From contig CADBXH010000012.1 in the NCBI GenBank assembly GCA_902798605.1, forward strand, positions 1 through 33,177: 33,177 nucleotides of DNA, written 5' to 3'. Made by a program: the position numbers and the translations under genes. Below are positions 1 through 33,177 of this stretch, one piece after another. Numbering within the stretch: position 1 is the stretch's first letter; each line of letters opens with the position of its first letter. The stretch is from an uncultured Ruminococcus sp. GTDB lineage: Bacteria; Bacillota_A; Clostridia; Oscillospirales; Acutalibacteraceae. The notes beneath the pieces were generated by a model. It was not told the origin of the DNA and made no database searches. It was given only the letters and a program-made list of their open reading frames with translations.

Positions 1-584
1 TCGCCTGCCTTGGCGAGAGCCTCGGCTGCCATATAGGTGTGGGCGATACCTGTCGGGCAGGCTGTTACCGCCAGTACGCGGTAGCCTGATTTTTGCTCAC
101 CCGCGGGAGCTGCCGCTTCCTCGGGGAACTGAGCGGTTTCCTGAGCGTCGATGATCTTCAGGAATTCGTCGGCGGATTTTGCCGCTTTTAGCTTTGCGGT
201 GAAGTCCTCGTGCATAAGCATTTGCATAAGCCTTGCGAGAACCTCAAGGTGAACGTCGCCGTCCAGTGTTGCGGCTATCATAAAGATGAGCTTGCAGGGC
301 TGTCCGTCGGGAGAGTCGTAGTCAACGCCGGCGGGTACTGTGATCGCCGAGAGCGCGGGAGCCTTTACGGCTTCGCTCTTAGCGTGCGGGATAGCGACTT
401 CCATACCGATCGCGGTGGTGCCCATTTGTTCGCGGGCAAGAATGCCCTCTTTGTAGGCGGCCGCATCCGATAAGTTACCGCTTTTCTCGTGTAATTCCAC
501 GAGCTTGTTGATTGCTTCACCCTTGTCTTTTACCGAAACGCCAAGGGCGATGCTTTGCTTTTTAAGCAAATCGGTGATGCGCAT
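1..584 (-). CDS. fruA: PTS fructose transporter EIIA-EIIB(-EIIC), partial
   Basis: This is the N-terminal 194 residues of a fructose-specific PTS permease; the rest lies beyond the left edge. It imports fructose and phosphorylates it to fructose-1-phosphate at the membrane. Residues 1-150 form an EIIA-Fru domain with the phosphorylatable His at about residue 67 (AIPHAKS). An Ala/Pro/Glu linker follows, and then the start of an EIIB-Fru domain with the Cys at about 176 (TACPTGIAHTYMAAEAL). The EIIC membrane domain is expected but not visible. The ATG at 584 is preceded by a strong GGAGGA site. It is the last visible gene of the fruR-fruK-fruA operon, 114 bp after fruK; no promoter is evident in that gap. 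Domain assignment is secure; the domain order after EIIB is inferred from the family. Confidence 0.95.
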   Translation of the reverse strand, partial: MRITDLLKKQSIALGVSVKDKGEAINKLVELHEKSGNLSDAAAYKEGILAREQMGTTAIGMEVAIPHAKSEAVKAPALSAITVPAGVDYDSPDGQPCKLIFMIAATLDGDVHLEVLARLMQMLMHEDFTAKLKAAKSADEFLKIIDAQETAQFPEEAAAPAGEQKSGYRVLAVTACPTGIAHTYMAAEALAKAG

Positions 585-698
585 AGTGTTCCTCCTTAGT
601 TTTTGTTTTTTTATAATCTATCAGGCGATTTTTAACGGAAAACGATATTTATCCAATACTCTGTGCAACGCGTTGTTGTCCGCTTTGCTGTTGCCTGA

Positions 699-1619
699 TC
701 AGGATCCGAATTCTTTATCGAATTTAACAAGCAGCTCGTCGATTTTTTCCTTTGTCGCGAGTCCGCTCAAAAACGCTGTGGCATTGCCGCAAACGCTGCC
801 GAGCTTGAGCGCGTAGGAATAGCTTTGTTTTGTTTCGTAGCCCGCTATGAATCCGGCTACCATCGAGTCGCCCGAGCCGACGGTGTTGATGACCTTTTCC
901 TTTAGGACTCCTGCTTTGTGCTTTCCGCCGTTTTCGTCGATGAGCATCGCGCCCTCGCCGCCCAGCGAGATGAGCACGTTCCGGGCGCCCATCTTTTGGA
1001 GCTCCTTGGCATATTTTTCAATATCCGCCTCGGTCTTGACCTCGGTGTCAAATATCTCGGAGAGCTCCTGACGGTTCGGCTTGATCAGGAAAGGCTTGTA
1101 TTTGAGCGAGTTGACAAGCAGTTGCTTTGTCGCGTCGACAACGATCCTTACGTCCTTGTGGCTGATACGCTCGAGCATCCTCTCGTAAACGTCGTCGGGC
1201 ATAGTGTTGGGGATACTGCCCGCGATCACAAGGGTGTCGCCGTTTTTGATACGGTCGATCTTCTGGAGCAGCCGTTCGAGCTCCGAGTCGTCGATATGCG
1301 GACCCTGACAGTTGATCTCGGTTTCTTCTCCCGCCTTGATCTTGACGTTGATGCGCGAGATACCGTGCTTTAGCTTGATGAAATCCGTAATGATGCGGTC
1401 GTTGCGGATCCCTTTTTCGATAGCTTCTCCGGTGAAGCCCGCAACAAAGCCGTAGGCGGTGCTGTCAAGCCCGAGCTCGGCGAGCACGCAGGAAACGTTT
1501 ATTCCCTTGCCGCCGAAGTAGTATTCCTCGCTTGTTGTGCGGTTTGTGATACCGCTCGTCAGCTTGTCGAGCCTTACGACATAGTCGATCGAGGGATTGA
1601 GAGTTACTGTGTAAATCAA
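699..1619 (-). CDS. fruK: 1-phosphofructokinase
   Basis: A PfkB-family sugar kinase of 306 residues, the usual length. It phosphorylates fructose-1-phosphate, the product of the neighbouring PTS permease, to fructose-1,6-bisphosphate in the cytosol. The first PfkB signature lies at about residues 36-50 (GGKGINVSCVLAELG). The second carries the catalytic Asp at about 251 (GSGDSMVAGFIAGY). The N-terminal TLNPSIDY is typical of 1-phosphofructokinase and tagatose-6-phosphate kinase. The start overlaps the stop of the upstream regulator by 4 bp (ATGA), so the two are translationally coupled. The fru context makes FruK far likelier than LacC. Confidence 0.95.
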   Translation of the reverse strand: MIYTVTLNPSIDYVVRLDKLTSGITNRTTSEEYYFGGKGINVSCVLAELGLDSTAYGFVAGFTGEAIEKGIRNDRIITDFIKLKHGISRINVKIKAGEETEINCQGPHIDDSELERLLQKIDRIKNGDTLVIAGSIPNTMPDDVYERMLERISHKDVRIVVDATKQLLVNSLKYKPFLIKPNRQELSEIFDTEVKTEADIEKYAKELQKMGARNVLISLGGEGAMLIDENGGKHKAGVLKEKVINTVGSGDSMVAGFIAGYETKQSYSYALKLGSVCGNATAFLSGLATKEKIDELLVKFDKEFGS

Positions 1620-2368
1620 AGCATTACCTCCTTTATTACCGTTGCGTTACTGAAAGAATTGTCCGGCACCTTGTCGGTGATTATACAACATTGTCTGAGC
1701 GGAGAAAATGACACGGGAAAGACGCGCTTGAACTTTGTGTGATCCGCCGTGACAAATGCCATATAGCTTTTGGCGACTGCCGCTTCTTTCATCTTTGCCT
1801 CATCGATGTCGGGGGTGGTGAACCCGGCTTCTACATCTATCCCGTTAGTGCCGATAAAAGCCTTTGAAAAATTAAGGTTTTTAAGGCTCGAGATGCCCTC
1901 CGCGCCGACTATCGCCTCGGTGGCGGGCTTTACCTTTCCGCCGACTATATAGGCGTTGAGTCCGCGCTTTATTAGCTTGCGCGCGTGGACGATGCCGTTT
2001 GTTACGTATACCGCCTTGCTCGTTTCGGGGATGAAGTCGATCAGCCGCGAGGTTGTCGTTCCGGCGTCGATGTAGACAAAATCCGTGTCGTTGATGAGCG
2101 TTGCGCAGTAACGGGCTATCTCGGTCTTTTCTTCCTGCATCAGGGTTTCCTTGGTGGATGTGGGGTCCTCAATAAAGCCGATGGTCTGTTTTATCGACGT
2201 TGCTCCGCCGAAAACCTTTTTAAGTTTGCCGAGCTGGTCGAGCGCCGTAAGGTCGCGCCTTATTGTGGATTCCGAGGTGTCAAGAAGTTGTGAAAGCTCC
2301 GATACCGTGACTGCGTGCTTTTCGTTAATTATGCTTAAAATTGAATGATATCTTTCTTGTGTGAGCAA
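1616..2368 (-). CDS. fruR: DeoR-family transcriptional regulator of the fructose operon
   Basis: A 250-residue DeoR-family repressor. The N-terminal winged helix-turn-helix covers about residues 1-58 (VSELSQLLDTSESTIRRDL followed by the GGA turn). The C-terminal DeoRC sensor domain has the DAGTTTSRL phosphosugar-binding motif and the VGA and GTNGID motifs of the family. In known relatives the effector is a sugar phosphate, here probably fructose-1-phosphate. It is the first gene of the fru operon and is probably autoregulated, because two matching inverted repeats flank and overlap its promoter. Length and organisation are standard. Confidence 0.93.
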   Translation of the reverse strand: MLTQERYHSILSIINEKHAVTVSELSQLLDTSESTIRRDLTALDQLGKLKKVFGGATSIKQTIGFIEDPTSTKETLMQEEKTEIARYCATLINDTDFVYIDAGTTTSRLIDFIPETSKAVYVTNGIVHARKLIKRGLNAYIVGGKVKPATEAIVGAEGISSLKNLNFSKAFIGTNGIDVEAGFTTPDIDEAKMKEAAVAKSYMAFVTADHTKFKRVFPVSFSPLRQCCIITDKVPDNSFSNATVIKEVML

Positions 2369-2382
2369 TTTTGACCACCTCT

Positions 2383-2398
2383 TGATTACATTATATCA
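2383..2398. promoter_or_regulatory. Candidate FruR operator 1, overlapping the -10
   Basis: Inverted repeat TGAT-N8-ATCA that covers the -10 of the fru promoter. It has the same half-sites and spacing as the second repeat at 2425-2440. Binding here would block RNA polymerase. Assignment to FruR is inferred from position. Confidence 0.5.
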
Positions 2399-2417
2399 CT
2401 AAAATGAGCAAAGTCAA
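2390..2417 (-). promoter_or_regulatory. Promoter of fruR-fruK-fruA
   Basis: On the minus strand a TTGACT -35 (2412-2417) and a TATAAT -10 (2390-2395) are separated by 16 bp. The -10 carries a TG extension (TGATATAAT). It lies just upstream of fruR, and no other promoter is apparent before fruK or fruA. Confidence 0.8.
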
Positions 2418-2424
2418 GCGTATT

Positions 2425-2440
2425 TGATGTAAAATAATCA
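2425..2440. promoter_or_regulatory. Candidate FruR operator 2, upstream of the -35
   Basis: Inverted repeat TGAT-N8-ATCA (in fact TTTGAT-N8-ATCAAA, 2423-2442) beginning 8 bp upstream of the fru -35. Its centre is 42 bp, about four helical turns, from the centre of operator 1, so both would face the same side of the DNA. Confidence 0.5.
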
Positions 2441-2483
2441 AAAAAATACAAAAATTGTTTATGTATCTTATACATTTTGCGAA

Positions 2484-2512
2484 TTTACATTTTGTCATTT
2501 TTTTGATAGAAT
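2484..2512 (+). promoter_or_regulatory. Promoter of the YbeY-like gene
   Basis: TTTACA (2484-2489), a 17-bp spacer and TAGAAT (2507-2512) on the plus strand, about 80 bp before the ATG of the YbeY-like gene. It diverges from the fru promoter. Confidence 0.6.
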
Positions 2513-2591
2513 ATAAGTGCAGAAACTAATTGCGCCTTTTTTAACTATTTTTTTATTGATTTTCAATATTTTCTTAAAGGAGGTTTTAGTT

Positions 2592-3059
2592 ATGTCTGAC
2601 AAAACCAAGGTGGTCATTACCGATGACCAAAAATCGGTAAAGGTGCCTAAAGGGATAAGGATGATTGTCAGGCGGAGCTGCTTAGCAGCGCTGCAAACGG
2701 AGAATATTGGCAGCCCATGCATAATTAAAGTTACCTTTACGGACAATGCAAAGATGAGAGAATTAAAACAAAGGTATGCAGGCAAAGACATTGAAGCGGG
2801 GGCTATGTGGCTGCCGGAACCCGAGGACGGAGTATTCGGAACAATTTTTATCTCAGTGGAGAAGGCACAGGAGCTTGCAAAGTTTTATGACTGTTCACTG
2901 CAAAAAGAGATTTGTTATCTCACTGTTCACGAAGCACTGCACCTGATTGAGCACAAAAAACAAAGCAAGCAAAACAAGTTGAAAATGCAGGAAAAAAAGG
3001 AAACAGTAATGTATCAGCTGGGGTTACCGCTTACCTCGAGATACGCAATCAGCAATTAG
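2592..3059 (+). CDS. Degenerate YbeY/UPF0054-like protein
   Basis: The ATG at 2592 has an AAAGGAGG site 8-9 bp upstream, giving 155 residues; a longer in-frame reading from 2517 would start at the promoter and lacks a ribosome site. The fold pattern is that of YbeY, the zinc-dependent rRNA-processing endonuclease: IRELKQ-like helix, the GTIFISVEKAQELAKFY block, then LTVHEALHLIEH (about 110-121). YbeY normally has H-x3-H-x5-H for zinc, but here it is H113-x3-H117-x3-H121, two residues short. The usual TDVLSFP strand reads GAMWLP and the conserved Arg before it is Ala. Codons are more A/T-rich than in neighbouring genes. It is monocistronic, between a promoter and a terminator. A true ybeY is probably elsewhere, and this looks like a diverged, possibly non-catalytic paralogue. 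Confidence 0.7.
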   Translation: MSDKTKVVITDDQKSVKVPKGIRMIVRRSCLAALQTENIGSPCIIKVTFTDNAKMRELKQRYAGKDIEAGAMWLPEPEDGVFGTIFISVEKAQELAKFYDCSLQKEICYLTVHEALHLIEHKKQSKQNKLKMQEKKETVMYQLGLPLTSRYAISN

Positions 3060-3086
3060 CACAACCTCGGCAAAAACCTAAGCAAG

Positions 3087-3116
3087 AACTGTCCCGTGCA
3101 AGCGGGACAGTTTTTT
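3087..3116 (+). terminator. Rho-independent terminator after the YbeY-like gene
   Basis: Perfect stem CTGTCCCG/CGGGACAG (3089-3096 with 3103-3110), a 6-base loop and a run of six T (3111-3116). Confidence 0.9.
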
Positions 3117-3154
3117 GCATTGATTTGAGTTAAATAACAGCATTATTATTGATA

Positions 3155-3182
3155 TTGAAATACCTTTGTGATATATTATAAA
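3155..3182 (+). promoter_or_regulatory. Possible promoter of the BMP-protein operon
   Basis: TTGAAA (3155-3160), a 16-bp spacer and TATAAA (3177-3182), about 30 bp before the ATG at 3212. Nearby AT-rich alternatives exist. Confidence 0.45.
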
Positions 3183-3211
3183 GTGTATTAATATGTAAAG
3201 GATGTGGCTGT

Positions 3212-5200
3212 ATGGAGGAACAACTGTATTATAAGGACGCCCTAAAGCTCGCTCAAAAGGATTACCGCGCGTGCATTTCAAAGGGTAAATCACCATGTCT
3301 GCCCGTGCTCGACGACTTTGTGACGACAAGTAACCTTGCCGCAAGCGTTGATTTAGGGATAGTTCAGATCCCCGCAAGCTTGATCGTCGGTACAAAAACG
3401 AGGGGCAGGATGAACGCCTTCAGCTCAAACTTTATGCCTATCTTAGAGGAGGGCACGGAGTTTGCCGACAAATGGAAGCGCCTTTGCGACGCCCACCTCA
3501 CCGAGGGTATCCGCGACCCGATAAAGGCTTACGAATATATGAACCGCTACTATGTGGAAGAGGGCAACAAGCGCGTCAGTGTGCTCAAGTTTTTTGACGC
3601 GCTGACAATCCCCGGCCACGTTATCCGCATTTTGCCCGAGGGCGGCGGAGAAGAGGTCGAGCTCTACAACGAGTTTTTGGAGTTTTACAAGTACAGCAAG
3701 GTTAACTTTATTGAATTCAGCAAAAAAGGCTGCTATGCTATGCTCCAAAAGGCTCTCGGCAAAGAAGCGGGCGAGGAGTGGAGCGACGACGACCGCAGCG
3801 AGTTTGCCGGAACATATTACCATTTTAAAAAGGCTTATTTGGCGAGCGGCGGCGACAAGTTACAGTCGACCGTCGGCGACGCTATGCTTAGCTATATTAT
3901 AGTATACGGCTACCCCGAGCTCTCCACGGCCGAAACTTCGGAAATCAAAAAGAACCTCGTCAAGATGTGGGAGGAGGTAGAGCTGCGCGAGGACGATGAG
4001 CCGATTGAGCTCAGCTCCGAGCCCGCAGAGGAGGTAAAGCCGAACGTTATTACGCGTATGCTTTCGGCAACGACAAAGCGAATGAAGGTCGCGTTCATCC
4101 ACGACGGCAGCCCCGAAAAATCGGGCTGGGTACACGACCACGAAAAGGGAAGAAACTACATTCAGCGAGTTTTTGAAGATAAAATAGAAACCGTAGCCTA
4201 CAACAACGCGATGAACAACGCGCTCGATAATCACCCCGATGAGGTGATCCAGCAGGCTATAGACGACGGAGCAAAGATAGTTTTCACCACCTCTCCGCGC
4301 CTGACAAAGGCGAGCCTGAGAGCAGCGATCGACAACCCCGAGATAATCGTGATGAACTGCGCGCTCAACAAGTCGCACAGGTACATCCGCACGTACTACA
4401 CAAGGATGTACGAGGCAAAATTTGTCCTCGGCGCGCTGGCGGGGTCGCTTTCCGAAAGCGGTAATCTCGGCTACGTCTGCGACTACCCGATCTACGGCCA
4501 GATCGCGGGTATCAACGCCTTTGCGCTCGGCGCGCAGATGGCAAATCCGCGCGCCAAGGTCTACCTTGAATGGTCGGCTATCAACGGAGCAAAGGAGGCT
4601 GCGCGGAAGCTGGCGGAAAAACGAATACACTATATCTCCTCTCAGGATACCGCGAGGTTCCGCGAGGACGACCGCGAAAGCTTCGGGCTCTCTTATGTAA
4701 GGGACGACGAGCGCGAGCTGCTCGCAAACCCCGTTTGGAAGTGGGGCGTTTATTACGAGGAGATTTTGCGCCGCGTGTTCAACAAGACGATGCAGGCGGA
4801 GTACGAAAAGAGTAACAAGGCGCTCAATTACTATTGGGGAATGTCTGCCGGCGTTGTAGATATCGGCTATTCGCTGACGCTCAACAGCGCGTCCAAAAGG
4901 TTCGCGCAGTTCCTTACCGAGAGCATTTCTCACAATGTGTGCACTCCGTTTTTGACTCCGATCTACACACAGAACGGCGATGTTATCGGAAAGGGAGAAA
5001 AAACGCTCAGCCTCGACCAGATCATCAGTATGGACTACCTTGTTGAGAATGTCATCGGAAGTATACCGCAGTATGAGGACCTCAGCCCGATGGGCAAGGC
5101 TACCGTTGACACCGCGGGCGTTGAGAGCGCTCAAAGCACCTCTCAGAACACGGAAGAAGCCGAAGAAAAGAAAGATGTTGAAGCCGGTGAGCAGCAATGA
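3212..5200 (+). CDS. Cytosolic BMP-family ligand-binding protein with ParB-like N-terminal region
   Basis: This 662-residue protein has a C-terminal half (from MKVAFIHDG at about 291 to 640) typical of BMP/PnrA substrate-binding proteins, which bind nucleosides in ABC uptake systems. Visible landmarks include IIVMNCALN, FVLGALAGSLSESGNLGYV and AGINAFALGAQMANP. It has no signal peptide or lipobox: the N-terminus (MEEQLYYKDALKLAQKDYR) is soluble, so the protein should stay in the cytosol. The first ~140 residues contain IRDPIKAYEYMNRYYVEEGNKRVSVLK in two blocks; the EGNKRV element at about 117-122 resembles the ParB/sulfiredoxin fold motif. Residues 150-270 are mostly helical and unassigned, and 265-285 is an acidic linker. 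No ABC permease or ATPase is adjacent. Its stop overlaps the next start (ATGA). A sensing or regulatory role, as for BMP-type Med of Bacillus, is likelier than transport. Confidence 0.75.
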   Translation: MEEQLYYKDALKLAQKDYRACISKGKSPCLPVLDDFVTTSNLAASVDLGIVQIPASLIVGTKTRGRMNAFSSNFMPILEEGTEFADKWKRLCDAHLTEGIRDPIKAYEYMNRYYVEEGNKRVSVLKFFDALTIPGHVIRILPEGGGEEVELYNEFLEFYKYSKVNFIEFSKKGCYAMLQKALGKEAGEEWSDDDRSEFAGTYYHFKKAYLASGGDKLQSTVGDAMLSYIIVYGYPELSTAETSEIKKNLVKMWEEVELREDDEPIELSSEPAEEVKPNVITRMLSATTKRMKVAFIHDGSPEKSGWVHDHEKGRNYIQRVFEDKIETVAYNNAMNNALDNHPDEVIQQAIDDGAKIVFTTSPRLTKASLRAAIDNPEIIVMNCALNKSHRYIRTYYTRMYEAKFVLGALAGSLSESGNLGYVCDYPIYGQIAGINAFALGAQMANPRAKVYLEWSAINGAKEAARKLAEKRIHYISSQDTARFREDDRESFGLSYVRDDERELLANPVWKWGVYYEEILRRVFNKTMQAEYEKSNKALNYYWGMSAGVVDIGYSLTLNSASKRFAQFLTESISHNVCTPFLTPIYTQNGDVIGKGEKTLSLDQIISMDYLVENVIGSIPQYEDLSPMGKATVDTAGVESAQSTSQNTEEAEEKKDVEAGEQQ

Positions 5201-5790
5201 GGATATTGGCTGTTTCCGACATCGAGTCAAAATATTTATACGATTATTATACCCCGGGCAAACTCGATAATATAGATATGATAATCGCGTGCGGCGACCT
5301 GTCAGTCGATTATCTCGAGTTTTTGGTGACGCTGGCGGATGTTCCGCTGCTCTATGTTCACGGCAATCACGATGATAACTACAGGCGCGAGCCCGAGGGT
5401 TGCATATGCATTGACGAGAAGTTTTACGAGTACAATGGGATCCGTTTTGTGGGCTTGGGCGGCTCATACCGCTATAAGGAAGGCAAGTATATGTATTCCG
5501 AGCGGCAGATGAAGCGAAAAATACAAAAGCTTTGGTTCAAGATACGCAGGCGCGGCGGCTTCGACGTCCTTGTGACTCACTCGCCCGCAAGGCATCTCAA
5601 CGATTTTGACAACCATACCCACAGGGGCTTTAACTGCTTTAATCTTTTGCTTGACCGCTACAAGCCCAAGCTGTTCGTCCACGGCCATGTACATACGAAC
5701 TACGGCGCGAGGATACCGCGCAAATGCGACCATAACGGAACGATAGTCATCAACGCGACCGACCACTATTTTTTGGATATTGATTTTTAA
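5197..5790 (+). CDS. Calcineurin-like metallophosphoesterase
   Basis: A 197-residue compact metallophosphoesterase. The metal-binding blocks are D8-I-E10 at the first motif, GD at 33-34, GNHD at 56-59, a THSP block, and the C-terminal HGHVH. In the usual first motif (DxH) the His is replaced here by Glu10, so one metal site may be altered. There is no signal peptide, so the substrate is cytosolic: a phosphomonoester or cyclic phosphodiester that cannot be named from sequence. The start overlaps the stop of the BMP protein by 4 bp and the stop directly abuts the next gene, so the three are probably one functional unit. Confidence 0.85.
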   Translation: MRILAVSDIESKYLYDYYTPGKLDNIDMIIACGDLSVDYLEFLVTLADVPLLYVHGNHDDNYRREPEGCICIDEKFYEYNGIRFVGLGGSYRYKEGKYMYSERQMKRKIQKLWFKIRRRGGFDVLVTHSPARHLNDFDNHTHRGFNCFNLLLDRYKPKLFVHGHVHTNYGARIPRKCDHNGTIVINATDHYFLDIDF

Positions 5791-6564
5791 ATGAAAATTA
5801 CAGCATTGACCGAAAACACTTCAAAAACAGGGCTGCCCTATGAGCACGGGCTGAGCCTTTATATTCAGACCGAAAGCCATAATATCCTGTTCGATACGGG
5901 GCAGACAGAGCTTTTTGCGCAAAACGCAAAGACGCTCGGGATAGATCTGAGCAAGGTCGATATCGCCGTGCTCTCGCACGGTCACTACGACCACGGCGGA
6001 GGGTTAAAAAAGTTTTTGGAGCTCAACAAAACCGCGCCTGTTTATATGAGCAAATACGCGTTTGAGCCGCATTATAACGGTACGGAGAAATATATCGGGC
6101 TCGATTTGAGCCTAAAGGACAGCGACAAGATCGTTTTGACCGACGGCGTTACAAAGCTTGCCGACGGTCTGACGCTTTACTCCTGCAACGAAAAAGAAAA
6201 GCTGTGTGATCTGGGCAGCTTCGGGCTAAATACTAAAGAAAACGGCGCTATAGTCCCCGATGACTTCCGCCATGAGCATTACCTTTTGATTGAGGAAAAC
6301 GGCAGGCGCGTGCTTATCAGCGGTTGCTCGCACAAGGGGATAGTAAATATCGAGAGCTGGTTCAAGCCCGATGTTTTGATCGGAGGCTTTCACCTGTCAA
6401 AGCTCGAATTGGGCGACAGGCTGAAAATGATAGCTCAAAGGCTGGAAACTTACGGCACAACTTACTACACCTGTCATTGCACGGGAGCTGAGCAATACGG
6501 CTTTATGAAGTGTTATATGGACAGGCTCAACTATATTTCCGCGGGCGATTGCATAACGGTATAA
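5791..6564 (+). CDS. MBL-fold metallo-hydrolase (COG1237-like)
   Basis: A 257-residue metallo-beta-lactamase-fold protein. The zinc signature HGHYDHGGG is near residue 64, with FDTGQ upstream and the later SGCSHKG and GGFHLSK blocks as further metal ligands. The opening (ENTS...YEHGLSLYIQTESHNILFDTG, in parts) is typical of COG1237 proteins, which are often annotated as dihydropterin-type phosphate synthases, though few have a proven substrate. Its ATG begins at the base right after the preceding TAA. It ends the BMP/phosphoesterase/MBL operon; no clear terminator precedes the T-box promoter. The exact reaction cannot be assigned. Confidence 0.85.
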   Translation: MKITALTENTSKTGLPYEHGLSLYIQTESHNILFDTGQTELFAQNAKTLGIDLSKVDIAVLSHGHYDHGGGLKKFLELNKTAPVYMSKYAFEPHYNGTEKYIGLDLSLKDSDKIVLTDGVTKLADGLTLYSCNEKEKLCDLGSFGLNTKENGAIVPDDFRHEHYLLIEENGRRVLISGCSHKGIVNIESWFKPDVLIGGFHLSKLELGDRLKMIAQRLETYGTTYYTCHCTGAEQYGFMKCYMDRLNYISAGDCITV

Positions 6565-6629
6565 ATGCTTATAAACACTTCAATGCTTTAGTATAATGAA
6601 AAATTTTTTCAAAAAAAGTATTGAAAGTA

Positions 6630-6658
6630 TTGACAAATCTGTTTTTCGGGTATAGAAT
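6630..6658 (+). promoter_or_regulatory. Promoter of the T-box/trpB unit
   Basis: TTGACA (6630-6635), exactly 17 bp, then TAGAAT (6653-6658). Transcription would start near 6665, just before the T-box stem I. Confidence 0.85.
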
Positions 6659-6683
6659 ATTGACAACGAAAACATAATCTAAA

Positions 6684-6953
6684 CTGTTGAGGAAGAGTGA
6701 GTAGGCGTTGCCTCTTCTCTTAAAGAGAGCCGCGGATGGTGAGATCGCGGCAGAGAACACAGTGCTGAATGGACTTCCGAGGGCGAGCAGAAATGACGGT
6801 ATTCACCGCAGAGTATGTGAGACGGAACTGGACTTTCCGTGATCAAAGGTCAGCGTATGTAAGTACGCGTTAAGAGGACGAATTTTTCGTCAAGCAGGGT
6901 GGCACCGCAGGATTTTATCCTGTCCCGGCAGTTTTGCCGGGACAGGTTTTTTA
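6684..6953 (+). promoter_or_regulatory. T-box riboswitch with Trp specifier
   Basis: Stem I begins with the typical GGAAGAGTGAGTAGGCG. The lower stem GGAAG (6691-6695) pairs with CTTCC (6774-6778). On the 3' side of the internal loop is GAA-UGG-A, placing the specifier UGG (tryptophan) at 6770-6772. The conserved T-box AGGGTGGCACCGC lies at 6896-6908. A 12-bp perfect stem (6919-6930 with 6935-6946) and a T run (6947-6952) form the terminator. Uncharged tRNA-Trp should stabilise the antiterminator and switch on the downstream trpB. Confidence 0.95.
6919..6952 (+). terminator. T-box attenuator terminator
   Basis: Stem CCTGTCCCGGCA/TGCCGGGACAGG with a 4-base loop followed by six T. Its 5' arm lies just after the T-box sequence, as required for mutually exclusive antiterminator folding. 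About 130 bp of A-rich leader with no other visible element separate it from the trpB start. Confidence 0.93.
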
Positions 6954-7082
6954 TTTTATATAACATTAAACGGGGGAATATTGATGTTATTAACAAAACG
7001 ATGGCGCAAAACCAATTAAACAAACCATAATCAAAAATCAAAACTAAAATCAAAAATAATTTACTATGAAGGAGTAATTACT

Positions 7083-8465
7083 ATGTCAGAAAACAAAATC
7101 CCTTACAAAATCTATCTATCCGAAAACGAGATCCCGTCAAAATGGTATAACCTCAGGGCTGATATGAAAAACAAGCCCGCTCCGCTGCTCAACCCCGGCA
7201 CAGGCAAGCCCATGACAGCCGAGGAGCTTTCCGTAGTATTCTGCGAGGAGCTCGTTCAGCAGGAGCTCGACGATCAGACAGCGTATATCGACATCCCGCA
7301 GGAGATACAGGACTTCTACAAGATGTACCGTCCCGCTCCGCTTGTAAGAGCATACTGCCTTGAAAAGGCGCTCGACACTCCCGCAAAGATCTACTACAAG
7401 TTTGAGGGCAACAACACCAGCGGCAGCCACAAGCTCAACTCCGCTATAGCTCAGGCATATTACGCTAAAAAGCAGGGCTTAAAGGGCGTTACTACCGAGA
7501 CCGGAGCAGGTCAGTGGGGCACAGCTCTCTCGATGGCTTGCGCTTATCTCGGACTCGACTGCAAGGTTTATATGGTAAAGGTAAGCTACGAGCAGAAGCC
7601 CTTTAGAAGAGAAGTTATGCGCACCTACGGCGCAGAGGTAACTCCCTCTCCCTCAAATACGACAAACGTAGGCAGAAAGATCCTCGAGGAGCATCCCGGC
7701 ACAACAGGAAGCCTCGGATGCGCTATTTCTGAGGCGGTCGAAGTCGCAACCTCCAACCCCGGCTACCGCTATGTTCTCGGCTCGGTACTCAACCAGGTAC
7801 TGCTCCACCAGAGCGTTATCGGCCTTGAGGCAAAGGCTGCTCTCGATAAGTACAACATCACTCCCGACATCATCATCGGCTGCGCAGGCGGCGGCTCGAA
7901 CCTCGGCGGACTTATCGCTCCGTTTATGGGCGAGAAGCTCAGAGGCGAAAAGGATTACCGCATCATCGCTGTTGAGCCCGCTTCATGTCCGAGCTTTACA
8001 CGCGGTAAGTTCGCTTATGATTTCTGCGACACGGGTATGATCTGCCCGCTCGCTAAGATGTACACACTCGGTTCGGGCTTCATTCCCTCCGCAAACCACG
8101 CGGGCGGACTACGCTTCCACGGTATGTCTTCAACCCTCAGCCAGCTTTATCATGACGGCTATATGGAGGCTACATCTGTTGAGCAGACTTCTGTATTCGA
8201 GGCTGCCGAGCAGTTCGCGAGAGTTGAGGGCATCCTTCCCGCTCCCGAAAGCTCACACGCTATCCGCGTTGCTATCGACGAGGCTCTCAAGTGCAAGGAG
8301 ACAGGCGAGGAGAAGACTATCCTCTTCGGTCTTACAGGAACAGGTTACTTTGATATGGTCGCTTACGAGAAGTTCAACGACGGCGTAATGAGCGACTATA
8401 TCCCCACGGACGAGGATCTCGAGCAGGGCTTCAAGGGCCTTCCCCAGGTTCCCGGACAGGAGTAA
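7083..8465 (+). CDS. trpB: Tryptophan synthase beta chain, TrpB2 type
   Basis: A 460-residue PLP enzyme. It condenses indole with L-serine (or phosphoserine in some relatives) to tryptophan. The PLP lysine is K117 in NNTSGSHKLNSA; the glycine-rich phosphate loop is GCAGGGSNLGG. Length and the N-terminal extension (IYLSENEIPSKWYNL) are those of the long TrpB2 class, which is often unlinked from trpA. No trpA or other trp gene is adjacent. That fits salvage of free indole, or a distant trp operon. Start chosen from GAAGGAG upstream of ATG 7083. Expression is controlled by the Trp T-box, which strongly supports the assignment. Confidence 0.95.
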   Translation: MSENKIPYKIYLSENEIPSKWYNLRADMKNKPAPLLNPGTGKPMTAEELSVVFCEELVQQELDDQTAYIDIPQEIQDFYKMYRPAPLVRAYCLEKALDTPAKIYYKFEGNNTSGSHKLNSAIAQAYYAKKQGLKGVTTETGAGQWGTALSMACAYLGLDCKVYMVKVSYEQKPFRREVMRTYGAEVTPSPSNTTNVGRKILEEHPGTTGSLGCAISEAVEVATSNPGYRYVLGSVLNQVLLHQSVIGLEAKAALDKYNITPDIIIGCAGGGSNLGGLIAPFMGEKLRGEKDYRIIAVEPASCPSFTRGKFAYDFCDTGMICPLAKMYTLGSGFIPSANHAGGLRFHGMSSTLSQLYHDGYMEATSVEQTSVFEAAEQFARVEGILPAPESSHAIRVAIDEALKCKETGEEKTILFGLTGTGYFDMVAYEKFNDGVMSDYIPTDEDLEQGFKGLPQVPGQE

Positions 8466-8489
8466 TACAATAATAAAGTAAAATGACAA

Positions 8490-8530
8490 AGCTCCCCTGA
8501 CGCGCAATGGCGTTTGGGGAGCTGTTGTAT
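8490..8530. terminator. Hairpin between convergent trpB and the membrane-protein operon
   Basis: Stem AGCTCCCC/GGGGAGCT (8490-8497 with 8516-8523), with further ACGC/GCGT pairing inside. The T tracts on either side are interrupted, so it is a moderate terminator that may serve both strands. Confidence 0.6.
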
Positions 8531-8538
8531 TATTCAGT

Positions 8539-8907
8539 TTATTGGGAAAACAATATGCTTTTTATCAATACAAAAATCCAGCCTGCCGCAAAGGAAGAAG
8601 CGTTTAGAATCAGCGAAAAAATGATTGGACGCAGACGCTTATAACTGAGAAGGCGCGAGAACAGCAAGGCTTCCGTAAATACGACTGCGACTTCAAGCAG
8701 AGCCATAATAAAGTACGGCACGGGCTCAGGCAAAAATACTACGGAAAAATAGTATATAAGGTTTACGATAGGGTTCGTAAAGCAGTTAACAAGCGCAATA
8801 AAAAGATAATCCGTCGGTTTGCGCACCCTGAGCACGGCGGCAGCGATCAACTCTACGGCAAGAGTCAGCAGCAGAGCAGTGAGAATAGACTTCAAGTACG
8901 GATTCAC
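8539..8907 (-). CDS. Small integral membrane protein, unknown
   Basis: A 122-residue hydrophobic protein with about four predicted membrane segments (roughly residues 5-27, 33-58, 64-84 and 95-118). I do not recognise a family. It starts with GTG, and its first base pairs overlap the TGA of the preceding gene (GTGA), so translation is coupled to the upstream repeat protein. It is the last gene of a three-gene operon with an MFS transporter and may be an accessory membrane component. No catalytic motif is visible. Confidence 0.7.
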   Translation of the reverse strand: MNPYLKSILTALLLTLAVELIAAAVLRVRKPTDYLFIALVNCFTNPIVNLIYYFSVVFLPEPVPYFIMALLEVAVVFTEALLFSRLLSYKRLRPIIFSLILNASSFAAGWIFVLIKSILFSQ

Positions 8908-9581
8908 TGTTTATTATCTCCGTTGAAGGGAGGATTTTGCGGATCGTTCCGGGGGTTGCGCATATTATTTTCCTGAGGCGGATTCTGCGGATAATGCGGA
9001 TATTTATCCCGAGGCGGATTCTGCGGATTGTTCTGCGGATAATACGGATAGTTATCCCGAGGCGGATTTTGCGGATCATTCTGCGGATAATACGGATAGT
9101 TATCCCGAGGCGGATTTTGCGGTTTGGATTTTTTGCGCCATATCAATACACCGATGATACTGAGGAGCGCTACAAAAAGAATCGGAAGAATAATAAGCAG
9201 CGCGGTGATCAGTGAATCTATGCCGGAGGAATTATTGTTGTCGCCCGGCGTGGTAGTCGGCGCTACGGTAGTGGTCGTGCTCTTAGCTGCGGTTGAGCTT
9301 TTTTCAGTGGGAGGTGCAGTGGTTTCCTTAGCCGCGGTCGTGTTGTTCTCGGCGGATGAGGAGCTTTCGGATTCGCTGTTTGAGGATATTTCTTCGGATT
9401 CGGAGCTTTGGTAGTCGGATTGCTCATCGGAAGATTCGTCGTTTCTTTCGTCCTCGGAATAATAGACTACGTAATCCGAGCTATCATCGGAATAGTAATC
9501 AGATTCTTCAGAGCTTGACAGTCTGCTGTCAGGCGGAATAATACCGTCTGCCGAAATTGGTGTACTCCAAATAATACTCAT
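8904..9581 (-). CDS. Single-TM low-complexity protein with C-terminal Pro/Asn/Tyr repeats
   Basis: A 225-residue protein of unknown function. Residues 20-80 are almost entirely Ser, Glu, Asp and Tyr; residues 80-118 are Thr/Ala/Pro-rich, like a cell-surface linker. One membrane segment lies at about 123-147, followed by a basic stop-transfer WRKKSK. The C-terminus holds three 16-residue repeats (NPPRDNYPYYPQNDPQ type), presumably cytoplasmic. The N-terminus (MSIIWSTPISADG) looks like the end of a signal peptide with its hydrophobic core missing, so topology is uncertain. Its ATG overlaps the MFS stop by 4 bp. It may be a surface or scaffold protein; no enzymatic domain is visible. Confidence 0.7.
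   Translation of the reverse strand: MSIIWSTPISADGIIPPDSRLSSSEESDYYSDDSSDYVVYYSEDERNDESSDEQSDYQSSESEEISSNSESESSSSAENNTTAAKETTAPPTEKSSTAAKSTTTTVAPTTTPGDNNNSSGIDSLITALLIILPILFVALLSIIGVLIWRKKSKPQNPPRDNYPYYPQNDPQNPPRDNYPYYPQNNPQNPPRDKYPHYPQNPPQENNMRNPRNDPQNPPFNGDNKQ
8973..9116 (-). repeat. Three tandem 48-bp coding repeats
   Basis: Three in-frame copies of a 48-bp unit encoding 16 residues each. The first two copies differ at one residue (D/N) and the third is more diverged. Copies begin at 9116, 9068 and 9020 on the minus strand. Confidence 0.85.
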
Positions 9582-10597
9582 AATTTTTTCTCCTTATCTT
9601 TTTTTGAACATATCATGCCGAGTATCAGCATGCATAAAACTGTTAACACGGAAATCAGGATCGCGTTGAGTAAAAATGAACGGATCCTGAAAAAGAACAT
9701 CAGGAAAGTTCCCAAAAACAAACCTAAGGTCGTAAAGCCGAAAGCGACGCCCGGATACTTTTGCAGTACCGATACTATCAGCGCCAGCGTAACAGCCATA
9801 GTCATACTGAATATCGAGATGCCTAACAGCGAGATGGTCATAAGGTTTTCTCCCGCGATCAAAAACGGTAACGCGCCGATGGTGCTTATTATAGCGGTAA
9901 GGCGAATCCCGATTTTGTCGGTCAGCACACCGCCCAGGCCCTTTCCGATACCCATAGCGAAAAAGAGCAGGATCGTTTGCAGCTCGGTTTTGTTCCATGA
10001 GGTCGGGATCCCGTAGCCCATAAAGGCTCGCACCGCAACAACAAAGGTCGCGAGCGCTATGATCACAGTCGGCGAAAAGCGATTTGAGGCAAAGCGATAT
10101 TTTTTCAGATTATCATGTCCGTCATCATCCTTAAACAGCTCGGCGAGCATAATAGGCGCGAGGGACAAAAGGTTGATTATTAACACAAAAATGATTTGGA
10201 TATGATGCATAGCCATCAGTTTGCCGACCACAAGTCCGAAGGAACCACCCGCCACAAAAACCGCGCTCGGCGTCATTTTTCCGGGGGATGAGCGCAAAGT
10301 CAACTCCGCACCGTGAACGTGTATCAGACAATTGCCCAGCGAAATCACTACGATGATCAAAAATGCATTTAGATTGAGCCACATCAGAACAAGCGACAAA
10401 GTTGTAAGCGCGGTCCCGATGAGCGCAAAGTTGATTTTGATATTTTTATCGCGCAAAAAGCCGAAAAATCCCTGCGGCACAAAAGCGACAAAGTCATAAA
10501 TCAACATCAGCCACCATACGTAGATGCTGTCGATATATGAAGTCAGCACGTAAAATGAGGTTATTTCAACAATAAAATGTACTGCAAAATACAGCAT
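9578..10597 (-). CDS. MFS-type transporter
   Basis: A 339-residue polytopic membrane protein with about ten hydrophobic segments. MFS-like features include the loop between paired helices in the second half (GKGLGGVLTDKIGIRL) and a hydrophilic central loop (ELFKDDDGHDNLKKYR). It is shorter than the usual 380-420 residues. The ATG at 10597 has no ribosome site before it, while a GAGGGGG sits just upstream of in-frame ATC/ATA codons at 10624/10621, which would add 8-9 residues. The substrate is unknown. It heads the operon with the repeat protein and the small membrane protein. Confidence 0.8.
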   Translation of the reverse strand: MLYFAVHFIVEITSFYVLTSYIDSIYVWWLMLIYDFVAFVPQGFFGFLRDKNIKINFALIGTALTTLSLVLMWLNLNAFLIIVVISLGNCLIHVHGAELTLRSSPGKMTPSAVFVAGGSFGLVVGKLMAMHHIQIIFVLIINLLSLAPIMLAELFKDDDGHDNLKKYRFASNRFSPTVIIALATFVVAVRAFMGYGIPTSWNKTELQTILLFFAMGIGKGLGGVLTDKIGIRLTAIISTIGALPFLIAGENLMTISLLGISIFSMTMAVTLALIVSVLQKYPGVAFGFTTLGLFLGTFLMFFFRIRSFLLNAILISVLTVLCMLILGMICSKKDKEKKL

Positions 10598-10664
10598 ACC
10601 AAGTGTATCGCATTTTTTTATGATAAAAACCCCCTCATCTTTCTAAATATATTATTATCTTACC

Positions 10665-10683
10665 ACAAACAGGTTGTGTTTGT
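10665..10683. promoter_or_regulatory. Inverted repeat upstream of the MFS gene
   Basis: ACAAAC-N7-GTTTGT in the gap between the divergent MFS operon and the asparagine-synthetase-like gene, about 70 bp from the MFS start. It could be an operator; no regulator is adjacent. The rest of the 10625-10830 gap shows nothing I can name. Confidence 0.3.
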
Positions 10684-10830
10684 CTATAGCAAAACGGATA
10701 GATATGAACCCGGTTTAGACGGTCCTGTATTATAGAGAAGCATTATCCGAAAAGCACTTATTAAATCATCTGTCACATATTTCTAAAAAGGAAATATAAC
10801 TCCTTGAAATAACTTTGTGTTTTTGAATGA

Positions 10831-10859
10831 TTGACTATGCCGGACAATAATGATATAAT
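10831..10859 (+). promoter_or_regulatory. Promoter of the asparagine-synthetase-like gene
   Basis: TTGACT (10831-10836), a 17-bp spacer and TATAAT (10854-10859) with a TG extension (TGATATAAT). This places the transcript start near 10866, so upstream in-frame start codons are not transcribed and the true start is ATG 10891. Confidence 0.88.
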
Positions 10860-10890
10860 TTCTACAGAATTCGACATTGGGGGTTACAGT

Positions 10891-12417
10891 ATGTCAAAAA
10901 CGGAAATTCGTTATTTCAGCGGTTATATCCGCAATTTTAAAAACCTTTGCGACGAGCTTGGCATTGAGCAGGGCTTGAGCCGTGCCGAGCGCGAGAGCGA
11001 GATCCTTACAAAAGCCTACGAAAAATGGGGAACGGAACTGATGAGCCACCTCTGCGGCGCTTTCGCTTTCGCTATTTGGGACGATGAAAAGCAAAAGCTC
11101 TACTGCGTCAGGGATCAGGTCGGTCAAAAGCAGATGTTTTACGCCGTTTGCGGCGGAGAATTCCTCTGCTCGGGCGATATTGACGAGATCGCTTCAAATC
11201 CGAAATTTGAAAAGAAGCTCAATATGGAAATGCTCCAGCAGTACCTTTTCTACGGCTATCCCATCGGTGAGCAGACCTTTTATCAGGGAATTTATAAGCT
11301 TTTACCCGGTCACTATGTTGAGTGGGACGGCGCTCAGGCAAAGGCTGTCCGCTACTTTAAGCTCAACTTTGAGCCCGACTACTCAAAGTCCGAGGACGAG
11401 TGGGCAAAGGAGATCGAGAAGGTAATTACCGAGATCCTCGACGAGGAGCGCGCAGACACCGAGTGCCCGTACAAGGAATCTTTCCTCTCGGGCGGCGTAG
11501 ATTCCTCGTATCTCTTCGCGGCGGGCGACGCTGTTCAGGCGAACACCGTAGGCTACGGCGAGCAGGGCTTTGACGAATCAGAGCTCGCGCGTCAGACAGC
11601 TGAGATATTAAACAAAAAATTCGGCAAAAAAATCATCACTCCCGAGGAGTATTTTGAACGCATCCCGACGGTCATCGACAAAATGGGTCAGCCGCTCGGC
11701 GACGCCTCGGCGGTAGCCTTTTCGATCGGCTGCAAGGCAGTCAAGGAGCACGCCGACATCGTGTATTCGGGCGAGGGTATCGACGAATTCTTCGGCGGCT
11801 ACAATGCCCACAAGCGCGACATCCCCAAGGAATGGACATACCTGACCTGCTCGCATATTATGTCTGAGGACTATGTAAAGTCGCTGATGAAGGATTTTGA
11901 CGAGAGCGTAAAGGCGGTCAAGCCCGTAGAGCAGCTCTGGAGCGAGGTCCAAGGACTTGACCCGCTCAACCAAAAGCTGACGGTCGATATTTCTCTCTGG
12001 CTCGAGGGTGATATCTACCTCAACACCGACCGCACCAGCACAGCCTGCGGCATCGAGCTCCACACTCCGTTCAGCGACATCAGACTGCTCGAGGTCGCGA
12101 TGAAGATACCGCCGGAATACAAGTTCGCTCACGATCAGAACAAGTACGTTTTCCGCAAGGCGGCAAGCTCCGTTTTGCCCGACGAGGTGGCTTTCCGCAA
12201 AAAGGTCGGCTTCCCTGTACCCGTGCGCAAGTGGCTGTCGGACGAGCGTTTCAACAAGCCGATTTACGAAAAATTCTTCGGCGAGACATCAAAGAAATTC
12301 TTTGACAGGGAAGTGCTCGAAAAGCTCTGGAACGATTACCTCGGCGGCGAGGAACAGCTCTGGGGCAGGGTATACGCAATCTACGCATTCCTGCTCTGGT
12401 ATGATTTAAAATTCTGA
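10891..12417 (+). CDS. Asparagine-synthetase-like protein lacking the glutaminase active site
   Basis: A 508-residue protein with the AsnB synthetase domain. The ATP-pyrophosphatase loop SGGVDSS is at 200-206, SGEGIDEFFGGY follows, and the C-terminal RKKVGFPVPVRKW is present. The N-terminal class II amidotransferase domain is truncated. The family begins MCGI with a catalytic Cys2, but this protein begins at what should be about residue 70 (FSGYIRNFKNL in place of the family NGEIYNFKEL) and has no N-terminal Cys. The strong promoter just upstream shows the short form is native. It probably uses free ammonia for asparagine, or has a different amide/lactam-forming role, as in beta-lactam synthetase or lasso-peptide cyclase, whose glutaminase domains are also dead. 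ATG 10891 follows GGGGG at 10879-10883. It is monocistronic. Confidence 0.82.
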   Translation: MSKTEIRYFSGYIRNFKNLCDELGIEQGLSRAERESEILTKAYEKWGTELMSHLCGAFAFAIWDDEKQKLYCVRDQVGQKQMFYAVCGGEFLCSGDIDEIASNPKFEKKLNMEMLQQYLFYGYPIGEQTFYQGIYKLLPGHYVEWDGAQAKAVRYFKLNFEPDYSKSEDEWAKEIEKVITEILDEERADTECPYKESFLSGGVDSSYLFAAGDAVQANTVGYGEQGFDESELARQTAEILNKKFGKKIITPEEYFERIPTVIDKMGQPLGDASAVAFSIGCKAVKEHADIVYSGEGIDEFFGGYNAHKRDIPKEWTYLTCSHIMSEDYVKSLMKDFDESVKAVKPVEQLWSEVQGLDPLNQKLTVDISLWLEGDIYLNTDRTSTACGIELHTPFSDIRLLEVAMKIPPEYKFAHDQNKYVFRKAASSVLPDEVAFRKKVGFPVPVRKWLSDERFNKPIYEKFFGETSKKFFDREVLEKLWNDYLGGEEQLWGRVYAIYAFLLWYDLKF

Positions 12418-12439
12418 TAAAGAAAAATAAGCAAAACAA

Positions 12440-12476
12440 AAGCTGTCACAAGGTTGTGCCCTGTGACAGCTTTTTT
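12440..12476. terminator. Bidirectional terminator
   Basis: An 11-bp perfect stem (AAGCTGTCACA with its complement at 12462-12472) and a T run on each strand. It lies between the convergent asparagine-synthetase-like gene and the hydrolase gene. Confidence 0.88.
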
Positions 12477-12477
12477 A

Positions 12478-13407
12478 TCAGTGTTTTCGGTATTCTTTCG
12501 CGATAAACTCCAAAATATCTTTCTTGACCTTTTTGGCGCAGATGTCGTTGAGTATCTCGTGCCTTGCGTTCGCGTAGAGCTTGAATTTAACATCAGCGCC
12601 GTTTGCTTTAAGCTTGTCGTGAACAGCCTTTACGCCCTTGCCGTAATTGCCTACGGGATCGTCCGCTCCCGAAATCAGAAGGATAGGCTTTTTGGTGACG
12701 CGGGAGCTGAACCAGCGGTTTGTGTTGCACTCATGTATAAGATTGATAAGATCCTCCATAGCCGAGGCGGTAAAGTGAAAATCGTGCAAGGGGTCATTTC
12801 TGTATTTATCGCGTTCCTCTTTGATAGAGCTGATCCAGTTCAGGGGATCGTCGTTGCCGAATTTTTTATTGTATGTGCCGAATGCGAGATTTTCGAGGAA
12901 TTTTGAATAATAACGCTCGCCTTTGGTTTTCTTTACGAGCTTTATAGCTGCGATACCTGGCTGAGCAGCCGGGTTAGGACCGCTTGTTCCCATAATTATC
13001 AGCTTGTCATTCATATCGAATTTCTCGGCGGTGAGCCTTACGATGAACGAGCCCATGCTGTGCCCCATAAGGTAGTAGGGGAGCTGAGAGCCGTATTCCT
13101 CTCTGACCTCCTCGGCAAAACGGTTCACATCGTCCACAAGATGTTTCCAGCCGTTTTCGTGAGCGATAAAGCCGAGCTCGCTGCGGTCGACAGCGGTGTG
13201 ACCGTGACCGAGTTGATCGTAAGCAAAAACGATATACCCGTTTTCGGCGACCTCCTGCATAAAGTCGTGGTAGCGCTCAATGTGCTCGATCATACCGTGA
13301 ACTACCTGAAATAAACCCTTGATATCACCCTCGGGGATATACACCTTACCGACAAGCTGATGAACTCCGTCGGAGGATAAAACCTTTTTGTCAACTATCT
13401 GTACCAT
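12478..13407 (-). CDS. Alpha/beta hydrolase, monoacylglycerol-lipase-like
   Basis: A 309-residue soluble hydrolase of the serine aminopeptidase S33/lysophospholipase group. The HGMIEHIERY oxyanion-side motif at about residue 38, DQLGHGHT at 64-71, the nucleophile elbow GHSMGS with Ser117, the acid in SGADDPVG, and the His in ARHEILND give a complete triad. HGM-E-H-x-x-R-Y is characteristic of monoglyceride lipases and lysophospholipases. It starts 21 bp after glpK and is cotranscribed with it. Release of glycerol from monoglycerides would feed GlpK directly; that link is inferred. Confidence 0.85.
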   Translation of the reverse strand: MVQIVDKKVLSSDGVHQLVGKVYIPEGDIKGLFQVVHGMIEHIERYHDFMQEVAENGYIVFAYDQLGHGHTAVDRSELGFIAHENGWKHLVDDVNRFAEEVREEYGSQLPYYLMGHSMGSFIVRLTAEKFDMNDKLIIMGTSGPNPAAQPGIAAIKLVKKTKGERYYSKFLENLAFGTYNKKFGNDDPLNWISSIKEERDKYRNDPLHDFHFTASAMEDLINLIHECNTNRWFSSRVTKKPILLISGADDPVGNYGKGVKAVHDKLKANGADVKFKLYANARHEILNDICAKKVKKDILEFIAKEYRKH

Positions 13408-13428
13408 AAAATTACTTCCTTTAAGTGC

Positions 13429-14910
13429 TTATTTTACCTGAGCCGCTTTGACGGCTTTGTGCCAGCCGCAAAGCAGTTCTTCGCGTTTTTCTTTATCCAT
13501 TGACGGGTCAAATTTTACACCGCCTTGACAGAGCGACAAAAGCTCGTCCCTGTCCTTGTAAAAGCCTGCGGCGAGTCCCGCGAGGAACGCCGCTCCCGCG
13601 GCGGTAGCCTCCTGATTAGATGGGCGGAATACGACAGTGTTTGAAATATCCGCTTGGAACTGCATCAAAAAGTTGTTTGCCGCCGCACCGCCGTCGACCC
13701 TTAGCGTTTCGATTTTGCTCGAGCTGTCGGCGACCATAGCCGCAAGCAGGTCGTTTGTCTGATACGCAATAGATTCAAGCGATGCCCTGATTATGTGCTC
13801 TATACCCGTGCCGCGCGTCAGCCCAGTGATCGCGCCGCGGGCGTTCATATCCCAGTACGGCGCGCCGAGCCCCGCAAACGCAGGAACTACATAAACCCCG
13901 CCGCTGTCATTTACCTTGCCCGCAAAGTACTCGCTGTCGCGCGATTCGCGAATAAGCCCGAGCTCATCGCGGAGCCACTGTATCACCGCTCCGCCCACAA
14001 AAACGCTGCCTTCAAGCGCGTATTCGCGCGGGCGGCCTTTTTCGGTCGCGGCAACAGTGGTGATAAGCCCGTTTTTGCTGTGAACGGGTTCGCTGCCCGT
14101 GTGTTCAAGCAAAAAACAGCCTGTTCCGTAGGTGGTTTTTGCGTCGCCCCGCTTAAAGCAGCCCTGCCCAAACAGCGCAGCCTGCTGGTCGCCCGCGATA
14201 CCGCAGATCGGGATATTTGCTCCCATAACGTTCGCATAGCCGAAGACCTCGCTGCTGCTGCAAATCCTTGGCAGCAGCTCGCGCGGAATATCCAAAAGCT
14301 CCAATAGTCTGTCATCCCAGTCGCCTGTTTTGAGTGAATAAAGCATTGTGCGCGAGGCGTTCGTGCCGTCGGTCAGGTGAGCCTTGCCGTCGGTCAGCTT
14401 CCACAAAAGCCAGGTGTCGATCGTGCCGAACAGCAGCTCGCCGTTTTTTGAACGCTTGCGGTCGGGGTCGTATTTGTCAAGTATCCATTTGAGTTTTGTG
14501 CCGCTGAAGTACGCGTCGGGTCTTAGTCCCGTTGTTTCTTCAATATATTCACCGCTGCCGCTTTTTATCAGCTCCTCGCAGAGCGTTGAGGTTCGGCGGC
14601 ACTGCCATACGATGGCGTTGCATACCGGTCTGCCTGTTTTCTTTTCCCAAACAACGGTGGTCTCGCGCTGATTGGTTATGCCTATACCCGCGATCTCATC
14701 GGGGTCAATACCGCTTTTTGCCACACATTCGGTCATAGCGGCGTATTGGTTGGCATAGATTTCCATTGGGTCGTGCTCTACCCAGCCGGGCTGAGGATAT
14801 ATCTGGGTGAATTCGTGCTGCGCCGTACAGATCGTCTCGGCGTTTTTGTCAAAAAGAATAGCTCTGACGCTGGTTGTGCCCTCGTCAAGAGCAAGGATGT
14901 ATTTTTTCAT
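13429..14910 (-). CDS. glpK: Glycerol kinase
   Basis: A 493-residue FGGY-family kinase. It converts glycerol and ATP to sn-glycerol-3-phosphate in the cytosol, for catabolism or phospholipid backbones. Typical motifs are [15 protein letters not shown] at the N-terminus (DQGTTS in most relatives), [26 protein letters not shown] at about 237-250 and [18 protein letters not shown]. The length is normal. The loop before GIAGDQQ (about 222-236, [15 protein letters not shown]) has no His, while many Firmicutes enzymes carry an HPr-phosphorylated His here. The start is supported by GAGGTGAATT-ATG and a promoter. No glpF or glpD is adjacent. Confidence 0.96.
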
Positions 14911-14942
14911 AATTCACCTCGCGGTCAGTGTGGATATATACT

Positions 14943-14971
14943 ATTATATAACTATCGCTCCGCGTTGTAAA
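14943..14971 (-). promoter_or_regulatory. Promoter of glpK and the hydrolase
   Basis: Minus-strand TTTACA (14966-14971), a 17-bp spacer and TATAAT (14943-14948), about 30 bp before the glpK ATG. A-tracts lie just upstream of the -35. Confidence 0.83.
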
Positions 14972-15058
14972 CGGAATACCAAAACTTTTCAAAAAAATTT
15001 CAAAAAATTTCAAATTCCAACATATCACAGGAAAAATAGCACAATTTGCGCTTTGCTC

Positions 15059-15087
15059 TTGCAATAATCAACAAGTTGTGTTAGAAT
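15059..15087 (+). promoter_or_regulatory. Promoter of the Ig-like lipoprotein gene
   Basis: TTGCAA (15059-15064), a 17-bp spacer and TAGAAT (15082-15087), about 50 bp before ATG 15137. Confidence 0.65.
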
Positions 15088-15136
15088 ATAGTACCACATA
15101 TATATTGTGCATAATAAAGATAGGTTATGATTGATT

Positions 15137-16120
15137 ATGAAAAAAAGCATTTACGCAATTATTACAGCTATATTGATCGCTGTCTGTATTTTCACGGGAT
15201 GCGAAAATGAAGAAGAGGAAGAGATCGTCGCTACCCCTGACGAGGCAGTTGCCGCTTCCGCAACATACGCCGAGGATCAAACCACAACACAGGCGGGCTC
15301 GACCGCGGCGAGTACATCCCCGTCCGAGACTCAGCCGACTACGGCAAAAGATCAAAAGACGACTAAGCCTAAAACAGATGCGACTCAGCCGACAACAAGA
15401 AAACCGGTCCAGGCAAATATCCCCAAGGATACCATAACAAATAATAATATCAACCCAAATCTTGCCGGTATCAGGGACAGGATGGGCAAGGAGATAAACG
15501 AGCGCTCGATCCGCACTATCAGCCTGAACTACAGAAATATCACTATCAAGGTCGGAGAGAAGGCTCAGCTCAAGCTCAGCTATGATCCCGAGAACGCAGT
15601 TCCCAAAACCTGCAGCGTAAGCTCAAACAATAAGTGTGTTCAGGTAAGCCTGAGCAACAGCATTGTCACCGTTGTCGGAAAAAGCGAGGGAACGGCGCAG
15701 ATTACCGTTAAGTCCTACAACGGAGCCACTACGCACTGTGTCGTTACGGTTAAAAAGCCGCAGCAGGGCGGTGGCGGCGGAACTCCCGCGGCCATTACGG
15801 ATGACACTGTTTTGACTCACGCAAAGGTATGCACAAGGAGCAACGCTGACAGATGGCGCGCCGCGGTCGACGAATACTGCGCAGCCGCGGGTATGAAAAA
15901 GAACACGTCGCTGAGCGGCGGAACGGTAACGGTGAGCACCGGTGACTTTACCTCGAACGGTTCGTTCAACAGCTATAAGAATCAAATCGTAAACAGCGCC
16001 TCATCGCAGATCGACACTTACACAGGCAAAAAATACAGCGACTACGAATACAACTGTGTTCTTATACCGGAAGACTCGGAATTCAAAATCGTTGTCACAC
16101 TCAACAAAACAGAAGAATAA
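15137..16120 (+). CDS. Lipoprotein with bacterial Ig-like (Big_2) domain
   Basis: A 327-residue exported protein. The signal peptide is MKKSIYAIITAILIAVCIF followed by the lipobox FTGC, so it should be lipid-anchored outside the membrane. A Glu run and a Thr/Gln/Pro-rich linker (about 25-105) come next. A Big_2-type domain follows at about 128-210 (SLNYRNITIKVGEKAQL, YDPENA, GTAQITVKS). After a Gly-rich hinge (QQGGGGG) is a C-terminal domain of about 95 residues that I do not recognise. TTG 15131 is also in frame, but ATG 15137 fits the signal peptide. Single gene with its own promoter and terminator. It is probably a surface binding or adhesion protein. Confidence 0.8.
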   Translation: MKKSIYAIITAILIAVCIFTGCENEEEEEIVATPDEAVAASATYAEDQTTTQAGSTAASTSPSETQPTTAKDQKTTKPKTDATQPTTRKPVQANIPKDTITNNNINPNLAGIRDRMGKEINERSIRTISLNYRNITIKVGEKAQLKLSYDPENAVPKTCSVSSNNKCVQVSLSNSIVTVVGKSEGTAQITVKSYNGATTHCVVTVKKPQQGGGGGTPAAITDDTVLTHAKVCTRSNADRWRAAVDEYCAAAGMKKNTSLSGGTVTVSTGDFTSNGSFNSYKNQIVNSASSQIDTYTGKKYSDYEYNCVLIPEDSEFKIVVTLNKTEE

Positions 16121-16124
16121 ATAT

Positions 16125-16156
16125 AAGGCTATCGTTTTCGCGATAGCCTTTGTTTT
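16125..16156. terminator. Terminator between convergent genes
   Basis: A 10-bp perfect stem AAGGCTATCG/CGATAGCCTT (16125-16134 with 16141-16150), then TGTTTTTT. It serves the lipoprotein gene and perhaps the convergent DUF2812-like gene. Confidence 0.88.
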
Positions 16157-16159
16157 TTA

Positions 16160-16990
16160 TTATTCTTCTGTTTTTTCTTTCTGATTCTCTTCTGCTTTTT
16201 CTTCGGACTCGGTTTCCTGTTCATTGTCGGTAGCGTCGTCGGTTTCTTCTTGGACTTCTTCCTTCTGTTCGTCTTTAGGAACGTCCTTTGTCATATCAAC
16301 GGCTCTTTGCTCGGGCTCAATTGATTTGCTTTGTTCAATAAGCTCCGGTTCGATTTTTCTTTGAGCCGCTCTTTTTTTGCGCTCTGCCTTTTCTTCCTGC
16401 TTTTTCAGCAGATTCTTTATCTTTTTCTTAACGCCTGCTGCCGAGCCTATATATATGCAGGTAAAGACAAGGAAAACCAATGTCAGCACCGAAAAGCCGA
16501 TAGTCAGTCCGAAGAACATCGGGAATTCCGACGGGCTTTTGCCGGAGGTCAACGCCGGAATAAGAAAGCATAGCGTGAGCACGGCAATAAGCGCGAGTAA
16601 AATGATAACACAGAATACGCTCATAAACAAAAATCTTCTGTGTACCATACGCTGTGCGCGGAGGATAGCCTCGTTGTCGTTATAAAAAACAGGAGATACT
16701 TCAAACCGTCTGCCGGTGAGGTAGAGCATCCTTTTGAGCCCGTCCGCCTTGTGGGGGATGGTCTCGTATCCGCAGCGGCGGGCGAGAGCCTCGGTTTCTT
16801 TTAGCTTGCTCCGTTTTTCGGCATAGATCAGGGTGGTGTATTCCTCGGGCTCGGTTTTGACAAATTCATAAACACGGCCGTGCCTAACGCGCTCGAGCTT
16901 CCAGCCCAGACGGTTCATCTCGTTGATATAGGCAAGCTCTTTTTCGTAGTCAAAAAACTGCTTGCGGTGTTTGAGCCTTTCATCGCTCAC
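16160..16990 (-). CDS. DUF2812-like membrane protein
   Basis: A protein of about 276 residues. Its N-terminal ~60 residues (KHRKQFFDYEKELAYINEMNRLGWKL, seen in pieces) match the DUF2812 pattern, which is often found with PadR-type regulators. Two membrane segments lie at about 125-150 and 160-187. A Lys/Glu-rich, highly charged and probably coiled or disordered tail follows, ending in a Glu/Lys run. I prefer GTG 16990, with GGAGG 8 bp upstream; the GTG at 16999 lies inside the ribosome site itself. No PadR gene is adjacent. Function unknown. Confidence 0.72.
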   Translation of the reverse strand: MSDERLKHRKQFFDYEKELAYINEMNRLGWKLERVRHGRVYEFVKTEPEEYTTLIYAEKRSKLKETEALARRCGYETIPHKADGLKRMLYLTGRRFEVSPVFYNDNEAILRAQRMVHRRFLFMSVFCVIILLALIAVLTLCFLIPALTSGKSPSEFPMFFGLTIGFSVLTLVFLVFTCIYIGSAAGVKKKIKNLLKKQEEKAERKKRAAQRKIEPELIEQSKSIEPEQRAVDMTKDVPKDEQKEEVQEETDDATDNEQETESEEKAEENQKEKTEE

Positions 16991-17025
16991 GGCGCGCACC
17001 TCCCTCGGTCAAATTTAGTACTCAA

Positions 17026-17054
17026 AAAATAGCACAAATAACACTTTTTGTCAA
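17026..17054 (-). promoter_or_regulatory. Promoter of the DUF2812-like gene
   Basis: Minus-strand TTGACA (17049-17054), a 17-bp spacer and TATTTT (17026-17031) with a TG extension. Confidence 0.75.
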
Positions 17055-17145
17055 GAAAGCACCTCGGCGCAAATCCTCAATTAATGAAACCCTGAAAAAA
17101 ATGTGCAGATTTTTGCGTATTTTACACAAATTATGGTAAAAGATA

Positions 17146-17174
17146 TTGCAATTTATCTAATAAAATGCTATACT
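17146..17174 (+). promoter_or_regulatory. Promoter of the acyl-handling operon
   Basis: TTGCAA (17146-17151), a 17-bp spacer and TATACT (17169-17174) with a TG extension (TGCTATACT). It is the only clear promoter found for the following ten genes. Confidence 0.75.
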
Positions 17175-17220
17175 GTTTAGGATGTTGTAAAATGGAGAAA
17201 TAGGGGCTTGATTAGACTTT

Positions 17221-19158
17221 ATGGACAAGCACACGCTCGGCGGATATAATTCGATAAACGCCTTTGTAGAAGCAAAACTGAATAAATACAGTAACTCAAA
17301 ACGCGATTTTGAAGTGTTGTTTGAGCTGATGTTTTCCGAGGGTCAAAACACAATGTTTGAGGAGAGCCGCGGTTACAGGGTAATAAAGACGACCTACGCT
17401 CAGGCAAAGGAGGAGATCCTTTTAAAGGCGCGCACGCTAAAGGAGCTTTTAAGCGGCGAAAAGCAAAACGCGGTTGTAGGTATATATATGGAAAACAGCC
17501 TTGACTGGATAGAGATGTTTTGGGCTGTTATCATCAGCGGATTCAGACCGCTTTTAATGAATATGCGCCTCGATGACGACACGCTCGAGTACGCGCTCAA
17601 AACCTGCAACGCTGCGGCTGTTATCTCGGACGAAAAGGAGTTTTCGGTAAGAACTGTAAAATGCGCGGACATCGTTGCCGCGGAGTCAAAAATCGAAATC
17701 GGAGAATTCGGCACAGAGATATTTGTGATGTCCTCGGGGACCTCCGCCAATGTAAAGATCTGCGCTTATACTGCCGAGAAGTTCTACCGGCAGATAAAGG
17801 GCAGCTACAGTATGATCCAAAAATGCAAACAGGTCAAAAAGCATTACGAGGGCGAGCTGAAGCTGCTGACGTTTTTGCCGTTTTATCATATTTTCGGCTT
17901 GGTCGCCGTATATATATGGTTCGCGTTTTTCTCGCGCACCTTTGTACGCCTCAACGATATGCAGCCGAGCACGATCACGAATACTATAAAAAGGCATAAG
18001 GTGACCCACGTTTTCGCGGTCCCGCTGTTTTGGGAAAAGGTATATGAGCAGGCGCTGCGCACGATAAAGGAGCGCGGCGAGGACACATATAAGAAGTTTG
18101 AAAAGGGTATGAAAATAAGCCGCGCTATCGGCGACTTCCCGATCCTCGGCAACTTGTTTTCCAAGCTCGCATTCAAAGAAGTCAGAGAGAATATGTTCGG
18201 CGAGAGCATTGTGTTTATGATAACCGGCGGAAGCTACATCAGCACCGAGACGATGGAGTTTTTCAACGCGATCGGCTACCGCCTCGCGGACGGCTACGGA
18301 ATGACCGAGATAGGTATAACCTCGGTCGAGCTCAGCGGCAGCAAAAAGCTGCTCAACTCCTGCTCTGTCGGGCTTCCGATGGCGGGCGTGGAGTATAAAA
18401 TCAACCCGGACGGCGAGCTGCTTGTCAGGGGCAAGGCTATGGCGAGCTACATAATCGAGGACGGAAAAAAGCAGCCGAACAGCGACTGGTTCAACACCCG
18501 CGACTTAGCGTCATATGACGGCAGGCGTTACCGCATCCTCGGCAGGCGCGACGACCTTATTATCGCCCCGAACGGCGAGAACCTAAACCCGAATCTTATC
18601 GAGCAAAAGCTTATCTGCGACGGCGTAAGGGGAGTTTGCCTTATCGGCGTGGACGAGGACGGAAAAACTATCCCGACGCTTATAGTTTCGGTCAACAAAT
18701 ACATCTCTGCCCAAAAGTTAGAGAAAATAAAATCGGACGTCCGCCAAAGACTTGCCGATCTGCGCCTTGCGGGACAGATACAAAAGGTCGTATTTGTTGA
18801 GGACAGTCTGCTAAAGGGCGACGAATTCAAGCTCAACCGTATCAGATTAACACGCGAATACGCAAACGGTCAGCTGACCGAGGTCAAGCCCGATAAGGAC
18901 AGCGAGCAACGCTTGGATGATGAGATCTCGCGTACGATAACCCGTATGTTCGCGATCGCGCTGAACAAGCCCGAGAGCGAGATCGGTTATACCGCCGACT
19001 TCTTCCTTGACGAGGGCGGCACAAGTCTTGATTATCTGGCGATAATCTCACAGCTCAGGGAGGAGTACAAAATACCTTTCCCGACGGGCGACAGCAGCCT
19101 CAACAGCGTAAAGGGACTGCACACATACATAAAGGACAGGCTGAATAATGCTGATTAA
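17221..19158 (+). CDS. AMP-dependent acyl ligase fused to an acyl carrier domain
   Basis: A 645-residue two-domain protein. Residues 1 to about 550 are an ANL-superfamily adenylating enzyme: the phosphate loop reads MSSGTSANVKI (normally TSGTTGxPKG), with GYGMTEIG, the hinge block DWFNTRDLASYDGRRYRILGRRDD and the A10 lysine near FKLNRIR. Residues 560-645 are a carrier domain, with the phosphopantetheine Ser602 in DEGGTSLDYL. It would activate a carboxylic acid, probably a fatty acid, and load it on its own carrier arm. The protein is soluble. The next gene overlaps it by 11 bp. A peptide-synthetase role is less likely, because no condensation domain is nearby and the neighbours are lipid acyltransferases. 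Confidence 0.88.
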   Translation: MDKHTLGGYNSINAFVEAKLNKYSNSKRDFEVLFELMFSEGQNTMFEESRGYRVIKTTYAQAKEEILLKARTLKELLSGEKQNAVVGIYMENSLDWIEMFWAVIISGFRPLLMNMRLDDDTLEYALKTCNAAAVISDEKEFSVRTVKCADIVAAESKIEIGEFGTEIFVMSSGTSANVKICAYTAEKFYRQIKGSYSMIQKCKQVKKHYEGELKLLTFLPFYHIFGLVAVYIWFAFFSRTFVRLNDMQPSTITNTIKRHKVTHVFAVPLFWEKVYEQALRTIKERGEDTYKKFEKGMKISRAIGDFPILGNLFSKLAFKEVRENMFGESIVFMITGGSYISTETMEFFNAIGYRLADGYGMTEIGITSVELSGSKKLLNSCSVGLPMAGVEYKINPDGELLVRGKAMASYIIEDGKKQPNSDWFNTRDLASYDGRRYRILGRRDDLIIAPNGENLNPNLIEQKLICDGVRGVCLIGVDEDGKTIPTLIVSVNKYISAQKLEKIKSDVRQRLADLRLAGQIQKVVFVEDSLLKGDEFKLNRIRLTREYANGQLTEVKPDKDSEQRLDDEISRTITRMFAIALNKPESEIGYTADFFLDEGGTSLDYLAIISQLREEYKIPFPTGDSSLNSVKGLHTYIKDRLNNAD

Positions 19159-19789
19159 AATATTCAACTGGTTTGTAAAAATAACCGGATGGCTGCCTCA
19201 GCGGATAGTCTTCAACACAAAGGTGTACTGTCAGGACAGATCGGTTCAGGGCAGACACATCAAAGGCGCTGCGGTCATAGCGTCAAACCACACCTCGGTT
19301 TTTGACTACGCGGCTTTGCTGTTCGTGTTTTTCACGCGCACGCTCAGGGTGCAGATGGCAGAGGTGCTCTTTGACAAAAAGCCGCTCGGGCTGTTTCTGA
19401 AAATGCTCGGCGGTATCTATGTTGACCGCGACATCCATAACTTTGATTTTTTATATAAATCCGAAGAAATCCTCAAAAAGGGCGGCGTGGTCGGCACCTT
19501 TCCCGAGAGCCGTATCCCGCGTCCGGAGGAAGAGACTCCGCTTGAATTCAAGCCCAGCACGGCGTACCTCGCCCTTACGGCGGATGTTCCCGTGATACCC
19601 GTTTATACAAACGGAAAGTATTTTTGCAAAGCGCGCGCGAGGGTCATCATCGGCACGCCGATGAAGCCTTCGGACTTCACCGACGATTCGCTTGACGAAA
19701 AGGAAAACATCGCCCTGTTCACGAACGCGCTGAGGCAGAGGATAATCGAATTGGGGAATGAGCTGAATGAACAAAGTAAAAAAGAATAA
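19148..19789 (+). CDS. PlsC-type acyltransferase 1
   Basis: A 213-residue 1-acyl-glycerol-3-phosphate acyltransferase-like protein. The catalytic HxxxxD is His48-Asp53 in SNHTSVFDY. The substrate-binding block is TFPESRIPRPEE, where the family usually has FPEG. The N-terminal helix may associate with the membrane. It would transfer an acyl group from a carrier or CoA to a lysolipid or similar alcohol. Start and stop overlap both neighbouring genes (11 bp upstream, 23 bp downstream), showing tight coupling to the carrier-fused ligase and the second acyltransferase. Confidence 0.87.
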   Translation: MLIKIFNWFVKITGWLPQRIVFNTKVYCQDRSVQGRHIKGAAVIASNHTSVFDYAALLFVFFTRTLRVQMAEVLFDKKPLGLFLKMLGGIYVDRDIHNFDFLYKSEEILKKGGVVGTFPESRIPRPEEETPLEFKPSTAYLALTADVPVIPVYTNGKYFCKARARVIIGTPMKPSDFTDDSLDEKENIALFTNALRQRIIELGNELNEQSKKE

Positions 19790-20423
19790 GGCTTCCTTGT
19801 TCAGCCCCAAAAATTTCGTTATAGATTTTATAAGGGTGACGGGAGCGATACCCACGCTTTTGCTGCTCAGGCCTAAAAAGACTTTTACGAGCGAAAAAGC
19901 AAAGGAAAAAATCCGCGGCGGCGCGCTGATAATCGCGAACCACACCGAATTCATCGACCCCGTGTATCTTATGACGGTGTTCTGGTACAGGCGGCACCAC
20001 TTTATCGCCAGCGAGGAGATAATGGACAGTGGCGCGGGCGGATTTTTGCGAGCCTGCGGCTGTATCAAGATAGACCGCAGCAACGTTACGATGAACACTA
20101 TGCGCGAGATCACCGACAGGCTCAAAAGCGGGCAGATCGTGTCGATGTTCCCGCAGGGCAGGATAAGCGGGGACGATAAGGCCGAGGCGGGTTTTAAATC
20201 GGGAATGACGCTTATGGCTATCCGCAGCGGAGCGCCGATAGTGCCCGTATATATCAAGCCGAGAGAGAGCTTTTTCTCGCGCTTAAAGGTAGTGATAGGC
20301 GAGAGGGTGAGCGTTACCGAGCTGTACGGCGAGCGCCCTACCTTTGCCGAGATAGACGCGGCTACAAAGCTGCTTTATGAAAGAGAAAAACAGCTAAAGG
20401 ATTTAGCTGATCAAAGGAGATAA
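19767..20423 (+). CDS. PlsC-type acyltransferase 2
   Basis: A 218-residue paralogue of the preceding acyltransferase, with His59-Asp64 in ANHTEFIDP and MFPQGRISGDD as the second conserved block. Charged N-terminal residues are followed by a hydrophobic stretch (about 18-35). Having two different PlsC proteins side by side suggests two acylation positions or two acceptors. The start overlaps the first acyltransferase by 23 bp, and the next ligase begins 2 bp after its stop. Confidence 0.87.
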   Translation: MNKVKKNKASLFSPKNFVIDFIRVTGAIPTLLLLRPKKTFTSEKAKEKIRGGALIIANHTEFIDPVYLMTVFWYRRHHFIASEEIMDSGAGGFLRACGCIKIDRSNVTMNTMREITDRLKSGQIVSMFPQGRISGDDKAEAGFKSGMTLMAIRSGAPIVPVYIKPRESFFSRLKVVIGERVSVTELYGERPTFAEIDAATKLLYEREKQLKDLADQRR

Positions 20424-20425
20424 AT

Positions 20426-21943
20426 ATGATTACAGATACCAGAGAAAAATTCAGACCATACACCAAGCCCGAGGATTATGAAAAGATAATCGAGCTTGAC
20501 ACCGTAAGCGAGATGTGGGAAAACTGCGTCAGGGAATACCCCAACATCGTTGCTGTTCAGGATATTGAGAGCACCCACACATTTTTGGAGCTCGAGGAGG
20601 ACGCCGCGGGTTTCAGGACTCTTATCCTCGAAAAAACAAAGGGTGAGAAAAACGCTAGGGTGGCTATTCTCGCACAGAATTCCTATGATTTTGTAAAGGC
20701 GTATATAGCGGTCGTTACCCTCGGGCTCACCGCGGTGATAGTGCCCGCCCACCTCGACAAAACAGCGGTTTTCGGCTGCTGTTTAAAGTTCGGTATAAAC
20801 ACGCTCGTTTATCAGGGCTCGCTCGAAGAGAGCGTTGAGCTCGCCAAATTAAAGCTCGACCACGTAGGATTTATCGAGATAACCGAGACAAGCGACACAA
20901 AAACACAGCTTGTCAGCTGCACTGCCGAGACCCCCTGCGTGATGATGTTCACGGGCGGCACGACAGGCAAGAGCAAATGCGCGCTGCTCTCAAACGGCGC
21001 GGTTATGCAGGGCACGGTCAACGGCTGCTACGGCGTTTGGGATGTATTTTATCAAAGGTATCTGCTCGTGCTTCCGCTCTCTCACGTTTTCGGACTTATC
21101 CGCAACCTGATGACCTCGCTCTACACGGGCAGCACGCTGTTTATCTGCAAAAACAACAAGGATATGTTCCGCGATATAGCGGTGTTCAAGCCAACCATTA
21201 TTGTAATGGTCCCCGCGCTTGCCGAGATGGCTCTGACGCTCTCAAAGCAGTTCGGCAAGAATATGCTCGGAGACGATCTTAAAACGATCATAGCCGGCGC
21301 GGCTGTTGTTGCTCCTTACCTTGTTGAGGAGTACGACAAGCTCGGTATCAGGCTTTTGCCGGGTTACGGTCTTACCGAGTCGGCGAACCTTGTATCGGGC
21401 AACCCCGTAAGCCTTGAACATCCCGAGTCGGTCGGATATCCTTATCCAAACCAGGAGCTAAAGATCGTCGACGGCGAGCTTTGGCTAAAGGGCAAGAATA
21501 TGATGGACGGCTATGTCGGCGAGGAAGAAGCGGACGCCTATGAGGACGGCTGGTTTAAGACAGGAGACCTTGTTAAGATCGACGAAAACGGTTTGCTCTA
21601 CATCACCGGCAGGATCAAGGAGATAATCGTGCTCCCCAGCGGCGAGAACGTATCTCCCGCGGAGCTCGAGACAAAGTTCAACGCTCTCCCGTTCATTCAG
21701 GATTCGCAGGTGTTTGAGGATATAGACGACGGCGGCAAGCATATTTTGGCTCTCGAGGTTGTGCCGAGAAAAACAGTTATTTCCAAACTGGATTTGGAAA
21801 ATGTCGGAGAATTCATCACCGCCGAGCTTCAAAAGGTCAATTCCGCGCTGAATCCCTTTGAGCGCGTGAGCAGGATCACCATAAGAGAAACGGACTTTGA
21901 GAGAAGCCCGAGTATGAAGATTGTGAGATATAAAAAATGCTGA
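20426..21943 (+). CDS. AMP-dependent acyl-CoA/acyl-ACP synthetase
   Basis: A 505-residue ANL-superfamily ligase with a fully canonical phosphate loop (FTGGTTGKSK), GYGLTES, the hinge DGWFKTGDLVKIDENGLLYITGR, and the A10 lysine in SPSMKIVRYK. It activates a fatty or other carboxylic acid as an acyl-AMP and passes it to CoA or ACP. The adjacent stand-alone ACP gene makes acyl-ACP the likely product. ATG 20426 has AAAGGAGAT at the right distance. Its stop overlaps the start region of the ACP gene (TGATG). Confidence 0.9.
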   Translation: MITDTREKFRPYTKPEDYEKIIELDTVSEMWENCVREYPNIVAVQDIESTHTFLELEEDAAGFRTLILEKTKGEKNARVAILAQNSYDFVKAYIAVVTLGLTAVIVPAHLDKTAVFGCCLKFGINTLVYQGSLEESVELAKLKLDHVGFIEITETSDTKTQLVSCTAETPCVMMFTGGTTGKSKCALLSNGAVMQGTVNGCYGVWDVFYQRYLLVLPLSHVFGLIRNLMTSLYTGSTLFICKNNKDMFRDIAVFKPTIIVMVPALAEMALTLSKQFGKNMLGDDLKTIIAGAAVVAPYLVEEYDKLGIRLLPGYGLTESANLVSGNPVSLEHPESVGYPYPNQELKIVDGELWLKGKNMMDGYVGEEEADAYEDGWFKTGDLVKIDENGLLYITGRIKEIIVLPSGENVSPAELETKFNALPFIQDSQVFEDIDDGGKHILALEVVPRKTVISKLDLENVGEFITAELQKVNSALNPFERVSRITIRETDFERSPSMKIVRYKKC

Positions 21944-22197
21944 TGACAAAACCTGAGATAATAAATAAACTAAAGGATATTTTGCTGGTCGCCGACGGCG
22001 GCAACGCGGAGAAGATCAATAACGCGGACGAGAACACAAGGCTATTGGAGGACTTGGGACTCAACTCGGTCAATGTGCTCTACCTTGTTATCGCGATCGA
22101 GGAGGTATTTGAGATCCGCTTTGACGACGACACGGGAGTGGATTCGTTCTCTACGGTAGGCGACGTTGCGGATTATATAGGGGGAAAGCTCAAATGA
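21937..22197 (+). CDS. Acyl carrier protein
   Basis: An acidic 86-residue carrier protein with the phosphopantetheine attachment Ser44 in LEDLGLNSVNVLYL (DSL of primary-metabolism ACP is NSV here). Helix IV (TVGDVADYIGGKL) is present. The divergence from the FabD/FabF-type ACP sequence suggests a dedicated carrier for this cluster, not the fatty-acid-synthesis ACP. ATG 21937 and ATG 21943 are both possible; the latter gives a TGATG junction with the ligase. Its stop overlaps the LRAT-like gene (ATGA). Confidence 0.9.
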   Translation: MLMTKPEIINKLKDILLVADGGNAEKINNADENTRLLEDLGLNSVNVLYLVIAIEEVFEIRFDDDTGVDSFSTVGDVADYIGGKLK

Positions 22198-22626
22198 AGT
22201 GGGCACCGAACGACTGCAAAAGCGGAGATATGATAAGGATACGTCTCGGCTCTATCTACCACTACGGTATTTTTGTCAGTGAGGACGAGGTCATCCAGTT
22301 CGGATATCCGCCCCTGCCTGAGTTCAAGGATAAAAACCAAAGCATAACCGTTGACGCCGTAAACATCGACGAGTTTTCAAGCGGAAAGATCGTAGAGGTC
22401 GCCGTGCTTGACCGCAAGGAGAAAAAACGCCGCTTCGCCCGAAAAGACCGTGGAGCTCGCTCGGGCAAAAATCGGCACGGGCGGCTATAATATCCTGCAC
22501 AATAACTGTGAGCATTTTTGCTACGAGTGCGTTTTCGGCGTCAAAAAGAGCACGCAGGAGGAGTACATCCGCTCGATGTGGCAGAGTATGCTATTTAAGG
22601 GCGGCAAGGATAACAGTCAGGATTGA
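22194..22626 (+). pseudogene. LRAT/NC-domain acyltransferase, frameshifted
   Basis: Two overlapping frames together give one LRAT-like protein of about 144 residues. The first part (from ATG 22194) has the LRAT opening GDMIRIRLGSIYHYGIFV with the first catalytic His, then VIQFG where the second His is normally found. The second part, in the +1 frame, has PEKTVELARAKIGTGGYNIL and the catalytic Cys in NNCEHFCYECV. The frame changes at or near a run of six A (22422-22427); deleting one A restores the reading. LRAT enzymes move acyl chains between lipids, or act as phospholipases A. The cause may be sequencing error, a real mutation or slippage at the A run. Start overlaps the ACP stop by 4 bp; the next gene starts 4 bp after. 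Confidence 0.8.
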
Positions 22627-22630
22627 TATT

Positions 22631-23563
22631 ATGATATTTCTTTATATTTTGCTCGGGCTGCTCGTGCTGTATATTATCTTTGCGGTGTTCCCCGCAATAT
22701 TTCTGTTTCATTTCATTTTTTCACGCAAGGATAACAGCCCTAAGCTGACCGAGCGAGACCTGATCGGTACGCGTTACGAGCCGTATATGCAAGAGCTTGT
22801 GGCGGCGGACAGGTTCATCAGGAGCAAAATAACAGGCAAAGTAAAAATAACGGCGCGCGACGGCGAGATCATGACGGGCGATTACCTTGATAACGGGTCG
22901 GAGAACACCGTGATTTTTGTTCACGGCTTCTGCGGAAACCCTATCAGTAACTTTTGTTTGCAGGCAAGGCATCTGTATGATATGGGCTTCAACGAGCTGT
23001 TCATCAACCAGCGCGCCCACGGCGAAAGCGGCGGAAAAAGGCACGGGCTGGGTTTGCTCGAGCAGTATGATGTCCTGAAATGGATAGAGCTTGAGGAAGA
23101 AAAGCCAAACGTAAAAAGCATACTTCTCTATGGCTCGTCAATGGGCAGCGCGTCGATTGCCTACGCCTCGGATAAAATAAAATCCGAAAAGGTAAAGGGA
23201 ATGGTTATTGACTGCGCGTTTTCGTCTGTCGGAAAGCAGCTTGAATACGACAGCAAAAAGCGCCATATCCCGCCGTTTTTAACGCTGCCGATAATCAGGC
23301 TGATCGCCCGGGCTTTGCTCAAAGAGGATATATATACCCCGTGCGGCAGGTCGCTTGCCAAAACAACGATCCCCGCGCTGTTTATTCACGGAACGGGCGA
23401 TATAACCGTGCCGTATGAAAGCGGTATCGAAAACTACAACGCCTGCGCCGGCGAAAAGACGCTTATCTCGGTCGAGGGCGCTCAGCACATAGTTGATTAC
23501 GCCGCGGGCGAAGACCGAACAAAAGAAGGCTTAAAACAGTTTATAACTGATCATATTAAATAA
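22631..23563 (+). CDS. Membrane-anchored alpha/beta hydrolase 1
   Basis: A 310-residue protein with an N-terminal membrane segment (about 2-30) and an alpha/beta hydrolase domain. The landmarks are VHGFCGNP (oxyanion region), NQRAHGESGG, the nucleophile elbow GSSMGS with Ser170, the acid in HGTGDITVP and the His in GAQHIVDY. It is probably an esterase or lipase acting at the membrane. ATG 22631 was chosen because it begins the membrane segment and follows the LRAT stop; upstream in-frame sequence lies inside the LRAT gene. The hydrolase at 26354 has a similar layout, and these may be paralogues. Confidence 0.87.
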   Translation: MIFLYILLGLLVLYIIFAVFPAIFLFHFIFSRKDNSPKLTERDLIGTRYEPYMQELVAADRFIRSKITGKVKITARDGEIMTGDYLDNGSENTVIFVHGFCGNPISNFCLQARHLYDMGFNELFINQRAHGESGGKRHGLGLLEQYDVLKWIELEEEKPNVKSILLYGSSMGSASIAYASDKIKSEKVKGMVIDCAFSSVGKQLEYDSKKRHIPPFLTLPIIRLIARALLKEDIYTPCGRSLAKTTIPALFIHGTGDITVPYESGIENYNACAGEKTLISVEGAQHIVDYAAGEDRTKEGLKQFITDHIK

Positions 23564-23609
23564 AGGCAACGCCGCGCTTGCGGCATCACCTAAAGAAAGG
23601 ACAATCAAA

Positions 23610-24545
23610 ATGAACAAATTTGCAATCATCTCGGACGCTTCCTGCGACGTCAGCAAGGAAATGAAAAAGGAGTACGATATAATCACCATCAACGGTCACG
23701 TTACGCTCCCCGACAGATCCGAAGTCAGCGAATTCATCAACTGGAACAAAACCAACCGCGAGCAGTTTTATAAGGATCTCAGTAAAAATCCCGACGGTTA
23801 CGTTACCTCTCCGCCAAATGTCGACGAGTTTGCAGCTGCTTTTGAAAAGTGCATAGAAAACGGACAGGACGTTATGGTAATAACTATTTCGGGCGCTATC
23901 AGCGGCGCGTTCGACTTTGCAACTCAGGCAAAAAAGCAGGTCGTTGAAAAGTATCCCGACGCAAAGATCGTGATCGTCGATTCTTTAAGGTTCAGCATCG
24001 GCCACGGCTTGCTCGTTGTTCTGGCGGCTAAGCTCAGAGAAAACGGACATTCTATCGAAGAAGCCGCGGCTTATATCGAGGAGAACAAAAACCGCGTTCA
24101 CCAGTGCGGCTGGCTCGACGACCTCAGCTTTGTAGCCAAGAAGGGCAGACTTACCCACTCCAAGGCTTTCTTCGGCAAGCTCGCCGGTATCAAGCCTATC
24201 GGAGAGTTTGACTACAACGGACTTACCACGGTCATCGGCAAGGTCAAGGGAGCTAAAAAAGCCTATGCCGTTTTGCTCGATTATATCGAGAATACTATCG
24301 AGAATGCCTCGGAGCAGACGATATTTATTGCCCAGACAAACAGACTTGCCCCGGCTGAAAAGTACAAAGAGATGATACTCGAGCGCTTTAAACCCAAGGC
24401 GGTCGAGATAGTTGACGTTTATCCGTTCTGCGGAGTAAATGTCGGTCCCGGACTTATGGCGGCTTATTATGTGGGCAAGCCCATTTCAAAGGGACTCGAT
24501 CAGGAAAAAGAGCTTATTCAAAAGATCATTGAACAGCAGGGATAA
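23610..24545 (+). CDS. DegV-family fatty-acid-binding protein (FakB-like)
   Basis: A 311-residue DegV protein. Family landmarks are ISDASCDV, VTSPPNVDEF at about 65-74, ITISGAISGAF at 91-101, LDDLSFVAKKGRL and VNVGPGLMAAYYVG near the end. FakB proteins hold a fatty acid while FakA phosphorylates its carboxylate. Compared with typical FakB, the SSGLSG block reads SGAISG and the His before GPG is Asn277, so the ligand or head-group contacts may differ. The adjacent FakA-like gene supports the role. It begins 46 bp after the hydrolase behind AAAGAAAGGA; a small GCCGC-GCTT-GCGGC hairpin (23571-23584) in this gap lacks a T run. Inverted repeat DNA follows. Confidence 0.85.
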   Translation: MNKFAIISDASCDVSKEMKKEYDIITINGHVTLPDRSEVSEFINWNKTNREQFYKDLSKNPDGYVTSPPNVDEFAAAFEKCIENGQDVMVITISGAISGAFDFATQAKKQVVEKYPDAKIVIVDSLRFSIGHGLLVVLAAKLRENGHSIEEAAAYIEENKNRVHQCGWLDDLSFVAKKGRLTHSKAFFGKLAGIKPIGEFDYNGLTTVIGKVKGAKKAYAVLLDYIENTIENASEQTIFIAQTNRLAPAEKYKEMILERFKPKAVEIVDVYPFCGVNVGPGLMAAYYVGKPISKGLDQEKELIQKIIEQQG

Positions 24546-24574
24546 TAGAGTTAAAATTCGTTAATGTGATTTTT

Positions 24575-24654
24575 GTAGGGGCGGATCCATGTGTCCGCCC
24601 GCTTATAGCCAAACGTTGGTGAGAGAACGGGCGGACACGCGGGTCCGCCCCTAC
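24575..24654. repeat. GC-rich 27-bp inverted repeat element
   Basis: Arms at 24575-24601 and 24628-24654 match at 25 of 27 positions (GTAGGGGCGGA...TGTCCGCCCG), with a 26-bp spacer. It lies between degV and fakA and is much more GC-rich than other gaps. No transposase or second copy is in the window. It looks like a dispersed palindromic repeat or small MITE-like element; the transcript would fold into a strong hairpin. Confidence 0.85.
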
Positions 24655-24675
24655 GAAAGCAAAGGAAATGATTAT

Positions 24676-26337
24676 ATGAGGAACAAACGCATCAACGGAG
24701 TTCAGTTTGAGAAGATGGTCAAAAACGGACTCCAAAACCTCAGCAGGCACGAGGAAGAGGTTAACAAGCTCAATGTTTTTCCCGTGCCCGACGGCGACAC
24801 CGGTACAAATATGTACCTAACGCTCGCCAACGGAATAAAATACGCGAAGTCAAGCGCGTCGATAGGCGTTTACACCAAGGCGCTTAGCGCGGGTATGCTG
24901 CTCGGCGCAAGGGGAAATTCGGGAGTTATACTTTCCCAGTTTTTCAAGGGCTTTCACACCGAGCTTGCGCGGGCGTCCTTTGCGGGACCCGGTGAGCTTC
25001 GCAACGCGCTTATCAGGGGCTACCGCACGGCGTATGACTCAGTCATCAAGCCGGTGGAGGGTACTATCCTGACCGTTGCGCGAGAAGGTATAGAGCATAT
25101 CAGAGGGCAGATCACAAGGAATTCTACGATCGAGGAGATCCTTGCGATGTATATCGCCGAGATGAAAAAGACCCTTTCGTACACGCCCGAAATGCTCGAC
25201 GTGTTAAAGGAAGCAGGGGTAGTTGACAGCGGCGGACAGGGCTTTGTCTATATCTTTGAGGGTATGCTCGGCTACCTTTACGGCGATGTTTACAGAACAA
25301 ACAAAAAGGTTGCCGCCAAGGAGCACAGCGCGCCCAACCCGGGTAAAGAGATCGACTTCTCTCTGTTCAACGAGAATTCAAGCTTTGAGGACGGTTATTG
25401 CACAGAGTTTATTTTACAGCTCCTAAAGGGCGAAAAATACACCCAGCGCTTCAAGCTCGAAACATATATCGAGGATATAGGTGTTTACGGCGACTCGCTC
25501 GTCGTGGTTCAGGACGGCAAGCGCGTAAAGGTGCATATCCACACGCTGAAGCCCGCAAAGGTCATCGCGCTAAGCCAGGAATACGGCGAATTTTTGACCT
25601 TTAAGATGGAGAATATGCAGCTTCAGCACAATGAAGTTTTAAAGAAAAAAATAGAGCCCAAAAAGCTGCCTCACAAGGAACTCGCTATCGTCTCCGTAGT
25701 TAACGGCGACGGACTTGAAGCCTTGTTTAAGGAGCTGGGCTGCGATGTCGTTATAAAGTGCGAGGAGACTATGAACGCTTCCTCACAGGAATTTGTCGAC
25801 GCGTTTGAGCTGATCGACGCGGACGCCATAGTTGTTATGCCTAACAACAAAAACGTGATACTTGCGGCGCAGCAGGCGGTTGAGCTTTGCGGCAAAAAGA
25901 ACGTTCATATCCTGCCGACAAAGAGCATAGCCGAGGGCTACTTTACCAAAGCTATGGATGTGCCCGACGAAAAGCCGGCTTTCAGGATTAACCAGATGAA
26001 AAACGGCCTTGACGATGTCTGCACGCTCGTAGAGACGACCGCAACGCGCGACTACACCTACCACGAGCTGACCTGCAGAGCCGGCGAGGATATAGTTTTG
26101 CTAAATGGAGAGCTTGTCTGCGTTTCAAAGAACCGGTACGATGCTATAATCGACGGAATGAAGCTCGTGCCGGAGATAGAAGACAAGGAGACCTGCGTGG
26201 TTTTCTGCGGTGACGAGGTCGACGAGGAACAGATCGACGAGCTGACCGAACGCGTTGAGGAGGAGTTCCCTCTGCTCGACGTTGAGTTTATCGAGGGCGG
26301 TCAAAAGCATTACCGCTGGATAATCGGACTTTGCTAA
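24676..26337 (+). CDS. fakA: DAK2-domain fatty acid kinase (FakA/YloV family)
   Basis: A 553-residue protein of normal FakA length. The N-terminal DhaL/DAK2 nucleotide domain covers about residues 1-205, with magnesium-binding Asp in PVPDGDTGTN (36-45) and LLGARGNSGVILSQFF. The middle domain and the C-terminal FakB-binding-like region (ELAIVSVVNGDG, MPNNKNVILAAQQAVELC, LPTKSIAEGY) follow. FakA phosphorylates fatty acids bound to FakB, giving acyl-phosphate for phospholipid synthesis. ATG 24676 was chosen: it has AAAGGAAATG upstream, and the longer in-frame reading runs back into the inverted repeat. It follows the DegV gene, as a kinase/binder pair would. Confidence 0.88.
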   Translation: MRNKRINGVQFEKMVKNGLQNLSRHEEEVNKLNVFPVPDGDTGTNMYLTLANGIKYAKSSASIGVYTKALSAGMLLGARGNSGVILSQFFKGFHTELARASFAGPGELRNALIRGYRTAYDSVIKPVEGTILTVAREGIEHIRGQITRNSTIEEILAMYIAEMKKTLSYTPEMLDVLKEAGVVDSGGQGFVYIFEGMLGYLYGDVYRTNKKVAAKEHSAPNPGKEIDFSLFNENSSFEDGYCTEFILQLLKGEKYTQRFKLETYIEDIGVYGDSLVVVQDGKRVKVHIHTLKPAKVIALSQEYGEFLTFKMENMQLQHNEVLKKKIEPKKLPHKELAIVSVVNGDGLEALFKELGCDVVIKCEETMNASSQEFVDAFELIDADAIVVMPNNKNVILAAQQAVELCGKKNVHILPTKSIAEGYFTKAMDVPDEKPAFRINQMKNGLDDVCTLVETTATRDYTYHELTCRAGEDIVLLNGELVCVSKNRYDAIIDGMKLVPEIEDKETCVVFCGDEVDEEQIDELTERVEEEFPLLDVEFIEGGQKHYRWIIGLC

Positions 26338-26353
26338 AGGATATTGGAGTATT

Positions 26354-27295
26354 ATGAGCACTTGGATTTGGATAGCCGTCTTGGTGGTGATGTTCGGGTT
26401 TGTACTTCCCGAGATCATCTTGGCGGGCGTTATCTACACCGTCCTGCTTGTCAGGACATCAAAAAAGAAATGGGGCAGAGACGTTAAGCTCCCCGAAAAC
26501 GACGAAGAGTACAGCGGAATGTACTACGACGGACTCGACTGGGGCGAGCTTTACTCAGACTATAAGCGCGAGGTCGAGGTGCAGAGCGGAAAGTACCACC
26601 TTGTCGGCGAGTATTTTGACTTTGGCGGCGAAAAGGCGGCTATAGTGATCGCCGGAAGAATGGAGTCGCTAAAGTATTGCTACTACTTTGCCGAGCCCTA
26701 CCGGAAGTCGGGCTACAATGTGCTTGTTATCGACAACCGCGCCCACGGTTATTCCGACGGAGTTTTCTGTTGCCTCGGCTACAGAGAGTACGCCGATCTG
26801 CAGTGCTGGAGCAGGCTGCTCGTCGAGGAGCTTCACAACAAGAGCGTGTTTTTGCACGGCATCTGCATCGGCTCTTCGGTGGCGCTGTTCGCTATGGTAG
26901 ACAAAAACTGTCCCGATTACATCGAGGGAATGTGCGCCGACGGAATGTTTGTCAATTTCAGCGAGACATTCAAAAATCATATGGATGAGGACAAGCACCC
27001 GAAGCTTATCTTCACTTGGCTGATATTCCTTTTTATGAGGGTTTTCTCGCACGCGAATGTTGTGAGCGACGGCCCGATAAAACGCATAGACAGGCTCAAA
27101 AAGCCGATACTTTTCATCCACAGCAAGCAGGATACCTACTCAACGCCCGACCAGGCGGAAAAGTTGTTTGAAAAGTGCGGCTCCGAAAACAAGCGCCTTG
27201 TATGGTTTGAAAAAGGTCAGCATTCCCGTGTAAGGGTGAATGCGCCCGAAAAGTACGACAGTACGATAATTGAATTTTTAAAAGAATTAAAATAA
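26354..27295 (+). CDS. Membrane-anchored alpha/beta hydrolase with Cys at the nucleophile position
   Basis: A 313-residue protein with an N-terminal membrane segment (about 5-33) and an alpha/beta hydrolase domain. NRAHGYSDG at 128-136 matches the related hydrolase at 22631. The elbow reads HGICIGSS, so the nucleophile position is Cys171 where relatives have Ser. The acid (HSKQDTYS) and His (KGQHSRV) are in place. Cys nucleophiles are known in dienelactone hydrolases of the same fold, so the enzyme may still be active on another substrate. It is 16 bp after fakA and is the last gene of the acyl cluster. Confidence 0.83.
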   Translation: MSTWIWIAVLVVMFGFVLPEIILAGVIYTVLLVRTSKKKWGRDVKLPENDEEYSGMYYDGLDWGELYSDYKREVEVQSGKYHLVGEYFDFGGEKAAIVIAGRMESLKYCYYFAEPYRKSGYNVLVIDNRAHGYSDGVFCCLGYREYADLQCWSRLLVEELHNKSVFLHGICIGSSVALFAMVDKNCPDYIEGMCADGMFVNFSETFKNHMDEDKHPKLIFTWLIFLFMRVFSHANVVSDGPIKRIDRLKKPILFIHSKQDTYSTPDQAEKLFEKCGSENKRLVWFEKGQHSRVRVNAPEKYDSTIIEFLKELK

Positions 27296-27313
27296 TTCGA
27301 GATAAACAGAGAT

Positions 27314-27358
27314 AAAGAGAGAGATAAAAATTCTCTTTCTTTTTCTTTTCTTCTCTTA
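27314..27358 (+). terminator. Possible weak terminator of the acyl operon
   Basis: AAAGAGA (27314-27320) can pair with TCTCTTT (27332-27338), followed by a long pyrimidine tract rich in T. It is AT-rich and not a strong stem. Confidence 0.35.
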
Positions 27359-27360
27359 TA

Positions 27361-27395
27361 TTAACTTAACTTAACTTTACTTAGCTTAACTTAGG
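27361..27395 (+). repeat. Degenerate TTAAC pentamer array
   Basis: Seven consecutive pentamers: TTAAC three times, then TTTAC, TTAGC, TTAAC and TTAGG. It is preceded by a pure pyrimidine tract (27331-27357). Confidence 0.8.
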
Positions 27396-27413
27396 GAGTC
27401 AATTGGCTGCCGT

Positions 27414-27467
27414 TTGGTTGTCAGTTGGTTGTCAGTTGGTTGTCAGTTGGTTGTCAGTTGGTTGTCA
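27414..27467 (+). repeat. 11-bp tandem repeat (TTGGTTGTCAG), 4.9 copies
   Basis: Perfect tandem copies begin at 27414, 27425, 27436, 27447 and 27458, the last missing its final base. Each unit contains TTGTCA, similar to a -35 hexamer. The array lies just upstream of the hydrolase gene at 27514. Confidence 0.92.
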
Positions 27468-27513
27468 AGATGAATAATCATTGAAAATCGTGGAATAATA
27501 GAGGTGAAAAGCC

Positions 27514-28563
27514 GTGAAAAATAAAAAACTACATATCAAACTCAAAAGGGTGATCGGCATTTTCCTTCTGATTATTTTTGCCTTTTCCGCGCTCTCGATG
27601 GCGGGCTCGGTCGTGATTTTCGGCGTGCTGTTCCACCGTGTCGATTCGCTCGACAACTCTGTAGAGATAACCTACGCGCTCGCTCAATCAAACTGCCGGC
27701 GCGAGCAGGTAAGCTTTGACTCCGGCGGCAATAAGCTGAGTGGATATTTGTATTCCGCGAATGACCCCAAGGGTCTGGTCATCATCGCCCCCGGGATGAA
27801 CAGCAACAGCGATTCCCACCTTGCGGAGATATTGTTTTTTGCGGACAACGGCTACCGCGTGCTCGCTTATGACGCGACCGGCGTTTGCCAAAGCGAGGGA
27901 GATAGCACCGTAGGCTTGCAGCAGTCAAAGCGCGATCTTTTGGCGGCGATAGACTACGCCGAAAAAGATCCCAAAACCAAGGCTCTGCCCGTGTATCTCT
28001 ACGGCCACAGCCTCGGCGGTTACGCCGTTGCGGCGGCGCTTGACGAGGCGGACGTTAAGGCGGCGGTGTGCCTTTCGGGCTTCAACTCGCCCGTTCAGAC
28101 GATGCACGACAAGGCTAAGGAGTATGTGGGAGTTCTGGCGGATATAGAGTACCCGTTTTTGTATTTGCAAAACCGCTTTGTATTCGGCGATGACGCCGAC
28201 GATACCGCGGTGGATTCGGTCAATTCGTCCGACACGCCGATTTTGATTTGCCGCGGCGATAACGACGATACGATCCCATACGAGCTGAGTTTGTCCTCGC
28301 GTGAGGATGAGATAACAAACGTCAACGCAAAGTTTGTTAAGGTTGACGATGAGTTTCGCGACGGTCATACAAATCTATGGCTCAGCGGGGATTCGGCAAA
28401 GTATATGTCCGACCTCCAAAACGAGCTCAATGATCTCAATCATATTTACGACGGGGATATTCCCAAAAACGTGCTCGATGATTTTTACGGCAAAATAGAC
28501 GTAAAAAGAGCGATGAAGCTCGATAAAGACTTTATGAACAGGGTGCTGGAGTTTATGAATTAA
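27514..28563 (+). CDS. Membrane-anchored alpha/beta hydrolase 3
   Basis: A 349-residue protein. A basic N-terminus and a hydrophobic segment (about 12-40) form a signal anchor, so the catalytic part probably faces outward. The hydrolase domain has IAPGMNSNSDSH, DATGVCQSEG, the elbow GHSLGG with Ser166, the acid in RGDNDDTIP and the His in RDGHTNLW. It is related in fold to the hydrolases at 22631 and 26354 but separated from them by the repeat patch. It starts with GTG, preceded by GAGGTG. Its stop overlaps the stop of sigF on the other strand by 4 bp, with no terminator between. Substrate unknown. Confidence 0.83.
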   Translation: MKNKKLHIKLKRVIGIFLLIIFAFSALSMAGSVVIFGVLFHRVDSLDNSVEITYALAQSNCRREQVSFDSGGNKLSGYLYSANDPKGLVIIAPGMNSNSDSHLAEILFFADNGYRVLAYDATGVCQSEGDSTVGLQQSKRDLLAAIDYAEKDPKTKALPVYLYGHSLGGYAVAAALDEADVKAAVCLSGFNSPVQTMHDKAKEYVGVLADIEYPFLYLQNRFVFGDDADDTAVDSVNSSDTPILICRGDNDDTIPYELSLSSREDEITNVNAKFVKVDDEFRDGHTNLWLSGDSAKYMSDLQNELNDLNHIYDGDIPKNVLDDFYGKIDVKRAMKLDKDFMNRVLEFMN

Positions 28564-29210
28564 CTGCTCATTTTTTGCCGTATCAGGGTCAAGATCTTTT
28601 TCTCCCTGCGGCTGATCTGCACCTGAGTCATATTCAATATTTTTGCGGTTTGAACCTGCGTTTTACTTTGATAGTAGCGCAGGTTTATTATTTTTCTGTC
28701 CTTTTCCTCGAGCGTGCCGATCGCGTTTATCAGGCTGAGCCGCTCGGTTATCTCGTACTGGATATCGGGGGAGGGTATAACGGGAGCGGCGGTCTCATCG
28801 TCCTCATAATCAATAGACACGGTCGGCTGTGCGCTGTTCAGCGCTTCAACGATTTGTTCGGGCGTGACGCATAGCTTTTCCGCAAGCTCGGCGACGCTGA
28901 GTTCCCTGCCGTTTTTAAGACTGTACTCGTTGTTGATCCGGCTGATTTTGAGCGACAGCTCCTTTAACGAGCGGCTGACCTTGACGCTCCCACCGTCGCG
29001 GAACAGCCGTTTGAGCTCTCCCATAATGACGGGGAATGCGTAGGTGGAAAATTGCAGTCCTCTGCTATCGTCAAAGTTATTTATAGCCTTTGCAAGCCCC
29101 AGACATCCGGCGGAGTACAATTCCTCGTATTCGATTCCCTTGCCCTTGAAGCGGTTGCAGCAGGCGCGTACAAGCCCCAGGTGAGCTTTGGCGAATTCGT
29201 TCTTATCCAT
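28560..29210 (-). CDS. sigF: RNA polymerase sporulation sigma factor SigF (SpoIIAC)
   Basis: A 216-residue sigma-70-family factor. It has region 2 (YEELYSAGCLGLAKAINNFD, FSTYAFPVIMGELKRLFRD), region 3 (VSRSLKELSLKI, LSVAELAEKLCVTPEQI) and region 4 with its helix-turn-helix (KTQVQTAKILNMTQVQISRREKKIL). It directs the first forespore-specific transcription. It is shorter than the Bacillus protein (about 255 residues) because the N-terminus is trimmed, as is common in clostridia. The spoIIAA-spoIIAB neighbours separate it from SigG. The start overlaps the spoIIAB stop by 8 bp. Confidence 0.95.
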   Translation of the reverse strand: MDKNEFAKAHLGLVRACCNRFKGKGIEYEELYSAGCLGLAKAINNFDDSRGLQFSTYAFPVIMGELKRLFRDGGSVKVSRSLKELSLKISRINNEYSLKNGRELSVAELAEKLCVTPEQIVEALNSAQPTVSIDYEDDETAAPVIPSPDIQYEITERLSLINAIGTLEEKDRKIINLRYYQSKTQVQTAKILNMTQVQISRREKKILTLIRQKMSS

Positions 29211-29637
29211 CAGCGCCGATTTTCTTTATCAATGTGACGGTCGTGCCCTTTTGCGGCTCGGATTTGACCTTGACCTTGTCGCAAAAGCTCTGCATCACCG
29301 CAAAGCCCAGGCCTGCGCGTTCTTCCTCGGGTGAGGTGGTGAACAACGGCTCCATAGCCTTGCCGATGTCCTCGATCCCGACGCCCTTGTCGCGTATCTT
29401 GACGGTCACGGTGTTGTTGTCTTTGATGCTCGCATATATGTAGATCGTGCCGCTTTGCCGCCTGTAGCCGTGGACTATGCAGTTCGTCACCGCCTCGGAC
29501 ACTGCGGTTTTAAGGTCGTTTAGCTCGTTTAGCGTCGGGTCAAGCGATGTTATGAACGACGATATCGCGCCTCTGGCAAAGGCTTCGTTACAGCTTTTTG
29601 ACGGAAAGCTAAGCCTCATTTGATTTGTGGTTTTCAT
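29203..29637 (-). CDS. spoIIAB: Anti-sigma F factor / serine kinase SpoIIAB
   Basis: A 144-residue GHKL-fold ATPase. The N-box is DLKTAVSEAVTNCIVHGYR, the G1 box DKGVGIEDI and the G2 box RAGLGFAVMQSF. It holds SigF inactive and phosphorylates SpoIIAA on a serine. Length and motifs are standard. Its start overlaps the spoIIAA stop by 4 bp. Confidence 0.96.
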   Translation of the reverse strand: MKTTNQMRLSFPSKSCNEAFARGAISSFITSLDPTLNELNDLKTAVSEAVTNCIVHGYRRQSGTIYIYASIKDNNTVTVKIRDKGVGIEDIGKAMEPLFTTSPEEERAGLGFAVMQSFCDKVKVKSEPQKGTTVTLIKKIGADG

Positions 29638-29936
29638 CTCAGCACCCCCAGTGATTCAAGTCCCGACATCGCAAAAATACGGTATATGTGGTCGGGCACG
29701 TCGGTTACTCTCAGGCTTCCGCCGAGCAGCTTCATCTGGCGGTAGCGCCCCATCACAAGCCCCACTCCGGAGGAATCCATAAAGCTGACCTTTTCAAAAT
29801 TCAGGCAAAGCAGCCGAGGCCTGAGCGACCTTACGGAGCAGTCTATGCGCCGGCGTATCTTGCACGCGGAATCGTGGTCGAGCTCGCCGTCAAGGTAGGC
29901 GGTCAGAATATTATTCTTAAACTCTGTTTTTAACAT
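29634..29936 (-). CDS. spoIIAA: Anti-sigma F factor antagonist SpoIIAA
   Basis: A 100-residue STAS-domain protein with the phosphorylation site in FMDSSGVGLVMGRY. Its unphosphorylated form binds SpoIIAB and frees SigF. It is the first gene of the operon, with GGAG before the ATG. The gap to the folC terminator (29937-30011) must hold the promoter. In known sporulators this is a SigH promoter; I see only a poor match there. Confidence 0.95.
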   Translation of the reverse strand: MLKTEFKNNILTAYLDGELDHDSACKIRRRIDCSVRSLRPRLLCLNFEKVSFMDSSGVGLVMGRYRQMKLLGGSLRVTDVPDHIYRIFAMSGLESLGVLR

Positions 29937-30011
29937 TAAAACATCTCCAATTATTGCGTTGTTGCTGTCGGGAGCCGTTTTTCTAAATGAACCGGCTTAT
30001 CTTCTCAAACT

Positions 30012-30050
30012 AAAAAACACGCTATACCTTATAATAATCAGTATAGCGTG
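30012..30050 (-). terminator. Terminator of the trmN6-rsmI-folC operon
   Basis: Minus-strand stem CACGCTATAC/GTATAGCGTG (30041-30050 with 30018-30027) with a 13-base loop and a run of six T (complement of 30012-30017). It separates folC from spoIIA. Confidence 0.88.
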
Positions 30051-30076
30051 AAAAATTTGTTTTATTCTGTCTTTTG

Positions 30077-31369
30077 TCAACTTTTTTTGAGCTTGGCGAC
30101 CATATACGGTCTCAGTTCCCCTGCCAGATACAGCGAGCCGCAGATCAAAACGGCGCAGTTTTCGGCTTTTGCGCGCAACAGCGCCTCGTCAAACGCGGGC
30201 TGAGGGCTGTCAAAGCTTTTTGCGTCGTTACCGAAAGCTGTGTATTTTTCCGCGAGGACTTTGGCTGAGACCGCCCGCGGGTTGTCGACAGGTACGGTAT
30301 AAACGCTCTCAAAAACGCCGTTCATCAGCGCTATCGAGCTGTCAATGTCCTTGTCCGCGAGCATTCCCGTAATGCAGATGATTTTTCTGCCGGGCAGGAA
30401 TTTGTTGATTGCCTTCTTTAACGCTTCGATCCCGTTGGGGTTGTGCGCGCCGTCGAGCAGTACAACGGGGTTATCGCTCAGTAATTCAAGCCTTGCTGGA
30501 TTGACTGCCTTTTCAAAGCCGCGTGCAATGCAACCGCTTCCGACGCTGATACTGCCGTCTTTGTCGAGATATTCAAGCGCGGCGATCGCGGTTTTGGCGT
30601 TTTCTATCTGGTGAGCTCCCGCAAGGGGAATGTTGAATTCGTGTGAATCATATTTTACTCTGCTGCCCTTGAGCGACTCGGAAAGAACTTCAAGCACGGT
30701 CTCATTGCTCGTTATAAGCGGAACTCCCATTGCGCCCGCGGTTTCCTTGATGATGTTCATCGCGCGGATGTCCTGAGCGGAGGTGACGACGACCGAGCCG
30801 TGCTTGATGATACCGCATTTTTGCTCGGCGATCTGCTCGATAGTATCTCCCAAAACGGCGGTGTGGTCGAGCCCGATGGCTGTTATTACCGCGCAAAGCG
30901 GCGGCTTTATCACGTTGGTGCAGTCGAGCAGACCGCCCATTCCTGTTTCAAGCACGACTATATCGCACTTTTCTTGGGCGTGGATGTAGAACTGCAGCGC
31001 GTTGACGTACTCAAATTCCGTTATGATAACGCCGTTGTCGCGCAGACGTTCAACGATGGGGAAGGTCTTTTTTACCGCGTCGGCAAGCGTGTCTTTGTCG
31101 ACGGGTATATTGTTTATCTGGATTCTCTCGCGAAAATCGGTGATATACGGCGAGATGAACAGCCCGGTTTTGTATCCCGCTGCCACAAGCGCCGAGGACA
31201 GCATAGCGCAGACGGAGCCCTTGCCGTTTGTCCCCGCGACGTGAATGTATTTTAGCTTGTCCTGCGGATCACCGAGCTTGTTTAGGAGTTCCCTCATTCT
31301 GCCGAGCCCCGGGCGCGAGCCGAAGGTCAGCAGCGAATGTATTTTTTCAATAGCTTTTTCGTATGTCAT
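30077..31369 (-). CDS. folC: Folylpolyglutamate synthase / dihydrofolate synthase
   Basis: A 430-residue Mur-ligase-family enzyme. It adds glutamate to dihydropteroate and to folates using ATP. It shows LLTFGSRPGLGRMRELL at the N-terminus, the P-loop HVAGTNGKGSVCAML, SPYITDFRERIQIN, VLETGMGGLLDCTNV and VLLDGAHNP near the C-terminal domain boundary. Length is typical. ATG 31369 shares a base with the rsmI stop (TGATG); an in-frame GTG at 31372 is the other option. It is the last gene of the operon before a strong terminator. Confidence 0.95.
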   Translation of the reverse strand: MTYEKAIEKIHSLLTFGSRPGLGRMRELLNKLGDPQDKLKYIHVAGTNGKGSVCAMLSSALVAAGYKTGLFISPYITDFRERIQINNIPVDKDTLADAVKKTFPIVERLRDNGVIITEFEYVNALQFYIHAQEKCDIVVLETGMGGLLDCTNVIKPPLCAVITAIGLDHTAVLGDTIEQIAEQKCGIIKHGSVVVTSAQDIRAMNIIKETAGAMGVPLITSNETVLEVLSESLKGSRVKYDSHEFNIPLAGAHQIENAKTAIAALEYLDKDGSISVGSGCIARGFEKAVNPARLELLSDNPVVLLDGAHNPNGIEALKKAINKFLPGRKIICITGMLADKDIDSSIALMNGVFESVYTVPVDNPRAVSAKVLAEKYTAFGNDAKSFDSPQPAFDEALLRAKAENCAVLICGSLYLAGELRPYMVAKLKKS

Positions 31370-32193
31370 CACAACAGCTCCCTGTAAATCTCGTTTTTCT
31401 TAAAGCCTGTCATTTCGGCGGCGCTTTTTGCGGCGACGGTCGGTTTTTCGCCGTTTTCTATAAGCTTTTTGGCGAGCTCGACCGCGTATTCGAGCGTGTA
31501 GTTTTCTTCCGGTTCCGCCTCTTTTGCGCCCTCGAGCACAAGCACCAGCTCGCCCTTAACAGAGCCGTCGGCGTAGTTTTCGGCGGCGTATTTGGTGGTG
31601 GTGCGGATGACTTCTTCGTGAATCTTGGTAAGCTCGCGCACGATGCTCAGCTTGCGGTCGCCGAAGGTTGAATAAAGGTCGCGCAGGGTGGCGGGCAGCT
31701 TGTGCGGAGCCTCGTAAAAAATCATAGTTCTGCGCTCGTTTTTAAGGCTTTGCAGGTGCTCGCTGCGGCTCTTTTTGTTGACGCTCAAAAAGCCTTCAAA
31801 GCAAAACCTGCCCGTTTCCAGACCCGACACCGCAAGCGCGGAGATAACCGCGCTCGGTCCGGGGATAACAATGGTTTTTATACCTCGCTCCTCGCAGAGC
31901 TTTACAAGATCCTCGCCGGGGTCGGAGATACACGGCATACCCGCGTCGGTGACGACGGCGCAGTTTTCGCCCTGCTCTATCCGCGCGCAGATAACCTCTC
32001 CGCGTTCACGCTTGTTGTGCTCGTAGTAGCTCACCATCGGCTTTTTTATCCCGAGGTGGTTAAGAAGCTTAAGCGTGACGCGAGTGTCCTCGGCGGCGAT
32101 GAAATCGACCTCGCCGAGCGTCTGTGCCGCGCGGGGAGAGAGGTCGGACAAATTGCCGATCGGCGTGCCCGTAACATATAAAATTCCGCTCAT
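31369..32193 (-). CDS. rsmI: 16S rRNA (cytidine-1402-2'-O)-methyltransferase
   Basis: A 274-residue SAM-dependent methyltransferase of the tetrapyrrole-methylase fold. It shows GTPIGNLSDLSPRA, the AEDTR motif, TDAGMPCISDPG and VIPGPSAVISALAVSG, all diagnostic of RsmI. It modifies C1402 in the decoding centre of 16S rRNA. The C-terminal extension (PTVAAKSAAEMTGFKKNEIY) is normal for the family. It starts 11 bp after the trmN6-like gene, an arrangement also seen in Bacillus (yabB-rsmI region). Confidence 0.96.
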   Translation of the reverse strand: MSGILYVTGTPIGNLSDLSPRAAQTLGEVDFIAAEDTRVTLKLLNHLGIKKPMVSYYEHNKRERGEVICARIEQGENCAVVTDAGMPCISDPGEDLVKLCEERGIKTIVIPGPSAVISALAVSGLETGRFCFEGFLSVNKKSRSEHLQSLKNERRTMIFYEAPHKLPATLRDLYSTFGDRKLSIVRELTKIHEEVIRTTTKYAAENYADGSVKGELVLVLEGAKEAEPEENYTLEYAVELAKKLIENGEKPTVAAKSAAEMTGFKKNEIYRELL

Positions 32194-32204
32194 AATATCA
32201 GTCC

Positions 32205-32933
32205 TTATGATTTGTAGTCGCCGTAGATCTCGAGCATTTCGGCGGAGAAATCTCCGTTTTCGTCCTCGATAAACAGCGTGGGCATAACGTCAAGATAGCC
32301 CTTGTTGCCGTTTTTTCTGCCCTCAAGCAAAAACAGCTTCGGCGCCTTTGATTTGCGCTGCTGCACAAGCCTCAATCGCTTTGGTTCGATCGAAAACCTG
32401 CGCATACTCTCCATAATGTCCGCCAGCCGTTCGGGGCGTTGACAAACGCAGAACCTGCCGCCGAATTGTAAGAGTTTTGAAGCTGCCTCGCAAATATCGT
32501 CAAACGTGCACTCGGTCTCGTGCCGTGCGATCTGTTTTGCGCTCTCGGGGTTTTGTATTCCCGAGCCGCTCAGCTTGTACGGCGGATTGCACGCGACGAG
32601 GTCGTAAAAGCCGAAGCTCAGCTTCCCCTGAAGCTCGCGCAGATCGGAGTTTATCACATTCATTTTATCGCCGAAGCCGTTAAGCTCAACGCTTTTTTGC
32701 GCGAGCGTACAGGCGTTTTGCTGTATCTCTACGGCGTCAACGGTCAAATTTCTCTCCCTTTTGAGCCAGATCAGCGGGATAGTGCCGCAGCCCGTGCCCA
32801 AATCGACGCATTTTTTGCCGCTTTTGGGCATAGAAAAATCCGCGAGCAAAATCGTGTCGGTAGAAAAATGATAGCTTTTTGATACATATATTTTTACGCC
32901 GCAGCCGAGCGGTTCAAGGTGTATATCGTTCAT
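32205..32933 (-). CDS. tRNA1(Val) A37 N6-methyltransferase-like protein
   Basis: A 242-residue class I SAM-dependent methyltransferase of the TrmN6/YabB group (COG4123). The SAM-binding motif is VDLGTGCGTIPL; the adenine-methylating motif is NPPY in ACNPPYKLSGSGI. The C-terminal KAPKLFLLEGRKNG block is typical of the YabB branch. The likely target is an adenine in tRNA or other RNA; E. coli TrmN6 acts on tRNA-Val A37, but the substrate in this lineage is not certain. It is the first gene of the operon, with AAAAGGA before ATG 32933. Confidence 0.88.
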   Translation of the reverse strand: MNDIHLEPLGCGVKIYVSKSYHFSTDTILLADFSMPKSGKKCVDLGTGCGTIPLIWLKRERNLTVDAVEIQQNACTLAQKSVELNGFGDKMNVINSDLRELQGKLSFGFYDLVACNPPYKLSGSGIQNPESAKQIARHETECTFDDICEAASKLLQFGGRFCVCQRPERLADIMESMRRFSIEPKRLRLVQQRKSKAPKLFLLEGRKNGNKGYLDVMPTLFIEDENGDFSAEMLEIYGDYKS

Positions 32934-32964
32934 ATAAAAATCCTTTTAACACTTAATTGGTTTA

Positions 32965-32993
32965 ATTATACTACATTATTCTTTTCGGGGCAA
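32965..32993 (-). promoter_or_regulatory. Promoter of trmN6-rsmI-folC
   Basis: Minus-strand TTGCCC (32988-32993), a 17-bp spacer and TATAAT (32965-32970), about 30 bp before the ATG. Confidence 0.7.
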
Positions 32994-33000
32994 GGACAAA

Positions 33001-33031
33001 TAAAAACGGCAAGGCGTAAAAACCTTGCCGT
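33001..33031 (-). terminator. Terminator of the ferredoxin gene
   Basis: Minus-strand stem ACGGCAAGG/CCTTGCCGT (33023-33031 with 33006-33014 on the plus strand) with an 8-base loop and a T run toward 33001. Confidence 0.88.
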
Positions 33032-33070
33032 CTGTGTACATTGTACAATCTTTTTGGCTGAATTGCCGGA

Positions 33071-33177
33071 TTAGCCCTCCTGGGGAGCACCTACAGGACA
33101 AGCGTCTGCGCAAGAACCGCAGTCAACGCAAGCGTCAGCGTCGATCACATACTTGCCGTCACCCTCAGAAATAGCTG
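33071..33177 (-). CDS. 2[4Fe-4S] ferredoxin, C-terminal part
   Basis: The last 34 residues of a small ferredoxin enter from the right edge. They contain the cluster motif CVDCGSCADACPVGA (CxxCxxCxxxCP) and the short ending PQEG, typical of about 56-residue clostridial ferredoxins that carry electrons in anaerobic metabolism. The first cluster motif is outside the window. The gene ends before a strong terminator and is a separate transcript from the trmN6 operon. Confidence 0.92.
   Translation of the reverse strand, partial: AISEGDGKYVIDADACVDCGSCADACPVGAPQEG

Follow-up and report, generated by a model that had tools for sequence, protein, structure and literature searches.

A ten-gene acyl-handling operon conserved in an uncultured Ruminococcus sp. 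and related Clostridia

Results

Gene content of the locus

The window, by which we mean the whole 33,177-nt stretch of DNA analysed (contig CADBXH010000012.1, from an uncultured Ruminococcus sp.), carries at 17221-27295 a densely spaced run of ten acyl-handling gene families on the + strand, as identified from a list of open reading frames and from domain searches. Successive genes, from A to J, are separated by -11, -23, 2, -7, -4, 4, 46, 130 and 16 nt. The features of the locus are the following:

17146..17174, + strand: promoter-like site (TTGCAA-17-TATACT with TG) 5' of the operon; consensus match only
17221..19158, + strand: A, AMP-forming ligase with C-terminal carrier domain, 645 aa, core gene (PF00501, 4.7e-38; PF00550, 1.1e-6)
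19148..19789, + strand: B, PlsC-like acyltransferase 1, core gene (PF01553, 1.7e-16)
19767..20423, + strand: C, PlsC-like acyltransferase 2 (PF01553, 5.6e-23)
20426..21943, + strand: D, free-standing second AMP-forming ligase (PF00501, 5.7e-52; PF23562, 22.9 bits, cut-off 20.8)
21937..22197, + strand: E, free acyl carrier protein, 86 aa (PF00550, 5.1e-7)
22194..22626, + strand: F, LRAT/PLAAT-like gene, frameshifted in this record (PF04970)
22631..23563, + strand: G, alpha/beta hydrolase, membrane-anchored (N-terminal hydrophobic segment), Ser nucleophile (PF00561, 3.9e-15)
23610..24545, + strand: H, DegV (FakB-like) protein, core gene (PF02645, 9.4e-62; TIGR00762, 206.7 bits, cut-off 99.7)
24571..24658, strand not given: 31-nt inverted repeat, 87% complementary, filling the H-I gap
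24676..26337, + strand: I, FakA/YloV kinase, dedicated paralog, core gene (TIGR03599, 525.3 bits, cut-off 396.1)
26354..27295, + strand: J, alpha/beta-hydrolase-fold protein, membrane-anchored, Cys171-Asp260-His290, core gene
27314..27342, + strand: terminator-like hairpin (11 pairs) and T run 3' of J; consensus match only
27514..28563, + strand: K, third membrane-anchored alpha/beta hydrolase, accessory (Pfam Hydrolase_4, 7.7e-16; hydrophobic N-terminus)

The first-pass annotation had described a ten-gene operon, and all ten families are indeed present at 17221-27295; the LRAT-like gene, however, is not one open frame here. F is divided between two frames, an N-terminal part (22194-22490) and a C-terminal part (22408-22626) that holds the catalytic Cys; these score 21.4 and 39.3 bits, respectively, against PF04970 (cut-off 24.3). 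The start of I at 24676 is the likely one, picked by comparison with relatives, in an open frame that begins at 24589.

The promoter-like site is weak evidence, since 28 such consensus sites occur in the scanned region against a mean of 10.9 in shuffles. Terminator-like sites number 27 in the region against a mean of 15.1 in shuffles, and the hairpin behind J is a possible operon end. K starts 218 nt past J and is present in 18 of 80 loci compared, many of which stop close to where J ends. The inverted repeat between H and I has no match in the other loci compared and is perhaps an inserted palindromic element outside the system. No matches came from scanning the window for Rfam families (at gathering scores) or for tRNAs. 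Domain searches found neither a condensation domain in the ten operon proteins nor a head-group enzyme among the ten genes.

Conservation in nearer relatives

Conserved synteny had been set beforehand as a test of the operon, and the locus passed it: the order A-B-C-D-E-F-G-H-(M)-I-J, in which M is an additional transporter gene, is unbroken in the 80 nearest loci. These loci belong to the top-scoring 80 among 285 relatives of A, and many are incomplete; at least two of the genes are in view in 79, at least five in 68 and all ten in 48. As distant relatives are rearranged, the unbroken order is a statement on the nearer ones. Among loci whose contigs extend far enough, B is present in 74/74 loci (in each case next after A), C in 71/71, D in 63/68, E in 66/68, F in 61/65, G in 62/63, H in 60/60, I in 55/55 and J in 54/54. 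Upstream neighbours vary: the genes picked 5' of A in 70 loci represent 56 families, although some may be spurious, because gene calls for the order and neighbour comparison came from a simple ORF picker (55 of the 70 upstream picks are at least 150 aa long). The ten-gene set is thus a real unit, kept in the same order across dozens of gut-bacterial species.

In a crude comparison of identity distances, the correlations of D (0.09) and H (0.08) with A stayed inside the range given by permutation, and those of B, C, G, I and J exceeded it, whereas maximum-likelihood trees for six genes (A, B, D, H, I, J), built from the 49 loci among the 80 whose genes were complete, agreed in 0.57-0.73 of quartets (0.33 by chance). 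Presence is patchy, with a strong match to A in 12 of 391 genomes of the class; ten of these matches were covered by the locus comparison, while G016 (the genome of locus L063) and G996 were left out. An animal or gut site is named in the titles of 23 of the 80 records, and 30 more bear the label RUG, which we take to denote rumen genomes.

Rearranged forms in distant Clostridia

Distant Clostridia show rearranged gene orders. A five-gene core consisting of A, a PlsC-type acyltransferase, DegV, FakA and J is in view at 14 of 17 distant loci; the remaining three loci are truncated where the available sequence stops. From the order sample's stronger matches, eight stretches were covered and G163, G217, G132 and G146 left out. 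A minimal six-gene arrangement, seen at six loci, has one ligase, one carrier and one PlsC, and neither it nor the main arrangement includes a head-group enzyme. The first-pass annotation had argued from the paired ligases, carriers and PlsC proteins to two acyl chains or acceptor positions. That argument is weakened: two of each does not define the system, given the minimal arrangement and the 5 of 68 nearer relatives in which D was not found.

In another distant arrangement (scanned in L153 and L172) PlsX lies near FakA and D is absent; the A of this PlsX-bearing form may be altered, as 6 of 7 copies have TSAT in place of SSGT at the nucleotide motif. Genes adjoining distant arrangements include GT2 genes (scanned in L153, L172 and L178), weakly like polyprenyl-phosphate glycosyltransferases but below cut-offs, a polysaccharide-deacetylase-like gene (L152, L172), a MatE protein (L173), a free-standing phosphopantetheinyl transferase (PPTase; L172) and, next to A, a lipase-type protein (L178). 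A match to A alone does not identify the system, since an A-like ligase without operon neighbours exists in L158; the L159 stretch, with another A-like ligase, is too short to judge.

Catalytic residues and family assignments

The first-pass assignment of these genes to acyl-handling families is borne out by their catalytic motifs, which are kept. In A, the carrier Ser602 is found in 78 of 80 loci and Lys537 in 79 of 80; Ser44 of the free carrier E is kept in 66/66. The closest solved structures to A are o-succinylbenzoate ligases, the best solved relatives of D are feruloyl- and fatty-acyl-CoA ligases, and D has an AMP-binding_C_3 match just above its cut-off. Sequence neighbours of the two ligases include o-succinylbenzoate, feruloyl and NRPS adenylation proteins, and one homologue (P0085) is named a non-ribosomal peptide synthetase by one source.

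Both B and C are PlsC family members by PF01553 and the HX4D motif (B, His48/Asp53 in 79/79; C, His59/Asp64 in 74/74), with scores of 51.3 and 68.9 bits that lie below the cut-off of the 1-acyl-G3P acyltransferase model TIGR00530 (102.95). Residue 130 of C is Gln in the window and in 1 of 74 relatives, and Glu in 73.

PLAAT/HRASLS proteins of the LRAT family are phospholipase A/acyltransferases. In relatives F is a single frame of 132-410 aa (64 loci), P0122 being a near-identical intact form of the window copy. These proteins are LRAT/PLAAT-like by PF04970 (46 of 47 relatives), by the kept His23 and the Cys106 of NCEHF, and by the predicted fold of the L002 copy, which matches human HRASLS2/PLAAT3. 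They differ from the known enzymes in being bacterial, in carrying a fused PPTase domain (21 of 47 proteins scanned), and, in the window, in being frameshifted. The PPTase domains, together with the free-standing PPTase of L172, would fit dedicated carriers.

The operon hydrolases have hydrophobic N-termini, predicted to be membrane anchors. Ser169, Asp256 and His285 of G each occur in 62 of 63 loci, with one gap. In J the nucleophile position is occupied by Cys instead of Ser (57/57), and the predicted model of J (pLDDT 87) matches the Pf2001 esterase and monoacylglycerol lipases.

The FakAB-like pair proposed for H and I stands for the kinase and, in part, for its partner. FakA uses the catalytic residues Asp/Asp/Cys/His/His, and a Thr, Ser, His network in FakB holds the fatty-acid carboxyl (S. 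aureus; PMC9136124 and PMC8892158, respectively). I scores above the TIGR03599 cut-off and keeps Asp39, Asp41, Cys242, His287 and His289 in 57-59 of 59 loci. H scores well above the DegV-domain cut-off and has the carboxyl-site residues Thr66 and Ser98 in 64/64, but the position of the FakB His, placed by alignment to solved DegV proteins, is Asn277 in 62 of 64, with two gaps. Asn occurs there in none of 28 other DegV proteins compared, and some distant operon forms have Ser. The FakB carboxyl-holding set is therefore incomplete, and fatty-acid binding by H is not certain. Both proteins fall below the equivalog cut-offs (H, 116.5 bits against 350 for FakB1, NF038249; I, 403.6 against 975 for FakA, NF038248), and they differ from FakAB also in being dedicated paralogs inside a ligase operon. 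I forms a clade apart from 10 paralogs; the operon FakA is a dedicated copy.

Transporter and host genome background

An MFS_2 transporter gene (M, PF13347) lies in the operon of 34 of 58 relatives and is missing from the other 24; there is no MFS gene among the window's ten. Twelve genomes were searched for MFS_2 outside the operon, and the nine without an operon copy had only remote MFS_2 proteins or none, with nothing above 77 bits. The MFS protein had no solved relative at E<=0.001 and one at 0.0042.

Of 20 host genomes (completeness unstated), 19 encode PlsX and 19 encode PlsY outside the operon. Each genome has 3 to 8 PlsC-type matches, a count that includes those of the operon. One or more FakA-like genes in addition to that of the operon are present in 19 of the 20; G008 shows the operon copy only. 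These additional genes led us to reject a housekeeping role for the operon. In some of the same genomes, separate fakA, degV and plsY genes are grouped together.

Discussion

Comparison with known systems

Aas combines a PlsC domain and an acyl-ACP synthetase in one protein, and LplT is the MFS partner encoded by the gene beside it; together they form the lysophospholipid remodelling system of E. coli. The operon resembles this pair in that its carrier-charging ligase adjoins a PlsC-type acyltransferase, in that an MFS-superfamily gene lies beside these genes in many relatives, and in that the matches of B and C to Aas fusion models fall in the PlsC portion of those models. It differs in that ligase and acyltransferase are separate chains with the carrier fused to the ligase, in that the core includes DegV-FakA and a Cys hydrolase-fold protein, and in that the MFS gene of relatives is MFS_2, not LplT. 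The first-pass description of an Aas-like system thus draws support from MFS_2, placed as LplT is beside Aas, but not from family scores: B (41.5 bits) and C (57.6 bits) against an Aas NCBIfam cut-off of 1221, and D (93 bits) against 1349, fall far short, and no Aas model is among the best 25 of 70 NCBIfam matches of A. According to PMC11416262, LplT-Aas has been identified only in Gram-negative bacteria, and lyso-lipid uptake and acylation activity has been reported in streptococci.

With the PlsX-PlsY-PlsC route of glycerolipid synthesis in Bacillota the operon would share acyl-phosphate and acyl-carrier donors, as proposed below, and it shares PlsC-type transferases and, in one distant arrangement, PlsX; it differs in that its own genes include no PlsY, PlsX and PlsY being encoded elsewhere in nearly all hosts. 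In agreement with the first-pass annotation, no published description of this ten-gene set was found in open-licence literature.

A proposed pathway and its alternatives

On the basis of the gene set, its order and conservation, the kept catalytic residues, the predicted folds of F and J and the dedicated FakA, we infer every substrate, direction and product of the following pathway. The operon would be a dedicated Clostridial system for fatty-acid capture, activation and (re)acylation, Aas-LplT-like without being a member of that family, and joined to an acyl-phosphate branch; we regard this reading as evenly balanced between right and wrong. Free fatty acids would be released by the operon's enzymes of lipid-cleaving type (the LRAT/PLAAT-like F and hydrolase G) or drawn from the surroundings. 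In one branch, A would adenylate a fatty acid and load it onto its own carrier domain, and D would do likewise for the free carrier E. In the other, H would present the fatty acid to kinase I to give acyl-phosphate, which PlsX may convert to acyl-ACP in the arrangement lacking D. B and C would transfer the acyl group from the carriers to a lyso-lipid or other acceptor, J would transfer or release it through a cysteine thioester, and the MFS_2 carrier, in about half of the relatives, would move lipid across the membrane. With such carrier loading, acyl transfer and lipid movement, A and B (and M) would work like Aas and LplT with a built-in carrier.

This capture and (re)acylation reading is favoured by the unbroken gene order, the kept catalytic residues, the five-gene core, PlsX near FakA where D is absent, the PPTase domains, the PLAAT-like fold of F, MFS_2, the lipase-type protein of L178, the presence of PlsX and PlsY outside the operon and the lack of a head-group enzyme among the ten genes. 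Against it stand the Asn (Ser in some distant forms) for the FakB His, the TSAT motif in distant A, which may signal an altered ligase, the absence of MFS_2 from the window and 24 of 58 relatives, with remote MFS_2 proteins or none elsewhere in nine genomes, and the crude distance comparison, in which D and H did not agree with A, though the tree quartets did. Nor do the solved structures nearest to the ligases, o-succinylbenzoate ligases for A and feruloyl- as well as fatty-acyl-CoA ligases for D, single out fatty acids as substrates.

More tentatively, the five-gene core of ligase-carrier fusion, PlsC-type protein, His-less DegV, dedicated FakA and J could constitute an undescribed Clostridial acyl-lipid pathway, with free fatty acids converted in parallel to acyl-phosphate and acyl-carrier donors and with J as a new membrane acyltransferase, building or maintaining a novel lipid through a cysteine acyl-enzyme.

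It is rather unlikely, though worth weighing, that the operon makes a special acylated lipid (for instance a glycolipid, or one with unusual chains) instead of repairing phospholipid, with the carriers delivering defined acyl groups, B, C and J acylating a dedicated head group and the transporter exporting the product. Dedicated carriers with PPTase domains resemble a biosynthetic line, the GT2 genes beside distant arrangements fit a glycolipid product better than (re)acylation, and the neighbouring polysaccharide-deacetylase-like and MatE genes, the retention of PlsX and PlsY elsewhere and the patchy distribution point the same way. However, the main and minimal arrangements have no head-group enzyme, and three lipid-cleaving folds (F, G and J) suit turnover better than synthesis.

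Detoxification or uptake of free fatty acids in a fatty-acid-rich gut, the acids being trapped as acyl-phosphate and acyl-carrier for storage or incorporation while the hydrolases act on dietary lipids, seems improbable: the gut, animal and RUG titles and the place of DegV and FakA in the core suit it, but some of the same genomes already group separate fakA, degV and plsY genes, and the hydrolases have hydrophobic N-termini, their export being putative. Activation of non-fatty carboxylic acids (aryl or amino acids) towards a small secondary metabolite is very improbable, for, whatever the ligases' sequence neighbours and the name given to P0085 suggest, the ten proteins lack a condensation domain, PlsC, DegV, FakA, LRAT and PlsX belong to acyl-lipid chemistry, and D carries AMP-binding_C_3.

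Were capture and (re)acylation correct, a conserved LplT-Aas counterpart in gut Clostridia would show how free fatty acids are handled there, FakAB proteins would gain a function distinct from ordinary uptake, and a testable pathway would be at hand for both the bacterial PLAAT-like enzymes and the hydrolase-fold protein with a Cys nucleophile. Ruminococcaceae bacterium P7 (L003), the one record in the set without a metagenome-assembly title, may offer an experimental entry.

Genes of the operon

Ten contiguous genes, designated A to J, occupy positions 17221 to 27295 among the open reading frames of the window. The first-pass annotation had proposed such a set on a single strand, and the identities obtained in Pfam and NCBIfam scans agree with it:

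A, + strand: AMP-forming ligase with a C-terminal carrier domain
B and C, + strand: two PlsC-type acyltransferases
D, + strand: second ligase
E, + strand: free carrier protein
F, 22194-22626, + strand: LRAT-type protein
G, + strand: alpha/beta hydrolase
H, + strand: DegV protein
I, + strand: FakA/YloV kinase
J, + strand: further alpha/beta hydrolase
K, 27514-28563: gene next after J

Intergenic spacing ranges from -23 to 46 nt, the sole exception being the 130 nt between H (degV) and I (fakA). This gap holds a 31-nt inverted repeat (24571-24658, 87% complementary), perhaps a small mobile palindrome, with no counterpart in the other loci compared. G, J and K have hydrophobic N-termini, and a terminator-like hairpin, recognized purely by consensus match, lies 3' of J. 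Another such hairpin, found in the G-H gap (23564-23591), has 12 pairs and a minus-strand T run. Three minus-strand genes at 28560-29936 resemble, by eye from their reading frames, a sporulation-type anti-sigma/sigma factor set.

Conservation of the operon as a unit

An alignment of A with 20 of 1805 homologues found was used to query bacterial and archaeal genomes, one for each species. The search confirmed 285 relatives, of which the best 80 were retained, and per-family profiles were run against their + strand open frames from A to 11 kb downstream. When counts were restricted to loci whose contig extends far enough, B was present in 74/74, C in 71/71, D in 63/68, E in 66/68, F in 61/65, G in 62/63, H in 60/60, I in 55/55 and J in 54/54. 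Conserved synteny, the check named in the first-pass annotation, was thus borne out: no break in gene order was seen among these best 80 of 285 relatives, 79 of which show at least two operon genes, 68 at least five, 57 the five core genes (A, a PlsC-type gene, DegV, FakA and J) and 48 all ten. Median spacing of common adjacent pairs is -26 to 16 nt. Conservation ends near the start of A, since the upstream neighbor belongs, across 70 loci, to 56 different families of at most four members each; 3' of J, a single-linkage family including K and a zinc-ribbon protein (locus L034) is common to 24 of 37 loci. Gene-tree quartets agree at 0.57-0.73 against 0.33 by chance (49 loci), in line with largely shared descent of the operon genes, although a cruder distance test, in which D and H showed no agreement with A, counts against it.

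Strong matches to A are rare. At E<=1e-60 they occur in two of 398 genomes of a phylum sample, one being the window's own genome, and at E<=1e-100 in 12 of 391 of a class sample, that genome included; in an order sample of 295 genomes, two (again with the window's own) exceed 700 bits and nine score 380-512 bits. The system was found in 17 of 19 distant stretches examined, in four forms; L158 and L159 show an A-like ligase without the neighbors, L159 being too short to judge.

Arrangements at distant loci (M, MFS gene)
Form 1, D present: L151, A-M-B-C-D-E-F to the contig end, MFS gene at a different place; L170, A-B-C-D-E-G-H-I-J, F absent
Form 2, D absent: A-B-C-E, mostly F, J, two DegV, FakA, PlsX-like and GT2-like genes; L152, L153, L157, L171, L172, L173 (J and DegV outside view), L174 (F not seen)
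Form 3, minimal: DegV-FakA-MFS-A-B-J; L154, L155 (contig ends within FakA), L156, L175, L176, L177
Form 4: GT2-like, lipase-type gene, A, PlsC-type protein of ~465 aa, DegV, J, FakA; L178, L179

All five core genes are visible in 14 of the 17; the stretches of L151, L155 and L173 end before. PlsX was identified by scanning in L153 and L172 (where its score barely reaches the curated 243.4-bit cut-off), GT2 in L153, L172 and L178, and the lipase-type protein and a double PlsC in L178; at the other distant loci these assignments were made by eye, on the likeness of starts and positions. The activity of ligase A in form 2 is less sure by its sequence, because the nucleotide motif reads TSAT in 6/7 copies. 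Adjoining the system in L178 (1342-3867) is an 841-aa protein in which a xylose-isomerase-like TIM barrel is fused with a domain like that of fatty-acid-CoA ligases; L179 has a protein of equal length.

Catalytic residues

Across the 80 loci, A keeps the carrier Ser in 78/80 and the adenylation Lys in 79/80, the PlsC HX4D motif is invariant in B (79/79) and C (74/74), and E keeps its Ser in 66/66. Glu318 and Lys498 of D are found in 63/66, the remaining three being gaps, and Ser, Asp and His of G each in 62/63 with one gap. The C protein of the window (19767-20423) has Gln130 in its FPEG block, shared with one of 74 relatives; the other 73 have Glu.

J has a Cys171-Asp260-His290 triad (57/57, 57/57 and 55/57 with two gaps), and the Cys recurs in 15/15 distant copies examined. 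Its model (pLDDT 87) has structural matches in the Pf2001 esterase and in monoacylglycerol lipases, enzymes that use a Ser nucleophile. As a Cys nucleophile suits thioester exchange, we infer that J is an acyltransferase or thioesterase.

In the FakA kinase, Asp, Asp, Cys, His and His are kept in 57-59 of 59 copies, the same residues that a passage of PMC9136124 names for S. aureus FakA. H retains two residues of the carboxyl site of FakB, Thr and Ser, whereas the His of that network (His270 of S. aureus FakB1 in an excerpt of PMC8892158), placed by alignment to solved DegV proteins including 4x9x, is replaced by Asn in 62/64 copies, with two gaps. All 14 operon DegV proteins compared (13 genomes and the window) carry this Asn, as do none of 28 other DegV proteins in the fetched genome stretches (18 His, 9 Ser, 1 Tyr). 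Distant core copies have Asn (6/13 aligned) or Ser (7/13), second DegV proteins of form 2 Ser (five) or Cys (one), and two extra copies near form 3 (L154, L155, opposite strand) His.

The LRAT-type gene

F of the window is frameshifted, its coding split across two frames. Since a near-identical homologue (P0122, 144 aa) is read in one uninterrupted frame, either the assembly is wrong here or the gene was mutated recently; P0213 and P0238 also appear, by eye, cut or frameshifted. Of 64 F proteins found, 47 were domain-scanned: 46 have an LRAT domain and 21 in addition, at E<=0.01, a domain of phosphopantetheinyl transferases, enzymes by which carriers are activated. Conservation of His23 and of the NCEHF cysteine is >=95%, and the best structural matches of the L002 model (pLDDT 92) are human HRASLS2, AdPLA and PLAAT3. 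By eye, F proteins of ~280 aa in L016 (14971-15813) and L020 (15403-16254) end in a part like a motif-less phosphopantetheinyl transferase, and in L050 (13487-14164) a protein like this transferase sits at the usual place of F, no LRAT part being seen.

Dedicated copies and the MFS_2 gene

All 20 host genomes have the operon FakA, 19 at least one additional FakA-like gene, and 19 each PlsX and PlsY outside the operon. Of eight genomes searched for DegV, four have a separate cluster of fakA, degV and plsY (G002:C31, G003:C7, G005:C30, G007:C8) that resembles the usual pathway for taking up fatty acids. The operon is therefore an extra system in its hosts. In a tree that includes ten of the additional host copies, 57 operon FakA proteins, the window's among them, group with five distant-system copies in a single clade (support 1.0).

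An MFS_2 gene (PF13347, 5.4e-31 in L010) is inserted between DegV and FakA in 34 of 58 relatives; the window operon has none. Of 12 genomes searched for it, the nine whose operon does not include the gene have only remote family members or none. No solved relative of the MFS_2 protein came up at E<=0.001; the family presumably takes in Mfsd2a, the animal lyso-lipid carrier.

Proposed function

Judged by the titles and abstract starts of the papers listed, searches of an open-licence full-text collection, which mostly leaves out subscription papers, brought up no description of this gene set, and no paper at all for LRAT combined with acyl carrier protein and phosphopantetheinyl transferase. 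For a DegV-FakA pair, as for acyl ligases near carriers and PlsC-type transferases, the natural substrate is free fatty acid. Sequence neighbors of A and D include aryl- and succinylbenzoate ligases, so the refuting case named in the first-pass annotation, ligases confined to amino or aryl acids, may still apply. The PlsX-like gene near FakA where D is absent suggests that D and FakA-PlsX are alternative routes for charging E. Steps of cleavage or transfer would fall to F, G and J. Synthesis of a special lipid is the main rival reading; the carriers, phosphopantetheinyl transferase domains and nearby GT2 genes speak for it, and the absence of any head-group enzyme from the main and minimal arrangements speaks against it. 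Under the capture of free fatty acids, the operon would work like LplT-Aas, differing in that its carrier is part of the ligase and an acyl-phosphate branch is joined. The Aas-like system of the first-pass annotation may hold as a functional analogy; membership of the Aas family is rejected, as B, C and D fall far below the Aas cut-offs and each part is encoded by its own gene.
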